Positions 1-64,000 of a stretch of 64,000 nucleotides of DNA are shown piece by piece (the stretch's first letter is position 1; every line of letters starts with the position of its first letter). The notes under the pieces are model-generated. The model ran no database searches. It was not told the origin of the DNA and saw only the letters and a list, made by a program, of their open reading frames with translations. Position numbers and translations under genes: made by a program. The stretch is taken from NCBI GenBank assembly GCA_903901915.1, contig CAIUSV010000088.1:1-64000 (forward strand), read 5' to 3'. Source of the stretch: an uncultured Rhodospirillaceae bacterium (GTDB lineage Bacteria > Pseudomonadota > Alphaproteobacteria > Rhodospirillales > Magnetospirillaceae).

Positions 1-138
1 TCAAATGACCGCGCCGATGAACTGCCGCGATGGCTCCATCGCTACAATTGGCATCGGCCCCATGGTAGCCTCAAGGCGCAGACACCAATCAGCCGACTCG
101 GTCTGACCGGGGACAACGTCTTGCGACTCCACAGCTAG
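1..138 (+). mobile_element. IS481-family transposase, C-terminal 45 residues (partial at window start)
   Basis: Frame 1 is open from the first base to a TAG at 136-138. It translates to a tail containing RYNWHRPHGSL followed by TPISRL and ending LRLHS. The YNxxRPH...L...TP pattern is the conserved C-terminus of IS481-type DDE transposases (established family knowledge). The rest of the element lies outside the window, so the DDE catalytic residues cannot be checked and it is unknown whether the copy is intact. The stop lies only 6 bases before the convergent stop of the DUF3422 gene, so the right end of the element must reach into, or stop at, that gene's 3' end. I could not identify a terminal inverted repeat by eye. 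Confidence 0.8.
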
Positions 139-144
139 AGCAAG

Positions 145-1437
145 CTATTCCCCATCCTTGCCGGTCAGGGCGCGGCGCAGGCGGCGCACTCCCAGCCAGA
201 CCGCACCGGCCACCACCGGCAGGCCGACCAGCCCGGCGAGATCGTAATCCACCGGCAGGCCGGCGGCCTTGAGGCCCTTGGCGAGATAGCCGATCAGACC
301 CAACAGATAATAGCTGATCGCCACCACCGACAGCCCCTCCACCGTCTCTTGCAGGCGCAGCTGCAACTCGGCACGGCGGTTCATCGACTTCAGCAGGTCA
401 CGGTTCTTTTCCTCCAGCGCGATATCGACCCGGGTACGCAGCAGATCGCCCGCCCGCGATACCCGCCGGGCCAACAGCAACTGGCGGTCCGACACCGATT
501 CGCAGGTCTTCATGGCCGGCCCCAACCGGCGATCGGTGAACTCGGCGATGGTTTGCAGGCCGGGAATGCGCTCTTCGCGCAATTCGCCTATGCGTTGCTG
601 CACAATGGCGTAATAGGCCTTGGCGGCCGACAGCCGGAAGCTGGTGGCGGCGTCCAGTCGCTCGGCCTCGGCCGCCAGCCGGGTCAGGGTCTCCAGCAGC
701 TCGCGGTCGTTCTGCTTGATGGCGGGATCGGCCAGTTGGGTGACGATGCCACTCAACTCGCCGTCGATGCGTGAAATCTCGGCGGTGGCGGAGCGCGCCA
801 GCGGAAAGGCCAGCAGCGCCATCATGCGATAGGTCTCGATCTCCAGCAGCCGCTGCACCACCCGCCCGGTCTGTCCCGGGGTCAGGGCGATGTCGCGCAG
901 AATGAAGCGGCCGAAACCGTCGGCGTGCAGGCGGAAATCGGTCCATGCCTCGCCGCCGCCCCACAGCACCTTGGCCCCCACCAAGGCGTTGCCGTCGAAC
1001 AATGGGCCGAGATCGTAGGGCAGGGTCTTGGCCACAGCCACATGGACACCGGTCATCAGCTGCCCCGGCAGGGTTTCCAGCCAGTCGGCGGGAACCAGAT
1101 CGAGGGCGCTGCCATGAAACGGCACCTCGAACGGATCGTCGCGCACGAAGGTATAGGTGGAAAATTCGCCGTGCCGCTCCCAGCGCAGGCGGAAACCGCC
1201 GAGGTCACGGATAAAATAATTGGCGCCGGTACCCGGCGGCTCGGCGCCATGGGTAACCAGCAGGCGGCCGAGATGGGCGCGCTCCTCGTCCGGGGTGGCA
1301 TGGACCAGGGCCAGCCGCGACGCCCGCACCGGCGCCTCCAGCGCCTCGTAGGGGCGGGCATGGACCTCGCCGGCCAGGGCGCGGCGCTGCGCGTGCTCGC
1401 GAAAGCCGATAGTCCTCGTTGGCGCGCCGTCGGTCAT
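145..1437 (-). CDS. DUF3422 family membrane-anchored protein
   Basis: A 430-residue protein of the DUF3422 family, found mostly in proteobacteria and without an assigned biochemical role. The N-terminus carries the family signature EVHARPYEAL. The middle is soluble and helical, and the C-terminus has two hydrophobic segments (about residues 355-375 and 390-410) followed by basic residues, suggesting C-terminal membrane anchoring. I start at the ATG at 1435-1437 (MTDGAPTR); the longer reading frame upstream is low-complexity and not family-like. It is divergent from tldD with an 88-bp shared upstream region. The stop lies 6 bp from the end of the IS481 fragment, so the last few residues could have been altered by insertion. 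Confidence 0.85.
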   Translation of the reverse strand: MTDGAPTRTIGFREHAQRRALAGEVHARPYEALEAPVRASRLALVHATPDEERAHLGRLLVTHGAEPPGTGANYFIRDLGGFRLRWERHGEFSTYTFVRDDPFEVPFHGSALDLVPADWLETLPGQLMTGVHVAVAKTLPYDLGPLFDGNALVGAKVLWGGGEAWTDFRLHADGFGRFILRDIALTPGQTGRVVQRLLEIETYRMMALLAFPLARSATAEISRIDGELSGIVTQLADPAIKQNDRELLETLTRLAAEAERLDAATSFRLSAAKAYYAIVQQRIGELREERIPGLQTIAEFTDRRLGPAMKTCESVSDRQLLLARRVSRAGDLLRTRVDIALEEKNRDLLKSMNRRAELQLRLQETVEGLSVVAISYYLLGLIGYLAKGLKAAGLPVDYDLAGLVGLPVVAGAVWLGVRRLRRALTGKDGE

Positions 1438-1525
1438 TGCCCATATATCCCCAATGAGACATGCTTGGACGCCAAGATGTACACCCAGGCCCCCCGGCCT
1501 GGCAATTTTCCCTTCCGGAGGTCCG

Positions 1526-2959
1526 ATGCCCCACGCCGCTTTGGCCCATGAGCTGTTCTTCGTCCGCGCCGGACTCGATCCGGATCCGGTGCGGCGCATC
1601 GTCGCCGACGCCTTGGCCGGGGCGGACGATGGCGAACTGTTCCTGGAATACCGCCAGTCCGAAACGGTGATGCTGGACGACCGCCGGATCAAAAGCGCCA
1701 GCTTCGACACCACCCAGGGCTTCGGCCTGCGCTCGGTGGCGGGCGAGGCCCACGGCTATGCCCACGGCTCGGAACTGAGCGAAGCCGCCATCCGCCGCGC
1801 CGCCGACACCGTCAAGGCGGTGCGTGCCGGCCATTCGGGCGGCTTGGCCCAGGGGCCGGAGCGCGGCGCGCGCCAGCTCTACACCGAGGTCAATCCCCTG
1901 GCTGAAGTGCCGTTCGAGGCCAAGGTCAAACTGCTGGAGGAAATCGACGCCTATGCCAGGGGCCGCGACCCCCGCATCCGTCAGGTGTCGGCGACGCTGT
2001 CGGGCTCGTGGCAGGCGGTGGCGGTGCTGCGGGGCGATGGCGCCCTGGCCTCCGACGTGCGGCCGATGGTACGCCTCAGCGTCAGCGTGGTGCTGGGCGA
2101 CGGCGACCGGATGGAAACCGGCAGCCACGGCCTCGGCGGCCGCATCGCCTTTGGCGGCATCATGGGCCTGGCCGACTGGCACCACTGCGTCGACGAGGCG
2201 TTGCGTCAGGCCGACGTCAATCTGGCTTCGGTCCCCGCCCCCGCCGGCGAGATGACGGTGGTGCTGGGGCCGGGCTGGCCCGGCATCATGCTGCACGAAG
2301 CGGTCGGCCACGGCTTGGAGGGTGACTTCAACCGCAAGGCCACCTCGGCCTTCGCCGGCCGGCTGGGCCAGCGCGTCGCATCGCCAGGCGTCACCGTGGT
2401 GGACGACGGCACCATTCCCGACCGGCGCGGCTCGATCTCGGTCGATGACGAGGGCACGCCCTCGGCGCGCACGATGCTGATCGACGACGGCATTCTGGTC
2501 GGCTATCTGCACGACCGCATGAATGCCCGGCTGATGGGGGTTTCCGCCACCGGCAACGGCCGGCGCCAGTCCTATGCCCACCCCCCCATTCCGCGCATGA
2601 CCAACACCTTCATGCTGGCCGGCGACAAGGACCCGGCCGAGATCGTCGCCTCGGTGTCGAAGGGCATCTATGCCGTCAATTTCGGCGGCGGTCAGGTGGA
2701 CATCACCAGCGGCAAATTCGTGTTCTCGGCCTCGGAGGCCTATCTGATCGAGAACGGCAAGGTCGGCGCCGCGGTCAAGGGCGCCACCCTGATCGGCAAC
2801 GGCCCCGACGCCCTGACCCGCATCAGCATGATCGGCAACGATCTGGCGCTCGATCCCGGCATCGGCACCTGCGGCAAGGACGGCCAGGGCGTCCCGGTCG
2901 GCGTCGGTCAGCCGACGCTGCGCATGGATGGGTTGACGGTAGGGGGTACGGCGGTTTAA
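1526..2959 (+). CDS. tldD: Metalloprotease TldD (PmbA/TldD family, U62)
   Basis: 477 residues, the usual TldD length. The zinc-binding HEAVGH motif lies at about residue 256 and is followed by GLEGDFNRK, the canonical TldD metal site. The C-terminal GQGVPVGVGQP stretch is also typical. TldD works with TldE/PmbA as a heterodimeric protease that degrades unfolded peptides and matures peptides such as microcin B17; no pmbA is seen in this window. The start at 1526 has a clear GGAGG ribosome binding site 6 bases upstream; the upstream in-frame ATG at 1454 has none. The stop codon overlaps the convergent cca stop by sharing the palindrome TTAA. Confidence 0.96.
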   Translation: MPHAALAHELFFVRAGLDPDPVRRIVADALAGADDGELFLEYRQSETVMLDDRRIKSASFDTTQGFGLRSVAGEAHGYAHGSELSEAAIRRAADTVKAVRAGHSGGLAQGPERGARQLYTEVNPLAEVPFEAKVKLLEEIDAYARGRDPRIRQVSATLSGSWQAVAVLRGDGALASDVRPMVRLSVSVVLGDGDRMETGSHGLGGRIAFGGIMGLADWHHCVDEALRQADVNLASVPAPAGEMTVVLGPGWPGIMLHEAVGHGLEGDFNRKATSAFAGRLGQRVASPGVTVVDDGTIPDRRGSISVDDEGTPSARTMLIDDGILVGYLHDRMNARLMGVSATGNGRRQSYAHPPIPRMTNTFMLAGDKDPAEIVASVSKGIYAVNFGGGQVDITSGKFVFSASEAYLIENGKVGAAVKGATLIGNGPDALTRISMIGNDLALDPGIGTCGKDGQGVPVGVGQPTLRMDGLTVGGTAV

Positions 2960-4263
2960 CCCGCCAGCCGCCGCCGCAACTCCGCCAAGCAGTCGTCGCG
3001 GCCGGGGCGGTAGTCGCGCTCCTCCCACCACGACTCCACCTCGGCCAGCAGACGGCCGATCTCCGGTCCATGGGGGACTCCCATGGCCAGCAGGTCGCGC
3101 CCCTTGACCGGCAGCTCCACCGGCCGCCACGCCAGGGCGATATCGAGCAGCCGGCTCCACTCCGCGGTCTCCGCCGCCGATGGCCGGGTAATCTCGGTGC
3201 GCCGTGCCGCCCAGGCCAGCAAGGCCAGATCGCGGAAACAGTCGGCGCCCAGCCGCCGCAAGGTCCGCCGGATGGCGGCATCATCGAGATCGGCGCTCAG
3301 CGTCACCCGTGGCCCGGCCATGGCCACCAGCCGGGCGGTCTGGGCGCCCGACAGCTTCAGCCGCTCGCCCACGGCCTCGGCACCGGCACGGTCGGTCTCC
3401 AGCATGGCGGCGAGGCGGCGGATGGCGTCGGGCCGCACTTCGGCGCGTGCCAATCCCCGCGCCTCCAGCCAGGCCAGCACCCGCAGCCGGCCGAAATCCC
3501 TGGCCTCGGGCAGCAGGTGGGCCAGGATGCCCTGACCTTGCATGATCAGCAGCACCGAGGCGGGATCATCGGCCAGCAGCAGCCGCAGTACCTCGCCCGC
3601 CACCCGCTCGCCCGACAGGGTGGCCAGACGGGGGGCCATTCGGCGACAGGCCGCCAGTGCCCGCGCATCCATGCCGGTACGCCGGCCGTAATGGGCGTGG
3701 AAGCGAAAGAATCGCAGCAGCCGCAGCGCATCCTCCTCGATGCGCTGCTGGGGGTCGCCGACAAAGCGCACCCGTCCGGCGCCCAGGTCGGCAATCCCGT
3801 CGAACGGGTCGTAGATGCGCCCCTCGGGATCGGCCGACAACGCGTTCATGGTGAAATCGCGGCGCGAGGCATCCAGCCGCCAGTCGTCGGTATAGGCGAT
3901 GCGGGCGTGACGACCGAAGGTCTCGACGTCCACCCGCAGCGTGGTGATCTCGTAATGGGCCTTGCCGATCACCGCGGTAACGGTGCCGTGGGCGATGCCG
4001 GTGGGAATGGCGTGAATGCCGGCCTCGTCCAGCAACGCCAGCACCCGCTGCGGCGGATCGGGGGTGGCGATGTCGATATCCTTGATGGGACGCCGCAGAA
4101 TGGCGTCACGCACACAGCCACCGACGAAACGCACCTCGGCGCCGTCGGCGGCCAACGCCCCAAGCACCGCGCGGGTCTCGGACGCGTCCATCCAGTCCTG
4201 CGGTCCCAGCAGCCCGATGGGCTCGCCGGAGCGCAGATGCCACGGCCGCTCCCTACCCGACAT
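2956..4263 (-). CDS. cca: CCA-adding tRNA nucleotidyltransferase / poly(A) polymerase family (class II)
   Basis: 435 residues. The N-terminal class II nucleotidyltransferase core is visible: FVGGCVRDA, then KDIDIATP carrying the DxD metal ligands, then the RRDFTMNAL motif and the RFVGDPQQRIEEDALRLLR region that binds nucleotide. The C-terminal helical part is ordinary for alphaproteobacterial CCA enzymes. It matures tRNA 3' ends. It is last in a minus-strand operon behind the NUDIX gene, overlapping that gene's stop by 11 bases. An alternative ATG at 4281 would add six residues. Class II CCA enzymes and poly(A) polymerases are hard to separate by sequence; the length and context favour CCA addition. 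Confidence 0.93.
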   Translation of the reverse strand: MSGRERPWHLRSGEPIGLLGPQDWMDASETRAVLGALAADGAEVRFVGGCVRDAILRRPIKDIDIATPDPPQRVLALLDEAGIHAIPTGIAHGTVTAVIGKAHYEITTLRVDVETFGRHARIAYTDDWRLDASRRDFTMNALSADPEGRIYDPFDGIADLGAGRVRFVGDPQQRIEEDALRLLRFFRFHAHYGRRTGMDARALAACRRMAPRLATLSGERVAGEVLRLLLADDPASVLLIMQGQGILAHLLPEARDFGRLRVLAWLEARGLARAEVRPDAIRRLAAMLETDRAGAEAVGERLKLSGAQTARLVAMAGPRVTLSADLDDAAIRRTLRRLGADCFRDLALLAWAARRTEITRPSAAETAEWSRLLDIALAWRPVELPVKGRDLLAMGVPHGPEIGRLLAEVESWWEERDYRPGRDDCLAELRRRLAG

Positions 4264-4936
4264 CGCCAGGCGCCAGCACATCGGACAGATTGACCAGGAT
4301 GCCGGCGGTGGCGCCCCAGATCAGCTTGTCGTCCCAGGTCAGCGCCCAGAACGGCCGTTGGCGGCCCCGGACCTCGCGGCTTTGCAGTTGACGATTGCCC
4401 TGGTCGAGCACGAAGGCCAGCGGCACCTCGAACACCTCGGCGACCTCGAACGAATCGGGGTGAAGCTCGAACGGTGGGTCGATCACCCCCACCACCGGCG
4501 ACACCAGGAATCCGGTGCCGGTGACATAATCGTCGAGGCGCCCCAGAACCCGCACCCGCTCGGCGGCCAGCCCCACCTCCTCGGCGGTCTCGCGCAGGGC
4601 GCAAACCACGGAATCGCCACCATCGTCCGGCTCGAGCCGGCCGCCGGGAAAGCTGATCTGTCCGGGATGGTGGGCGAGATGGGCGGTGCGCCGGGTCAGC
4701 ATCACCGTCAGGCCGCCGGGACGCTCCACCAGCGGCACCAGTACCGCCGCCGGGGTCAGTTCGCCCTCGTCGAGAGGATCGCCGGGACGCAAGGCGCCGC
4801 CGCTGACCATGGCCTCCAGCGCCATGTCAGACCGCCCGCGCGGATCGAAACCGGCCGCCAGCCGCAACGCGATGGCATCGCGCGTCAGTCGGACAGGTCG
4901 AGTCTCCCCAAGGGAAAGAATATTCCGCTGCTCCAT
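4253..4936 (-). CDS. NUDIX hydrolase, CoA pyrophosphatase type
   Basis: 227 residues. The NUDIX box is intact: GGRLEPDDGG followed by RETAEEVGL (GX5EX7REUXEEXGU). Immediately before it the segment HHPGQISFPGG matches the UPF0035 signature of CoA diphosphatases (NudL/PCD1 type), so cleavage of CoA or oxidised CoA to phosphopantetheine and 3',5'-ADP is the likely reaction. The start overlaps the end of the DUF1285 gene by 52 bases. No alternative ATG or GTG lies between that stop and the conserved core, so the long overlap seems real. It is middle gene of DUF1285-NUDIX-cca, an arrangement I recall from many alphaproteobacteria. Confidence 0.92.
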   Translation of the reverse strand: MEQRNILSLGETRPVRLTRDAIALRLAAGFDPRGRSDMALEAMVSGGALRPGDPLDEGELTPAAVLVPLVERPGGLTVMLTRRTAHLAHHPGQISFPGGRLEPDDGGDSVVCALRETAEEVGLAAERVRVLGRLDDYVTGTGFLVSPVVGVIDPPFELHPDSFEVAEVFEVPLAFVLDQGNRQLQSREVRGRQRPFWALTWDDKLIWGATAGILVNLSDVLAPGDVG

Positions 4937-5421
4937 AGGCCGTAGACTTTTTCTCCGCCCAGGTCTTCCTCCCAGCCCTGGGCCACCAGTTCATAGTACA
5001 CGGATCGGGTCAGGCGCGCCTCCAATCCGTTGCGGACCAGAACATAGGGCGACGGTTCGCCGCTTCCCTGCGCCTCCTCCACCCGAAGCGGGTGGGCGGG
5101 ACCGACGGTGATCATCTCGTCCATGTTGGTGCGAAAGCTGATCGCCATGTCGCGTCCGGCGCCGGAAACGAACATCTCCACCGCCAGGAAGGGAACGTCC
5201 TCGACCTCGATGCGCCCCATCTCGGCCGGAGTGACCAGCAGGTAGGACCCATCCTCGCCCCGGCGCATCACCGAGGCGAACAGGCAGACCATCTCTTTGC
5301 GGTTGATCGGCGAGCCATGGTAGAACCAACGTCCCTGGCGGTCGATACGGATACCAAGATCGCCGCACTCGTCGAGCGGGTCGCCGTCGCATTCCTGGTC
5401 CAGGGAAGGCGTCATCGCCAA
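4885..5421 (-). CDS. DUF1285 domain-containing protein
   Basis: A 178-residue protein matching the DUF1285 family, small cytosolic proteins of unknown function. Visible family features are DRQGRWFYHGSPINRKEM near the N-terminus and the central EVEDVPFLAVEM. No transmembrane segment or signal peptide. The TTG at 5419-5421 has a GGAG about 7 bases upstream; the ATG two codons later (5413-5415) is the alternative start. First gene of the minus-strand operon with the NUDIX hydrolase and cca, and divergent from the moxR operon with only 30 bases between the starts. Confidence 0.88.
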   Translation of the reverse strand: MAMTPSLDQECDGDPLDECGDLGIRIDRQGRWFYHGSPINRKEMVCLFASVMRRGEDGSYLLVTPAEMGRIEVEDVPFLAVEMFVSGAGRDMAISFRTNMDEMITVGPAHPLRVEEAQGSGEPSPYVLVRNGLEARLTRSVYYELVAQGWEEDLGGEKVYGLWSSGIFFPLGRLDLSD

Positions 5422-5451
5422 TCATTCTCTCCGCCGCTTGAGGTGCCTGAC

Positions 5452-6462
5452 ATGAACGCCCCCGCCTCCCCCCTCCCTCTCGACGCGCCAGCCTCCCTGG
5501 CGGCGATCGAGACCCTCGAAACCCGCGTCGCCGAAGCCCGCGCCGAAATCGGCCGCGTCATCTTCGGCCAGACCCGCGTGATCGACGAAAGCCTTATCAC
5601 GCTGCTGGCGGGGGGGCACACCCTGCTGATCGGCCTACCCGGTTTGGCCAAGACCCGCTTGGTGCAGACCCTGGGGACGGTTCTCGGCCTCGACGACAAA
5701 CGGGTCCAGTTCACCCCCGACCTGATGCCTGCAGATATATTGGGATCGGAAGTGCTGGAGGAAAGCCCCGGCGGCACCAGGGACTTCCGATTCATCAGGG
5801 GGCCGGTGTTCTGTCAGTTGCTGATGGCCGACGAAATCAACCGCGCCAGCCCGCGAACCCAGTCGGCACTGCTTCAGGCCATGCAGGAGCACCGCGTCGA
5901 TATCGCCGGAATCTCCCACCCGCTGCCGGCGCCGTTCCATGTTCTGGCCACCCAGAACCCGCTGGAGCAGGAGGGGACCTACCCCCTGCCCGAGGCACAG
6001 CTCGACCGCTTCCTGATGCAAATCGACGTCGGCTATCCCGACCGCGACGCCGAACGGCGCATGCTGATCGCGACCACCGGCGCCGAGCAGGACCGCCCCG
6101 CCAAGGTGATGAGCGCCGACGAGCTGGTGGCGGCACAGAGGCTGGTGCGCCGCGTGCCGGTAGGCGAGGCGGTGGTCGAGGCCATCCTTACCCTGGTGCG
6201 GTCGGGCCGGCCCGAGGAGTCGCCGCTCGATCTAGTCCGCCGCGCCGTCGCCTGGGGACCCGGCCCCCGCGCCGCCCAGGCATTGATGCTGGCGGTGCGC
6301 GCCCGAGCGCTGATCGAAGGCCGCCTCAGCCCCTCGATCGACGACATCGTCGCCCTGGCCGGACCGGTGCTGCGCCATCGCATGGCCCTGGGCTTCGCCG
6401 CCCGTGCCGATGGCGTGACCATCGCCGAGGTAATCGACGCCCTGCTGGAAACCATCGCCTAG
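5452..6462 (+). CDS. MoxR-family AAA+ ATPase
   Basis: 336 residues. Walker A is GLPGLAKT (about residue 64), Walker B LLMADEINRA (about 124), followed by the ATQNPLEQEGTYPLPEAQLDRF stretch typical of the MoxR subfamily. MoxR ATPases act as chaperones, commonly on proteins containing VWA domains. The start is the ATG at 5452; upstream in-frame sequence is the antisense of DUF1285 and is not conserved. First gene of an operon of five genes running to 13043 that includes DUF58 and BatA-like proteins, its usual partners. Confidence 0.96.
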   Translation: MNAPASPLPLDAPASLAAIETLETRVAEARAEIGRVIFGQTRVIDESLITLLAGGHTLLIGLPGLAKTRLVQTLGTVLGLDDKRVQFTPDLMPADILGSEVLEESPGGTRDFRFIRGPVFCQLLMADEINRASPRTQSALLQAMQEHRVDIAGISHPLPAPFHVLATQNPLEQEGTYPLPEAQLDRFLMQIDVGYPDRDAERRMLIATTGAEQDRPAKVMSADELVAAQRLVRRVPVGEAVVEAILTLVRSGRPEESPLDLVRRAVAWGPGPRAAQALMLAVRARALIEGRLSPSIDDIVALAGPVLRHRMALGFAARADGVTIAEVIDALLETIA

Positions 6463-6480
6463 CGAAGGAGGGACGGAAAG

Positions 6481-7275
6481 ATGAAGCTGCCGCGTTTCCT
6501 TGTGCTGACGGTGCTGACCGCGGTGATGCTGGCCGGCGGACAGGCACGGGCGCTGGACCCCGCCACCACCGGCGTGGTGCTGCTGCACGGCAAATGGGGC
6601 GATCCGTCGGGGGTACGCCCCATCGGCGCCGCGCTCGAAGCCGCCGGCTATACCGTGGAACGCCCGGCGATGCCGTGGGCCGGTTATCGCAGCTATGACA
6701 AAGGCTATGAAGGCGCCATGGAGGAGGTGGCCCAGGCGGTCGCCCGGTTGCGGGCGAAGGGCCTGGCCCGGGTGGTGGTGGGCGGCCACAGCCTGGGGGC
6801 CAACGGCGCGCTGCATTTCGCCACCCTGGACCCCACCCTGGCCGCCATCATCCTGGTGGCTCCGGCCCATTCCCCCGAAGGCCGCGCGGCCTCCGAGGCG
6901 GCGGCGGGCAGCCTGCAAAAGGCCCGCGAGATGATTGCCGCCGGCGAAGGCAACGACCGCGCCTCCTTCGTCGACATCAATACCGGAGGCCGCAGCCGCA
7001 ACCAGAATATTCCGGCCAACATCTATCTGTCCTATTACGACCCCGAAGGCCCCGCCGCCATGTCGCTGTCGGCGGCCGGCCTCAAGGCTGGCCGGGTGCT
7101 GTGGCTGGCGCCCTCGGAAGACCCCACCACCCGGGGATTCGCCGCGTTGGTTGCCCCCCGCTTTCCGCCGACGGTCAAACTCGACCGCGTCGATGTCACC
7201 GCCGACCACCTGGGCGCCCCCCAGGCGTCGGCCGCCGCCATCGTCGAATGGCTGAACGCCCTGCCGACCCCATAG
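6481..7275 (+). CDS. Secreted alpha/beta hydrolase
   Basis: 264 residues with a signal peptide (hydrophobic residues 6-20, likely cleavage after QARA at about residue 24). The mature part opens with TGVVLLHGKWG, the oxyanion-side HG motif of alpha/beta hydrolases, and has the nucleophile elbow GGHSLGANG (Ser at about 103). A histidine in TADHLGAP near the C-terminus (about 242) is a plausible catalytic His. Substrate unknown. It lies 18 bp after moxR and 8 bp before DUF58. I do not know this gene as a standard member of the MoxR/DUF58 operon, so its presence there is notable. RBS GAAGGAGGGA precedes the ATG. Confidence 0.88.
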   Translation: MKLPRFLVLTVLTAVMLAGGQARALDPATTGVVLLHGKWGDPSGVRPIGAALEAAGYTVERPAMPWAGYRSYDKGYEGAMEEVAQAVARLRAKGLARVVVGGHSLGANGALHFATLDPTLAAIILVAPAHSPEGRAASEAAAGSLQKAREMIAAGEGNDRASFVDINTGGRSRNQNIPANIYLSYYDPEGPAAMSLSAAGLKAGRVLWLAPSEDPTTRGFAALVAPRFPPTVKLDRVDVTADHLGAPQASAAAIVEWLNALPTP

Positions 7276-7283
7276 AGAAGGCC

Positions 7284-8141
7284 ATGCCCCCCGCCCCCCG
7301 ACACCACGCGGAAGAATTGGCCGCCCGGCTGCCGCCGCTGCTGGTGGCGGCGGCAAGGGTCGCCGCCACCGTAGCCGGCGGGATTCATGGCCGCCGCCGC
7401 ACCGGACCGGGCGAAACCTTCTGGCAATACCGCCGCTCGCAGCCGGGCGATGCCGCCGCCGCCATCGACTGGCGGCGCTCGGGGCGCTCCGACCATCTGT
7501 TCGTCCGCGAAACCGAATGGGCGGCGGCTCAGACGGTTTGGCTGTGGCGGGACCGCTCGCCATCCATGGACTGGCGCTCGGCCCCCGACCTGCCGACCAA
7601 GCGTCACCGCGCCGAGCTGCTGATCCTGGCGATGGCGGCGCTGTTGCTGAAGGGCGGCGAACGGGTGGCGCTGCTGTCGGGCGGATTGGCCCCAACCGCC
7701 GGAAACGGGGCGCTGGCGCGGCTGGCGGCGGCGCTGGATCGCGAGAGTGACGGCGGCATCGTGGTCACGCCCCCCCGCCATGCCCCCCTGGTATTGGCCG
7801 GCGATCTGCTGGCACCACTGGACCAGACCGAAGAGATGATCGCCCGATTGGCGGCCGGTGGTGCCATCGGCCATCTGGTGCAGGTGCTGGACCCGGCGGA
7901 GGAGACCCTGCCCTACCGGGGCCATGTCCGCTTCGAGGGACTGGAGGACGACGGCACGAAGCTGGCGCGCCGCGCCGAGGACCTGCGGGCGCCCTACGCC
8001 GCCCGGCTGGCCCACCACCGCGACGGCCTTGCCGCCATCGCCCGCGACCACGGCTGGAGCTTCGCGCTGCACCGCACCGACCAGCCGCCGCAACACGCCC
8101 TGCTGGCGCTGCACGCCCTGCTGTCGGAGCGGACGACATGA
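7284..8141 (+). CDS. DUF58 domain-containing protein (VWA-associated)
   Basis: 285 residues. The DUF58 signature is clear: the GRRRTGPGETFWQYR block with IDWRRSGRSDHLFVRETEW following. DUF58 proteins are encoded next to MoxR ATPases and carry a degenerate VWA-like fold; they are thought to act in envelope or stress functions. The start is the ATG at 7284, eight bases after the hydrolase stop; the longer frame upstream is antisense-like. The TGA at 8139-8141 overlaps an ATG (8138-8140) that now opens the repeat mini-ORF rather than the next gene. Confidence 0.93.
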   Translation: MPPAPRHHAEELAARLPPLLVAAARVAATVAGGIHGRRRTGPGETFWQYRRSQPGDAAAAIDWRRSGRSDHLFVRETEWAAAQTVWLWRDRSPSMDWRSAPDLPTKRHRAELLILAMAALLLKGGERVALLSGGLAPTAGNGALARLAAALDRESDGGIVVTPPRHAPLVLAGDLLAPLDQTEEMIARLAAGGAIGHLVQVLDPAEETLPYRGHVRFEGLEDDGTKLARRAEDLRAPYAARLAHHRDGLAAIARDHGWSFALHRTDQPPQHALLALHALLSERTT

Positions 8142-8269
8142 GCGACCACAGGGAGCGCGGGCGCGTTGAGCGCCCCGGAGCGCAGCGGAGGAGCCCAGGG
8201 AGCGGAGCGACCGCCCGGCGCCTGAGGGCGGAACCAACCAGCGACCACAGGGAGCGCGGCGGACCATGA
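8138..8269 (+). repeat. Palindromic interspersed repeat forming a 43-codon bridging mini-ORF
   Basis: Between DUF58 and the BatA-like gene lies a copy of a repeat also present at 21997-22104 and, tandemly, at 28101-28320. A 20-bp perfect direct repeat (8141-8160 and 8240-8259) flanks 79 bp of unique repeat sequence. The core contains a hairpin with arms GGGCGC at 8159-8164 and GCGCCC at 8170-8175. An ATG overlapping the DUF58 stop opens a stop-free frame of 43 codons that terminates at TGA 8267-8269, overlapping the ATG of the next gene. The peptide includes RGRVERPGAQRRSP and ARRLRA, also encoded by the 22-kb copy. CATGAGC occurs at both ends (8137-8143, 8265-8271), consistent with insertion into an ancestral ATGA overlap. 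Whether the peptide matters is unknown. Confidence 0.85.
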
Positions 8270-10974
8270 GCTGGGTGCCAGGCCTTGCCTTCGCCGCGCC
8301 GTGGGCGCTGGGGCTGCTGACGCTGCTGCCGCTGCTGTGGCGGCTGCTGAGGGTGACGCCGCCGGAACCGGTGCTGGTGCGCTTCCCCGCCATCCGCCTG
8401 CTGCTCGGCATCCCCGACCGCGACCAAACCCCGGCCGGTATGCCGCCCTGGCTGCTGGCGCTGCGGCTGGCGCTGACGGCGGCACTGATCCTGGCGGCGG
8501 CACGGCCGCTGCTTGACCCCGCCCGGCCCCAGACCCTGGCCGCCGGGGCGCTGCTGGCGGTGATCGACGACGGCTGGGCCGCCGCCCGCGATTGGCCGGC
8601 ACGGCGCGACCATCTCGACGGGTTGATGGCCGCCGCCGAACGGAGCGGACGGCCGGTACTGCTGCTGGGAACCGCCCCTTCGGCCGACGGCGGCCCCATC
8701 GCTCCGCCCCGGCTGACTCCTGCGGCCGAGGCCCGTGCCGCCCTGGCCGGACTGGCACCCAAGCCTTGGGCCACCGACCGCCGCGCCGTCGCCCTGGCGC
8801 TGAAGGATATCTCGCGGGAGCGGGTGGCGCGGGCGGTATGGCTGAGTGACGGGCTAGACGGCGACGGCGTGGCGGAGCTGGCGCGGACACTGCAGAACCA
8901 GGCCGGGGGGCTGGAAGTGATCGAGGGACGGAGCGGCCGACTGTTACTGCCGCCCGCCGAGGATTCCCCGCCCGACCGCTTGACCACCACGATCCGCCGC
9001 CTGCCGGAGCCACGGGCCGAGGCGGTGACGGTGCGCGGCCTGGATGCCGCCGGCACCGTGCTGGTCCGGCAAGAAGCCACCCTGGAGCCCGGCCGCGGCG
9101 AGGCGGCGGTGACGCTGACCCTGCCGCCCGAACTGCGCAACCGGCTGGTCCGGATCGATATCGAGGGTGAGGCCGGGACCGGCTCGACCGTCCTGCTCGA
9201 TGAACGTTGGCGCCGCCGCTCGGTGGGGCTGGCCGGTGGCGGCCAGGGCGGCACACCGCTGCTCGACCGGCTCTACTATGTGGACCGGGCGTTGGCGCCC
9301 TATGCCGATCTCCGGCGCGGTGACGCCGCCGAACTGACGGGCGACGACGGCCCCGCCGTGGTGGTACTGGCCGACCTGCCGGTGGCCGCCGGGCCACTGG
9401 CCGACCGGCTGGCGGCACGGGTGCGCCAGGGCGCCGTGCTGGTACGCTTTGCCGGGCCGCTGCTGGCCCAGGCGGTCGGCGCCGACACCGACCCGCTGCT
9501 GCCGGTGCGGCTGCGCGGCGGCGGCCGCGCCCTGGGCGGCGCCATGTCATGGACGACGCCGATGAAGCTGGCGCCATTTCCCGAAGGCAGCCCCTTCCTC
9601 GGCCTGACGGTGCCCGCCGAGGTCGAGGTTACCGCCCAGGTGCTGGCCGAGCCGTCGCCCGAGCTGGCGTCGCGCGGTTGGGCCTCACTGACCGACGGCA
9701 CCCCGCTGGTCACCGCCGAACGTCTGGGCAAGGGCTGGGTGGTGCTGATCCATACCACCGGTAACGCCGAATGGAGCAATCTGGCCCTGTCGGGCCTGTT
9801 CGTCGACATGCTGCGACGGCTGGTGGCGCTGTCCCAGGGCGGTGGCGGCGCCGTCGCCGGTGGGGCGCCGCTGCCGCCGGCCCTGCTGCTCGACGGATTC
9901 GGCCGTACCTCCGCCCCCGGCGGCGTCGCCGCCCCCATCACCGACGGGATCGGACAAACCCGGCCGGGGCCGCGCCATCCACCCGGCCTCTACGGCCCCG
10001 CCGAAGGCCTCGTCGCCTTCAACCTGTCGCCGACGGTGGCACCCCTCCTGCCGCTGACGCCGCCGCCCGGAAGCATCTTTGCCACCCTGGGCGGCCAACG
10101 GGCGGAGATCGACCTCGGCCCCGCCCTGCTGATCGCCGCGCTGCTGCTGGCAGTGGCCGACGTACTGGCGTCGCTGTGGCTGCGGGGCGCGCTGCGACGC
10201 GCCTTGCCGCTGCTGCTGCTGCTGGCAATTCCGTTTGAAGCCTCCGCCGCCCCCGCCGCCACTCCCATCGATGCCGCCCTGGCCACCCGGCTGGCCTGCG
10301 TCCGGACCGCCGACGCCGCCGTCGATCGCGACTGCCTCGCCGGACTCAAGGGCCTGTCCCAAATCGTCGGCGAACGCTCGACCGCCAGCCTGGCCGACCC
10401 GGTGTCGGTGGATATCGAGCATGACCCGGTGGTGTTCTATCCGTTGCTGTACTGGCGGATGACGCCGGGCCAGACGCCGCCGTCGGCCGCCGCCGTGGCG
10501 CGGCTCAACGCCTATATGGCCAAGGGCGGCCTGATCGTGTTCGACACCGCCGACCAGGGCGAGGCCGCCATGGCAGCCGCCGCCCCCGACCTCGCCCACC
10601 TGCGCGCCCTGGTGCAGGGACTGGCGTTGCCGCCATTGGCGCCGCTGGCCGCCGACCATGTGCTCAACCGCGCCTTCTACCTGTTGAAGGAGGCGCCGGG
10701 GCGCAGCGACGGCGGCGTGGTCTGGATCGAACGGGGCGGCGCCGGCGGCGGCAATGACGGGGTATCGCCGGTGGTGCTGGGCGGCAACGACTGGACCGGC
10801 GCCTGGGCGGTGGACGAGCGCGGCCGACCGCTGCACGCGGTGGTTCCCGGCGGCGAACGCCAACGCGAGATGGCCTACCGCTTCGGCGTCAATCTGGTGA
10901 TGTACGCCCTGACCGGCAATTACAAGGCCGATCAGGTCCACCTGCCGGCGATCATGGAGCGGTTGGGGCGATGA
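8266..10974 (+). CDS. BatA-N / DUF4159 double-domain membrane protein
   Basis: 902 residues. The N-terminus has the BatA-type pattern: a membrane helix (about 7-25), RFPAIRLL, and a second helix (about 64-80) ending ARPLLDP. A long periplasmic-type region follows, then further hydrophobic segments at about 620-660. The C-terminal 220 residues match DUF4159, starting near VDIEHDPVVFYPLLYWR and containing LNAYMAKGGLIVFDT. Such proteins belong to the MoxR/DUF58 cluster of alphaproteobacteria; their molecular role is not established. Start is ATG 8266. The stop overlaps the next start (ATGA), indicating translational coupling. Confidence 0.9.
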   Translation: MSWVPGLAFAAPWALGLLTLLPLLWRLLRVTPPEPVLVRFPAIRLLLGIPDRDQTPAGMPPWLLALRLALTAALILAAARPLLDPARPQTLAAGALLAVIDDGWAAARDWPARRDHLDGLMAAAERSGRPVLLLGTAPSADGGPIAPPRLTPAAEARAALAGLAPKPWATDRRAVALALKDISRERVARAVWLSDGLDGDGVAELARTLQNQAGGLEVIEGRSGRLLLPPAEDSPPDRLTTTIRRLPEPRAEAVTVRGLDAAGTVLVRQEATLEPGRGEAAVTLTLPPELRNRLVRIDIEGEAGTGSTVLLDERWRRRSVGLAGGGQGGTPLLDRLYYVDRALAPYADLRRGDAAELTGDDGPAVVVLADLPVAAGPLADRLAARVRQGAVLVRFAGPLLAQAVGADTDPLLPVRLRGGGRALGGAMSWTTPMKLAPFPEGSPFLGLTVPAEVEVTAQVLAEPSPELASRGWASLTDGTPLVTAERLGKGWVVLIHTTGNAEWSNLALSGLFVDMLRRLVALSQGGGGAVAGGAPLPPALLLDGFGRTSAPGGVAAPITDGIGQTRPGPRHPPGLYGPAEGLVAFNLSPTVAPLLPLTPPPGSIFATLGGQRAEIDLGPALLIAALLLAVADVLASLWLRGALRRALPLLLLLAIPFEASAAPAATPIDAALATRLACVRTADAAVDRDCLAGLKGLSQIVGERSTASLADPVSVDIEHDPVVFYPLLYWRMTPGQTPPSAAAVARLNAYMAKGGLIVFDTADQGEAAMAAAAPDLAHLRALVQGLALPPLAPLAADHVLNRAFYLLKEAPGRSDGGVVWIERGGAGGGNDGVSPVVLGGNDWTGAWAVDERGRPLHAVVPGGERQREMAYRFGVNLVMYALTGNYKADQVHLPAIMERLGR

Positions 10975-13043
10975 CCGGCTTGACCTCCACCATTGCGTTG
11001 TCACCGCTGGTCCCCTGGCCGTGGTTCGGGGGATTGGCGGTCGTCGCGGCGCTGGCGGCGGGTTTGGGATTGGTTCGGCGGGTGCGGGGGGCGTGGTGGC
11101 GGCTCGGCGTGTTCGCGGTGTTGCTGGCGGCGCTGGCCAATCCCCGCCTGATCGCCGAAAACCGGCGCGGCCTGCCCGATGTCGCCCTGGTGGTGGTGGA
11201 TCAGACTCTGTCGCAGACCATCGGCGATCGCCCGGCCCAGACCGAAGCGGCATTGGCCGAGTTGCGCCGGCGCCTCGACCGCATGGCCAATCTGGAGGTC
11301 AGGGTGGAACGGGTAACCAGCCCGGCCGGGACCGACGACGGCACCCGGCTGTTCGCGGCGGTGGAGCGCACCCTGGCCGATCTGCCGCGCCGCCGCCTCG
11401 CCGGAGTGGTGATGATCACCGACGGCCGCGTCCACGATGTCCCGGCCGACCTCGGTCGCTCGCTCGCCGCCCCGGTCCATGTCCTGCTCACCGGTCGTCC
11501 GGGCGAGCGCGACCGTCGGCTGGTGCTGGGCCAGAGTCCCGGCTTCGCCCTGGTCGGCCGCACCGCCACCTTCGGCTTCCGGGTCGAGGATCAGGGCGGC
11601 GGCGGCGATGTCCCGGTCAGCATCCGCATCGACGGCCAGCCCCATGCCGTATTGACGGTGCCACTCAACCGCGACGCCACCCTGGAAGTGCCGATCCGCC
11701 ATGCCGGCCAGAACGTGATCGAACTGGAGGCCGAGGCCGGTCCGGGAGAACTGTCGCTGCTCAACAATCGCACCGCCATCGCCATCTCGGGCGTGCGCGA
11801 CCGCCTCAAGGTGCTGCTGATCTCGGGCGAGCCCCATGCCGGCGAACGCACCTGGCGCAACCTGCTGAAGGCGGATCCGGCGGTGGATCTGGTTCATTTC
11901 ACCATCCTGCGGCCCCCGGAAAAGGACGACCGCACCCCCATCCGCGAGCTGTCGCTGATCACTTTTCCGGTGCGCGAGCTGTTCGAGGACAAGCTGGGCG
12001 ACTTTGATCTGGTGATCTTCGACCGCTACCGCCGCCGCGGCGTGCTGTCGTCGGCCTATTATCGCAACCTCGCCCGCTATGTCCGCCGTGGCGGCGCCCT
12101 GCTGGCGGCGGTGGGACCGGAATTCGCCGAACCCGGCGGCATCGCCGATTCGCCGCTGGCCGAGATATTGCCGGGTAGCCCCACCGGCGCCGTCATCTCC
12201 GGCGCCTTCCGCCCCAGCGTCACCGAGATCGGCCGGCGGCATCCGGTCACCGCCGGCCTGCCCGGCGCCCGCGCCGGTGATGCCGCCTGGGGATCGTGGA
12301 TGCGCCAGATCGAGATCACCCCGCCCCGTGGCACTCCCGTGCTGGCCGGCGCCGACGGCAAGCCGCTGGTGGTGCTGGACCGGGTCGGCGACGGCCGCGT
12401 CGCCATGGTGCTGTCCGACACCATCTGGCTGTGGGCGCGCGGCTGGGAAGGCGGCGGCCCCCACGGGGAACTGCTGCGACGCCTCGCCCACTGGCTGATG
12501 AAGGAACCCGAGCTGGAGGAAAACGCCCTGGCCGCCGAAATCGCCGGCGCCACCCTGACGGTAACCCGGCGCAGTCTCGACCCGGCGCCCACCGAGGTCG
12601 GCGTCACCAGCCCCGACGGCCAGCGCCGGGCGGTGACGTTGGAGGACCAGGGCGACGGCAGCGCCATCGGCCGTATCGCCGTCACCCAGCCGGGCCTGTG
12701 GCGGGCCGAGGATGGCGACGGACGGGTCGCCGTCGCCGCCGCCGGTTCGCCCGCCCCGCTGGAGCTGGCCGAACTGACCGCCAGCCCTGACCGTCTGGCG
12801 CCGGTGGCGGCGGCTACCCGGGGCGGCATCGCCTGGTTGTCCCAGGGCGGCGTTCCCGAAATCCGCCGGGTTGGATCGGGCGTCGCCGCCGGACGCGGCT
12901 GGCTCGGTCTGGCCGAGAAGGGCGACTATGTGGTCGAAGGTATTCGCGAAATTGCCCTGCTGCCGACACCGATCCTGCTGCTGCTGGGCCTCGGCGGCCT
13001 GCTGGCGGCGTGGCGGCGCGAGGGGCGGCGCGAGGGGCGGTGA
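10971..13043 (+). CDS. Large membrane protein of the MoxR/Bat operon with VWA-like and amidotransferase-like regions
   Basis: 690 residues. Two N-terminal helices (about 10-35 and 42-58) are followed by a VWA-like strand VALVVVDQTLSQT. The central part (about 280-510) has a class I glutamine amidotransferase-like fold by pattern: LKVLLISGEPHAGERTW, DLVIFDRYRR, then GDGRVAMVLSDTIWLWARG. I see no catalytic cysteine at the expected nucleophile elbow, so it is probably non-enzymatic. A last helix (about 662-680) precedes a basic tail ending in a repeated REGR. It overlaps the preceding gene by 4 bases and ends the operon. I know such proteins only as DUF/unnamed members of this cluster. Confidence 0.85.
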   Translation: MTGLTSTIALSPLVPWPWFGGLAVVAALAAGLGLVRRVRGAWWRLGVFAVLLAALANPRLIAENRRGLPDVALVVVDQTLSQTIGDRPAQTEAALAELRRRLDRMANLEVRVERVTSPAGTDDGTRLFAAVERTLADLPRRRLAGVVMITDGRVHDVPADLGRSLAAPVHVLLTGRPGERDRRLVLGQSPGFALVGRTATFGFRVEDQGGGGDVPVSIRIDGQPHAVLTVPLNRDATLEVPIRHAGQNVIELEAEAGPGELSLLNNRTAIAISGVRDRLKVLLISGEPHAGERTWRNLLKADPAVDLVHFTILRPPEKDDRTPIRELSLITFPVRELFEDKLGDFDLVIFDRYRRRGVLSSAYYRNLARYVRRGGALLAAVGPEFAEPGGIADSPLAEILPGSPTGAVISGAFRPSVTEIGRRHPVTAGLPGARAGDAAWGSWMRQIEITPPRGTPVLAGADGKPLVVLDRVGDGRVAMVLSDTIWLWARGWEGGGPHGELLRRLAHWLMKEPELEENALAAEIAGATLTVTRRSLDPAPTEVGVTSPDGQRRAVTLEDQGDGSAIGRIAVTQPGLWRAEDGDGRVAVAAAGSPAPLELAELTASPDRLAPVAAATRGGIAWLSQGGVPEIRRVGSGVAAGRGWLGLAEKGDYVVEGIREIALLPTPILLLLGLGGLLAAWRREGRREGR

Positions 13044-13105
13044 CCATTTTTTCCAGCATCGTCCGATTCGATTTGGAATATCGGATTCGCTGATGTAAGG
13101 AGTTC

Positions 13106-13120
13106 TTACCTATAGGTTAA
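13106..13120. promoter_or_regulatory. CtrA-like site TTAC-N7-TTAA upstream of the M23/bactofilin operon
   Basis: The 202-bp gap before the M23 peptidase gene contains TTAC at 13106-13109, seven bases, then TTAA at 13117-13120. This is one mismatch from the alphaproteobacterial CtrA consensus TTAA-N7-TTAA, and it includes the perfect 10-bp palindrome ACCTATAGGT at 13108-13117. The match is short enough to occur by chance, but a cell-cycle regulator upstream of cell-wall and bactofilin genes would make sense. Confidence 0.3.
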
Positions 13121-13245
13121 CGCGGGGGCACTGGGTACACTGGCCCCGCCTTGGTCCGGACGGACGATAGCCCGATGGCTAGCGGTCGTCGGGAGCGGAC
13201 CTTCGGAGCATACGGGTCATCCGAAAAAGTGGGGGGCGGACGACA

Positions 13246-14460
13246 GTGACGGACGAGCGAACCATCCCCACGGGGGCGATTCCCGTGGCAGGCAAGCGGA
13301 TCAAGGCGTTGCGCCGGGCGGTCTCGTGGGTCATCCCCGAGTGGCAGGTGTTCATCCGCCGGCCCGACGGCAGCGCCGAACAGTTCACCTTCACCCGCAA
13401 GCGGCAATTGCAGGTCATCGCCGGCATGGTGGTGATGGCGGTATGGGCCGGCACGGTATCCACCCTGCTGACCCGCCAGCCCGAGGAACTGACCGCCAAG
13501 GAACGCCGGCTGGAAGAAATGATGGCCGCCACCCGCGCCGCCCAGCATCGGCTGGCCTCGTCGCAGAAGATGGTGGCGGACATGGCCCGCGAGGTCGATC
13601 TGGTCCACTCCAACCTGATGGTGCTGGCGGAATCCAACGCCGCCCTGGCCAAGGACCATCCCGTTGCCGTGGCGACGGCGCCGACGCGCCGACGCGGTGC
13701 CTCCGAGCCGGCATGGAACGAGGATGGCCAGCCCGCCAGCGACGAGGCCCGCGCCGTGCGCGAACAGGTGCGCCGGCTGGAATCCTCGCTGGAACGGCTC
13801 AAATCGACCTATTCCCAGGCGGTGCTGAACACCAGCGCCGCCGCCGCGTCACGCATTTCCGACGCCGAAAAGTCGCTGTCGCGCCTGGGCCTCGACGCCC
13901 AGCGCATGGTCGACCACCAGCAGCGCGAGGGGGGGCGCGGCGGCCCCTTCATTCCGATCAGCCCGGCTTCGGCCGATTCCAGCCTGTCCGGCCTGCTCGA
14001 CCGTCTCGACCGCTGGAGCGGCGTCAAGGCGGTGATGCAGAAGATGCCGCTGGGCGAGCCGCTGCACCAGGATTACGACATCAATTCCGGCTTCGGCGCC
14101 CGCAACGACCCGCTGAACCGCCGCACCGGCATGCACGAGGGCGTCGATCTCGGCGCGGCGTTCGGCAGCCCGGTCTATGCCACCGGCGAAGGCGTGGTCG
14201 AGTTCGCCGGCCCGTGGGACCGCTACGGCCTGACCGTCGACATCAATCACGGCAACGGTGTCTCCACCCGCTACGCCCACCTTTCCCGGATCAAGATCAA
14301 GGAAGGCCAAAAGGTAAGCCGCTCGACCGTCATCGGCATGCTGGGCAGTACCGGTCGCTCCACCGGCCCCCACCTCCATTACGAAGTCCGTCTGTCCGAC
14401 GCCCCCAAAGACCCCCTCAAATTCATCGCGGCAGGTGAAGATGCTCCCAAAGCTCGGTAA
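13246..14460 (+). CDS. M23 family peptidoglycan endopeptidase with membrane anchor and coiled coil
   Basis: 404 residues. A single transmembrane helix at about residues 64-82 divides a short cytoplasmic tail from a periplasmic part. A coiled-coil region (about 85-210) leads to a C-terminal M23/LytM domain with GFGARNDPLNRRTGMHEGVDLG (first zinc His) and GPHLHYEV (catalytic HxH), so the site looks intact. The architecture fits LmdC-type M23 peptidases partnered with bactofilins. The start is GTG 13246 behind GGGGGGCGGA. The next gene is bactofilin, overlapping this one by 20 bases, supporting a joint role in localised peptidoglycan remodelling. Confidence 0.92.
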   Translation: MTDERTIPTGAIPVAGKRIKALRRAVSWVIPEWQVFIRRPDGSAEQFTFTRKRQLQVIAGMVVMAVWAGTVSTLLTRQPEELTAKERRLEEMMAATRAAQHRLASSQKMVADMAREVDLVHSNLMVLAESNAALAKDHPVAVATAPTRRRGASEPAWNEDGQPASDEARAVREQVRRLESSLERLKSTYSQAVLNTSAAAASRISDAEKSLSRLGLDAQRMVDHQQREGGRGGPFIPISPASADSSLSGLLDRLDRWSGVKAVMQKMPLGEPLHQDYDINSGFGARNDPLNRRTGMHEGVDLGAAFGSPVYATGEGVVEFAGPWDRYGLTVDINHGNGVSTRYAHLSRIKIKEGQKVSRSTVIGMLGSTGRSTGPHLHYEVRLSDAPKDPLKFIAAGEDAPKAR

Positions 14461-14950
14461 AGCCTTCGGCGCGGTATCCGCCGCCGCTCATCATCATGGT
14501 TCCCGCGCCACCGCCAACGGCCTGCCGTTGTCGGTGATCGGCGCCGACGTCAAGATCGTCGGCAACATCATCACCCAGGGTGAGATGCAGATCGACGGCC
14601 ATGTCGAGGGCGACATCTCGTGTCACCGCCTGCTGGTGGGCGAGGGCGGTCGCATCGCCGGTGAAGTGACCGCCGAGACCGTGCAGGTCCATGGCGAACT
14701 GACGGGCAAGATCAACGCCTCGACGGTATTCATCACCAAGTCGGCCCGGGTGACCGGCGATGTCATCCAAGACAGCCTGGAGATCGAGGCCGGCGCCATG
14801 ATGGAAGGCCGCCTGATCCGCCGGGGTGGAGGAGCCAAGCCCGCTGAATTGCCGGCGGCCGACAGGGGCAACGGCGCCGCCGAACCGGCGCAGCTCGCGC
14901 CGCCGGCAACGCCCGACCTGACCCGGGAAGAAGTCGCCGGCAACGCATGA
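14441..14950 (+). CDS. Bactofilin (polymer-forming cytoskeletal protein)
   Basis: 169 residues. The central bactofilin domain (about 25-130) shows the repetitive beta-helix pattern: VIGADVKIVGNIITQGEMQIDG, then HVEGDI, GGRIAGEV, ARVTGDV and similar turns. The ends are disordered, the C-terminus proline- and alanine-rich. Bactofilins polymerise without nucleotide at the inner face of the membrane and recruit cell-wall enzymes. I start at ATG 14441, preceded by AGGTGA; a GTG two codons upstream is possible. It overlaps the M23 gene on one side and the CorA gene (ATGA) on the other. Confidence 0.94.
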   Translation: MLPKLGKAFGAVSAAAHHHGSRATANGLPLSVIGADVKIVGNIITQGEMQIDGHVEGDISCHRLLVGEGGRIAGEVTAETVQVHGELTGKINASTVFITKSARVTGDVIQDSLEIEAGAMMEGRLIRRGGGAKPAELPAADRGNGAAEPAQLAPPATPDLTREEVAGNA

Positions 14951-15918
14951 TCACGGTTCATACCGCCGGCGCGGAGCCGGAGAGCGGTATCGGGGCGGTA
15001 TCGGCGCAAGCGGTGTGGATCGATCTGCACGGCCCGACCGCCGAAGAGACGGCGGCGGTGGAGGCGGTTATCGGCATCGCCCTGCCTTCGCGCGAGAAAA
15101 TGCAGGAGATCGAGGCATCCAGCCGGCTGATTCGCCTGGGTGATGCACTGGTAATGACCGTCCCGGTGCTGACCGGCGCCGACACCCTGGCACCACGCAC
15201 CAGCGCCGTCACCTTCGTCCTGGCCGGTCGTCTGCTGGTCACGTTGCGCCATGACAGCCCCGGGGCGATCGCCACCTACGCCGAGGGGCTGAAGCGGGCC
15301 GGACCCCGCCCGGCCTGCGGCGGCGATGTCCTGCTGGGGCTGACCGAGGCGGTGATCGACCGCATCGCCCTGGTGCTGCAACGGCTGGGCGCCGACCTCG
15401 ACGGCGCGTCGCACCGCATCTTTCATCAGCACACCCCCGACAATCGCCGCCGCCGCGCCACCACCCGCGAACTGGAAACGCTGCTGCGCACCATCGGACA
15501 TGTCGGCGATCTGGTGGGCAAGGCGCGCGAAACCCTGCTGGGATGCAAGCGCGTGACCGCCTTCCTGCCCCATTCCGATCAGGCTCTGGGAACGGCGGGC
15601 GCCTCGGCGCGGCTGGACACCATCGGCCACGATCTGCAATCGCTGACCGAATACGTCGATTTCCTCGGCAACAAGATCAACTTCCTGCTTGATGCCACCG
15701 TCGGCGTGATCGGTATCCAGCAAAATCAGGTGATCAAGGTATTCACCTTGGTATCGGTGCTGTTCCTGCCGCCGACCCTGGTGGCAAGCTGGTACGGCAT
15801 GAACTTCAAGCTCATCCCGGAATTGCAGTGGGAATACGGCTATGCCTACGCCATCGCACTGGCGGTGGTCACCGCCGTGCTGCCCTATTGGTTCTTCAAG
15901 CGCAAGGGCTGGCTGTAG
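14947..15918 (+). CDS. CorA-family divalent metal transporter (ZntB-like)
   Basis: 323 residues. Long N-terminal cytosolic domain, a helical stalk, and two C-terminal membrane helices (about 262-282 and 296-314). The signature YGMNF of the CorA pore loop is present at about 281-285, followed by KLIPELQWEYG rather than the usual MPEL spacing. CorA/ZntB proteins are pentameric Mg, Co, Ni or Zn channels; the substrate cannot be told from this sequence. The ATG overlaps the bactofilin stop (ATGA), so it is co-translated with the cell-wall pair. A mechanistic link to them is not obvious. Confidence 0.9.
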   Translation: MITVHTAGAEPESGIGAVSAQAVWIDLHGPTAEETAAVEAVIGIALPSREKMQEIEASSRLIRLGDALVMTVPVLTGADTLAPRTSAVTFVLAGRLLVTLRHDSPGAIATYAEGLKRAGPRPACGGDVLLGLTEAVIDRIALVLQRLGADLDGASHRIFHQHTPDNRRRRATTRELETLLRTIGHVGDLVGKARETLLGCKRVTAFLPHSDQALGTAGASARLDTIGHDLQSLTEYVDFLGNKINFLLDATVGVIGIQQNQVIKVFTLVSVLFLPPTLVASWYGMNFKLIPELQWEYGYAYAIALAVVTAVLPYWFFKRKGWL

Positions 15919-15919
15919 C

Positions 15920-16105
15920 CTATTTCGCCTTCGCCGCCACCTTGGCCTTGGCGGGAGCCTTGGCCTTGGTCGCCACCTTGGCTTTCCCGCCGACGGCCAG
16001 CTTGGCCTCGGCTTCCAGCCAGAAATCCATGTCGCGCCCCTCGGGCCTGCCGGCGGCATCCCACAGACGATAGGCGAGATCCTTGACGTCGGAATTATGG
16101 CTCAT
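15920..16105 (-). CDS. DUF2934 small protein with Lys/Ala-rich tail
   Basis: 61 residues from the ATG at 16103-16105 (MSHNSDVKD). The DUF2934 signature AYRLWDAAGRPEGRDMDFW is complete. The last third is almost only Lys, Ala, Val and Pro (repeated KAK and KVA), resembling histone H1-like tails. Function unknown; the tail suggests nucleic-acid or polyanion binding, an inference. The stop TAG at 15920-15922 falls just after the convergent corA stop at 15916-15918. An upstream in-frame start at 16180 is less likely because the DUF2934 domain normally begins near the N-terminus. Confidence 0.8.
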   Translation of the reverse strand: MSHNSDVKDLAYRLWDAAGRPEGRDMDFWLEAEAKLAVGGKAKVATKAKAPAKAKVAAKAK

Positions 16106-16236
16106 GCTGCCCTCGCGGATCGGTATCGGTAACGCCCCGGCCACAACCTTACCGCAGTGCGGCAACAGGCACAATCCCATACCCCCTTGCCGGCCGGCGC
16201 CGGCTCGGGAATGATGGGACCAACGAAAGGAAGACC

Positions 16237-17607
16237 ATGTCCGCCGGTGCCGACACAGCCATCGAGGCCGAGGCGCAACGCGCCTTCGCCATGGGGGCCG
16301 AGGCGTGGCGGGCGGGACAAACCGAGCGGGCGACCGAGGGATTCGGCCGGGCGGCGCTGCTGCTGCCGGGTTGGGCCGCCGCCCACGTCAATCTCGGCGC
16401 GGCGCTGCGCCGCCTGGGCCGGGCCGAGGCGGCGGTGGTGTGCTATCGCCGCGCCCTGACGCTGGAGCCCGACCAGGCCGCCACCCTGTCCAACCTGGGC
16501 AACGCGCTCCGCGACCTGGGCCGGCTGGAGGAATCGGAGGCGGCATTGCGCCGGGCGGCGGCACTGGCCCCCGACAGTATCGGCACCACCTACAATCTGG
16601 CGCTGGCGTTGCGCGACCGCCGCCAACACGACGAGGCCACCGCCCTGCTGGAGCGGATAAACGCCGCCGAGCCGAACAATGCCGAATACCGCTGGGACTT
16701 GGCGCTGTCGCGGCTGTACCAGGGCGATTACCCGCGCGGTTTCGCCGGCTACGAGGCCCGGCTGGGACTGGCGCGCAACCCGCCTCGCGCCATCGCCGGC
16801 GAACGCTGGCACGGCGGAGCGGTAGCCGGGCGGACCATATTCCTGCATTCGGAACAGGGCTTCGGCGACGCCCTGCAATTCATCCGCTATGTACCGCTGC
16901 TGGCGGCCCGAGGCGCCGCCATCGTGCTGGAATGCCTGCCCGAGCTGGCCGAGCTGTTCGCCGGGCTGCCCGGCGTGGTCGCCCTGGTGAAACTGGGGAC
17001 CCCGCCGCCACCCTATGATCTGTGGGCCCCCCTGGCCAGCCTGCCCCATCTGCTGGCCACCAGCTTCGCCACCATTCCCGCCGACGTGCCCTACCTTGCC
17101 GTCCCGGCCCGCCCCGGTCTGGTGGTGCCGCGGCCGCCCGGCACCACCTTGGCGGTTGGATTGGTCTGGGCCGGCAAGACCACGCCCCGCGACCGTTCGT
17201 GGCCGTTGGAACAGTTGCTGCCGCTGCTGGACGACCCCCGGATAGCCTGCCACAGCCTGCAAGTCGGACCGCGCGCCGCCGATCTGGCGCGCCTGGGGTT
17301 GGATCTGCTGGTGCGCGATGCCTCGGCGGCGCTGACCAGCTTCGCCGATACCGCCGCGGTGATGGCCCGGCTTGACCTGATCATCACCATCGACACCGCC
17401 ACCGCCCATCTCGCCGGCGCCCTGGGGCGGCCGACCTGGGTAGTGCTACGCTACGTCTCCGACTGGCGCTGGCGCGACGAGCCCACCGATTGCCCGTGGT
17501 ATCCCACCATGCGGCTGTTCCGCCAGCCCGCCCCCGACGACTTCGCCACCCCGGTGGCCGAGATGGCGCGGGCACTGGCCACCCTCCTGTCAGACAAGGA
17601 CCAATGA
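16237..17607 (+). CDS. TPR protein with C-terminal glycosyltransferase-like (heptosyltransferase fold) domain
   Basis: 456 residues. The first 160 contain four to five TPR units (pattern W/Y..LG.AL...GR...A......AL.L.P, for example AHVNLGAALRRLGRAEAAV and LSNLGNALRDLGRLEESE). From about residue 190 there is a glycosyltransferase family 9/41-like domain: FLHSEQGFGDALQFIRYVPLL, then VGLVWAGKTTPRDRSWPL, and IITIDTATAHLAGALGRP close to the C-terminus. This arrangement is common in alphaproteobacteria with motility or surface-glycan gene sets; the acceptor is unknown. RBS AAAGGAAG precedes the ATG. One base separates it from slyD. Confidence 0.88.
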   Translation: MSAGADTAIEAEAQRAFAMGAEAWRAGQTERATEGFGRAALLLPGWAAAHVNLGAALRRLGRAEAAVVCYRRALTLEPDQAATLSNLGNALRDLGRLEESEAALRRAAALAPDSIGTTYNLALALRDRRQHDEATALLERINAAEPNNAEYRWDLALSRLYQGDYPRGFAGYEARLGLARNPPRAIAGERWHGGAVAGRTIFLHSEQGFGDALQFIRYVPLLAARGAAIVLECLPELAELFAGLPGVVALVKLGTPPPPYDLWAPLASLPHLLATSFATIPADVPYLAVPARPGLVVPRPPGTTLAVGLVWAGKTTPRDRSWPLEQLLPLLDDPRIACHSLQVGPRAADLARLGLDLLVRDASAALTSFADTAAVMARLDLIITIDTATAHLAGALGRPTWVVLRYVSDWRWRDEPTDCPWYPTMRLFRQPAPDDFATPVAEMARALATLLSDKDQ

Positions 17608-17608
17608 C

Positions 17609-18073
17609 ATGCGTATCGGCAAGGACACCGTGGTAACGCTGGACTACCGCGTCACCGACAGCGACGCCAACACGGTGGACGAGGGCGCCCAGCCGCTGGT
17701 CTACCTTCACGGTGGCTACGGCGGCCTGTTCGCCGCCCTCGAATCGGCGCTGGAGGGCAAGGAAACGGGCGAGGTCGTCACGGCCCGGCTCGAACCTGAT
17801 CAGGCCTTCGGCGAATACGACGCCGAGTTGATCAGCGTCGAGAGCCGCGACCTCTTCCCCGCCACCCTGGAGGTCGGCATGCAGTTCGAGCGCGTGGTCG
17901 AGGGCGGCGACGAGGAGACGGCGCTGTTCACCGTAACCGACATCGCCGACGGCAAGGTGGTGGTGGACGGCAACCACCCGCTGGCCGGCATGGTCCTGGT
18001 GTTCCACTGCACCGTGGCCGAAGTGCGCCCGGCGACCGCCGAGGAAATCGGCCACGGCCACACCCACGATTAG
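17609..18073 (+). CDS. slyD: FKBP-type peptidyl-prolyl cis-trans isomerase SlyD
   Basis: 154 residues. The FKBP part (MRIGKDTVVTLDYRVTD, with PLVYLHGGYGGLF and AFGEYD) is interrupted by the insert-in-flap chaperone domain, as in SlyD. The C-terminus ends in HGHTHD, a short metal-binding histidine tail compared with the long tail of the Escherichia coli protein. Predicted to isomerise prolyl bonds and assist folding, possibly with nickel delivery. It directly follows the TPR gene and probably shares its transcript. Confidence 0.95.
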   Translation: MRIGKDTVVTLDYRVTDSDANTVDEGAQPLVYLHGGYGGLFAALESALEGKETGEVVTARLEPDQAFGEYDAELISVESRDLFPATLEVGMQFERVVEGGDEETALFTVTDIADGKVVVDGNHPLAGMVLVFHCTVAEVRPATAEEIGHGHTHD

Positions 18074-18074
18074 G

Positions 18075-18156
18075 GTTTGATGCCGTTACACAGGATCAAA
18101 CGCCGCTCTGGCTCAAGAGTTTCCCGATTTTCCGATTCAGCTTAAATGCGGGAAAC
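18075..18156. terminator. Two inverted repeats between convergent slyD and rmuC
   Basis: The gap between the convergent stops contains GTTTGAT (18075-18081) complementary to ATCAAAC (18095-18101), and GTTTCCCG (18119-18126) complementary to CGGGAAAC (18149-18156). Neither is followed by a proper T-run, so a bidirectional terminator or transcript-stabilising structure is only a suggestion. Confidence 0.35.
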
Positions 18157-18157
18157 G

Positions 18158-19498
18158 CTAGGCGGACGGCGGCTCGTCCTCGCCGGCATCCTCGATGGCG
18201 GTGGCGCCCAACGCCAGCAGGGCTTCGACGCCGGTATCGGCGATGGCTTCGACCGAGCGCAGGCGGCGGTCGATGGCGCGCTTGCGCACGGCGACGTCAT
18301 CGATGGTCTTCGACGCCTCCTGAAGCTTCTTCTGCACCTTGTCCAGCACCTCGCCGTATTTGCCGAACTCGGTCTTGACCGCGCCCAGGATCTCCCAGAC
18401 CTCGCTAGAGCGCCGTTCGATCGCCAGGGTCTTAAAGCCCATCTGGATGGCGTTGAGGATGGCGCCCAGCGTGGTCGGGCCGGCGGCGACCACCTTGAAG
18501 TCGCGTTGGATCATGTCCACCAGGCCGGGGCGGCGCAGCACCTCGGCGTAAAGGCCCTCGGTGGGCAGGAACAGAATGGCGAAATCGGTGGTGACGGGCG
18601 GATTGATGTACTTGTCGCGAATGTCCCTGGCGAATGACTTGATCCGGGTTTCCAACGCCTTGGCGGCGGCCTCCACCGCGTCGGGGTCGGCGCGTTCCAC
18701 CGCCATTTGCAGGCGCTCGTAATCTTCGTTGGGGAACTTGGAATCGATAGGCAGCAAAACCTCGGGGTCGTCGTCGCCCTTGCCCGGCAGGCGGATGGCG
18801 TAGTCCACCCGCTCGGCGCTGCCCTTGCGGCAATTGGCCTCGCGGGCATACTGATCGGCGCGGAAGATCTGGTCCAGCAGATTGCCCAACTGGACCTCGC
18901 CCCAGGTGCCGCGGGTCTTGACGTTGGTCAGCACCCGCTTGAGGTCGCCAACGCCGCTGGCCAGGCTCTGCATCTCGCCCAGGCCCTTGTGCACCTGCTC
19001 CAGCCGCTCGCTGACCAGCTTGAACGATTCGCCCAGGCGCTTTTCCAGGGTGCCTTGCAGCTTCTCGTCCACGGTCTGACGCATCTGCTCCAGCTTGGCG
19101 GTATTCTCGCCGCGCAGCTTGTCCAGCTGTTCGGCGATCACCCTGGTCTGGTCCTTGAGGGCGGCGCCGAGGCTTTCGCCCAACTGCTTGATGCCGCCCA
19201 GCACCTCCTCGCGCAGGTTGCGCCCCTGGCTGGCCTGATCCGAGCGGAACTCGGCCAGCTTTTGTTCCACCAGCAGCCGCAGCTCGGTGTGGTTCCTTTC
19301 CGCCGAGGCGGAGGCCTGGTCCTGGAAGGCGCGGATGCTGTCGCCGATCTCGCGGCGATCCTGTCGGGCCTCGTCACGCAACGACCGTTCCAGCCGGTCG
19401 AGCCGGTCGCTCAGGTCCTCGCGCCGACGCAGCAAAAGGATGATCACCGCCGCCAGGGTGACGAGCGACAACAAGGCGGACAGCAGCGGATAGCTCAT
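18158..19498 (-). CDS. rmuC: RmuC family DNA recombination protein
   Basis: 446 residues. One N-terminal membrane helix (about 5-22), a long coiled coil (about 25-190), then the RmuC nuclease-like domain with TRGTWGEVQLGNLL, LPIDSKFPNEDYERL and FLPTEGLYAEVLRRP. RmuC limits inversions between short inverted repeats in Escherichia coli; the domain belongs to the PD-(D/E)XK-like group. The start is the ATG at 19496-19498; the longer frame upstream is antisense to the neighbouring membrane protein gene. Convergent with slyD, divergent from the flippase-like gene. Confidence 0.94.
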   Translation of the reverse strand: MSYPLLSALLSLVTLAAVIILLLRRREDLSDRLDRLERSLRDEARQDRREIGDSIRAFQDQASASAERNHTELRLLVEQKLAEFRSDQASQGRNLREEVLGGIKQLGESLGAALKDQTRVIAEQLDKLRGENTAKLEQMRQTVDEKLQGTLEKRLGESFKLVSERLEQVHKGLGEMQSLASGVGDLKRVLTNVKTRGTWGEVQLGNLLDQIFRADQYAREANCRKGSAERVDYAIRLPGKGDDDPEVLLPIDSKFPNEDYERLQMAVERADPDAVEAAAKALETRIKSFARDIRDKYINPPVTTDFAILFLPTEGLYAEVLRRPGLVDMIQRDFKVVAAGPTTLGAILNAIQMGFKTLAIERRSSEVWEILGAVKTEFGKYGEVLDKVQKKLQEASKTIDDVAVRKRAIDRRLRSVEAIADTGVEALLALGATAIEDAGEDEPPSA

Positions 19499-19637
19499 GG
19501 CGGGGAGACCGTTGGATAGCGGCGGGTGCCGCACTCTACCACTCCCATTCGGACAGCGTCCAAATCTGCGTGGGTGGAAACACCGGCGAGGGCACACAAT
19601 GTCTCTTGGCGAAAGTATCCCCCGCGAGGAGGGGCAG

Positions 19638-20612
19638 ATGCCGATGCGATGGGGCATGGTGCTGGGACTGACCGCCGGGATCGGGCTGTTCGCCCTGCTG
19701 GTGGCGGGCCACGACGGCGCGCGGATTCTCGATCTGCTGGATGGAATGGGCTGGGGATTGGCGGCGGTGGTGGCCGTGCGTGCCGCCATACTGGTTCTGT
19801 GTGGCCGGGGCTGGGCCGAGTTGCTGTCGTCCTTCGAGCCACCGTCCCTCAGGGTATTCGTCACGCTGCGCTGGCTGCGCGAGGCCATCAACGTGCTGCT
19901 GCCGGTGGCCCAGATCGGCGGCGATCTGATGGGGGCACGGCTGCTGACCTTCTGGAAGGTCCCGGGCGGGATGGCCGGGGCCAGCATCCTGGTGGATGTT
20001 CTGCTGCGGGCCACCGCGCAGTTGTTGTTCGTCCTGCTGGGGGTGGCGGTGTTGCTGCCGCGCGCCAGCGCCACCGCCCCGGCCGCCTGGGCGGAAATGG
20101 CGCTGCCGGCGATGGGGCTTGGATTGGCCGGGTTCTATCTGGCTCAACGCCACGGCCTGTTCCGGCTGGTGGAGCGACTGCTGGATTGGGTCGGCACCCG
20201 CTGGCCGCAAGTGGCCTTGGGCGGGCAATTGCACCTCGACGACGGGCTCACCGCGATCTACCGCTGCCGGGGCGCGGTGTGGCGAGCCTTCTGCTGGCAT
20301 TTCGCCGCCTGGCTGCTGGGGGTGGCGGAAATCTGGATCGGGCTGCTCTGTCTGGGCCAACCGCCCAGCCTGATTGCCGCCCTGGTGCTGGAAAGCCTGG
20401 GTCAGGCGGTTCGCAGCGCCTCGTTTCCGGTTCCCGGCGCGCTGGGCGTGCAGGAAGGTGGCTTCGTGGTGGTCGGCGCCATCTTCGGCCTGGGCCCCGA
20501 AGCGGCGCTGGCATTGTCGCTGCTGAAGCGGGTGCCCGATCTGGTGCTGGGACTTCCGGGCCTGCTGGCCTTGAACCTGCTCGAAAGCCGGCGGCCGATC
20601 ACGACCCCGTGA
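19638..20612 (+). CDS. Lysylphosphatidylglycerol synthetase/flippase-type integral membrane protein
   Basis: 324 residues with about seven to eight hydrophobic helices (for example 6-24, 34-52, 116-138, 145-163, 228-246). Family features include LRWLREAINVLLPVAQIGGDL and SFPVPGALGVQEGG, matching the UPF0104/TIGR00374 group, which covers the membrane half of MprF and the hopanoid-associated HpnL proteins. No catalytic aminoacyl-transfer domain is attached, so a lipid-translocase-like role is more likely than lysyl-PG synthesis. The chosen ATG follows GAGGAGGGG. Its last 14 bases overlap the convergent rsmD gene. Confidence 0.85.
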   Translation: MPMRWGMVLGLTAGIGLFALLVAGHDGARILDLLDGMGWGLAAVVAVRAAILVLCGRGWAELLSSFEPPSLRVFVTLRWLREAINVLLPVAQIGGDLMGARLLTFWKVPGGMAGASILVDVLLRATAQLLFVLLGVAVLLPRASATAPAAWAEMALPAMGLGLAGFYLAQRHGLFRLVERLLDWVGTRWPQVALGGQLHLDDGLTAIYRCRGAVWRAFCWHFAAWLLGVAEIWIGLLCLGQPPSLIAALVLESLGQAVRSASFPVPGALGVQEGGFVVVGAIFGLGPEAALALSLLKRVPDLVLGLPGLLALNLLESRRPITTP

Positions 20613-21153
20613 CCACCAGGAACATCAACTTGGCCGCGCCGTGACGGCGCTGGTCCACCGCCTCGAAACCGGATGGTGGAACGAAATCCTCGTCGCTGGC
20701 GACTTCAACCACCACCAGCGCCCCGTCTGCCAGCCAGCCCCGGGCGGCGAGGCCCTCCAGACAGGGAACCGCCAGCCCCGAACCATAGGGCGGGTCGAGG
20801 AAAACCAGGGTACAGGAGGCCGGGGCGGCGGGCGGGCGGGCGGCATCGGCACGGATCACCTTGGCGCGGCCGTCCTCGCCCAGCGCCTTGACGTTGGCGT
20901 AGATGGCGGCCAGCGAGTCGGCGTGGAGCTCGATAAAACTGGCCTGGGCGGCGCCGCGCGACAGCGCCTCCAGCCCCAGCGCCCCCGAGCCGGCGAAGGC
21001 GTCGAGCACGCGGGCGCCCTCCAACTCGACCAGATCGGTATGGGCCAGGATGTCGAACAGCGCCTGACGCACCCGGTCGGCGGTGGGCCGGGCGGTACGA
21101 CCGGGTGGCGCGGCCAGCCGGCGGCCCTTATGGCGTCCGGCGACGATTCGCAT
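20599..21153 (-). CDS. rsmD: 16S rRNA (guanine966-N2)-methyltransferase RsmD
   Basis: 184 residues. Starts MRIVAGRHKGR, has the SAM-binding strand LDAFAGSGALGLEALSRG and the catalytic motif FLDPPYG. All of this is diagnostic for RsmD, which methylates G966 of 16S rRNA. The start ATG lies inside the end of the upstream pseudouridine synthase gene (26-base overlap). Both encode rRNA-modifying enzymes and are probably co-transcribed. Confidence 0.96.
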   Translation of the reverse strand: MRIVAGRHKGRRLAAPPGRTARPTADRVRQALFDILAHTDLVELEGARVLDAFAGSGALGLEALSRGAAQASFIELHADSLAAIYANVKALGEDGRAKVIRADAARPPAAPASCTLVFLDPPYGSGLAVPCLEGLAARGWLADGALVVVEVASDEDFVPPSGFEAVDQRRHGAAKLMFLVVTGS

Positions 21154-22000
21154 GGGGCTTCTTCGCGCGCATATCCTCGGCCAGCTTGTGCTTGCGGGCC
21201 TTGGCCGCCACCCGCTGATCCTTTTCGCGCTCGCCGGCGGGGCGGGCGTCGGCCTTGGCGTGCAGCACCGCCTTGCCCTCGCCCAACTGTTCGCGCAACA
21301 CCTTGCCGGGGACTTCCTCGGCGGCGCCCTCGTCCAGGATGCCGAGTTGGAACGGACCATAGGCGACACGGATCAGCCGGGTCACCGGCCAGCCCAGATG
21401 CTCCATCACCCGGCGGATCTCGCGGTTCTTGCCCTCGTGCAGCGACACGGTCAGCCAGGCGTTGGCGCCTTGCTGGCGGTCCAGCGTCGCCTTGATCGAG
21501 CCATAGGCGATGCCCTCGACGGTGACGCCGCGATCCAGCCGCGCCAGGGCCTCGGCGTTGACCTCGCCGTGAACGCGCACCCGATAGCGCCGCACCCAGG
21601 CGTTGGACGGCAGTTCAAGCTTGCGTGCCAGTTCGCCGTCGTTGGTCAGCAGCAGCAGCCCTTCGGAATTGAGATCCAGCCGGCCGACCGAGACCACCCG
21701 GGGTAGTCCCTCGGGCAATTTGTCGAACACCGTCGGCCGCCCTTCCGGATCCTTGTGGGTGGTGACCAGCCCGGCTGGCTTGTGATAGCGCCACAGCCGG
21801 GTGCGCTCGGGTTCGGCCAGCGGTTGACCGTCCACCAGAATCACATCGCCGGGGCCGACCACGCAGGCGGGGCTGTCGAGCCTGCTGCCGTTCACCACCA
21901 CCCGCCCCGCCTCGATCCAGCGCTCGGCCTCGCGGCGCGAACACAACCCGGCGCGGGCCAGCCGCTTGGCGATGCGCTCCCCTTCGGCTCGCTCGGTCAT
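21128..22000 (-). CDS. RluB/RsuA-type 23S/16S rRNA pseudouridine synthase
   Basis: 290 residues. N-terminal S4 RNA-binding domain (RLARAGLCSRREAERWIEAGRV), then the catalytic RsuA domain with VGRLDLNSEGLLLLTNDG, where the Asp of GRLD is the nucleophile, and KNREIRRVMEHLGWPV. The C-terminal 50 residues are Lys/Arg-rich. RluB (23S U2605) is the most likely activity; RluE/RsuA types are alternatives. The first nine codons (MTERAEGER) occur a second time 104 bp upstream as part of the inserted repeat. The start at 21998-22000 overlaps the stop of the repeat mini-ORF. Confidence 0.92.
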   Translation of the reverse strand: MTERAEGERIAKRLARAGLCSRREAERWIEAGRVVVNGSRLDSPACVVGPGDVILVDGQPLAEPERTRLWRYHKPAGLVTTHKDPEGRPTVFDKLPEGLPRVVSVGRLDLNSEGLLLLTNDGELARKLELPSNAWVRRYRVRVHGEVNAEALARLDRGVTVEGIAYGSIKATLDRQQGANAWLTVSLHEGKNREIRRVMEHLGWPVTRLIRVAYGPFQLGILDEGAAEEVPGKVLREQLGEGKAVLHAKADARPAGEREKDQRVAAKARKHKLAEDMRAKKPHANRRRTP

Positions 22001-22104
22001 GACATGGCCCTCAAACGCCGGGCGCCCACTCCGTGGGCTGGGCTCCTCCGCTGCGCTCCGGGGCGCTCAACGCGCCCGCGCTCCCCTTCGGCTCGCTCGG
22101 TCAT
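21997..22104 (-). repeat. Palindromic interspersed repeat forming a 35-codon bridging mini-ORF
   Basis: A second copy of the repeat family, here with a 27-bp perfect direct repeat (21974-22000 and 22078-22104) that includes the first nine codons of the pseudouridine synthase gene. On the minus strand an ATG at 22102-22104 overlaps the TGA of the upstream amidotransferase gene. It opens a stop-free frame of 35 codons that ends with TGA 21997-21999, overlapping the pseudouridine synthase ATG. The peptide shares RGRVERPGAQRRSP and GARRLRA with the 8-kb copy. Hairpins include CCCAC-TCC-GTGGG and GGGCGC-TCAAC-GCGCCC on the plus strand. Confidence 0.88.
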
Positions 22105-22817
22105 CGGCACGCCTCGACGAAGGCGCGCAGCAAGGCGGTGTCGGCGGGGCTGATGATGTATTCCGGGTGCCATTGCACCCCGATGCAGAAACGGCGGCTG
22201 GGGTCCTCGATTCCTTCGATCACTCCGTCGGGGGCGATGGCGTCGGCGACGCAGCCGGGGGCGACGTCCCTGACCGCCTGATGGTGGGCCGAGTTGACCG
22301 GAATGCGCGCGGCGCCGCAGATGCCCGCCAGCTTCGAGCCGGCCAGCACGTCGACCCAATGGCCGGGCTCGGTGCGGGGATTGGGCTGCTCGTGGGCCAG
22401 GGCGTCGTCGATCTCGTCGGGAATGTGCTGGATCAGGGTGCCGCCCAAGGCGACGTTGATCAGCTGCTGGCCGCCGCAGATGCCGAGAACGGGCAGGTCA
22501 CGCGCCACCGCGCCCTTGACGATGGCCAACTCGAACTCGGTGCGCCGCGCCTTCAGGGTGGTGACGCTGGCATGGCGGGTAGTGGCGCCGAATAGCGCCG
22601 GGTCGATATCGAAAGCGCCGCCGGTGACGATCAGGCCCCGGATCAGGCCGAGATAGATCGAAGCCAGATCGGGTTCGTGCGGCAGCAGCACCGGGACGCC
22701 ACCCGCCGCCACCACGGTCTCGCAGTAGTTCCGGCGCAGCGCGTACCACGGCATATGGGAATAGCCGCCGGGTTCCTCGCTGTCCAAGGTGATGCCGATG
22801 ACGGGTCTGGCGGTCAT
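22101..22817 (-). CDS. Peptidase C26 / gamma-glutamyl-gamma-aminobutyrate hydrolase-type class I amidotransferase
   Basis: 238 residues. The nucleophile elbow GICGGQQLIN (Cys at about 112) and the distal QWHPEY (His about 212, Glu 214) form an intact class I glutamine-amidotransferase triad. The N-terminal RPVIGITLD and the GLIVTGGAFDIDPALFG segment match the PuuD/C26 group, which hydrolyses gamma-glutamyl linkages in polyamine degradation. No puu genes are nearby, so the substrate is uncertain. Its TGA overlaps the mini-ORF ATG; without the inserted repeat it would overlap the pseudouridine synthase ATG directly. Confidence 0.9.
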   Translation of the reverse strand: MTARPVIGITLDSEEPGGYSHMPWYALRRNYCETVVAAGGVPVLLPHEPDLASIYLGLIRGLIVTGGAFDIDPALFGATTRHASVTTLKARRTEFELAIVKGAVARDLPVLGICGGQQLINVALGGTLIQHIPDEIDDALAHEQPNPRTEPGHWVDVLAGSKLAGICGAARIPVNSAHHQAVRDVAPGCVADAIAPDGVIEGIEDPSRRFCIGVQWHPEYIISPADTALLRAFVEACR

Positions 22818-22891
22818 GACTGGATGCCCTCTTGCGACCAATGCCTTCCTATACAGTTCCGGCCGGCGCGAAGCCATGCTAAAGCGGGGCC

Positions 22892-23332
22892 ATGAACGGG
22901 TTCATGCGGATCGCCTTCGAGCAGGCCGAGGCCGCCGCGCGGCGCGGCGAGGTGCCGGTGGGTGCCGTGCTGGTCGGAGGCGGCAGGGTGATCGCCGCCG
23001 ACGGCAACCGGGTCGAACAGTTGAACGACCCGACCGCCCACGCCGAAATGCAGGTCATCCGGGCCGCGGCGGCGGTAACCGGCGACGGCCGGCTGGACGG
23101 CTGCGACCTCTACGTCACCCTGGAGCCCTGCCCCATGTGCGCCGCCGCCATCGCGCTGGCCCGCGTCCGGCGGCTTTATTTCGGCGCCTACGACCCCAAG
23201 GGCGGCGGTGTCGAGCACGGCGCCAGGGTGTTCGACCATGCCACCTGCCACCACCGCCCCGAAATCTATGGCGGCATCGACGAACGCCGGGCGGCCGAGC
23301 TGTTGCGGGATTTCTTCAGGGAACGCCGCTGA
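22892..23332 (+). CDS. tadA: tRNA-specific adenosine deaminase TadA
   Basis: 146 residues. Zinc-site motifs HAEMQ (His about 51, catalytic Glu 53) and PCPMCA (two Cys about 83-86), plus the TLEPCPMC block specific to TadA. It deaminates A34 of tRNA-Arg(ACG) to inosine, an essential step. RBS-like AAAGCGGGG lies before the ATG. Its 3' end overlaps the convergent HAD gene by 17 bases. Confidence 0.95.
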   Translation: MNGFMRIAFEQAEAAARRGEVPVGAVLVGGGRVIAADGNRVEQLNDPTAHAEMQVIRAAAAVTGDGRLDGCDLYVTLEPCPMCAAAIALARVRRLYFGAYDPKGGGVEHGARVFDHATCHHRPEIYGGIDERRAAELLRDFFRERR

Positions 23333-24002
23333 CGCCTTCCAGCCAGCCGACCAGATCGGCGGTGATGTGATGGACGTGGCCAAGATCGGTTTCGTCCTGC
23401 TTCAGCATGCCGGAATCGGGATGGCCATCCTCGCGCACCCACAAGGTGGTCATGCCGATGGCGGCGGCGGGAACCAGGTTAAGGTGGATGTCCTCGACCA
23501 TCAGCGCGCCCCTGGGATCGATGGCGTGACGCTCGACCATCCGCCGGTAGGTCTCGGGTTCGGGCTTGGGCAGGAAGCCGGCGGCCTTGATGTCGAAGAT
23601 GCCCTCGAAGTGCCGGGCGACGCCGAGACGCGCCAACACGTTCTCGGCGTGGCGCTCCGAGCCGTTGGTGAACACCAGCTTGCGCCCCGGCAGCCGCGCC
23701 AGCACCGCGTCCAGCCGGGGTGCGGCGGCCAGCACGGTACAGTCGATATCGTGAACGTAGGACAGGAATGCCTCGGGCTCGATGGCGTGGATCAGCATCA
23801 GACCACGCAAGGTGGTGCCGAACTGATGGTAATAGCGCTTCTGAAGGGCGCGGACCTCGTCCGGCGGCAGACCAAGCCGCTCGGCGATGAATCCGCGCAT
23901 CCGCACGTCGATCTGGGGAAACAGGCTCGACGAGGCCGGATACAAGGTGTTGTCCAGGTCGAACACCCACGACTCGATGCAAGACAGGTTTTCTGGCGGC
24001 AT
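23316..24002 (-). CDS. Pyrimidine 5'-nucleotidase-type HAD hydrolase
   Basis: 228 residues. HAD motif I is FDLDNTLYP (Asp about 13 and 15), motif II VFTNGS, motif III Lys in LPKPEPE, and motif IV MVEDIHLNL. The DNTLYPAS variant and the small cap match the TIGR01993 pyrimidine 5'-nucleotidase group (SDT1/Phm8-like), which dephosphorylates nucleoside monophosphates. I use the ATG at 24000-24002 (MPPENLSC); an upstream ATG at 24044 adds an unconserved stretch. Confidence 0.88.
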   Translation of the reverse strand: MPPENLSCIESWVFDLDNTLYPASSSLFPQIDVRMRGFIAERLGLPPDEVRALQKRYYHQFGTTLRGLMLIHAIEPEAFLSYVHDIDCTVLAAAPRLDAVLARLPGRKLVFTNGSERHAENVLARLGVARHFEGIFDIKAAGFLPKPEPETYRRMVERHAIDPRGALMVEDIHLNLVPAAAIGMTTLWVREDGHPDSGMLKQDETDLGHVHHITADLVGWLEGVSGVP

Positions 24003-24107
24003 GAGCCATTGGTAGCCGCCACCGGACGCCGGCGCAAGCGGCAACGGCTTAGGGGATCGTTAAACGGCGGCGCCTATGGTATGGGAAGATCAAAGGCCTA
24101 GGAAGCG

Positions 24108-25787
24108 ATGGACGCACCCGAAGACAAACACCGCGGCAGGACCGCGCACGGCGGACGGCTTGCCGTAACCCTGGGGCAGGATGGTTTGTCGGCGTTCCCC
24201 GGCCCGGCGCTGCTGCTCGACCGCCACGGCGCGGTGATCGCCGCCAATGCCCGCGCCGACGGACTGGTCGCCGCCATCGCCCAGGGACACCTGGCCTGCC
24301 TGACCGATCTTCTGGCCGCGCCGGGCACCACCCGGGTGGAAGGCCTGCCGGTATCGGGCGGCGGCAGCCTGATTCTCGATCTGGTGGCATTGCCCGCCGA
24401 GGGCGGCCAAGCCCTGGTGATCGGCCGCGACGTGACGTTGGAACGCAACCTGCGCGCCGCCTTGGTGGAATCGCGCCAGCGTTACAAGGATCTGGTCGAG
24501 ATTTCCAGCGACTTCGCCTGGGAAATCGGCCCCGACGGCCGCTTCGTCTTCGTCAGCCCCAAGGGAGCGTTGGGTTTCGCCGCCGATGAACTGGTGGGAC
24601 ACCGGCCCGCCGACTTCGTCATACAGGACGGAGCCGGCCCCGGACCGGGGCCGTTTTCCGCCATCGTCGGCGTCGAGGACGTCGAGATCTGGATGCGCCA
24701 GAGCGATGGCACCGACGCCTGCCTGCTGGCCTCGGCCACGCCCATCCGCAACGAGGAGGGCGAGTGGCGGGGGGCCCGCGGCGTCTGCCGCGACATCACC
24801 CAGGAACGCCTGCGTGACGCTGCTCTCAGCCGCGCCAACAACCGGGAACGGCTGCTGGGCTACATCGTGCGCACCATCCGCGACGAGGTCGAACCCGCCG
24901 ACATGCTCAAGGCGGCGGCCGAGGCGACCTCCCGCGCCCTGGGGGCGTCGGGGTGCCAGATCTTCCGCATCCTGCCCGACGGCTCGGACTTTGAACTGGC
25001 GGCGGTGTATGGCGAGGCGGGTGATGCCAGGGCGGTGCTGGACTCCTTCCTGGCATCGGACCATTTCGACGCCGATCTGCAAGGGTGGCGGGTGCTGGCC
25101 ACCGTCTGCCGCTATCGCCATTCCATCAACGGCGCCGTGGTGCTGTGGCGATCCGCCGAGCGGGCCGCCTGGAGCGACGACGATCGCCTGCTGGTCGACG
25201 ACGTCGCCAATCAGGCCGGCCTCGCCGCCGAGCAGATCACCAACCACGAACGGGTGGTCAAGCTGTCGCGCACCGACGGGCTGACCGGCCTGTTCAACCG
25301 CCGCGCCTTCTTCGAGGAGATTTCACGCCGCTTCGGCCGCCTGACCCACGAGCAGCGGCCGGCGGCGCTGATCTATGTCGATCTCGACAACTTCAAGGCG
25401 GTCAACGACATGCATGGTCACCAGACCGGCGACCACGCCCTGTTGGCGGTGCGCGACCTGCTGCTGCGCCATACCCGGCCCATCGATCTGGTGGCGCGCC
25501 TCGGCGGCGACGAATTCGCCATCTGGCTGGAAGGCGCCGAAGAACGCATCGCGGTACAGCGCTGCCACGACCTGCTGGGCACCGCCCACGAACTGGCATG
25601 CTTTTCCGGCAGCCCGGAAAAGCCGCTGCACTTCTCGTTGGGGGTGGCGGTGCATTCCGGCGGTGACCGCGAGTCCATCGAGGAACTGATCGTGCGCGCC
25701 GACCGGGCGATGTACGAGGTCAAGCGCGGCGGCAAAGGCGCCTGGCGGCTGGCGCCGCCCTGGGGTGACGGGGGAGGGGCACGGTGA
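24108..25787 (+). CDS. PAS-GAF-GGDEF diguanylate cyclase
   Basis: 559 residues, no membrane segment. A PAS-like N-terminus leads to a clear PAS domain beginning at about residue 125 (SRQRYKDLVEISSDFAWEI). A GAF-like region spans about 255-385, and a GGDEF domain covers about 390-550. The active-site sequence is RLGGDEF (about 465), so catalytic c-di-GMP synthesis is expected. I do not see an RxxD inhibitory site at the usual distance. The stop overlaps the GTG start of the DUF2336 gene, implying a functional pair. Confidence 0.93.
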   Translation: MDAPEDKHRGRTAHGGRLAVTLGQDGLSAFPGPALLLDRHGAVIAANARADGLVAAIAQGHLACLTDLLAAPGTTRVEGLPVSGGGSLILDLVALPAEGGQALVIGRDVTLERNLRAALVESRQRYKDLVEISSDFAWEIGPDGRFVFVSPKGALGFAADELVGHRPADFVIQDGAGPGPGPFSAIVGVEDVEIWMRQSDGTDACLLASATPIRNEEGEWRGARGVCRDITQERLRDAALSRANNRERLLGYIVRTIRDEVEPADMLKAAAEATSRALGASGCQIFRILPDGSDFELAAVYGEAGDARAVLDSFLASDHFDADLQGWRVLATVCRYRHSINGAVVLWRSAERAAWSDDDRLLVDDVANQAGLAAEQITNHERVVKLSRTDGLTGLFNRRAFFEEISRRFGRLTHEQRPAALIYVDLDNFKAVNDMHGHQTGDHALLAVRDLLLRHTRPIDLVARLGGDEFAIWLEGAEERIAVQRCHDLLGTAHELACFSGSPEKPLHFSLGVAVHSGGDRESIEELIVRADRAMYEVKRGGKGAWRLAPPWGDGGGAR

Positions 25788-27061
25788 CGGGGTTTTTGAA
25801 GCGGCTGTTCCGGGGCGGCGGTGAACGGCCGCTCGACTACGATCAGGCCAAGGCGCTGGCCGCCCACCCCGATGCCAAGGTGCGGGCCGAGTTGGCCGAA
25901 CGCACCGACGTCAAGCCCGAGATCCTCTATTTCCTTGCCGAGGATGACGATCCCGACGTGCGCCGCCGGGTCGCCGCCAACGCCCAGGCTCCGGCCCAGG
26001 CCAACCTGCGGCTGGCCAGCGACGAAAACGACGCGGTTCGCGGCGATCTGGCCGCCAAGATCGCCCGTGTCGCCCCCGGCCTGTCTGCCCACGAGCAGGA
26101 TCGGCTGCGCCGCGTCACCTACGAGGCGCTGGAAATCCTGGCCCGCGACCAGATCCCCAGAGTACGCCAGATGCTGGCGGAAGCGTTGAAGGAGGTGGCC
26201 AACGCCCCGCCCGAGGTGATCCTGCGGCTGGCGCGCGACGCCGAACTGGTGGTGGCCGGTCCGGTGCTGCAATATTCACCGGTGCTGACCGACGAGGATC
26301 TGCTGGAGATCATCGGCGCCAACCCCATCCCCGGGGCACTGGCCGCCATCTCGCGGCGCCAAGGGGTCAACAGCAGGGTCGCCGACGCCATCGCCGCCAC
26401 CGACGACGTCGATGCCGTCGCCGTGCTGCTGGGCAATCCGTCGGCCCAGATCCGCGAGGAAACCCTGGACCGGCTGGCCGATCGTGCCGCCGATATCGAA
26501 GCCTGGCATCGCCCCCTGGTCGAACGGCCGCATCTTTCGGTCAAGACGGCGCAGAAGCTGGCGCGATTCGTCGCCGCCAGCCTGTTGCAGTCGCTGGCGG
26601 CGCGCAACGACCTCGGCCCCGAGGCCGCGGCGGCGGTCGCCGCGGTGGTGGCCCGGCGCATCGACGAGATCGAGACCCCCTCGCGGCCCGAACCCCTGGG
26701 GGTTTCCGATCAGGCCGCCATCCTGGCCCGGGTGCGCGAAATGCACGCCGCCGGCCAATTGGACGAGACCGCCATCGATACCGCCCTGGCCTCGGGCGAT
26801 TACGCCTTCGTCACCGCCGCGATGAGCCTGCTGGCGGACCTGTCGCCCAACGTGATCCGCAAGGTGATCGACACCCAAAGCGCCAAGGGCGTCATCGCCA
26901 TCGGCTGGAAGGCCGGGCTGTCGGCCGGCCTGGCGACCCAACTGCAGTCCAAGCTGCTGCGCCTGCCCGCCAGCAAGGTGCTGGCCCCCAGGGCGGGAGA
27001 TTTCGCCCTGACCATCGACGAGATGGAATGGCAGCTCGAATTCTTCGGCGCCCAGGGCTGA
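25784..27061 (+). CDS. DUF2336 domain-containing protein
   Basis: 425 residues, almost all alpha-helical with HEAT-like repeats: LAAHPDAKVRAELAE, AEDDDPDVRRRVAAN and LLGNPSAQIREETLDRLADRA. DUF2336 proteins are characteristic of Rhodospirillales and other alphaproteobacteria and have no established function. No signal peptide or membrane helix. GTG start overlapping the GGDEF stop (GTGA), so its production is coupled to a c-di-GMP synthase. A scaffold or effector role is inferred only from that coupling. Confidence 0.88.
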   Translation: MTGFLKRLFRGGGERPLDYDQAKALAAHPDAKVRAELAERTDVKPEILYFLAEDDDPDVRRRVAANAQAPAQANLRLASDENDAVRGDLAAKIARVAPGLSAHEQDRLRRVTYEALEILARDQIPRVRQMLAEALKEVANAPPEVILRLARDAELVVAGPVLQYSPVLTDEDLLEIIGANPIPGALAAISRRQGVNSRVADAIAATDDVDAVAVLLGNPSAQIREETLDRLADRAADIEAWHRPLVERPHLSVKTAQKLARFVAASLLQSLAARNDLGPEAAAAVAAVVARRIDEIETPSRPEPLGVSDQAAILARVREMHAAGQLDETAIDTALASGDYAFVTAAMSLLADLSPNVIRKVIDTQSAKGVIAIGWKAGLSAGLATQLQSKLLRLPASKVLAPRAGDFALTIDEMEWQLEFFGAQG

Positions 27062-27068
27062 CGCGCCG

Positions 27069-28085
27069 CTATTTCGTCCCCGGCACGCCCGACGTGGTCG
27101 AGTGCTCGAAGTGAAGCGCCTCGCCGGGATGAACCACATCGTGGGCGGAATGGGCGGCCCGCGCCGCCTCGGCGAAACCGGCGAGGATCAGCTTCAGCTT
27201 GCCGGGATAGGTGCAGATGTCACCGATGGCGAACACCCCCGGGGCACTGGCGGCGCAGGTGGCGGGATCGACCGAAATCAGCCCGCCGTCCATGGCTAGG
27301 CCCCAATCGGCGATGGGGCCGAGATCGCTCGACAGGCCGTAGAATGGCAACAGCACGTCGGCATCGAGCCGGCGGGTCTCGCCCTCCAGGGTCGCCACCA
27401 CCACCGCCGACAGTCGGCCGCCATCGCCCTCCAGCCCATGCAATTGATAGGGAACCACCAGATCGATGGCCCCGGTCGCGGCCAGTTGCTTCAGTCGTTC
27501 CTCGGATTCGGGGGCGGCGCGGAACTTGGCGCGACGGTGCACCACCATCACCCTGGCCGCCACCTCGGCCAGCGATATCGCCCAATCGACGGCCGAATCG
27601 CCGCCGCCGGCGATCACCACCCGCTTGCCGCGGAAGTCCTCGCGGCGGCGCACCAGATAGAACACGCCGCGGCCCTCGTACTCCGCCAGGCCGTCGAGCG
27701 GCGGCCGGTTGGGACCGAATGCACCACCACCGGCGGCGATGATCACCACCCGAGCCAGGATGGCGGCGCCGTCGGACAGCGCGCAACGCCAGCGCCCATC
27801 GGCCTCGCGCGCAAGCGACACCACCCGGGTTCCCTGGTGGTAGACCGGCTGGAACGGCGCCGCCTGCTCGGTCAGTCGATCGATCAGGTCGGCGGCGAGA
27901 ATGCTGGGGTGGCCCGGAATGTCGTAGATCGGCTTTTCCGGATAAAGCGCGCTCAACTGGCCGCCCGCCGCCTCCAGCGCATCGACCACGTGGCAACGCA
28001 CCTTGACCATGCCGCACTGAAACACGGCAAACAACCCGGCCGGGCCGCCGCCCACCACCACCGCGTCGGTCTCATGCACGGTCAT
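27069..28085 (-). CDS. Ferredoxin-NADP(+) reductase, thioredoxin-reductase-like type
   Basis: 338 residues. FAD-binding GGGPAGLFAVFQCGM at the N-terminus, NADP-binding AGGGDSAVDW (about 158), and the C-terminal CTYPGKLKLILAGFAEAA. No CxxC redox pair at the thioredoxin-reductase position, which matches the FNR2/YumC group that moves electrons between NADPH and ferredoxin or flavodoxin. The ATG at 28083-28085 has AAGGAGAA 7 bases upstream; the longer frame runs into the repeat array. Downstream of the HAD-IIA and pyrD genes, but separated from them by 240 bp of repeats. Confidence 0.93.
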   Translation of the reverse strand: MTVHETDAVVVGGGPAGLFAVFQCGMVKVRCHVVDALEAAGGQLSALYPEKPIYDIPGHPSILAADLIDRLTEQAAPFQPVYHQGTRVVSLAREADGRWRCALSDGAAILARVVIIAAGGGAFGPNRPPLDGLAEYEGRGVFYLVRRREDFRGKRVVIAGGGDSAVDWAISLAEVAARVMVVHRRAKFRAAPESEERLKQLAATGAIDLVVPYQLHGLEGDGGRLSAVVVATLEGETRRLDADVLLPFYGLSSDLGPIADWGLAMDGGLISVDPATCAASAPGVFAIGDICTYPGKLKLILAGFAEAARAAHSAHDVVHPGEALHFEHSTTSGVPGTK

Positions 28086-28100
28086 GTCGATTTCTCCTTC

Positions 28101-28320
28101 CTTGCCCCTCAGGCGCCGGGCGCCCACTCCGTGGGCTTGGCTCCTCCGCTTCGCTCCGGGGCGCTCAACGCGCCCGCGTTCGGCTTACGCCTCGCTCGTC
28201 CTTGCCCCTCAGGCGCCGGGCGCCCACTCCGTGGGCTTGGCTCCTCCGCTTCGCTCCGGGGCGCTCAACGCGCCCGCGTTCGGCTTACGCCTCGCTCGTC
28301 CTTGCCCCTCGGGCGCCGGG
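28101..28320. repeat. Tandem array of the palindromic repeat: two identical 100-bp units plus 20 bp
   Basis: Bases 28101-28200 and 28201-28300 are identical, and 28301-28320 begins a third unit with 19 of 20 matching. Each unit contains the hairpins CCCAC-TCC-GTGGG and GGGCGC-TCAAC-GCGCCC on the plus strand, the same core found at 8.2 kb and 22.0 kb. Minus-strand translation gives the same RGRVERPGA.RRS peptide, but here a TAA interrupts the frame and the 100-bp period shifts phase, so no bridging ORF exists. The array sits in the 240 bp between the HAD-IIA stop and the ferredoxin reductase start. Confidence 0.95.
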
Positions 28321-28325
28321 CGGAG

Positions 28326-29192
28326 TCACCAGACGAACGTCGCCATCGCCGCCGCCGGGGATTCGCCATGGTGACGGATCAGCTCGGCCAGCCGTACCGG
28401 GTCCGGAACCTCGCCCCGGCGGGTTCCCAACTCGTCGGCATGGATGCCGCCGGTAACCAGGACAGAGGCGATGCCCGCCACCCGCGCCCCCCGGATATCG
28501 GTGTGCAGCGCGTCGCCGACGGCACAGATCCGACCGCGGTCGGCGATGCCCAGGCGTTCCAGCGCCAGATCGTAGATCGCCGGATCGGGCTTGCCGCGCT
28601 CGACCACCAGGCCGCCCATGTCGGAATAGGCGGCGGCGATGGCCCCGGCGCAGACGACCCGCCGGCCCTGGCGGATCACCACATGGTCGGGGTTGGCGCA
28701 GATCATGGGCAGCCGGCGGGCGATGGCGTTTTCCAGCAACGCCACGCAGTCGGCCACCGTCCCGGTCAGCTCCACCGGTCCGGTGTTCAACACGAAATCA
28801 GCCAGATCCATACCGACCGGTCGATATGGCAGATCTTCGTAGACATTGCGGTCGCGGTCGGGACCGAGATGATAGAGATTGCCGCCCAGACCGGCGAAGA
28901 ACGGGTCTTGGCGTCGCGCCAGTTCAAGATGCACCGCCTCGCCCGACGACATCACCTCGTCATAGAGATCGCGGGAAACCCCCATGCGGGTCAACTGCTC
29001 GATCAGCGCCACCGAGCGGCGGGGCGCGTTGGACAGCATGATGGTCCGCTTGCCGGCGGCGCGCAGCGCCGCCAGGGTATCGGAAACGCCCGGATAAGCC
29101 TCGACGCCGTCATGGACGACGCCCCACAGGTCGAGCACGAAGCCGTCGTACCGGTCGGCGATGTCGGCCAAGCCGCCAAGAAACGGTGTCAT
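28326..29192 (-). CDS. HAD-IIA family phosphatase (TIGR01459 type)
   Basis: 288 residues. Motif I is FVLDLWGVVHDG (about 19-30), followed by ALRAAGKRTIMLSNAPRR. Motif III/IV is VERGKPDPAIYDLA then ICAVGDALHTDIRGA. The LWGVVHDG form of motif I is typical of the TIGR01459 subfamily, related to NagD-type nucleotidases. Substrate unknown. The ATG overlaps the pyrD stop (ATGA), so it is translated with pyrD, which suggests a nucleotide-related substrate. Confidence 0.88.
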   Translation of the reverse strand: MTPFLGGLADIADRYDGFVLDLWGVVHDGVEAYPGVSDTLAALRAAGKRTIMLSNAPRRSVALIEQLTRMGVSRDLYDEVMSSGEAVHLELARRQDPFFAGLGGNLYHLGPDRDRNVYEDLPYRPVGMDLADFVLNTGPVELTGTVADCVALLENAIARRLPMICANPDHVVIRQGRRVVCAGAIAAAYSDMGGLVVERGKPDPAIYDLALERLGIADRGRICAVGDALHTDIRGARVAGIASVLVTGGIHADELGTRRGEVPDPVRLAELIRHHGESPAAAMATFVW

Positions 29193-30259
29193 CCCTTGGC
29201 TTCCCGGTGATCGATCCCCACCACCTCGGCGACCGAGGAAAAACCGTCGCGGGTCAGAAGGTCGAGCAACTCGTGCTTGATGCGGGTGACCAGGGCGGTG
29301 CCGCCGTAGACCAGCGCGGTGTACAGCTGAACCAGCGAGGCGCCGGCCCGGATCTTGACATAGGCCTCGGAGCCCGAGGCGATGCCGCCGACGCCAACCA
29401 GCGGAATCCGCCCTTCGGTCAGTTCGTACATGCGCCGCAGCATGGCGGTGGAGGACTCGAACAGCGGCGCCCCGGACAGGCCGCCGGTCTCGCCGGCACG
29501 AGGCGAGCGCAGGGTGCTGGGCCGCGCCACCGTGGTGTTGGACACGATCAAGCCATCCAACGACCCGGCCGTCGCCACGGCGGCGATATCGGCCAGATCC
29601 TCCCATCCCAGGTCGGGGGCGATCTTGAGCAGCAGCGGCGGCGCCCCCTCGGGCATGGCGGCGGTCAGGGCGGCGCGGGTGCGGCCGACCAGCGTCTCCA
29701 ACTGATCGCGCCCCTGCAACGCCCGCAGACCGGGAGTGTTGGGCGACGACACGTTGATCACCAGATAGTCCGACAGCGGTGCCAGCCGGGCGGCGCCCTT
29801 CTCGTAATCGGCGGCGGCGTCCTCGGTGTCCTTGTTCTTGCCCAGATTGGCACCGATGACGCCGCGGCGCGGCCGCGCCGCCAGCCGGGCGGCAACCGCG
29901 TCCAGCCCTTGGTTGTTGAAGCCCATGCGGTTGATCACCGCGCCGTCCTCGGGCAGGCGGAACATGCGCGGTCGGGGATTGCCCGGCTGCGGCCGGGGCG
30001 TTACCGAACCGATCTCGACGAAGCCGAACCCCTGGCCCAGCATGGCATCGGGAACTTCGGCGTTCTTGTCGAAGCCGGCGGCCAGACCGATGGGATTGGG
30101 AAAGTCGCGGCCCCACAGCCGCATCGACAGGGCCGGCGGATCGTAGACCGGTTGCCCCGGCACCAATCCGGAGCGGAGCAGGCGCACGGTAAGGCCGTGG
30201 GCGACTTCGGGGTCGAGCAACCGGACCAGCGGTCCGGCAAGGCGATAATAGTCGAACAT
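29189..30259 (-). CDS. pyrD: Dihydroorotate dehydrogenase (quinone), class 2
   Basis: 356 residues, standard class 2 length. The N-terminal helix pair that docks on the membrane is present (RLAGPLVRLLDPEVAHGLTV). FMN-site segments AAGFDKNAEVPDAM, GSVTPRPQPGNPRPR and the catalytic serine loop NVSSPNTPGLR follow. It oxidises dihydroorotate to orotate with quinone as acceptor in pyrimidine synthesis. Start ATG at 30257-30259; the 273-bp region upstream is shared with the divergent response-regulator gene. Confidence 0.97.
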   Translation of the reverse strand: MFDYYRLAGPLVRLLDPEVAHGLTVRLLRSGLVPGQPVYDPPALSMRLWGRDFPNPIGLAAGFDKNAEVPDAMLGQGFGFVEIGSVTPRPQPGNPRPRMFRLPEDGAVINRMGFNNQGLDAVAARLAARPRRGVIGANLGKNKDTEDAAADYEKGAARLAPLSDYLVINVSSPNTPGLRALQGRDQLETLVGRTRAALTAAMPEGAPPLLLKIAPDLGWEDLADIAAVATAGSLDGLIVSNTTVARPSTLRSPRAGETGGLSGAPLFESSTAMLRRMYELTEGRIPLVGVGGIASGSEAYVKIRAGASLVQLYTALVYGGTALVTRIKHELLDLLTRDGFSSVAEVVGIDHREAKG

Positions 30260-30383
30260 TCAGGTCCCGTACCGATGCCACAGGTGCCGCGAGCGGACCG
30301 AACCATGCCGCGTCACGGCGGCGGACCATAGCCGATGCCGCGGCGGAAGGCCAGAGCAGGCGCCCGGCCATCGGCTTTTTCCA

Positions 30384-30413
30384 TTGTGGAATCGAGACGC
30401 CATCCCGTAGACT
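30384..30413 (+). promoter_or_regulatory. Possible sigma-70 promoter upstream of the LuxR-type regulator
   Basis: In the 273-bp gap between pyrD and the response regulator, TTGTGG (30384-30389) and TAGACT (30408-30413) are separated by 18 bp. It is the best promoter-like pair I can see reading toward the regulator. The matches are moderate and no experimental support exists. Nothing else recognisable is in the gap. Confidence 0.3.
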
Positions 30414-30532
30414 AAGGTGTTCCCACAAGCGGGGCCCGCGCGTTCTTTCGTCGCGATGCTCTGTGGTGTTTACAACCATTGGGGTTGGCAAGTGGGTTCC
30501 GGCATGGCCGGCGGGAGCACGTTGGGGAAAAG

Positions 30533-31195
30533 ATGAAAATCCTGATCGCCGATGATCACGAGTTGTTTCGCGATGGGTTGCGCCATGTCCTGGGGCAGTT
30601 CGAGGGGCCGCCGGCCATCGTCGAGGCCAGCGACTTTTCCGAGGCCATCGCCGCCGTCGAGCGGGAAAAGGACATCGACATCGTGCTGCTCGATCTCGCC
30701 ATGCCCGGCATGGCGTGGAGCGACGGACTCGCCCGGCTCAAGGCCATTCTGCCCGAGGCGGTGCCGGTGATCGTGCTGTCGGCGTCGGACGATCGCCGCC
30801 ATGTATTGCAGGCGGTCAACATGGGCGCCTCCGGCTTCATCCCCAAGACCTCGTCCAGCCGGGTCATGCTGTCAGCGCTGAAGCTGGTACTGTCGGGCGG
30901 CGTCTATCTGCCGCCGGCGCTGCTGGATCAGGGCCCGGCGGCCGGCGATTCCGAAGGCGCGCGCATCGCCGGCGAAGTGGCGGTATCGGCCCTGACGCCG
31001 CGTCAGCGCGAAGTGCTGGCCCTGCTGGGCCAGGGCAAGTCGAACAAGGAAATCGCCCGCGTGCTGGAACTGGCGGAAGGAACGGTGAAGCTTCACGTCA
31101 CCGCCATTCTCAAGGCGCTCAACGTCAACAACCGCACCCGCGCGGTGGTGGCGGCGTCGCATCTCGGCCTGACCGCCCCCGAAACCCGGCACTGA
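30533..31195 (+). CDS. Response regulator, receiver plus LuxR/FixJ-type HTH
   Basis: 220 residues. Receiver domain 1-120 with acidic pair in IADDHELF, phosphorylatable Asp in VLLDLAMPG (about 55), Ser/Thr in IVLSAS and Lys in IPKTSS. The C-terminal GerE helix-turn-helix is LTPRQREVLALLGQGKSNKEIARVL with GTVKLHVTAILK. A NarL/FixJ-class transcription factor. No histidine kinase lies next to it. Start chosen at ATG 30533, preceded by GGGGAAAAG; the 18-codon extension upstream is not family-like. Confidence 0.92.
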   Translation: MKILIADDHELFRDGLRHVLGQFEGPPAIVEASDFSEAIAAVEREKDIDIVLLDLAMPGMAWSDGLARLKAILPEAVPVIVLSASDDRRHVLQAVNMGASGFIPKTSSSRVMLSALKLVLSGGVYLPPALLDQGPAAGDSEGARIAGEVAVSALTPRQREVLALLGQGKSNKEIARVLELAEGTVKLHVTAILKALNVNNRTRAVVAASHLGLTAPETRH

Positions 31196-31292
31196 CGCAA
31201 CCTCGGCCGGTCCGGCCCCAGGAAAACCTTTCCGTCCGTCGCCGGTTTCGTATAGTTAGGGGTTCCACCGGATCGATGATGACCGCCGCCCC

Positions 31293-32258
31293 ATGACTTC
31301 CCCAGACGACGACATCGCCAGCGCCCGCCGGGTGCTCGCCACCGAGGCCGAGGCACTGGGCGCGCTCGCCGCCGGCCTGGGCGCGGACTTTCTGAAGGCA
31401 ATCGCCTTGCTGGAGGCCGTCCCCGGCCGCGTCGCCGTCACCGGCATGGGCAAGAGCGGCCATATCGCGCGCAAGATCGCCGCCACCCTGGCATCCACCG
31501 GCTGCCCCGCCCTTTACGTCCACCCCGCCGAGGCCAGCCACGGCGACCTCGGCATGATCACCGTCGGCGACGCGGTGGTGGCGCTGTCCAATTCGGGCGA
31601 GACCCCGGAACTGGGCGACATCGTCGCCTATACCCGGCGTTTCGACATCCCGCTGATCGGCATCACCTCGCGCGATGGCAGCACCCTGGCCGCCGCCGCC
31701 GATGTGGCCCTGGTGCTGCCCCCCATCCCCGAGGCCTGCCCCATGGGGCTGGCGCCCACCACCTCGACCACCATGATGCTGGCGCTGGGCGACGCCCTGG
31801 CGGTGACGCTGTTGGAGCGCAAGGGCTTTTCGGCGGCCGACTTCAAGGTCTTCCACCCCGGCGGCCAGTTGGGCCGCCGCCTGCTCAAGGTCGGCGACCT
31901 GATGCATGGTGGCGACCGGCTGCCGCTGGTGCCTCCCGACACCGCCATGGCCGAGGTGCTGCTGGTGATGACGGCCAAAAGCCTGGGCTGCGTCGGCGTC
32001 GTCGCCCCCGACGGCACCCTGGACGGCATCGTCACCGATGGTGACTTGCGCCGCCACATGAGCCCCGATCTGCTGGCGATGCCGGCCCGCGAGGTGATGA
32101 CCGCCGGCCCCAAGACGGTACGGCCCGGCATGCTCGCGGTGGAAGCGCTGCGGATCATGAACACCAAGGCGATCACCAGTCTGTTCGTCGTCGGCGACGA
32201 TGGCCGTCCGGTGGGGGTGCTGCATATCCACGACTGTCTCAGGGCGGGGGTGGCGTGA
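31293..32258 (+). CDS. kdsD: Arabinose-5-phosphate isomerase (KdsD/KpsF/GutQ family)
   Basis: 321 residues. SIS domain with GMGKSGHIARKIAATLASTG, EASHGDLGMI and LSNSGETPEL, followed by two CBS domains (about 205-320). Converts ribulose 5-phosphate to arabinose 5-phosphate, the first step toward Kdo of lipopolysaccharide. First gene of a kdsD-lptC-lptA-lptB-rpoN-ptsN block; its TGA overlaps the GTG of lptC. A TATAGT at 31251-31256 is a candidate -10 element upstream, without a good -35. Confidence 0.94.
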   Translation: MTSPDDDIASARRVLATEAEALGALAAGLGADFLKAIALLEAVPGRVAVTGMGKSGHIARKIAATLASTGCPALYVHPAEASHGDLGMITVGDAVVALSNSGETPELGDIVAYTRRFDIPLIGITSRDGSTLAAAADVALVLPPIPEACPMGLAPTTSTTMMLALGDALAVTLLERKGFSAADFKVFHPGGQLGRRLLKVGDLMHGGDRLPLVPPDTAMAEVLLVMTAKSLGCVGVVAPDGTLDGIVTDGDLRRHMSPDLLAMPAREVMTAGPKTVRPGMLAVEALRIMNTKAITSLFVVGDDGRPVGVLHIHDCLRAGVA

Positions 32259-32977
32259 CCCCGGCCGACGCCGTGCGATCAGACGCGGGCGGAACCGCCG
32301 GTCACGCCGGTCACCGGCGGCCTCCGGTGGCGCGGGGACATTCCTTCGCGCGCTACTCCCGCTTCGTCGGTATCATGAAGGTGCTGCTGCCCAGTCTGGC
32401 GGCGATCCTGCTGGGACTGGTGGTGGTGTGGCCCAAGCTGGTGCTGGACGACAAAAGCTTTCAGATCGGCTTCGCCAAGCTGCCGTCCAAGGAGGTCGAG
32501 ACCCTGGCCATGCAGAACGCACGCTATTTCGGGGTGGACGAGTCCAATCGGCCGTTCGCCGTGACATCGGAACTGGCGGTTCAGGAGCCGGGCAACCCCG
32601 ACCTGATCCGGCTGAAGGCGCCCAAGGCCGACTTCACCTCGCCGTCGGGAGCCAACATCGTCGTCGACGGTGAAAGCGGGCTCTACCACCAGGCGGCCAA
32701 GACCCTCGACCTCAGCGGCGGCGTCAATCTGTTCCATGACGCCGGCTATGAAATCCATACCCCCACCGCCATGGTCGATCTGGGCCACAACGCCGCCAGC
32801 GGCGTCGATCCGGTCCAGGGACACGGACCGCAGGGCCGGATCGAATCCGTGGGCTTCGAGCTGACCGGCACCGGTCACTCGATCACCTTTTCCGGCCGGG
32901 CCCATCTGACGCTGCGGGCCGCCTCTCCCCGCTCCGCCTCGTCGAACAAGCGGAGTAACGGAGCCAAACCCAAATGA
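32255..32977 (+). CDS. lptC: LPS export protein LptC
   Basis: 240 residues with a single N-terminal membrane helix (about 43-63: VLLPSLAAILLGLVVVWP) preceded by a basic cytoplasmic tail, then a periplasmic beta-jellyroll part typical of LptC/DUF1239. It hands lipopolysaccharide from the LptBFG transporter to LptA. GTG start overlapping the kdsD stop; its own stop overlaps the lptA ATG (ATGA). The tail is longer than that of the Escherichia coli protein. Confidence 0.9.
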   Translation: MTPADAVRSDAGGTAGHAGHRRPPVARGHSFARYSRFVGIMKVLLPSLAAILLGLVVVWPKLVLDDKSFQIGFAKLPSKEVETLAMQNARYFGVDESNRPFAVTSELAVQEPGNPDLIRLKAPKADFTSPSGANIVVDGESGLYHQAAKTLDLSGGVNLFHDAGYEIHTPTAMVDLGHNAASGVDPVQGHGPQGRIESVGFELTGTGHSITFSGRAHLTLRAASPRSASSNKRSNGAKPK

Positions 32978-33969
32978 AGCCCCACGCCCTTTCCCTCGTT
33001 CTGCTGGCCGGCGCCCTGGCCCTTCTCCCGCCCGCGACGGCGGCCGCCCAGGGCTTCGAGATGAGCAAGTCCGGCGACCAGCAGATCCAGGTCTATGCCG
33101 ATAACGGCATCGAATGGCATTCCGAGGAGCTCCGGGTGATCGCGCGCGGCAACGCCCATGCCATCCGCGGCACCATGACCGTCGATGCCGACGTGCTGAC
33201 CGCCCATTACCGCAAGGGGCCCAAGGGCGACGAGATCTGGCGCCTCGACGCCGACGGCAACGTGGTGATCCGCTCGCCCACCGACACCGCCACCGGCGCC
33301 AAGGGGATCTACGACCTGGACAAGGCGGTGTTCGTGCTGAAGGGCGCCCCCGCCCGGCTGGTGACGCCGACCGAAGCCTTCGAGGCCACCGACAGCCTGG
33401 AGTACTGGGAGCTGCAGAAAATGGCGGTGCTGCGCGGCAACGCCATCGCCACCCAGGAGGGCAAGAAGCTTCAAGGCGATGTCCTGACCGCCCATTTCAA
33501 GGACAAGGACCCCAACGCCGGAACCAAGGGCAAGCCCGGCGCCCCTGCCGCCGCCCGACCGGCGGCCCCCGCGGCCAAGCCCGGTGGCGGCGCCGCTTCG
33601 GACTCGGACAACGGCCTGGAACTGAAGCGTGCCGACGCCTACGGCAACGTGGTGTTAACCACCGCCACCGAGACCATCAGCGGCGATCGGGGCGACTATA
33701 ATGTCGAAACCGGTATCGCCACCGTCTCGGGTTCAGCTAAGATCGTCCGCGAGGGAAGCAATCAGCTTGAGGGTGGCTGGGCTCATGTGAATTTGAACAC
33801 AGGGGTCAGCAAGATGTTCGCGGGCACCCCCGGCGGCAGCGACACCGGCAAGCGGGTGCAGGGATATTTCATCCCCAGGAAGGGTGGAGACAAGGGCGGC
33901 GCCAGCTTCTCGGCCGGTGTGCCCGGTGCCAGGGGATCGGATGCCGCCAACCAGGACGGCAACCGGTAA
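32974..33969 (+). CDS. lptA: LPS transport periplasmic protein LptA (OstA-like)
   Basis: 331 residues, longer than the roughly 185 of Escherichia coli. Signal peptide at residues 1-25 ending TAAAQG. OstA-type repeats follow, for example [21 protein letters not shown] and [14 protein letters not shown]. An Ala/Pro/Gly-rich insertion at about 185-210 splits the domain. Segment [18 protein letters not shown] is typical near the end. It bridges the periplasm for LPS. Overlaps lptC by 4 bases; lptB begins 10 bp after its stop. Confidence 0.91.
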
Positions 33970-33979
33970 TGAGGAAGGA

Positions 33980-34774
33980 ATGAAGCCTGTGACGCAGCCG
34001 TTGCCGCCGACCGCCGATACCGGGCGCTCCGGACCGCGTCTGGTGGCCGACAACCCCGGACTGGTGGCGCGCGACCTGGGCAAGCGCTTCAAGCGCCGGC
34101 CGGTATTGCGCGGCGTCTCCATCTCGGTGCAGCGCGGTGAGGCGGTGGGGCTGCTGGGCCCCAACGGCGCCGGCAAGACCACCTGCTTTTATTGCATCAC
34201 CGGCCTGATCAATCCCGATGTCGGCGCCATCCTGCTGGACGGACACGACATCACCGCCCTGCCCATGTACCGCCGCGCCCGGCTGGGCATCGGCTATCTG
34301 CCGCAGGAGGCATCGATCTTCCGCGGCCTGTCGGTCGAAGGCAACATCCTGGCGGTGCTGGAGGTGGTGGAGCCCGACCGCGAGCGGCGCGAACACGACC
34401 TGGAAAGCCTGATGGCCGAATTCTCCATCAGCCATCTGCGCCGGGCACCGGCCATGGCGCTGTCGGGTGGCGAACGCCGCCGGGTCGAGATCGCCCGCGC
34501 CCTGGCCTGTCGCCCGCACTTCATCTTGCTGGACGAGCCGCTGGCCGGCATCGACCCCATCGCCGTATCCGACATTCGCGATCTGGTGGCGCATCTCAAG
34601 GATCGCGGCATCGGCGTGCTGATCACCGACCACAACGTTCGGGAAACCCTCGACATCATCGACCGCGCCTATATCCTTCACGATGGCGCCGTGCTGATGG
34701 AAGGCCGTCCCGCCGAGATCGTCGCCCACGAAGGGGTGCGGCGGGTCTATCTCGGCGAACGGTTCAGCCTGTAG
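33980..34774 (+). CDS. lptB: LPS export ABC transporter ATP-binding protein LptB
   Basis: 264 residues. Walker [10 protein letters not shown], signature [15 protein letters not shown], Walker [15 protein letters not shown]-loop [10 protein letters not shown]. The [19 protein letters not shown] stretch is typical of LptB. It has an N-terminal extension of about 25 residues before the ABC core. It powers extraction of LPS from the inner membrane; lptF and lptG are not in this window. RBS AGGAAGGA precedes the ATG. Confidence 0.96.
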
Positions 34775-34782
34775 CCGCCGCC

Positions 34783-36294
34783 ATGGCGCTCGGTCCCCGG
34801 CTGGATATCCGCCAGACGCAGTCTCTGGTGATGACGCCACAGCTGCAGCAGGCGATCAAGCTGCTGCAGCTGTCCAACTTCGAGCTTGCGACCTTCATCG
34901 ACCAGGAACTCGAGCGCAACCCGCTGCTGGAGCGGGAAGAGGCCGACCACGGCGCCGAACGCACCGAGCCCAAGGCCGACGCCGCCGACCTGCCGGTGCT
35001 GGATTCCGCCCCGCCCGAGACGCCACTACTGGACGGTATGTCGGCCAGTACCGCCGAGGACGGCTTCGACGTCGATTACGACAATACCTTCAACAACGAC
35101 AGCAACAGCGACGCGGTCGAAGGCGAGGCCTTCGGCCAGTGGGGAAGCAAAGGCGGCGGCAGCCATAATTTCGACGACGGCGAATCCAACCTGGACCAGA
35201 TCGTCGCCGGCGAATTGTCGCTGCGCGATCACCTGACGGCGCAGATCAACGTCGATATCCCCGATCCCGCCGACCGCATCATCGGGTTGCACCTGATCGA
35301 GATGCTGGACGAGGCCGGCTACCTGATCGGCGACCTGGCCGAATTGGCCGACAAGCTGGGCTGTCCGCCGGAACGGGTGGAACGGGTGCTGAAGCGGGTG
35401 CAGGGATTCGACCCGGTCGGCGTCTTCGCCCGCTCGCTCAAGGAATGCCTGGGGTTGCAACTGGCCGAACGCAACCGCCTCGATCCCGCCATGCAGGCGC
35501 TGCTGGATCATCTGGAACTGCTGGCGCGGCGCGACCTGCCCGGCCTGATGAAGGCCTGCGGCGTCGATGCCGAGGACCTGGCCGATATGATCGGCGAGAT
35601 CAAGGCGCTCGACCCCAAGCCGGCGTTGCGCTTCGACCATGTGGTGGCCCAACCCATCACCCCCGACGTACTGATGCGCCGGGCCCAGGACGGCAGTTGG
35701 CTGGTGGAGTTGAACTCCGACACCCTGCCCCGCGTGCTGGTCAACACCCGCTACTATTCCAAGATCGCCGCCGGTGCCCGCAGCAAGGACGACAAGACCT
35801 ATATCAGCGAACGCTTCCAGTCGGCCAACTGGCTGGTCAAGTCGCTGCACCAGCGCGCCACCACCATTCTCAAGGTCGCCACCGAACTGGTACGCCAGCA
35901 AGATGCCTTCTTCCGCCTCGGCGTCCAACACCTGCGGCCGCTGGTACTGCGCGACATCGCCACCGCCATTTCCATGCACGAAAGCACGGTCAGCCGCGTC
36001 ACCTCCAACAAATACATCGCCACGCCGCGCGGCATCTACGAACTGAAGTACTTCTTCACCCAGGCGATCAACTCGGCCGACGGCGGCAACGCCCATTCCG
36101 CCGAGGCAGTGCGCCACCGCATCAAGGTGCTGATCGACGCCGAAGGGGTGGCGGTGCTGTCCGACGACCGCATCGTCGAAATCCTCAAGACGGACGGCAT
36201 CGACATCGCCCGGCGAACGGTGGCAAAATACCGGGAAGCCATGAACATCGCCTCGTCGGTTCAACGGCGGCGCGAAAAGTCCCTGGGCATGTGA
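34783..36294 (+). CDS. rpoN: RNA polymerase sigma-54 factor RpoN
   Basis: 503 residues. Region I begins LDIRQTQSLVMTPQLQQAIKLLQ, the activator-interacting segment. An acidic linker (about 50-125) precedes the core-binding domain, a central HTH lies at about 385-410, and the RpoN box ARRTVAKYRE is near the C-terminus (about 480). Recognises -24/-12 promoters needed for nitrogen regulation and often flagella. It starts 8 bp after lptB. Downstream comes ptsN, but the usual hpf/raiA gene is absent between them. Confidence 0.97.
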   Translation: MALGPRLDIRQTQSLVMTPQLQQAIKLLQLSNFELATFIDQELERNPLLEREEADHGAERTEPKADAADLPVLDSAPPETPLLDGMSASTAEDGFDVDYDNTFNNDSNSDAVEGEAFGQWGSKGGGSHNFDDGESNLDQIVAGELSLRDHLTAQINVDIPDPADRIIGLHLIEMLDEAGYLIGDLAELADKLGCPPERVERVLKRVQGFDPVGVFARSLKECLGLQLAERNRLDPAMQALLDHLELLARRDLPGLMKACGVDAEDLADMIGEIKALDPKPALRFDHVVAQPITPDVLMRRAQDGSWLVELNSDTLPRVLVNTRYYSKIAAGARSKDDKTYISERFQSANWLVKSLHQRATTILKVATELVRQQDAFFRLGVQHLRPLVLRDIATAISMHESTVSRVTSNKYIATPRGIYELKYFFTQAINSADGGNAHSAEAVRHRIKVLIDAEGVAVLSDDRIVEILKTDGIDIARRTVAKYREAMNIASSVQRRREKSLGM

Positions 36295-36460
36295 TGGTGC
36301 AACGCAACTTTCGGCCATGCTTGACTCGGGGACGGAGCGGAACTATGGTCCGGCCCTCCCCCGAGGATCCGCTGGGACGGGGGCGCCGTGGCGGCGGGAA
36401 TACACCCCGCGCAACGGTGAAGGGATCGGATCGTTTTGGTCCGCAAGATAGGGTGGATTG

Positions 36461-36925
36461 ATGGAAATCACCGACCTGATCAGCCCGGCCGCCGTCATTC
36501 CCAATCTTCGCGCCACCTCGAAGAAGCAGGCGCTGCAAGATCTGGCGAAGAAGGCGGCGGAGATCACCGGGCTGCACGAGCGGGCCATCTTCGACGTGCT
36601 GCTGGAGCGCGAAAGGCTGGGAACCACCGGCGTCGGCAACGGCATCGCCATTCCCCACGGCAAGCTGCCGGCGCTTGACCGCCTCTACGGCGTCTTCGCC
36701 CGGCTGGAAAAGCCGATCCATTTTGAATCCATCGACGAGCAGCCGGTCGATCTGATCTTCCTGCTGCTGGCCCCGGAATCGGCCGGCGCCGACCACCTCA
36801 AGGCCCTGGCCCGGGTGTCGCGGCTGTTGCGCGACAAGGGCGTGTGCGAAAAGCTGCGCGGCACCGATAAGGCCGATGCACTCTATTCCCTGCTCACCGA
36901 ATCCCCGGCCAGCCGGGCGGCGTAG
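36461..36925 (+). CDS. ptsN: PTS IIA-like nitrogen-regulatory protein PtsN (EIIA-Ntr)
   Basis: 154 residues, one PTS EIIA type-2 domain. The phosphorylated histidine is in GIAIPHGKL (His about 66). It is part of the PtsP-NPr-EIIANtr phosphorelay that links nitrogen and potassium status to several targets. It follows rpoN by 166 bp. The ATG is preceded by GGGTGG. Confidence 0.95.
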   Translation: MEITDLISPAAVIPNLRATSKKQALQDLAKKAAEITGLHERAIFDVLLERERLGTTGVGNGIAIPHGKLPALDRLYGVFARLEKPIHFESIDEQPVDLIFLLLAPESAGADHLKALARVSRLLRDKGVCEKLRGTDKADALYSLLTESPASRAA

Positions 36926-36972
36926 GGCCTTCAGCCAAGCTTGATCGGCCATCCCGGGTGGATGGGCCTAGC

Positions 36973-37005
36973 CGAATTCCGAAGAGTTTCCCTCATCGGA
37001 ATTCG
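36973..37005. terminator. Perfect 10-bp inverted repeat between convergent ptsN and secA
   Basis: CGAATTCCGA (36973-36982) and TCGGAATTCG (36996-37005) are exact reverse complements around a 13-base loop. The position, 48 bp after ptsN and 12 bp after the secA stop on the other strand, suits a bidirectional terminator. The arms are not GC-rich and there is no T-run, so other roles such as a protein site are possible. Confidence 0.45.
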
Positions 37006-37017
37006 CTATCACTCCCC

Positions 37018-39708
<2,691 letters not shown>

Positions 39709-39848
39709 GAAGCTTCCTCGGGCGAGAGTGAAAGGGAAGACCTTTTGCGACGCGCAAGAGATAGAGGCCGGCCCGCCTTCTGTCAATGTCGGGGGGGCGC
39801 GACACGCCGCAGTTGGGGACGGCGAACGCCTGAGGTATAAGGACCCCA

Positions 39849-39933
39849 GGCCCCTTGGCGGAACAGGTAGACGCAAGCGACTTAAAATCGCTCGCCTTCG
39901 GGCGTGCCGGTTCGATTCCGGCAGGGGCCACCA
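39849..39933 (+). tRNA. tRNA-Leu (anticodon UAA)
   Basis: Full cloverleaf: acceptor GGCCCCT (39849-39855) pairs with AGGGGCC (39923-39929). The D arm is GCG...CGC. The anticodon stem AGCGA/TCGCT encloses CTTAAAA, giving anticodon TAA. A long variable arm CGCC-TTCG-GGCG follows, then T arm GCCGG-TTCGATT-CCGGC. The discriminator A39930 is followed by an encoded CCA. The class II long variable arm confirms leucine. An imperfect copy of the 3' part lies at 41873. Confidence 0.97.
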
Positions 39934-40349
39934 TTGCACCATCTCCGCGCTGAAAAATGGACTCTGCCCCCATTTTCCTCGCCCGCATCAACCAGAACCG
40001 TGACAAGCGGTGGGCCGGCGACGTGTCATTCGGAGTGCGTTGCCGGTTCTGGTCCGAACGACCGACAACCTCCCTTTGTCGACCGCGCCATTTACGCCTG
40101 TTGCGGCGCGCCCTGAAGCCACTCGCCCACACGCGGGCGGGTCCATGGAGATGTGTGCCTCCCGTAGCCCGGCAGGTTTGGGCATAGCGCACTGGAATAG
40201 ACGCTTTGCCGGGTGGGATTTTCGGAGATGGTCTCGATGCGAGCTTACATTAAGTAAGTTCCATAATGCGCGCCTTCAGCTTATGGTTATCCTTTCGGCG
40301 AAGGCTCCACAAGGAGTGCGTTGCGGTTAGGGCGGAGGAGCGCAGGGAA
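39934..40349 (+). other. 416-bp gap after tRNA-Leu containing its probable terminator
   Basis: AAAATGG (39954-39960) and CCATTTT (39970-39976) form a hairpin whose distal arm supplies the T-run, the likely tRNA terminator. The remainder has no convincing gene. Base composition is visibly less GC-rich from about 40190 onward (for example TTACATTAAGTAAG near 40244-40257). Short reading frames here have no recognisable features. Confidence 0.5.
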
Positions 40350-41783
40350 ATGTCCGGTTCGATAGGCAGGGGCCGTGCAGACGGACAAAGTCTCGCCACC
40401 CTTGCCGCCATCTCCATCCTGTTCATCGCAGGGAATATTTCTCGTCAATATCTGACGGAATTGGCCGGAAGATACATTAGAGATCAAGTTTTATCGTCCA
40501 TTTTGATCGCATCCATATTGTGGATACTCGGTGGAGTTCTCGCCGACACCGCCGTCAAGGCCGTTATCTTCGGCCGCATACTTCCGCGCATCACCAGACA
40601 CGAGCCTCCTCTCCTGTTGGTGAACCTGTCCACCACGATCATTTTCACCATCGCCCTCGGCGGGTGCATCGTCACCTTCCTTGATGGATCGGTGACCACT
40701 CTGCTGACCACCTCCGGCGCCTTGACCGTGGTTGTCGGCTTCGCCCTGAGGGAGCTGATCCAGGATTTCTTCTGCGGCATCGCCATCAATCTCGAACGGC
40801 CCTTCAAAATGGGGGATTGGGTCGAGGTCCAGAAGGATCTGGTGGCCCGGGTGGTGGAGATCAATTGGCGGGCCACCCACCTGCTGACCGACAGCCACAA
40901 GACCGTGATCGTTCCCAACCGGATGATGGCCAGCAAGAACCTTGTGAACTACAGCCTGCCGGAACGTTCATACCGCGAGAACATGAAGATCGTCCTGGGG
41001 AACGAGCATGATCCCGACCGCATCGTCAGCATCCTGACGGCGGCGATCCTGGCAACGTCCGAGGTCATTCCCGGAGCCAAACACCGGGTCCGCCTCGAAG
41101 GCTTCGACGAACGCGGCACGGTCTGGTCGCTGAAATTCTGGGTCGCCGTCTATTCCGACCGGATTCCAGCCATCCACAATGTGTATGCCAACTGCATCCG
41201 CAACCTCCATGCGGCGGGAATCGAGATTCCTTATAACCGCAGCGAGGTCATCATGTCGGGCCGCTCACTGTCGACGGTTCACGAGACCGCCCGCCAGCGC
41301 AACAACTTCACCATCCTCAGGCGCGTCCAACTCTTCAAGGCCCTACACGACGCCGAGGTGCAGAAAGTTGCCGACCGCCTGAGCGAACTCAACTTCGCCG
41401 CCGATCAGGTGGTGGTGATGCAGGGCGATGCCGGACAATCCCTGTTCGTGCTGGTGGAGGGCCTGCTGACCGTTTCCGTCGATGATCAGGTGGTCGGCAC
41501 CATCCGGGCCGGCAGCGTCTTCGGAGAAATGTCGTTGCTGACCGGCGAACCCCGCAAGGCGACGGTCATGACCCAGACGGCCACCGTCGTGCTGGAAGTC
41601 TCAGCCGAGCTGATGCACGAGATCATGACCAGCCGCCCCAGCATCGTCGACGATCTTGCCCTGATCATGGCCCGGAACAAGACGGTAAAGGCGGTATCAA
41701 GCGGCCCGGAAGCGTCGGTGAAGGGCGAAAGCTCGCTGCTGGCCGATAAGATCCGGACGTTCTTCCGCCGGATCCACACCTAA
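40350..41783 (+). CDS. MscS-type mechanosensitive channel with C-terminal cyclic-nucleotide-binding domain
   Basis: 477 residues. Membrane helices at about 13-30, 42-62, 78-100 and the pore helix 105-135 (TSGALTVVVGFALRELIQDFF), then the MscS beta domain with NLERPFKMGDWVEV and PNRMMASKNLVNYS. From about 330 a cNMP-binding domain follows with VMQGDAGQSLFVLVEG and the phosphate cassette FGEMSLLTGEPRKATV. This architecture is known for cyclic-nucleotide-gated MscS-like channels. ATG 40350 follows GGAGGAG...AGGGA. It is the only gene in a segment bracketed by duplicated tRNA-Leu 3' ends, and its 5' part has lower GC than its neighbours. Confidence 0.93.
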   Translation: MSGSIGRGRADGQSLATLAAISILFIAGNISRQYLTELAGRYIRDQVLSSILIASILWILGGVLADTAVKAVIFGRILPRITRHEPPLLLVNLSTTIIFTIALGGCIVTFLDGSVTTLLTTSGALTVVVGFALRELIQDFFCGIAINLERPFKMGDWVEVQKDLVARVVEINWRATHLLTDSHKTVIVPNRMMASKNLVNYSLPERSYRENMKIVLGNEHDPDRIVSILTAAILATSEVIPGAKHRVRLEGFDERGTVWSLKFWVAVYSDRIPAIHNVYANCIRNLHAAGIEIPYNRSEVIMSGRSLSTVHETARQRNNFTILRRVQLFKALHDAEVQKVADRLSELNFAADQVVVMQGDAGQSLFVLVEGLLTVSVDDQVVGTIRAGSVFGEMSLLTGEPRKATVMTQTATVVLEVSAELMHEIMTSRPSIVDDLALIMARNKTVKAVSSGPEASVKGESSLLADKIRTFFRRIHT

Positions 41784-42200
41784 ATCCGAGGGAGCTTTTA
41801 GCCACAACGGAAGCTTACTTGCGGCTGCGGCGCCACCTTTCCTCACTCCCTTCGCACCGGTGCCGATATCGAGCGTACCGGTTCGATCCCGGCAGGGGCC
41901 ACCATCCTTTGGGATGAGACGCTGGAAAATGGACCCTGCCCCCATTTTCCGACCCCATTTGCCGGCTGGGCGCTACTGTCGGTCGCCGGGCGGCAAGGGT
42001 GTAAAAGCCCCCCGGCGGCTGCGTCGGCATCGCGCAACGGATGGCAGCCCATATCCTACTTTCGTCCTGGAAGGGATTAGTCCTTGTTGGCGGGTGCTGG
42101 GGGAAAGCCGCACCGCCGACTTGCGCTGAAGGCCCGCCGCGCTAGAGTGCGTAACACTGCGCGATCGGCTTGATCAACCCAAGGACAGAAGACCGACGAA
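41784..42200 (+). other. 417-bp gene-free stretch including the tRNA-Leu 3' duplicate
   Basis: Apart from the tRNA-like duplicate described separately (41873-41950), I see no gene, no T-run terminator and no recognisable regulatory site. The sequence before 41873 does not complete a second cloverleaf. Confidence 0.6.
41873..41950 (+). repeat. Imperfect duplicate of tRNA-Leu 3' end plus terminator (putative att site)
   Basis: Bases 41873-41905 match 39902-39934 (tRNA T arm, acceptor 3' strand, CCA) with two differences in 33. The following hairpin AAAATGG...CCATTTT (41926-41948) matches the tRNA terminator at 39954-39976. Spacing between copies is 1971-1972 bp throughout. One difference turns the first T-stem pair into A-C, so this copy is not a working tRNA part. 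The pattern is what integration at a tRNA 3' end leaves behind. No integrase is visible between the copies. Confidence 0.8.
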
Positions 42201-43703
42201 ATGAGCGATCAACGTCGTGCAAAATTCCCGGTTTATTCCCTAGCGATCGGGGTGGTGCTATCGGTGGTCAGCGTCGGGACCCTCATATGGTTCAGCTACC
42301 TCCTGCACGAAAAATTCCACCGCATGATGACCACGGTGCAGGAAAGCAGCGCATTGGTGGAACAGATCCGCTATTACGACGAGGTCCTGACCATGTCGGC
42401 CGGCATGTCGGCCTGGACCGGCAATCCTTCGTGGAAGGAGCGCTATGACCGGGCCGCGGACAGTCTCGACAAAGTCTTCGAGAATCTCCGCCGCGTCGCC
42501 CCGGCGGAGATGAGCGACCGGCTGATGGCGCAGACCTCGACCGCGAATGACCGGCTGATCGAGATGGAGACCCGTTCATTTCAGTTGGTCGAGCAAGGGC
42601 GCAAGAGGGAGGCGTGGGACGTCCTTCAGTCCGACGCCTACAAGACTGAGAAGAATACCTATAAGGCGGGCATCGACGAATTCATCGCCGAATTCGGGGA
42701 CTACATGGCGCAGATTGAGGCGGCGCAGTGGCAATCCGTGATGTGGAATACCGGACTGGGGCTGGCCGGATTGCTGGTGGTTCTCATGAGCTGGCTGGCC
42801 ACCTTCCGCGTCCTCAACCGATTCCATCGCGAGAACCGGCGATTCCAGGAGGGTTTGGAGGGGCTGGTGCGGGAGCGCACCCAGGAGTTGAGCACGGAAA
42901 TCGACGAGCGCAAACGGGCCCAGAAGGAATTGCACGACGCCTACGAGGTCATCACCAGTTCGATCCGCTACGCCGCCCGCATCCAACGGGCGGTGCTTCC
43001 CGATGACGCGGTGATCGGAGAGCGGCTCTCCGACTATTTTATCCTGTGGGAACCACGCGATACCGTGGGCGGGGACATATACTGGTGCGGTGCTTGGGGC
43101 GACAGCCTGCTTGTCATCCTCGGCGACTGCACCGGCCACGGGGTGCCGGGAGCGTTCATGACCCTTATTTCCATCGGCGCCCTGGAGCGGGCCAAGCAAG
43201 CGACCCCCGACGGCGACCTGGAGGCGCTGATCGGCAAGATGCACGCCCTGCTGAAAATCACCCTGGGCCAGCATCAGGACGGCGGCGGCTTGGATGACGG
43301 CATTGAATTGGGGGCCTGCCTGATCAGCCGGGATCAGACGCGGATGGATTTCGTCGGAGCCCGCTTTTCCCTCTTCCGGGTAGGAGGGGAGGGCGTCGAT
43401 GAGATCAAGGGGATAAGGCAGGGACTGGCCTACCGGAGCATTCCTCTGGACCAGAGCTATACCGGCCAGACCATTGCGCTGGAACCCGGTCAAGCCTTCT
43501 TCATGACCTCGGACGGCATGATCGAGCAATTAGGGGGGGCCAAGGGCCTCAGCTTCGGCAAGAAGCGCTTCATGAACCGCCTCCTCGAGCTTCGCGACGC
43601 GCCCATGGCCCAGCAGAAGGAGGCCATCTTGCAATCCCTGCTGGACTACCAGGGCAAACAATCCCGTCGGGACGACGTCTCGGTCATCGGCTTCCGCATC
43701 TAG
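42201..43703 (+). CDS. SpoIIE/PP2C-family serine phosphatase with periplasmic sensor region
   Basis: 500 residues. Membrane helices at about 13-33 and 180-200 enclose a helical periplasmic region. A coiled-coil linker (about 205-245) leads to a SpoIIE-type PP2C domain with metal-site motifs TVGGDIYW, LGDCTGHGVPGAFMT, TSDGMIEQ and RRDDVSVIGF. Such phosphatases act in partner-switch pathways on STAS-domain antagonists or as in SiaA. No anti-sigma or STAS gene is adjacent here. ATG 42201; it follows the tRNA-bracketed segment. Confidence 0.9.
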   Translation: MSDQRRAKFPVYSLAIGVVLSVVSVGTLIWFSYLLHEKFHRMMTTVQESSALVEQIRYYDEVLTMSAGMSAWTGNPSWKERYDRAADSLDKVFENLRRVAPAEMSDRLMAQTSTANDRLIEMETRSFQLVEQGRKREAWDVLQSDAYKTEKNTYKAGIDEFIAEFGDYMAQIEAAQWQSVMWNTGLGLAGLLVVLMSWLATFRVLNRFHRENRRFQEGLEGLVRERTQELSTEIDERKRAQKELHDAYEVITSSIRYAARIQRAVLPDDAVIGERLSDYFILWEPRDTVGGDIYWCGAWGDSLLVILGDCTGHGVPGAFMTLISIGALERAKQATPDGDLEALIGKMHALLKITLGQHQDGGGLDDGIELGACLISRDQTRMDFVGARFSLFRVGGEGVDEIKGIRQGLAYRSIPLDQSYTGQTIALEPGQAFFMTSDGMIEQLGGAKGLSFGKKRFMNRLLELRDAPMAQQKEAILQSLLDYQGKQSRRDDVSVIGFRI

Positions 43704-43737
43704 GCGGTCATGCCCGACAACGATTCCCAGTGTGGCG

Positions 43738-43753
43738 TATCCCTTCGGGGATA
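43738..43753. terminator. UUCG-capped hairpin downstream of the phosphatase gene
   Basis: TATCCC-TTCG-GGGATA is a perfect 6-bp stem with a stable tetraloop 35 bp after the phosphatase stop. No T-run follows, so Rho-independent termination would be weak. Probably a 3' transcript-end structure. Confidence 0.35.
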
Positions 43754-43984
43754 GGCTGATACAAAGTCGGCTTTTGCACCGGTTGCCGCCGGTACCCCCC
43801 CGCACCCGGACTTCCATCATGTAAGTTCCGGCCGGCGGCGGTGTCCCGTCCCAGGATCATGGATGACACCGGGTAAAGAGGCTCTACCGGCCACGCCCTG
43901 CTGCCCCAAGAATGCCGCAAAGCATCCAAACTTCGGACAAGCTTCGGTGCGATCATTATTCGGCAATAAGGTGCAAGGGAGGCG

Positions 43985-44119
43985 ATGATGAACAAATTGG
44001 TGCTCACGGCAGTCGCCCTGTATCTGGCCGCCGAGGGCTTCTCGCTGCTGACCGCGCCCGAGGGGTTGATGCGCGAGGCCGTTGCCAAGGCCGTCGCCGA
44101 GACGACGGTAAATCGGTGA
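43985..44119 (+). CDS. Small hydrophobic protein, 44 residues (unrecognised)
   Basis: An isolated small ORF preceded by a near-perfect ribosome binding site AAGGGAGG ending 2-5 bases before tandem ATG codons (43985 and 43988). Translation starts MMNKLVLTAVALYLAAEGFSL, a hydrophobic helix that could span or anchor to the membrane, followed by a short amphipathic tail ending TTVNR. I do not recognise a family. It lies alone in about 700 bp between the phosphatase and the PAS gene. The strong Shine-Dalgarno sequence and high-GC third positions argue for a real gene. Confidence 0.55.
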   Translation: MMNKLVLTAVALYLAAEGFSLLTAPEGLMREAVAKAVAETTVNR

Positions 44120-44398
44120 ATCGGCCGGATGCCACACCCGCCCCAACGCTGTCTCCTGGTCGCCGTCCTCGACATCCTTGACGAGATCGTGAAGTAGGCT
44201 TGGCGGATTGATTCGCTGATTTCAGCTCGCGACGTGATTGCCTTCATCCTTGCGAACAAGGGATCAAATCGCCAACCGCGCTCGATCATGGCAGGAAGAC
44301 TGCCATATGCCGATCCAAGCTCCTTTGCTCGATACAGTTTGCTCCTTGCATGATCGCGTCCACACGAATTATGTAGCGCGTTGGGTTAGTGGTCGTTC
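44120..44398 (+). other. Gene-free 279 bp before the PAS gene
   Basis: No gene or obvious promoter recognised. A 22-codon frame (ATG 44129 to TAG) ending in VLDILDEIVK exists but is too short to support. Confidence 0.4.
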
Positions 44399-44938
44399 GT
44401 GGGAGCAAAACAATTGTCGGTTTCGACAGCCGGCCTGACCGGCGTGGAACGTTTTCTGGCGTCCGACGGCATTGTGGTGAGCAAGACCGACACCAAGGGC
44501 CGGATCACCTACGCCAACCGGACCTTCCTTGACATCGCCGGCTATAGCGAACGCGAGGTCCTGGGCCGTCCCCACAACATCGTGCGCCATCCGGAGATGC
44601 CGCGGGCGGTGTTCAAGCTGCTGTGGGACACCATCACCGACGGGCGGGAGATTTTCGCCTACGTCATCAACCGGGCCAAGAACGGCGACCACTACTGGGT
44701 ATTCGCCCACGTCACGCCAACCTTCGACCGCGACGGCACCATCACCAGCTTCCATTCCAGCCGCAGGGCGCCGCGCCGCGAGGCGGTCGAGGCGATCCGG
44801 CCGGTCTACCGCGAATTGCGCGACGAAGAGGCAAGGCATTCCGCTCCCGGCGAGGCCGCCGCGGCGGGCGTCGAACTGCTGACAACCAAATTCATCGGCG
44901 CGGGGGGTACCTATGAAGACCTGGTCTTCTCTCTTTAG
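44399..44938 (+). CDS. PAS-domain sensor protein (Aer-like PAS)
   Basis: 179 residues, one PAS domain from about 20 to 125. Motifs [36 protein letters not shown] and [13 protein letters not shown] match Aer/redox-sensing PAS domains that bind FAD. There is no output domain. GTG at 44399 is the longest start, but the TTG at 44414 has GGGAG at better spacing. The end overlaps the chemoreceptor gene by 26 bases, so the PAS protein is probably made together with the receptor and may act as its separate sensory module. Confidence 0.88.
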
Positions 44939-46847
44939 CTCGTTCGCCGTCGCGTCGATCGCCACCCTGGGCGGGTTTGCCCTGGCGGCATCGGCCTTGG
45001 CATCGGGCGACGGCCTGACCGCCCTGTGGGCCGGCGCGATCGGCATCCTGGCCCTGGCCTCGGCGATCTTGAACCGACGCTGTTCGGCAAGCCTCGGCAA
45101 GCTCAACACCGCGCTGACCGGACTGGCGGACGGCGACCTCAACGGCCGGCTTGTCGGCGTCAGCGACGGCGGCGAGATCGAGACGCTGATGAACGCCTTC
45201 AACATGGGGGCCGACAAGGTCGAAGCCTTTGCCCGCGAGGTGCGCGGGACGCTGGAGGCCGCTTCGCAGCGCCGCTTCAAGCGCACCATCCGCCCCGAAG
45301 GCATGACCGGCGACTACCTGGGCTACATCGAAGCCATCAATCTCGCCTGCCGCCGGCTGGAACAGGCGGAACAGGGCATCGGCGAGATGGTGGCCCGCAT
45401 CGACGCCCAAGTCTCGGACACCATCGAGAGCGTGTCCCATGTCACCGAGGATCTGGTACACAGCGCCCAGGCCATGTCCGGCGTGACGAAAGAGGTGGAT
45501 CGGGATACCGAGGTCGCCTCGGCCGCCGCCGGCGAAGCATCCAGTTCGGCGCAGACGGTAGCCGCGGCGGCCGAGGAACTGCACGCCTCCATCGCCGAGA
45601 TTTCCAGCCAGATCGGCCGTTCGACCGGCGCCGCCCGCGAGGCATCGTCGCGCATGGCGGAGACCCGGTCGGTCATCGACCGCCTGGGCGTCGCCGCCAA
45701 TGAGATCGGCGCCGTGCTGGACCTGATCCGCGACATCGCCAGCCAGACCAACCTGCTGGCCCTCAATGCCACCATCGAGGCCGCCCGCGCGGGCGAGGCC
45801 GGCAAGGGCTTCGCCGTGGTCGCGGGCGAGGTCAAGCATCTCGCCAACCAGACCGCCAAGGCCACCGAGGACGTCACCGCCAGCGTCAGCACCATCCAGC
45901 AGGTCACCCGCGAGACCGTCGGCATGATCGACGAGGTCTCGTCCGCCATCCACGGCATGGAGGAAGTCGCCGCCGGCATTTCCGCCGCGGTCGAGGAGCA
46001 GACCGCGGCGACCAGCGAAATCGCCCGAACCGTTTCGGTCACCGCCGAACAGGCCGAAGAGGTCAAGCGGCGGATGGCCTCGGTCAGGGGCAGCGTCCAG
46101 AACGCCGACCGCGCCGCCAGCTCGGTCAACGAAAGTTCGGTACGGATGGACGAATCCCTGATCAGCATGCGCAAGCTGCTGATCAAGGCGGTGCGGACCT
46201 CGTCCGAATTCGCCAATCGCCGCAAGGGGGCACGGCGGGCGGCCATGCTCGATGCCGAACTCCGCCTGGGCGGAAGCAGCGCCAAGGTGCTGGTCCACGA
46301 CCTGTCCGAGGGCGGCGCCATGGTTTCCAAGGGCGAGGGCGAAGCCTATCCCCGGGGAGGGCGCGTCAGCTTTGTCGTCCCTGCGGAATCCATCGAGCTG
46401 CGAGCGGAAATCTCCGCCTGCTCGGACGGATTCTATCACCTGCACTTCACCGACGCCGCCCTGGCGACCGAGCGGGTCGACCGGCTGTCGGTCACCAGCA
46501 TCGGCCGGCTGCTGGACGTCACCAAGGACGATCACCGCCAGTTCGTCCGGCGCATCGCCGACGCGGTCGAGGGCAAGATTGCGCTGCAGCCGGCGGAACT
46601 CAGCACCCACCACACCTGCCGGCTGGGGCGCTGGTACGATAATGTCACCGATGACCGGATGATGGCGCTGCCCAGCTTCAAGGGACTGCTCGACCGCCAT
46701 CGCCCGGTTCACGCCAAGGGCCGCGATATCGTCTCCGCCCTCAACGCCGGGCACGGCGACGAGGCCCGCCGCCTGATGGCGGAGCTGGACGGCCTGTCGC
46801 AGAACGTCATCACCGCCCTTGACGACATCAAGCGCGAATATGCCTGA
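44913..46847 (+). CDS. Methyl-accepting chemotaxis protein with PilZ and CZB domains
   Basis: 644 residues. Two N-terminal membrane helices (about 7-27 and 32-52) with almost no periplasmic loop, so it senses from inside. A HAMP-like region, then a long signalling coiled coil with the conserved tip [18 protein letters not shown] (about 278-296). At about 435-515 a PilZ-like domain shows RKGAR and [10 protein letters not shown], the c-di-GMP contact motifs. The C-terminus (about 535-640) is a CZB zinc-binding domain with DDHRQF and [20 protein letters not shown] before the ATG, inside the PAS gene. It could combine redox, c-di-GMP and zinc/hypochlorite inputs. Confidence 0.92.
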
Positions 46848-46884
46848 TCATGCGACCGCGTCCCAAGATGGTGGAAGCCCGGAC

Positions 46885-47100
46885 ATGAGCGATGATCTCG
46901 ACCGGCGGCTGGTAGCGCTGGAAAGCCGTCTGGCCCACCACGAGCGGATGGCCGAGGAGATGTCCGAGGTCATCGCCGAACAGGCCCGCGCCATCGACCT
47001 GTTGACCGCGCAGCTCCGCGATCTGCGCGAGCGCCTGGGCGAGGCCGAGGCCGGCTGGTCCCGCTCGCCCCAGGATGACCGGCCGCCGCCGCATTACTGA
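46885..47100 (+). CDS. slyX: SlyX family protein
   Basis: 71 residues, the usual SlyX size. The heptad-rich pattern LDRRLVALESRLAHHERMAEEM with LTAQLRDLRERL is a coiled coil, and the C-terminus ends in PPPHY, a typical SlyX ending. Function unknown. I start at ATG 46885; the ATG 46840 overlapping the chemoreceptor stop would add 15 residues. Convergent with the next gene, with 14 bp between stops. Confidence 0.85.
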   Translation: MSDDLDRRLVALESRLAHHERMAEEMSEVIAEQARAIDLLTAQLRDLRERLGEAEAGWSRSPQDDRPPPHY

Positions 47101-47114
47101 TCGGCGCGGCGGTA

Positions 47115-47564
47115 TCAGCGGAACAGCATCTTGGAGATCAGCACGTCCTTGATCGTCTCGCAGCCGGGTTCCTTGCGCGCCAGGGCCAGCATGGACGACT
47201 TGATCGTCGGCGCCGGATTGGCGCCCATGTATTCCTCGTAGGAGACGGCGGCCAGCGCCTTGCGCATCTTGTCGGACAGCTGTTTCTCGGGGCACTTGGC
47301 GTCATCGGGCAGCAGCAGCAGATCCAGCGAGGACATGTGGAAGTTGCCCAGTTTGTCCCACAGTTCCAGCACGATGGTGGGCAGCCGGGCGTAACGCTCG
47401 CCCTTGCCCGGAATGGGGAGCTGCCCCGGCTTGTCTTTTTCCTTCTTCTTGTCGTCCTTCTTGTCGCCGCCGCCATGGTCGGCGGCGAGCGACGGCGCCG
47501 GCGGACAGGCGACCACCGCCACGGCAAAGGCGGCGACAACGGCAAGGACGGCAAGGCGCGGCAT
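47115..47564 (-). CDS. Secreted hypothetical protein, FliL-like C-terminus possible
   Basis: 149 residues. Signal peptide at 1-28 (MPRLAVLAVVAAFAVAVVAC, ending SLAAD), then a Lys/Asp/Gly-rich linker and a globular part. The ending CETIKDVLISKMLFR, with ARLPTIVLELWDKLGNFHM earlier, resembles the periplasmic part of FliL proteins only loosely, so I do not assign it. The cysteine at about 20 lies inside the signal, not at a clear lipobox. An earlier ATG at 47588 overlaps the stop of the upstream gene. Last gene of the nad operon strand. Confidence 0.6.
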   Translation of the reverse strand: MPRLAVLAVVAAFAVAVVACPPAPSLAADHGGGDKKDDKKKEKDKPGQLPIPGKGERYARLPTIVLELWDKLGNFHMSSLDLLLLPDDAKCPEKQLSDKMRKALAAVSYEEYMGANPAPTIKSSMLALARKEPGCETIKDVLISKMLFR

Positions 47565-47580
47565 GGCGTTGTCCCCGGAT

Positions 47581-47970
47581 CTAATCATGATCGCCCCGGC
47601 CGAGAATGACCGAGGCTTCGGCCAATTCGGTTCCCATGGCGCGGATATTGCCCAACAGGGCGTTGACGATGACCCGCACCCCCCGGGGTGCCTTTTCCAA
47701 CTGCTCGGACAGGCGATCCTTGCCGATGATGACGCAGACGGTCTCTTCGACCGCCACGGCCGAGGCCATGCGGGGGTGATCGTCGATCAGTGCCATCTCG
47801 CCGAAAATGCCGCCCTGCGCCACCTCGCCGATATCGACCGCCTTGCCCTTGACCGTCTTGAACACCCTGACCCGCCCGGATTCCACCACATAGGCGGTGG
47901 TTCCGGTCTCGCCCTCGGAAAAGATGGCCGCACCGGCGGGAAAAACCAGACGGCGGCTGCTGGTACTCAT
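47581..47970 (-). CDS. Single-domain cyclic-nucleotide-binding protein
   Basis: 129 residues, one cNMP domain only: [23 protein letters not shown] and the cassette [18 protein letters not shown] (conserved Arg at about 81). There is no DNA-binding HTH, so this is not a CRP-type regulator. Stand-alone domains of this kind are common in Rhodospirillales; partners are unknown. Its ATG overlaps the nadB stop (ATGA), coupling it to NAD biosynthesis. Confidence 0.88.
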
Positions 47971-49595
47971 GACTGCGCCGCCCGGCGGACGGAGAAGTTC
48001 TTGGGCACCAGGATGGTGTTCTGCGGCGGTGCCACGGTATCGAGCGTCGGGAAGTCGATGGTGTAGTGCAACCCCCGGCTTTCACGCCGCGCCAGGGCCG
48101 AACGGATGATCAGGTCGGCCACCATGGACAGGTTGCGCAGTTCGAGCAGATCGTTGGTGACGCGGAAGCTGCCGTAATAGTCGTTGATCTCGCCCAGCAG
48201 CAGCTTGACCCGGTGACGCGCCCGCTCCAGCCGCTTGGTCGAGCGGACGATACCGACATAGTCCCACATGAAGCGGCGCAGTTCGTCCCAGTTGTGGGCC
48301 ACCACCACCTCCTCGTCGGAATCGGTGACCCCGGTCTCGTCCCAAGGCGCCAGTTCGGGAGCGGCCGGCACCTGGCCCAGCTTGGCGCCGATATCGCGGG
48401 CGGCGGCGGCGCCGATCACCAGGCATTCCAGCAACGAATTCGACGCCATGCGGTTGGCGCCGTGCAGGCCGGTGAAGGCAACCTCGCCAATGGCATAAAG
48501 GTTCTCGACATCGGTACGCCCGGCCAAGTCGGTCAAGACGCCGCCGCAGGTGTAATGGGCCGCCGGCACCACCGGCAGCGGCTCCTTGGTCATGTCGATG
48601 CCGAACTTCAGCGCCTCGGCGTGCACCGTGGGGAAGTGATGGGTGACGAACTCCGCCGGCTTGTGGCTGATGTCGAGATAGACGCAGTCACAACCCAACC
48701 GCTTCATCACGTCGTCGATGGCACGGGCGACGATGTCGCGCGGCGCCAGTTCGCCGCGGGAATCGTAGTCGTCCATGAAACGGGTGCCGTCGGGACGCAA
48801 CAGCCGCCCACCCTCGCCGCGCACCGCCTCGGTAACCAGGAACGACTTGGCCCGGGGGTGGTAGAGGCAGGTCGGGTGGAACTGGCTGAACTCCATGTTG
48901 GCGACGCGGCAGCCCGATCGCCAAGCCATGGCGATGCCGTCACCGGTGGAACCGTCGGGATTGGAGGAATAGAGATAGACCCGGGAGGCGCCGCCGGTCG
49001 CCAACACCACGGCGCGAGCGGGGAAACGATGGACGCGGCCGTCGCGGCGATCCAGGGCATAGGCGCCGATGCACCGGCCCTGACGCCCCAGCGGCAGTTT
49101 TTCGCGGATCAGATCGACGGCGTTGTGAAACTCGAACAGATCGGCGCTGCTTTCCCGAATCCGGGCCTCCAGGCTGGTCTGGACCGCCTTGCCGGTGGCG
49201 TCGGCGGAATGGACGATGCGGCGGTGGGAATGACCGCCCTCGCGGGTAAGGTGAAGGTCCTCGCCCTCCTGGTCGAACACCACGCCGTTGGCGATCAGCC
49301 AGCGGATCGCCTCGGGCGCGCCTTCGACCACGGCACGCACCGCCGGCTCGACGCAGATGCCGGCGCCGGCCACCAGGGTGTCGGCGATGTGGGCTTCGGT
49401 GGAATCGGTGGCGTCCACCACCGCGGCGATACCGCCCTGGGCATAGCGGGTGCTGCCCTCCGACAGCTCGTTCTTGGACAGGACTGCCACCCGCGCCTCG
49501 GGCTTCAGGGCGAGAAGCCCCAACGCCACCGACAGCCCCGCCGCCCCCGAACCGATCACCAGAAGGTCATAGGGGTCCTTTACGGTCACGCCCAT
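47967..49595 (-). CDS. nadB: L-aspartate oxidase NadB
   Basis: 542 residues. FAD motif [16 protein letters not shown], substrate-site segments [15 protein letters not shown] and [14 protein letters not shown], and [19 protein letters not shown] near residue 380. Oxidises L-aspartate to iminoaspartate, the substrate of NadA. Third in nadA-nadC-nadB; one base separates it from nadC. Confidence 0.96.
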
Positions 49596-49596
49596 T

Positions 49597-50466
49597 TCAA
49601 CTCCAATCCAGACCTATATCGGCCGCCGGCGCCGATTGAGTGATGCGGCCGACCGACACGAAATCGACACCGGTTTCGGCGATGGCGCGGATGGTGTCAA
49701 GGGTCACTCCTCCCGACGCCTCGGTACGGCAACGCCCGGCCACCACGGCAACGGCACGCCGCAACGTCTCGGGGGCCATGTTGTCCAACAGCACGATATC
49801 GGCGGCGGCGGCGGCGGCCTCGGCGACCTGATCGATGGTGTCGCACTCGACCTCGATCCCGCTCCGCCCGGCCTCGCGGGCACGGCGGACGGCGGCGGCG
49901 ACACCGCCGCATACCGCGATATGGTTGTCCTTGATCAGCACGCCGTCAAAAAGACCCATGCGGTGGTTGCGGGCGCCGCCGCAGCGGGCGGCGTATTTGG
50001 ACAGCCGCCGCAAACCGGGAATGGTCTTGCGGGTATCGAGCAAGGTACAGCCGGTGCCGGCGATGCGCTCGACATAGAGCCGGGTCAGCGAGGCGATGCC
50101 CGACAGCAGTTGCAGCAGGTTGAGGGCGGTGCGCTCGGCGGTCAGCAGGCCGCGCGCCGGCCCCTCGACGACGGCCAGCACCGTTCCGGCCGCCACGGCG
50201 TCGCCGTCGGCGACGTTGGCGATGAAGCGGGCTTCGGGCACCATCAGCCGGAACACCTCCTCGGCCACCGGCAACCCCGCCACCACCAAGGCATGGCGAG
50301 CCTCGATGACACCCTTGAAGCACAGCTCGGCCGGAATGACCGAGGCCGAGGTGACGTCCTCGCCCGGCCCGCCCTTGTCGGCGCCGGTATCCTCGGCCAG
50401 GGCGGACAGGATCACCCGCCGCGCGTCGTCCCAATCAACCTGGGGCAACTCGGAATCAGGCGGCAT
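49597..50466 (-). CDS. nadC: Nicotinate-nucleotide pyrophosphorylase NadC
   Basis: 289 residues. Typical motifs: [64 protein letters not shown] and [13 protein letters not shown]. Converts quinolinate and PRPP to nicotinate mononucleotide. It overlaps the end of nadA by 11 bases. Confidence 0.96.
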
Positions 50467-51478
50467 TGACCGCGCCTCCGGACATGGGGACGGACTTGCT
50501 CATCTCCAACATGCGTTCCAGCGGCTTCAACGCCGCCAGCCGCAACGCCTCGGGAACGGTGATGGCCGGCGCGTCGTTGCGAAGACAGAGATAGATCTTC
50601 TCCAGGGTGTTGCGCGCCATGAACGGACAGTTGGCGCAAGAACAACCGCCGTCGGCCCCCGGCGCCGGAATGAAGGTCTTGTCCGGAGCCGCCTTGCTCA
50701 TCTGATGGATGATATGAGGCTCGGTGGCGATGATGAATTCCGTGGCCGGGCTGGCCAGCACGAAGTCCAGGATGGCGCGGGTCGATCCCACGTGATCGGC
50801 CTGGGTCAGGATGGCATCGGGACATTCGGGATGGGCCGCCACCAGGGCCTTGGGATGGCGCACCTTGAGCTTGACCAGTTCCTTTTCCGAGAACTGCTCG
50901 TGGATGATGCAGCTGCCCGGCCACAGCGTCATGTCGCGCCCGGTCTTCTTGCGCATGTAGGCGCCGAGATGGCGGTCGGGGGCGAACAGGATCGGCCGAT
51001 CGGCCGGCAACTGGCGGATGATGGCCTCGGCGTTGGACGAGGTGACGATGACGTCGGACAGCGCCTTCACCTCGGCCGAGCAGTTGATGTAGGTGACGGC
51101 GATGTGGTCGGGATGGGCCTCGCGGAAAGCGCGGAACGCCTCGGGGCGACAGGATTCCTCCAACGAGCATCCGGCCTCGGCGTCGGGGATCACCACCAGT
51201 TTCGACGGCGACAGGATCTTGGCCACCTCGCCCATGAAGCGCACGCCGCAGAACACGATCATGTCGGCGTCGGTGGCGGCCGCCTTGCGCGACAGGTCGA
51301 GCGAGTCGCCGACGAAATCGGCCAAGTCCTGAATCTCGCCCTCCTGGTAGTAGTGAGCCAGGATCACGGCATTGCGCTCGCGCCGCAGCCGGTCGATTTC
51401 CACCGCCAGATCAAGCGTCGGGTCGATGTCGGCTTCGGCAAGGGAGCCGGCGGGGGGCAGAACGATCGTCTCGGTCAT
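50456..51478 (-). CDS. nadA: Quinolinate synthase NadA
   Basis: 340 residues. [15 protein letters not shown] at the N-terminus, and the three [4Fe-4S] ligand cysteines in TYINCSAE (about 130), AHPECPD (about 217) and [10 protein letters not shown] (about 313). It condenses iminoaspartate with dihydroxyacetone phosphate. First gene of nadACB. Start ATG 51476-51478; the longer frame upstream is not conserved. Confidence 0.96.
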
Positions 51479-51684
51479 CGGTGCGGCTTTCTCGATAAGG
51501 GGCGCCTGGGGATCGGGGCATAAGTAAAGGCCAATTCCACCGCCCGACGCAACCCCGCCATCCCCCTGGCTGACATGTTGAAATGGGAAGTGCCCACCCA
51601 TATATCGTATGACCATAGGCGGGTTTCCTGTGCAGTGCCGAGCGCGCATGATCCAATGTGGGGCTTTTGGATGGGCCAGCCGTG

Positions 51685-52110
51685 ATGTCGTCGATCAATC
51701 AGAACACGCTCGAGCGCGTCTCTTCCACGAGAGCGAGCGGTGCCGTGGTCGTCATCGAGGACGAGGCCATTGTCTTGGCCGGCTATCAGATGCTGTTCGA
51801 GAGCTGGGGCTATCACGTGGTCGCCGCCCAGTCCGAGGACGAGGCCATTGAACTTCTGACCCGTCAACATGTGGCGCCCAGCTTCATCCTGGCCGATTTC
51901 CGGCTGCGCAACGGCAAGACCGGCACCGAGGCTATCGATCGCCTGCGCCAGACCTTCGGCTGGCTCATCCCCGGTGTGGTGGTGACCGGCGACACCGCCG
52001 TGTCGGTCGACGGCCTCAAGACCGCCGCCGCCGCCGGCATGCCCATCCTGCACAAGCCGGTCAACGGCCGCCAGCTTCAGGACATTCTGACCAAGTCGCT
52101 GGGACGCTGA
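51685..52110 (+). CDS. Single-domain response regulator
   Basis: 141 residues, one receiver domain. Acidic residues in [13 protein letters not shown], the phosphorylatable Asp in [15 protein letters not shown] (about 75), Thr in VVTGDTA, and Lys in [11 protein letters not shown]. No output domain, like CheY or the receivers appended to hybrid kinases. The LRNG insert after the Asp is typical of receivers from the hybrid-kinase class. An ATG at 51658 could extend it by nine residues. It stands alone before groESL. Confidence 0.88.
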
Positions 52111-52135
52111 TCCCGACAATCTTCGGCGATGACGC

Positions 52136-52164
52136 TTGACAGGGGGGGCATCGCCCCCTAGATG
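52136..52164 (+). promoter_or_regulatory. groESL promoter
   Basis: TTGACA at 52136-52141, 17 bp, then TAGATG at 52159-52164: a near-consensus -35 and acceptable -10 for the housekeeping sigma factor. The spacer holds a hairpin GGGGGC-ATC-GCCCCC (52144-52158). The promoter is immediately upstream of the CIRCE operator. Confidence 0.75.
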
Positions 52165-52165
52165 G

Positions 52166-52192
52166 TTGGCACTTGTCGGGTGAGAGTGCTAA
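52166..52192. promoter_or_regulatory. CIRCE operator (HrcA site)
   Basis: TTGGCACTT-N9-GAGTGCTAA matches the consensus TTAGCACTC-N9-GAGTGCTAA with the right arm perfect and two changes in the left arm. It is located between the promoter and groES, so heat-shock repression by HrcA is expected. Confidence 0.93.
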
Positions 52193-52263
52193 CAACCACC
52201 CTCTCCCGGCGTACCGGGTTTACCCATCAAGACCACAATCCGATTTGACGGAGGTTCGGAATT

Positions 52264-52551
52264 ATGAAGTTCAGACCGCTCCACGATCGCGTGTTGGTGA
52301 AGCGCCTCGAGTCCGAAGAAAAGACCGCTGGCGGCATCATCATCCCCGACACCGCGAAGGAGAAGCCGATGCAGGGCGAGGTTATCGCCGTCGGTTCAGG
52401 CACCCGCGGCGACGACGGCAAGCTGGTCGCGCTCGACGTCAAGAAGGGCGATCGCATCCTGTTCGGCAAATGGTCCGGCACCGAGGTCAAGATCGACGGC
52501 GACGAGCTGCTGATCATGAAGGAATCGGACATTCTCGGCATTCTCGCCTAA
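52264..52551 (+). CDS. groES: Co-chaperonin GroES
   Basis: 95 residues. [21 protein letters not shown], the mobile loop [15 protein letters not shown], and the C-terminal [14 protein letters not shown] are standard. Forms the heptameric lid of GroEL. RBS GGAGG is 7-10 bases upstream. First gene of groESL behind the CIRCE site. Confidence 0.98.
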
Positions 52552-54222
<1,671 letters not shown>

Positions 54223-54254
54223 GTCCAGGCCAACCCGAACCGTTACGGTAACGG

Positions 54255-54284
54255 AAACCCCTCCCGGCAACGGGAGGGGTTTTT
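54255..54284 (+). terminator. Rho-independent terminator of groESL
   Basis: Stem CCCCTCCCG / CGGGAGGGG with loop GCAA followed by TTTTT, 33 bp after the groEL stop. Confidence 0.95.
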
Positions 54285-54369
54285 CGTTGGCCGATTCCGT
54301 CCTTGCATCGTCACAGCCACCCCGCTACCGTAACCACACTTTCCGTCCGTAATTTGCGGGGACAATACA

Positions 54370-55575
54370 GTGCTCGATGGTCGACGGGTCCTTCTGATCA
54401 TTTCCGGTGGCATCGCCGCGTATAAATCCCTGGAGCTGATCCGCCGGCTGAAGGACCGGGGCGCCGCGGTGCGCTGCATCCTGACCAAGGGCGGCGCGCA
54501 GTTCGTCACCCCGCTGTCGGTGGCGGCGCTGTCGGGCGACAAGGTCTATCAGGACACCTTCTCGCTGACCGACGAGGCCGAGATGGGCCATATCCGGCTG
54601 TCGCGGGAAGCCGATCTGGTGGTGGTGGCACCGGCCACCGCCAACCTGCTGGCCAAGATGGCCGCCGGCATCGCCGACGACCTCGCCTCCACCGCCCTGC
54701 TGGCCACCGACAAACCGGTGCTGGTGGCGCCGGCGATGAACACCATGATGTGGGACCACGTCGCCACCCAGGCCAATGTCGCCACCTTGGCCGGACGCGG
54801 CATCCATCGCGTCGGCCCCGCCGCCGGCGACCTTGCCTGCGGCGAGGTCGGCTCGGGGCGCATGGCCGAGCCGGCGGCGATCCTGGAGCGTATCGCCGAG
54901 CTTCTCGGCGGCGGCGGACCGCTTGCCGGCGTCAAGGCGGTGGTGACCAGCGGTCCGACCTTCGAGGCCATCGACCCGGTGCGCTATATCGCCAACCGCT
55001 CGTCGGGCAAGCAGGGCCACGCCATCGCCGCCGCCCTGGCGGCGCTGGGCGCCGACGTCACCCTGGTCAGCGGACCGGTGGCGCTGGACGATCCCGCCGG
55101 ACTGCGCACCATCCATGTGGAAAGCGCGGTACAGATGCTGAATGCGGTCAGGGGCGAGTTGCCGGCCGACGTGGTGGTCTGCGCCGCCGCCGTCGCCGAC
55201 TGGACGGTGGCCAACCGTGCCCCCCACAAGCGCAAGAAGCAGGCCGGGGCGCCGCCGCCGGTAATCGAGCTGGCGCCCAATCCCGACATCCTGGCCACGG
55301 TGTCCAAGGCCGCCGGGCTGCGGCCGCGACTGGTGGTGGGGTTCGCCGCCGAGACCGAGCGATTGCTGGACAACGCCCGCGACAAGCTGGCGCGCAAGGG
55401 CTGTGACTGGATCATCGCCAACGACGTCTCCGAGGACAGCGGCACCTTCGGCGGCGACGCCAACCGCATCCACCTGATCGACGCCGAGGGAATCGAGGAC
55501 TGGCCGTTGCTGGACAAGACCGAGGTGGCGGCCCGCCTCGCCGCCCGCATCGCCACGGCATTGGGGGCTGAATAA
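54370..55575 (+). CDS. coaBC: Bifunctional phosphopantothenoylcysteine decarboxylase/synthetase CoaBC
   Basis: 401 residues. CoaC half: [20 protein letters not shown], with the catalytic His in [11 protein letters not shown] and the PAMNTMMW substrate clamp, plus Cys in [15 protein letters not shown]. CoaB half: [25 protein letters not shown] and AAVADW. It makes 4'-phosphopantetheine from phosphopantothenate in CoA synthesis. Start is GTG 54370. The stop overlaps the dut ATG by one base. Confidence 0.95.
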
Positions 55576-56051
55576 TGACCAACGTGGTATCCGTGGCACT
55601 CCAACGCCTCGAGCACGCCGCCGACCTGCCGACCCCGCGCTACGAGACCGAGCATGCCGCCGGCATGGATCTGATGGCCTGCCTGCCCGCCGACGTCGAG
55701 CTTGCCCCCGGCACATACGCCGTGATCCCCACCGGCTTTGCCATCGCCCTGCCGAACGGGTTCGAGGCGCAGGTACGGCCGCGCTCGGGCCTTGCGGCCA
55801 AGCACGGTATCACCGTGCTCAACGCGCCGGGGACCATCGACGCCGACTATCGCGGCGAGATCGGCGTCATTCTGGTCAATCACGGCAAGGTCCCGTTCGC
55901 GGTGACGCGGGGTATGCGCATCGCCCAGCTGGTGGTGGCGCCGGTGTCGAGGGTGGCTTGGCACGAGACCGACCGGTTGCCCGACACCGCGCGCGGCGGT
56001 GGCGGCTTCGGCTCGACCGGAACCGGACAGGGGGGGCAAACCGCATGCTGA
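55575..56051 (+). CDS. dut: dUTP diphosphatase Dut
   Basis: 158 residues. The five dUTPase motifs are present: [42 protein letters not shown] and [10 protein letters not shown]. Hydrolyses dUTP to dUMP, limiting uracil in DNA. It overlaps coaBC on one side and the Rrf2 gene by 7 bases on the other. Confidence 0.97.
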
Positions 56052-56500
56052 GGCCGTCGAAAAAAATGCTGTTCGCCATCGAGGCGGTGCTCGACATCGC
56101 CTACCACGCCGGCGGCGAACCGGTCCAAAGCCGCGAGATCACCCGCCGGCAGGGCATTCCCCGGCGCTATCTGGAACAGACCCTGCAACAACTGGTTCGC
56201 GCCGGCGTGCTGGTCGGCGTGCGCGGCCCCCGCGGCGGCTATCGCCTGGCGCGAGAGCGGCGGCGCATCTCGGTGGGCGAGGTGGTAAAGGTGGTGCGCG
56301 CGGTGGAAACCGCCGAGGACCCCTATCAGGACATGCCGGCGTCGGAGCTGGGTAAAAGCGTCATCCGGCCGATGTGGGGCGATCTGAGCGACGAGATCAT
56401 GAACCGGCTGGACGCCATCAGCATCGATGACCTGTGCATGCGCGCCTACAAGGGCGGCATTCCCAGCGAGGCGCACCAGAAGCTCGACTTCACAATCTAG
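56045..56500 (+). CDS. Rrf2 family transcriptional regulator (CymR-like)
   Basis: 151 residues. Winged-helix part: [41 protein letters not shown] and [14 protein letters not shown]. The three clustered cysteines that bind Fe-S in IscR/RsrR are missing (one Cys near position 132), so it resembles CymR, which senses cysteine status. It lies directly upstream of cysK, with a perfect palindrome in between, so control of cysK is likely. Confidence 0.88.
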
Positions 56501-56520
56501 CCCTGGAATTCCCCACTGAA

Positions 56521-56552
56521 TTGGTTTAGTGTAGTTAGCAGATTAACTACAC
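56521..56552 (+). promoter_or_regulatory. cysK promoter with overlapping palindromic operator
   Basis: TTGGTT (56521-56526), 17 bp, TAACTA (56544-56549) form a plausible promoter. GTGTAGTTA (56529-56537) and TAACTACAC (56544-56552) are perfect 9-bp inverted arms around GCAGAT, covering the -10. Position and symmetry fit a repressor dimer site, probably for the adjacent Rrf2 protein. Confidence 0.7.
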
Positions 56553-56574
56553 CGTCATCATGGAGAATAAGGCG

Positions 56575-57543
<969 letters not shown>

Positions 57544-57557
57544 GCCCTTTAAGATGG

Positions 57558-57593
57558 CCCCTCCCCCGGCCGAGGCCGGAGGGAGGGGTTTTT
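57558..57593 (+). terminator. Rho-independent terminator of cysK
   Basis: CCCCTCCC (57558-57565) pairs with GGGAGGGG (57581-57588) through an inner GC-rich hairpin, followed by TTTTT. It lies 15 bp after the cysK stop. Confidence 0.92.
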
Positions 57594-57608
57594 CTTGTCG
57601 AGGCCGCC

Positions 57609-58409
57609 ATGGACTTTACCGAGGACCAGATCCACCGTTACGCCCGCCACATCATCCTGCCGGAGGTCGGCGGCGTCGGGCAGGCGCGGCTGCTGGACTC
57701 GTCGGCGCTGGTGGTGGGGGCCGGCGGGTTGGGATCGCCGCTGATCCTCTATCTCGCCGCCGCCGGAGTCGGCACCATCGCGGTGGTCGATGACGACGTG
57801 GTCGAACTGTCCAACCTGCAACGCCAGGTCATCCACACCACCCCGCGACTCGGACTGGCCAAGGTGGACAGCGCCGCGCGCGCCGTCGCCGAAATCAACC
57901 CCGACGTCCGGCTGGTCCCCATCCGCGCCCGCCTCGACCGCGACAACGCCCGCGCCATCATCGCCGACTATCCGGTGGTGGCCGACGGCTCGGACAATTT
58001 CGCCACCCGCTTCCTGGTCAACGACGCCTGCCGGCTGGAGGGCAAGACCCTGGTGTCGGCGGCCATCCTGCGCTTCGACGGCCAGTTGGCCACCTACAAG
58101 CCGGGGGGGCCGTGCTATCGCTGCATCTTCCGCGAGCCGCCGCCCGAGGGCCACGTTCCCACCTGCTCCAGCGCCGGGGTGCTGGGCGCCATCGCCGGCA
58201 CCATGGGGGCGATGCAGGCCACCGAAGTGGTCAAGGAACTGCTGGGCATCGGCGACTCGCTGGCGGGACGGCTGGTGATCTACGACGCCCTGTCGGTCAG
58301 CTTCCGCACCGTTCGGGTGCCGCGCGATCCGCAATGTCCGCTGTGCGGCGACCACCCCACCATCACCGACCTGTCGGCCCATGGGAGTACCGCCAATGCC
58401 TGCGGCTGA
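57609..58409 (+). CDS. MoeB/ThiF-type adenylyltransferase
   Basis: 266 residues. E1-like fold: RYARHIILPEVGGVGQARL, nucleotide motif VVGAGGLGSPLILYL, and Asp in VVDDDVVELSNLQRQ. Two zinc CxxC pairs are visible, CYRC (about 174) and CPLC (about 250), and a candidate catalytic Cys in PTCSSAGVLG. It activates the C-terminus of a ubiquitin-like sulfur carrier (MoaD or ThiS) by adenylation. MoeB is the most likely identity, but no moaD or thiS is adjacent. It overlaps the DsrE gene by 14 bases. Confidence 0.9.
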   Translation: MDFTEDQIHRYARHIILPEVGGVGQARLLDSSALVVGAGGLGSPLILYLAAAGVGTIAVVDDDVVELSNLQRQVIHTTPRLGLAKVDSAARAVAEINPDVRLVPIRARLDRDNARAIIADYPVVADGSDNFATRFLVNDACRLEGKTLVSAAILRFDGQLATYKPGGPCYRCIFREPPPEGHVPTCSSAGVLGAIAGTMGAMQATEVVKELLGIGDSLAGRLVIYDALSVSFRTVRVPRDPQCPLCGDHPTITDLSAHGSTANACG

Positions 58410-58824
58410 GAAATCGTCCCCGGACAAGCTGTCGATCGTGGTGTTTTCCGGCGCCTTCGACAAAGTTCATTACGCCCTGGCCATGGCGGCGGCCTCGATC
58501 GCCACCAATGTGCCGGCCACCCTGTTCTTCACCATGGGCGCCATCCGCGCGCTGGAACGGCCGCTGGCCGACGGCAGCCCCGCCTGGGCCCGCCTGCCGG
58601 GGGCCGGAATGGATGCCGGCTTCAAGGGGCGCGGCATCGCCACCTTCGAGGAATTGCTGGACTCCTGTGTCGCCCTGGGCGTCACCTTCATGGTGTGCGA
58701 AATGGGACTGCGGGCCATGGACATCCCCCCCGACCGGCTGCGCCCCGACGTGCCCGTCGCCATTGGCGGCCTCGTCACCTTCCAGACCGATGCCTCACGG
58801 AATGGCACGATGGTGTTCATCTAA
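58396..58824 (+). CDS. DsrE/DsrF-like family protein
   Basis: 142 residues. Pattern KLSIVVFSGAFDKVHYALAMAAASIATN with LFFTMGAIRALERP and ELLDSCVALGVTFMVCEMG matches the DsrE-fold group (including proteins once called peroxiredoxin family). Cys about 95 (LLDSCVALG) and 105 (MVCEMG) could carry persulfide, as in sulfur-relay DsrE/TusD proteins. Start at ATG 58396 after GGGAG. With cysK and the MoeB-like gene it forms a sulfur-themed run. Confidence 0.82.
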   Translation: MPAAEKSSPDKLSIVVFSGAFDKVHYALAMAAASIATNVPATLFFTMGAIRALERPLADGSPAWARLPGAGMDAGFKGRGIATFEELLDSCVALGVTFMVCEMGLRAMDIPPDRLRPDVPVAIGGLVTFQTDASRNGTMVFI

Positions 58825-58888
58825 CCGTCATGCCACTATCGGTCGACCCTGGCTAGAATGGCGCAACCATTCTTTCGGGGGGACCGCC

Positions 58889-60244
58889 ATGACCAGAACA
58901 ACCCTTGCCGCCGCCGCAATCGCCGCCGCAATCGTCTCGGCGCCCGCCGCCCACGCCGCGCCGCCCGCCGGGCTGGACCGGATCAACCACATCGTCGTGG
59001 TCTATCTGGAAAACCGCAGCTTCGACAGCATGTTCGGAAAGTTTCCCGGCGCCAACGGACTGAACGAGGCCATGGCGGCCGCGCCCCAGGTGGACAGGGC
59101 GGGCAGGCCCTACGCGGTGCTGCCCGCCATCCTGGACGAGAAGAGCAAGCAGCCCGATCCGCGCTTTCCCGCCGATCTCGTCAACGCCCCGTTCGACATC
59201 GGCCGCTATGTCAAGCTGACGGAAAAGCACCGCGATCTGGTGCACCGCTTCTACCAGAACCAGGAACAGATCAACGGCGGCGGGAACGACCGATTCGTCG
59301 CCGGGTCCGATGCTGGCGGGCTGGCGATGGGCTATTACGACACGTCGAAGACCCGGCTATGGGCCTATGCCCGCGAATTCACCCTGGCCGATAATTTTTT
59401 TCAGGCGGCATTCGGCGGATCGTCGCTCAACCATTTCTGGCTGGTCTGCGCCTGCACCCCCAAATTCGACTCCGCCCCCGCCGCCATCCGCGCCCAGCTC
59501 GACGCCGACGGCCATCTGCTAAAGGACGGGGCGATATCGCCCGATGGCTACGTCATCAACACCATCTTCTCGTTCTATCCGCCCTATCCGGCATCGGCTA
59601 CCGATGTCGCCCGCCGGCTGCCGCCGCTGACCGAGACCAACATCGGCGACCGCCTCAGCGAAAAGAAGGTGTCGTGGGCATGGTATTCCGGTGGCTGGAA
59701 CGCCGCCATGGCCGGGCGCGTCGAAGGCAACTTCCAGTATCACCATCAGCCCTTCTCCTTCTTCGCCAGCACCGGCGAGGGCACCAGGGCCAAGGCTGAA
59801 CATCTCAAGGACGAGACCGATCTGTTCGCCGCAGTCGCCCAGGGAAAACTGCCGGCGGTAAGCTTCTACAAGCCGGCCGGCGACGACAACGAGCACCCCG
59901 GCTATGCCGATGTCGCCAGGGGCGACGCCAAGGTCGCCGGCCTGATCGACGCCATCCGCAAGAGCCCGCTGTGGAGAGACACCGCCATCATCGTCACCTA
60001 TGACGAGAACGGCGGCTTCTGGGACCATGTGGCGCCGCCCAAGGCCGATCGCTGGGGGCCGGGCACCCGGATTCCCGCCATGGTGATCTCGCCCTACGCC
60101 CGCAAGGGCTTTGTCGATCACACCGTCTACGACACCACCTCGATTCTGAAGCTGATCGAGACCCGCTACCGCCTGAAGCCGCTGGGCGAGCGCGACGCCA
60201 AGGCCGGCGACCTGACCAACGCCTTCGACTTCGGTGCCAAGTGA
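58889..60244 (+). CDS. Secreted phospholipase C / acid phosphatase family phosphoesterase
   Basis: 451 residues. Signal peptide 1-24 (ends AHAA). The catalytic region begins INHIVVVYLENRSFDSMFG, with NR/SFD as metal/nucleophile area, continues NFFQAAFGGSSLNHFWLV and ends TYDENGGFWDHV and DTTSILKLIETRY. This matches the bacterial phosphoesterase family that includes phospholipase C and AcpA. Substrate (phospholipid or phosphate ester) is uncertain. RBS GGGGGGAC before the ATG. Confidence 0.9.
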   Translation: MTRTTLAAAAIAAAIVSAPAAHAAPPAGLDRINHIVVVYLENRSFDSMFGKFPGANGLNEAMAAAPQVDRAGRPYAVLPAILDEKSKQPDPRFPADLVNAPFDIGRYVKLTEKHRDLVHRFYQNQEQINGGGNDRFVAGSDAGGLAMGYYDTSKTRLWAYAREFTLADNFFQAAFGGSSLNHFWLVCACTPKFDSAPAAIRAQLDADGHLLKDGAISPDGYVINTIFSFYPPYPASATDVARRLPPLTETNIGDRLSEKKVSWAWYSGGWNAAMAGRVEGNFQYHHQPFSFFASTGEGTRAKAEHLKDETDLFAAVAQGKLPAVSFYKPAGDDNEHPGYADVARGDAKVAGLIDAIRKSPLWRDTAIIVTYDENGGFWDHVAPPKADRWGPGTRIPAMVISPYARKGFVDHTVYDTTSILKLIETRYRLKPLGERDAKAGDLTNAFDFGAK

Positions 60245-60246
60245 CC

Positions 60247-60301
60247 TGTTACCCGATGTTACCGTTTCAGCCATCGGACGGTTACGATGACGATCTATAA
60301 C
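60247..60301 (+). promoter_or_regulatory. Direct-repeat regulator sites and -10 upstream of the Spy-like gene
   Basis: TGTTACC occurs at 60247-60253 and 60257-60263, exactly 10 bp apart, and GTTAC again at 60281-60285. A good -10 element TATAAC lies at 60296-60301, without a recognisable -35. Head-to-tail sites one helical turn apart are typical for OmpR/PhoB-class response regulators, so an activator-dependent envelope-stress promoter is plausible. Confidence 0.5.
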
Positions 60302-60331
60302 GGCGTCATCCCGTTCCCACCCAAAGGTGAC

Positions 60332-60835
60332 ATGATGAAGCCGTTTCCCCGCCTGATCCCCATCGTCGCGCTGACCCTGGCGCTTGCCGGCGCCGTCGGC
60401 GCCGCCCGGGCCGCCGAGGATGCCGCCCAGTCCCACCATTCCTCCTATCGCTTCGAGCATTCCTGCGAGGACATGGACGCCCGCATGGCGGCCCACCTCG
60501 CCTATGCCGAGGTCAAGCTGGCCCTGTCCGAGCCGCAGCGCGCCGAGTTCAAGCGCGTCGCCGAAACCATGAAGGCCGCCCACGACCCCATGCGCAAACT
60601 GTGCGCCGAGGCAAAGACCGCCGGCGACACCACCACCCTGCCGGCCCGGCTGGAGCGGATGCAGAAATTCGCCGAAGCCCACGCCGAGGCGTTGCGCAAG
60701 ACCGTGCCGGCGCTGACCCAGTTCTATAAGAGCCTGACTCCGGACCAGCAGAAGATCGCCGACCGGGTGCTGTCCCAGCACGGCGGCGGCCATGGCGGCG
60801 GTCACGGGGACATGCAGCGCCACCACGGCAACTGA
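60332..60835 (+). CDS. Spy/CpxP-like LTxxQ periplasmic protein
   Basis: 167 residues. Signal peptide 1-28 (basic start MMKPFPRL, hydrophobic IVALTLALAGAVGAA, ending ARAAED). The mature part is helical and contains SLTPDQQKIAD, the LTxxQ motif of Spy/CpxP proteins, and a Gly/His-rich tail (HGGGHGGGHGDMQRHHGN) that may bind metal. Spy proteins are ATP-independent periplasmic chaperones induced by envelope stress. RBS AAAGGTGA. Confidence 0.82.
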   Translation: MMKPFPRLIPIVALTLALAGAVGAARAAEDAAQSHHSSYRFEHSCEDMDARMAAHLAYAEVKLALSEPQRAEFKRVAETMKAAHDPMRKLCAEAKTAGDTTTLPARLERMQKFAEAHAEALRKTVPALTQFYKSLTPDQQKIADRVLSQHGGGHGGGHGDMQRHHGN

Positions 60836-60899
60836 TACCCACCAGGGTCGTCGGCAACACCGGCTCCGGTGAGACCAGCTCGCCGGGGCCGGGAGTCGG

Positions 60900-61844
60900 T
60901 TACCCCCCGACCAGCCCCTTCATCCGCTCGGTAGCGGCCACCAGGGCGGCGCGGATGGGCGGCTCCATGGCGGAGTGGCCGCCGTCGGGCACGATCTGCA
61001 ACACCGCCCCGGACCACGACCGGGCCAGTTCCTCGGCGGTGGCGGGGGGACAGATGACATCGTAACGCCCCTGGACGATGACCGCCGGCAGATGATCGAC
61101 CGCAGCCATGCCGGCCAGAAGCTGGTTGGGTGCCAAGAAGCCGTCATGGGCCATGTAATGGGCCTCGATGCGGGCCATCGCCAGCACCCCCGGGCCGTCG
61201 GAATCACCGTTACCCTCGACCCGCGGCAGCAATCGGGCGCAGGCCTCCTCATAGCCGCACCACACCCGCGCCGCCGGCATATGGACCGCCGGATCGGCAT
61301 GATTGAGCCGCCTGACATAGGCCCCCAGCGGATCGGCGCGCTCGGGAACCGGCATGGCGGCCATGAAACGCCGCCATGCCTCGGGGAAGAAATGGCCCAT
61401 GCCGGTCAGGAACCACTCCACCTCGTGAGGCCGGAACAAAAAGACGCCCCGCAACACGAAACCGGTGCAGCGTTGGGGATGGGCCTGACCGTAGGCCAGC
61501 GCCAGGGTACTGCCCCACGAGCCACCGAACAGCATCCAGCGCTCGATCCCAAGATGATGGCGCAGCGTCTCCATGTCGCCCACCAGATGGGCGGTGGTAT
61601 TGGCCTCGGTCGAGGCCATCGGCTCGGAACGGCCACAACCGCGCTGGTCGAACAGCACGATGCGCCAGAACTCGGGATCGAAGAACCGGCGGTAGGACGG
61701 CGCCGTGCCGGCCCCCGGACCGCCATGGACGAACACCACGACCGGTCCGGCCGGATTGCCCGAAACCTCCCAGTACAGTTCGTGCCCGTCACCCACCGGC
61801 AACATCCCGAAGGCATGCGGCTCAAACGGCGGATAAAGCTCCAT
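60900..61844 (-). CDS. pip: Proline iminopeptidase (alpha/beta hydrolase, S33)
   Basis: 314 residues. VFVHGGPGAGT (oxyanion HGGPG), FDQRGCGRSEP, nucleophile GGSWGSTLALAY (Ser about 105), Asp in VQGRYDVICP and His in DGGHSAMEP. The DQRGCGRS plus GGSWGSTL pairing is diagnostic of Pip. It releases N-terminal proline from peptides. Start at ATG 61842-61844 without a strong RBS. Divergent from queA. Confidence 0.95.
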   Translation of the reverse strand: MELYPPFEPHAFGMLPVGDGHELYWEVSGNPAGPVVVFVHGGPGAGTAPSYRRFFDPEFWRIVLFDQRGCGRSEPMASTEANTTAHLVGDMETLRHHLGIERWMLFGGSWGSTLALAYGQAHPQRCTGFVLRGVFLFRPHEVEWFLTGMGHFFPEAWRRFMAAMPVPERADPLGAYVRRLNHADPAVHMPAARVWCGYEEACARLLPRVEGNGDSDGPGVLAMARIEAHYMAHDGFLAPNQLLAGMAAVDHLPAVIVQGRYDVICPPATAEELARSWSGAVLQIVPDGGHSAMEPPIRAALVAATERMKGLVGG

Positions 61845-61947
61845 GGATGAAACGTCTTTCGTCGAGCGGGGAGGGATTACTATGCCACGGCCGGCCCCAT
61901 AGCGCGAGAGCTTGACGCCCCGGGCGCGGCGGCCTACACCCGCCGCC

Positions 61948-62985
61948 ATGAGAGTGGACGATTTCGACTTCGAGCTGCCGCGCGATCTGATCGCCGAACG
62001 TCCGGCCTGTCCGCGCGACGCCGCCCGGCTGTTGCGGGTCGCCGCCGACGGCCTGGACGACCTGGCGGTCCGCGACCTGCCCGGCCTGCTGCATCCCGGC
62101 GACGTACTGGTGGTCAACGACACCAGGGTGATTCCCGCCCGTCTGGTCGGCCGACGGGGAACGGCGACGGTGGAAGTCACCTTGCACCAGCGTGTCGGCC
62201 CCGATTGCTGGAAAGTATTCGCCCGCCCGGCCAAAAAACTGCGGCCCGGTGACCGCATCGACTTTTCCGATGGATTCCACGCCGAAGTGACGGCCAAGGG
62301 CGAAGCCGGCGAGGCCGCCCTGCGCTTCGACCGCGCCGGCGAGGCGCTGATGGCGGCATTGGAGGAATTCGGCCGCATGCCGCTGCCGCCCTATATCCGC
62401 CGGGGCGAGGCCGACGAACGCGACCGTGGCGACTACCAAACCGTGTTCTCCCTTCATCCGGGCGCGGTGGCGGCTCCCACCGCCGGGCTGCACTTCACTC
62501 CCGACCTGCTGGCCGCCATCGACGCCCGGGGTGTCCGGCGGGTGACGGTGACGCTGCATGTCGGCGCAGGCACCTTCTTGCCGGTCAAGGTGGACGATAC
62601 CGACGACCACCGCATGCATGCCGAGATCGGCGTCGTCACCGCCGAAGCCGCCGCCGCCGTCAACGCCGCCCGCGCCACCGGCGGCCGGGTGGTGGCGGTG
62701 GGCACCACCGCGGCGCGACTGCTGGAAAGCGCCACCGATCCCATCGGCACGTTGCGCCCATTCGACGGTACCACCGACATTTTCATCACCCCCGGCTATC
62801 GCTTCCGGCTGGTGGATATGCTGATAACCAACTTTCATCTGCCACGTTCGACCCTGTTCATGCTGGTCGCCGCCTTCGCCGGACTGGACCGCATGAAGAC
62901 GGCCTACGAGCATGCCAAGGCGACGGGTTATCGGTTCTATTCCTATGGCGACGCCTGCCTTTTGTATCGGAACCATCACCCATGA
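61948..62985 (+). CDS. queA: tRNA preQ1(34) S-adenosylmethionine ribosyltransferase-isomerase QueA
   Basis: 345 residues. [17 protein letters not shown] start, [18 protein letters not shown], and APTAGLHFT, all QueA motifs. It transfers the ribosyl part of SAM to preQ1 in tRNA, making epoxyqueuosine. Stop overlaps the tgt start (ATGA), the usual queA-tgt order. Confidence 0.97.
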
Positions 62986-64000
62986 CCGCTTTCCGGTTCC
63001 ACCTGCTCGCCACCGATGGCGCCGCCCGGCTGGGTCGGCTGGAAACCGCCCACGGCCCGGTCGATACTCCCGCCTTCATGCCGGTGGGAACGGCGGGCAC
63101 GGTCAAGGCCATGCTGCCAGGCTCGGTGGCGGCGACCGGAGCGCAGATGGTGCTGGGCAACACCTACCACCTGATGCTGCGGCCTGGGGCGGAGCGGGTG
63201 GCACGGCTGGGCGGCCTGCACCGCTTCATGAACTGGCCGGGGCCGATTCTCACCGATTCCGGCGGCTTCCAGGTGATGAGCCTGGCCAAGCTGCGCAAGA
63301 TGGATGCCGACGGCGTCACCTTCCAGTCACACCATGACGGCTCGCGCCACCGCCTGACCCCGGAAAGCTCGATGGAAATCCAACGGCTGCTGGACGCCGA
63401 CATCACCATGGCCTTCGACGAATGCACCCCGTTTCCCGCCACCATCGACCAGGCGGCCGCCTCGATGCGACTGTCGATGCGCTGGGCGCTCCGCTCGCGC
63501 GAATCCTTCGTCCAGCGACCGGGCTATGGCCTGTTCGGCATCAACCAGGGCGGCGTCCACCCCGAGTTGCGTGCCGAGTCGGCGCGCGCGTTGCTCGACA
63601 TCGGCTTCGATGGCTATGCGGTGGGCGGTCTGGCGGTGGGCGAGGGCCAGGAAGCCATGTTCACCACCCTGGATGCCACCACGCCGCTGCTGCCCGCCGA
63701 CCGGCCACGCTATCTGATGGGGGTGGGTCGGCCGTCGGACATCATCGGCGCGGTGCTGCGCGGCATCGACATGTTCGACTGCGTCCTGCCGACCCGCTCG
63801 GGCCGCACCGCCCAGGCATTCACCCGGCGCGGCACGGTCAATCTGCGCAACGCCCGCCACCAGGACGATCCCCGACCGCTGGAAGAGGGCTGCCCCTGCC
63901 CGGCCTGCCGCGACCATTCCCGCGCCTATCTCCATCATCTCATCCGCTCCGAGGAGATCTTGGGGCCGATGCTGCTGACCTGGCACAACATCCAGGCGTA
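62982..64000 (+). CDS. tgt: tRNA-guanine transglycosylase Tgt (partial, cut by window end)
   Basis: 339 codons are in the window and the frame is open at 64000; the family is usually about 370-380 residues, so about 35-40 are missing. Visible: [11 protein letters not shown], the catalytic Asp region [12 protein letters not shown] (about 90), the nucleophile in GGLAVGEG with [21 protein letters not shown], and the zinc cysteines in CPCPACRDH. It exchanges G34 for preQ1 ahead of QueA. Confidence 0.97.

What the first reader, a model, noticed from the sequence alone, without database searches (positions are those of the whole stretch)
8138..8269. Repeat insertion that keeps an ATGA-to-ATGA translational bridge (MoxR operon)
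Seen: between DUF58 and the BatA-like gene a palindromic repeat forms a 43-codon frame. Its ATG overlaps the upstream stop and its TGA overlaps the downstream ATG. CATGAGC at both edges and a 20-bp direct repeat suggest insertion into an ancestral 4-base overlap. Distance between the two ATGs is 128 bp, 2 mod 3, exactly what re-creates ATGA coupling on both sides. Inference: either selection kept only insertions that preserve ribosome hand-over, or the element is built to be a neutral linker ORF. Rickettsial palindromic elements, which insert in frame inside genes, are the closest analogy I know.
Basis: partly seen in the sequence, partly recalled or inferred. Interest (0 to 1): 0.78.

Follow-up and report, generated by a model that had tools for sequence, protein, structure and literature searches.

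The report
Mobile repeats forming ribosome-bridge mini-genes
In these alphaproteobacteria, short repeats that sit exactly where two neighbouring genes share start and stop letters usually form a tiny extra reading frame that could pass the ribosome from one gene to the next; this resembles a trick described for mycobacterial repeats but is seen here with several unrelated sequences.

Summary
A 132-nt open frame (8138-8269) starts at an ATGA shared with the DUF58 stop and ends at an ATGA shared with the BatA-like start. It is one copy of a repeat family (A): 36 hits at E<1e-3 in this genome, matches in 32 of 60 genomes searched (this one included). Of 75 family A junctions whose upstream stop lies in ATGA, 60 form ATGA-to-ATGA bridge chains and 10 extend the downstream gene in frame; deleting 1 or 2 nt in silico leaves 4 and 28. 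Junctions without an overlapping start show no clear phase bias. An unrelated repeat (B), inserted in both orientations, shows the same phase (28 of 31). At three junctions compared in 13-18 genomes (49 cases), all 26 empty sites are direct overlaps and all 23 inserts, of several sequences, are bridged. Best reading: coupling is under selection, so inserts persist mainly as relay mini-ORFs; family A also carries the geometry itself (sense-only, one mostly open frame, Shine-Dalgarno-like end). The closest known system is the mycobacterial MIRU, not the Rickettsia palindromic element. Ribosome hand-over is inferred.

The parts
7284..8141 (+). DUF58 gene (upstream partner); stop TGA 8139-8141
   Evidence: Pfam PF01882 9.1e-28; sequence
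8138..8141 (+). upstream ATGA: stop of DUF58 and start of the bridge frame
8138..8269 (+). bridge mini-ORF, 43 codons plus TGA
8138..8226 (+). family A repeat unit (profile match)
   Evidence: L001 1509-1597
8141..8160 (+). 20-bp direct repeat, left copy (5' end of the unit)
8240..8259 (+). 20-bp direct repeat, right copy (read as the start of a partial second unit, spacing 99)
   Evidence: reading as a partial unit is inference
8159..8175 (+). hairpin 1: GGGCGC-GTTGA-GCGCCC; arms covary across copies
   Evidence: columns 26-42
8197..8212 (+). hairpin 2 region (approximate); arms covary across copies
   Evidence: columns 69-84
8250..8255 (+). AGGGAG, Shine-Dalgarno-like, ahead of ATG 8266
   Evidence: sequence reading; function inferred
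8266..8269 (+). downstream ATGA: stop of the bridge and start of the BatA-like gene
8266..10974 (+). BatA/DUF4159 gene (downstream partner)
   Evidence: Pfam PF07584 1.3e-13, PF13709 9.5e-46
21997..22104 (-). second family A bridge in the window, 35 codons, ATGA at both ends, before an RluB-like gene starting at 22000 (-)
   Evidence: L013; the gene name is recalled from its N-terminal motif

Best explanation
The element is a copy of a hairpin-forming repeat (family A), most likely mobile, that sat down in an ancestral 4-nt stop/start overlap inside an operon. The insert is itself a short open frame that begins at the old ATGA and ends at a new ATGA, so a ribosome ending DUF58 can restart on the mini-ORF, read 43 codons, and restart on the BatA-like gene. 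Two things make this regular. First, purifying selection on translational coupling (and perhaps on keeping the RNA translated): DNA that enters such an overlap persists mainly if its length is 2 mod 3 and its frame is open with overlaps at both ends, or, less often, 0 mod 3 so that it is read through as an N-terminal extension. Second, family A carries the geometry itself: it lies in sense, has one mostly open frame, begins with (A)TGAGCGA and ends in GAGGG at a near-fixed spacing from the start codon, so new and tandem copies bridge by inheritance. Shown: geometry, phase bias, empty sites, inserts of different sequence at the same junctions, hairpin covariation. Inferred: mobility, translation of the bridge, re-initiation, and selection as the agent.
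For: Family A, 141 full-length unique arrays, 12 at contig edges: 118 between co-directional genes, 112 of these in sense. 94 have a start codon overlapping an upstream TGA: 74 bridge, 11 fused, 9 neither. ATG only, downstream start within 45 nt: 60 bridge + 10 fused of 75; in-silico deletion of 1 nt leaves 3+1, of 2 nt 8+20. The 15 single-unit junctions without such a start have phases 3/7/5 (0/1/2). By orthologous junction: 45 of 54 clusters with one single-unit phase are 2 mod 3, p 5e-14 against 1/3. Family B, unrelated, both orientations: 28 of 31 have phase 2 (27 of 30 after removing one place counted on both strands), 19 of 22 clusters phase 2 only, p 4e-7; junctions without the overlap 10/6/9. 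Its frame in use is open in 29 of 31 against a mean of 0.645. Three junctions in 13-18 genomes each: 26 of 26 empty sites are direct overlaps; 20 of 23 inserts bridge with NTGA at every link, 3 more with one TGATG or TAATG link. Seven junction clusters carry A in one genome and B in another. Peptides are not conserved and the middle is read in different frames in different copies. Published: about 20 nt of spacing nearly abolishes coupling (PMC10666635, abstract and passages).
Against: Nine of 94 family A and 7 of 31 family B overlapping junctions are not bridged (11 and 9 when the downstream start must lie within 45 nt); some use TGATG or 8-nt overlaps, others look broken. The shift control is weak for family B: with ATG only 14 of 20 bridge, and 5 still do after 1 nt is deleted, 3 plus 9 fused after 2 nt, since B has about two open frames per strand; for B the case rests on phase. 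For the 23 inserts at three junctions the permissive rule (GTG, TTG, TGATG allowed) still passes 7 and 13 after 1- and 2-nt deletions. Family A also sits where no such overlap exists (20 co-directional and 11 divergent cases), so it is not confined to coupled sites. For family A the 2 mod 3 length could be inherited from a source copy. Outside the genus the junction is often not an overlap, and L378 has an 82-nt gap not bridged by the rule used. Gene frames come from a simple base-position model trained on four window genes, not annotation. No expression or ribosome data.
Confidence: 0.8

Rival explanations
1. Insertion machinery, not selection: the element integrates at ATGA and has a length of 2 mod 3 by inheritance, so bridging is an automatic by-product.
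For: Family A is sense-only (112 of 118 co-directional); spacing from the profile end to the start codon is 9, 11 or 12 nt in 65 of 91 overlapping and 13 of 18 other sense junctions, and one frame is mostly open (69 of 88; the other two 30 and 1 of 88). Tandem units bridge in chains.
Against: Does not explain family B (both orientations, locus-specific flanks, phase 2 in 28 of 31), nor inserts of other sequence and of 4 to 119 codons at the same junctions. The four family A copies at murD-ftsW differ in length (34, 41, 41 and 81 codons) and keep phase 2.
Confidence: 0.25
2. The bridge encodes a useful peptide or a specific regulatory RNA, and coupling is secondary.
For: Hairpin arms covary: 9 of 24 predicted pairs have two-sided changes (19 copies).
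Against: Only 4 residues are invariant in the 15 peptides aligned, and different copies use different frames of the same hairpins. No Pfam match to the window peptide and no Rfam match at E<=1. Other sequences occupy the same junctions in the same arrangement.
Confidence: 0.08
3. Selection is mainly against untranslated RNA (Rho polarity) rather than for re-initiation at the downstream start.
For: An open bridge keeps the RNA covered; polarity is due to Rho loading on untranslated RNA (PMC12548453, passage).
Against: Polarity alone would not demand an overlap at both ends (inference).
Confidence: 0.2
4. Chance or a gene-calling artefact.
For: High-GC DNA has long open frames.
Against: Junctions without an overlapping start, processed by the same script, show no clear phase bias (15 family A, 25 family B); in-silico shifts abolish most family A bridges.
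Confidence: 0.02

Closest known systems
Mycobacterial interspersed repetitive units (MIRU)
   Same: Short repeats that appear mobile and insert at start codons so that an ORF in the unit is coupled to the gene at -4 nt (PMC12548453, passages). Tandem units, one orientation and a DTGA target are recalled from Supply et al. 1997, which I did not read.
   Different: Different phylum; sequences not compared. Here chains of up to five coupled mini-ORFs, in-frame fusions, and several unrelated sequences at the same junctions.
Rickettsia palindromic elements (RPE)
   Same: Small hairpin repeats that keep host reading intact.
   Different: RPE are described as in-frame insertions into genes (PMC10969869, passages); here most make a separate frame between genes, and 11 of 94 overlapping family A junctions are fusions.
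ERIC / enterobacterial repeat units (RU)
   Same: Intergenic repeats with open frames that can fuse to genes (PMC2759123, passages).
   Different: The passages seen describe fusions, not stop/start overlaps at both ends.
Translational coupling by termination-reinitiation at ATGA/TGATG
   Same: Same 4-nt and 1-nt overlaps (PMC6728339 and PMC10666635, abstract and passages).
   Different: There the pairs are ordinary genes; here an insertion is turned into an extra frame.

Membership tests
MIRU | ORF in the unit overlaps the gene's start by 4 nt | tested here: met
   60 bridge chains among 75 ATGA junctions of family A; coupling itself not measured
MIRU | Same orientation as the flanking genes (recalled) | tested here: met
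   112 of 118 co-directional family A arrays are sense
MIRU | Tandem units (recalled) | tested here: met
   Arrays of up to 6 units; chains of 2-5 mini-ORFs
MIRU | Sequence homology to mycobacterial units | not tested
   No mycobacterial unit was fetched or aligned
MIRU | Found in mycobacteria | tested here: not met
RPE | Inserted in frame within protein genes | tested here: not met
   11 fused against 74 bridged of 94
MITE | Target-site duplication | tested here: inconclusive
   Family A: left and right contexts reach local score 10 at 8% of loci against 2% for cross-locus pairs; a long duplication is visible at L057 (family B)
MITE | Terminal inverted repeats | tested here: inconclusive
   Seen by eye in the family B copies of L057/L058 (TGTCATCCC...GGGATGACA); family A has internal hairpins
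MITE | Moved by a transposase in trans | not tested
   No transposase was searched for

The most novel reading that the evidence does not exclude
Family A is a self-spreading translation adaptor: a mobile cassette that brings its own stop/start overlap, one open frame and Shine-Dalgarno-like end, enters housekeeping operons (ruvA-ruvB, murD-ftsW) without uncoupling them, and can be stacked as a chain of coupled mini-ORFs whose number tunes the downstream gene. More widely, start/stop overlaps in this lineage act as a sequence-independent filter that turns insertions into relay mini-ORFs.
Probability: 0.35. Interest if true: 0.9.

Novelty: new variant of a known kind. Interest (0 to 1): 0.7.

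Why it matters
It offers an evolutionary test of how much bacteria depend on stop/start overlaps: inserts of unrelated sequence at the same junctions are found in the coupling-preserving form. That makes the question whether coupling at 4-nt overlaps matters in native operons answerable from comparative genomes and simple reporters, and it extends an arrangement described for mycobacterial repeats to another phylum with many natural replicates.

Tried and rejected
Target-site duplication as the general source of the two ATGA sites: not supported as a general rule, though visible at single loci. A folded RNA in the single window copy: not supported (z -0.09); covariation across copies is. Rfam at E<=1 and the phage collection at E<=1e-5: no match. 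RPE as closest analogue: replaced by MIRU. The first bridge control (right start anywhere within 400 nt, TTG allowed) let many shifted versions pass (28 bridge + 1 fused and 16 + 23 of 94 for family A); stricter ones followed. Bridge lengths of 2 mod 3 within the bridged set are true by definition for single frames and are not used as evidence; the phase counts use all overlapping junctions. One search's automatic reading of ruvB-ybgC failed to find the short right-hand gene in most genomes and is not counted. In one search one of 24 'inserts' (G002, L054) was a mis-measured direct overlap (compare); I count 23. L277, L257 and L318 of family B each had one place counted on both strands. The ruvA-ruvB and murD-ftsW junctions were chosen because family A bridges had been seen there, so those family A copies are not blind; the other inserts are. 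DUF58-batA was compared in 13 of 18 genomes: three had no match and two had the gene only in pieces at contig ends. Family B: 75 arrays from the loci fetched, out of 113 hits listed. Hit counts are lower bounds: at most 40 candidates per genome were scored, and 14, whose list was also cut. For the covariation 19 copies were used, at most one per junction cluster, chosen for a length of 98-104 nt and a clean left edge; for the peptide alignment 14 of these plus the window. The literature searches covered only the held open-licence library; Supply et al. 1997 was not read.

Full report
What is there. The 132-nt frame 8138-8269 opens inside the DUF58 stop and closes inside the BatA-like start, 128 nt apart. 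The upstream gene is DUF58 and the downstream gene BatA/DUF4159; a MoxR-type AAA gene lies further upstream, with one 264-aa ORF between. The 43-residue product has no Pfam match at E<=0.001 and the stretch no Rfam match at E<=1.

It is one copy of a family. A search of this genome with 8130-8275 gave 53 matches at E<=10, 36 of them below 1e-3; 32 of 60 genomes, this one included, have matches at E<=1e-3. Because the number of scored candidates is capped, these are lower bounds. Further searches in 15 genomes and fetched stretches were scanned with a profile made from 17 copies. After removing duplicates 141 full-length arrays remained, 12 at contig edges. The closest named relatives of the DUF58 gene are Phaeospirillum, Magnetospirillum and similar records.

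Where family A sits. Of the 129 arrays away from contig edges, 118 lie between co-directional genes, 112 in sense, and 11 between divergent genes ahead of the right-hand gene. In 94 a start codon (ATG, GTG or TTG) overlaps the upstream TGA: 74 form bridge chains (72 with the downstream start within 45 nt of the array end), 11 read through as N-terminal extensions, 9 do neither. Single mini-ORFs prevail (60 of the 71 sense bridges), many of 33-36 or 41-43 codons; tandem arrays give chains such as 34+34, 35+34, 34+45, 15+34, 15+36+36+36 and 12+35+35+35+36 codons. In this genome 11 of 22 full-length arrays bridge, 1 is fused, 6 are at contig edges and 4 do neither.

Phase test. For single units the distance from the overlapping start to the downstream frame is 2 mod 3 in 62 of 78, 0 in 13 and 1 in 3; the 15 single-unit junctions without an overlapping start show 5, 3 and 7. 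With ATG only, 60 of 75 bridge and 10 are fused; after deleting one nucleotide in the middle 3 and 1 do, after two 8 and 20. Grouping orthologous junctions, 45 of 54 clusters with a single phase are 2 mod 3, 7 are 0 and 2 are 1 (p 5e-14 against one third). Some exceptions use TGATG or 8-nt overlaps (L270, L271, L033, L302), others look uncoupled.

An unrelated repeat shows the same phase. Family B (the insert at the same junction in G008 and G010) has 113 listed hits in four of five genomes searched and none in this genome. From the fetched loci 75 arrays were scored: 28 sense and 30 antisense among co-directional junctions. Where a start overlaps the upstream TGA, 28 of 31 have phase 2 and 24 bridge (27 and 23 of 30 without one place counted on both strands); the 25 without it show 10/6/9 for phases 0/1/2 (9/6/8 without two places counted twice). 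By cluster 19 of 22 have phase 2 only (p 4e-7). The frame in use is open in 29 of 31, against a mean of 0.645 of frames. The shift control is weaker here: with ATG only, 14 of 20 bridge, 5 after deleting one nucleotide, and 3 plus 9 fused after two. Since family B goes in both ways with flanks of varied length, an inherited length is an unlikely explanation of the phase.

Same junction, different inserts. At DUF58-batA, G007 has a 356-nt composite read as 119 codons; G004, G008 and G010 have 140-nt inserts of other sequence read as 47 codons, all from ATGA to ATGA; G017 has a 12-codon insert from GTGA to ATGA. At ruvA-ruvB, 9 of 18 genomes are direct overlaps and 9 carry inserts of 4-95 codons; at murD-ftsW 10 of 18 are direct and 8 carry inserts of 24-81 codons. 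Together with 13 DUF58-batA loci that makes 49 cases: 26 of 26 empty sites are direct overlaps; of 23 inserts 20 are bridged by NTGA at every link and 3 more with one TGATG or TAATG link. Shifted by one or two nucleotides, 7 and 13 of 23 would still pass this permissive rule (less one mis-measured case). Some inserts look shared by descent (G004/G013 at ftsW, G008/G010 at batA). Seven junction clusters hold family A in one genome and B in another. Beyond the genus the picture is looser: of 37 complete named loci 18 have a direct overlap or a bridge at DUF58-batA and 19 do not (one of these a missed ATGA overlap, L356; one, L378, with an 82-nt gap).

What family A is built like. The aligned unit runs (A)TGAGCGA ... 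GAGGG, then 9, 11 or 12 nt from the profile end to the start codon in 65 of 91 overlapping and 13 of 18 other sense junctions. Counted from the 3' end of the hit one frame is open in 69 of 88 copies, the others in 30 and 1. RNAalifold on 19 copies predicts 24 pairs, 9 with two-sided changes. The peptide is not conserved: 4 invariant residues in 15 aligned, with the hairpin region read in different frames. So structure and openness are kept, not the peptide.

Mechanism. The best-supported account is that coupling at these overlaps matters enough that inserts persist mainly if they recreate it, and that family A, being already such a module, spreads and stacks easily. Published reporter work in E. 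coli and Haloferax found that about 20 nt between stop and start nearly abolishes coupling (PMC10666635, abstract and passages), which gives a selective reason. Mobility, translation of the bridges, re-initiation and selection as the agent are inferred.

Compared with what is known. A 2025 review describes MIRUs as repeats that appear mobile and insert at start codons so that their ORF is coupled at -4 nt (PMC12548453, passages). Family A works like a MIRU but was not compared with it in sequence and lies in another phylum. RPE (PMC10969869, passages) and enterobacterial RU (PMC2759123, passages) are described as in-frame fusions. I found no report of this family or of unrelated repeats converging on one coupled junction in the listings of ten paper searches, which cover only the held library.

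Limits. Gene frames rest on a simple base-position model; starts are not experimentally known; most genomes are drafts without names; tandem arrays may be collapsed in assemblies; two of the three multi-genome junctions were chosen because family A had been seen there.

Noticed in passing
window 21997-22104 (-): A second family A bridge; the first 27 nt of the RluB-like gene repeat the element's 5' end.
   Followed up: partly
window 28106-28323 (-): Two to three tandem family A units (spacing 100) without a bridge; the frame has TAA.
   Followed up: partly
L346 (G001) ftsW-murG; L012; L013: The 5' end of the element is fused in frame to the downstream gene, like a scar or N-terminal extension.
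   Followed up: partly
G021, loci L149, L154, L158, L162, L167: Many equal-scoring 72-bp variant copies, several at contig ends, in a related genus.
   Followed up: no
G000 contigs C14, C19, C38, C49, C66, C79: Family A arrays at contig ends, suggesting that the repeats break the assembly.
   Followed up: no
L357 and G001:C64: Contig length 87238 and the place of the gene agree, so G001 is probably the record titled Terasakiella sp. PR1, although genome search places it in the window's genus.
   Followed up: no
L035, L148, L153: Sequence before the left ATGA matches the element's own 3' end, as if an older unit had been partly lost.
   Followed up: no
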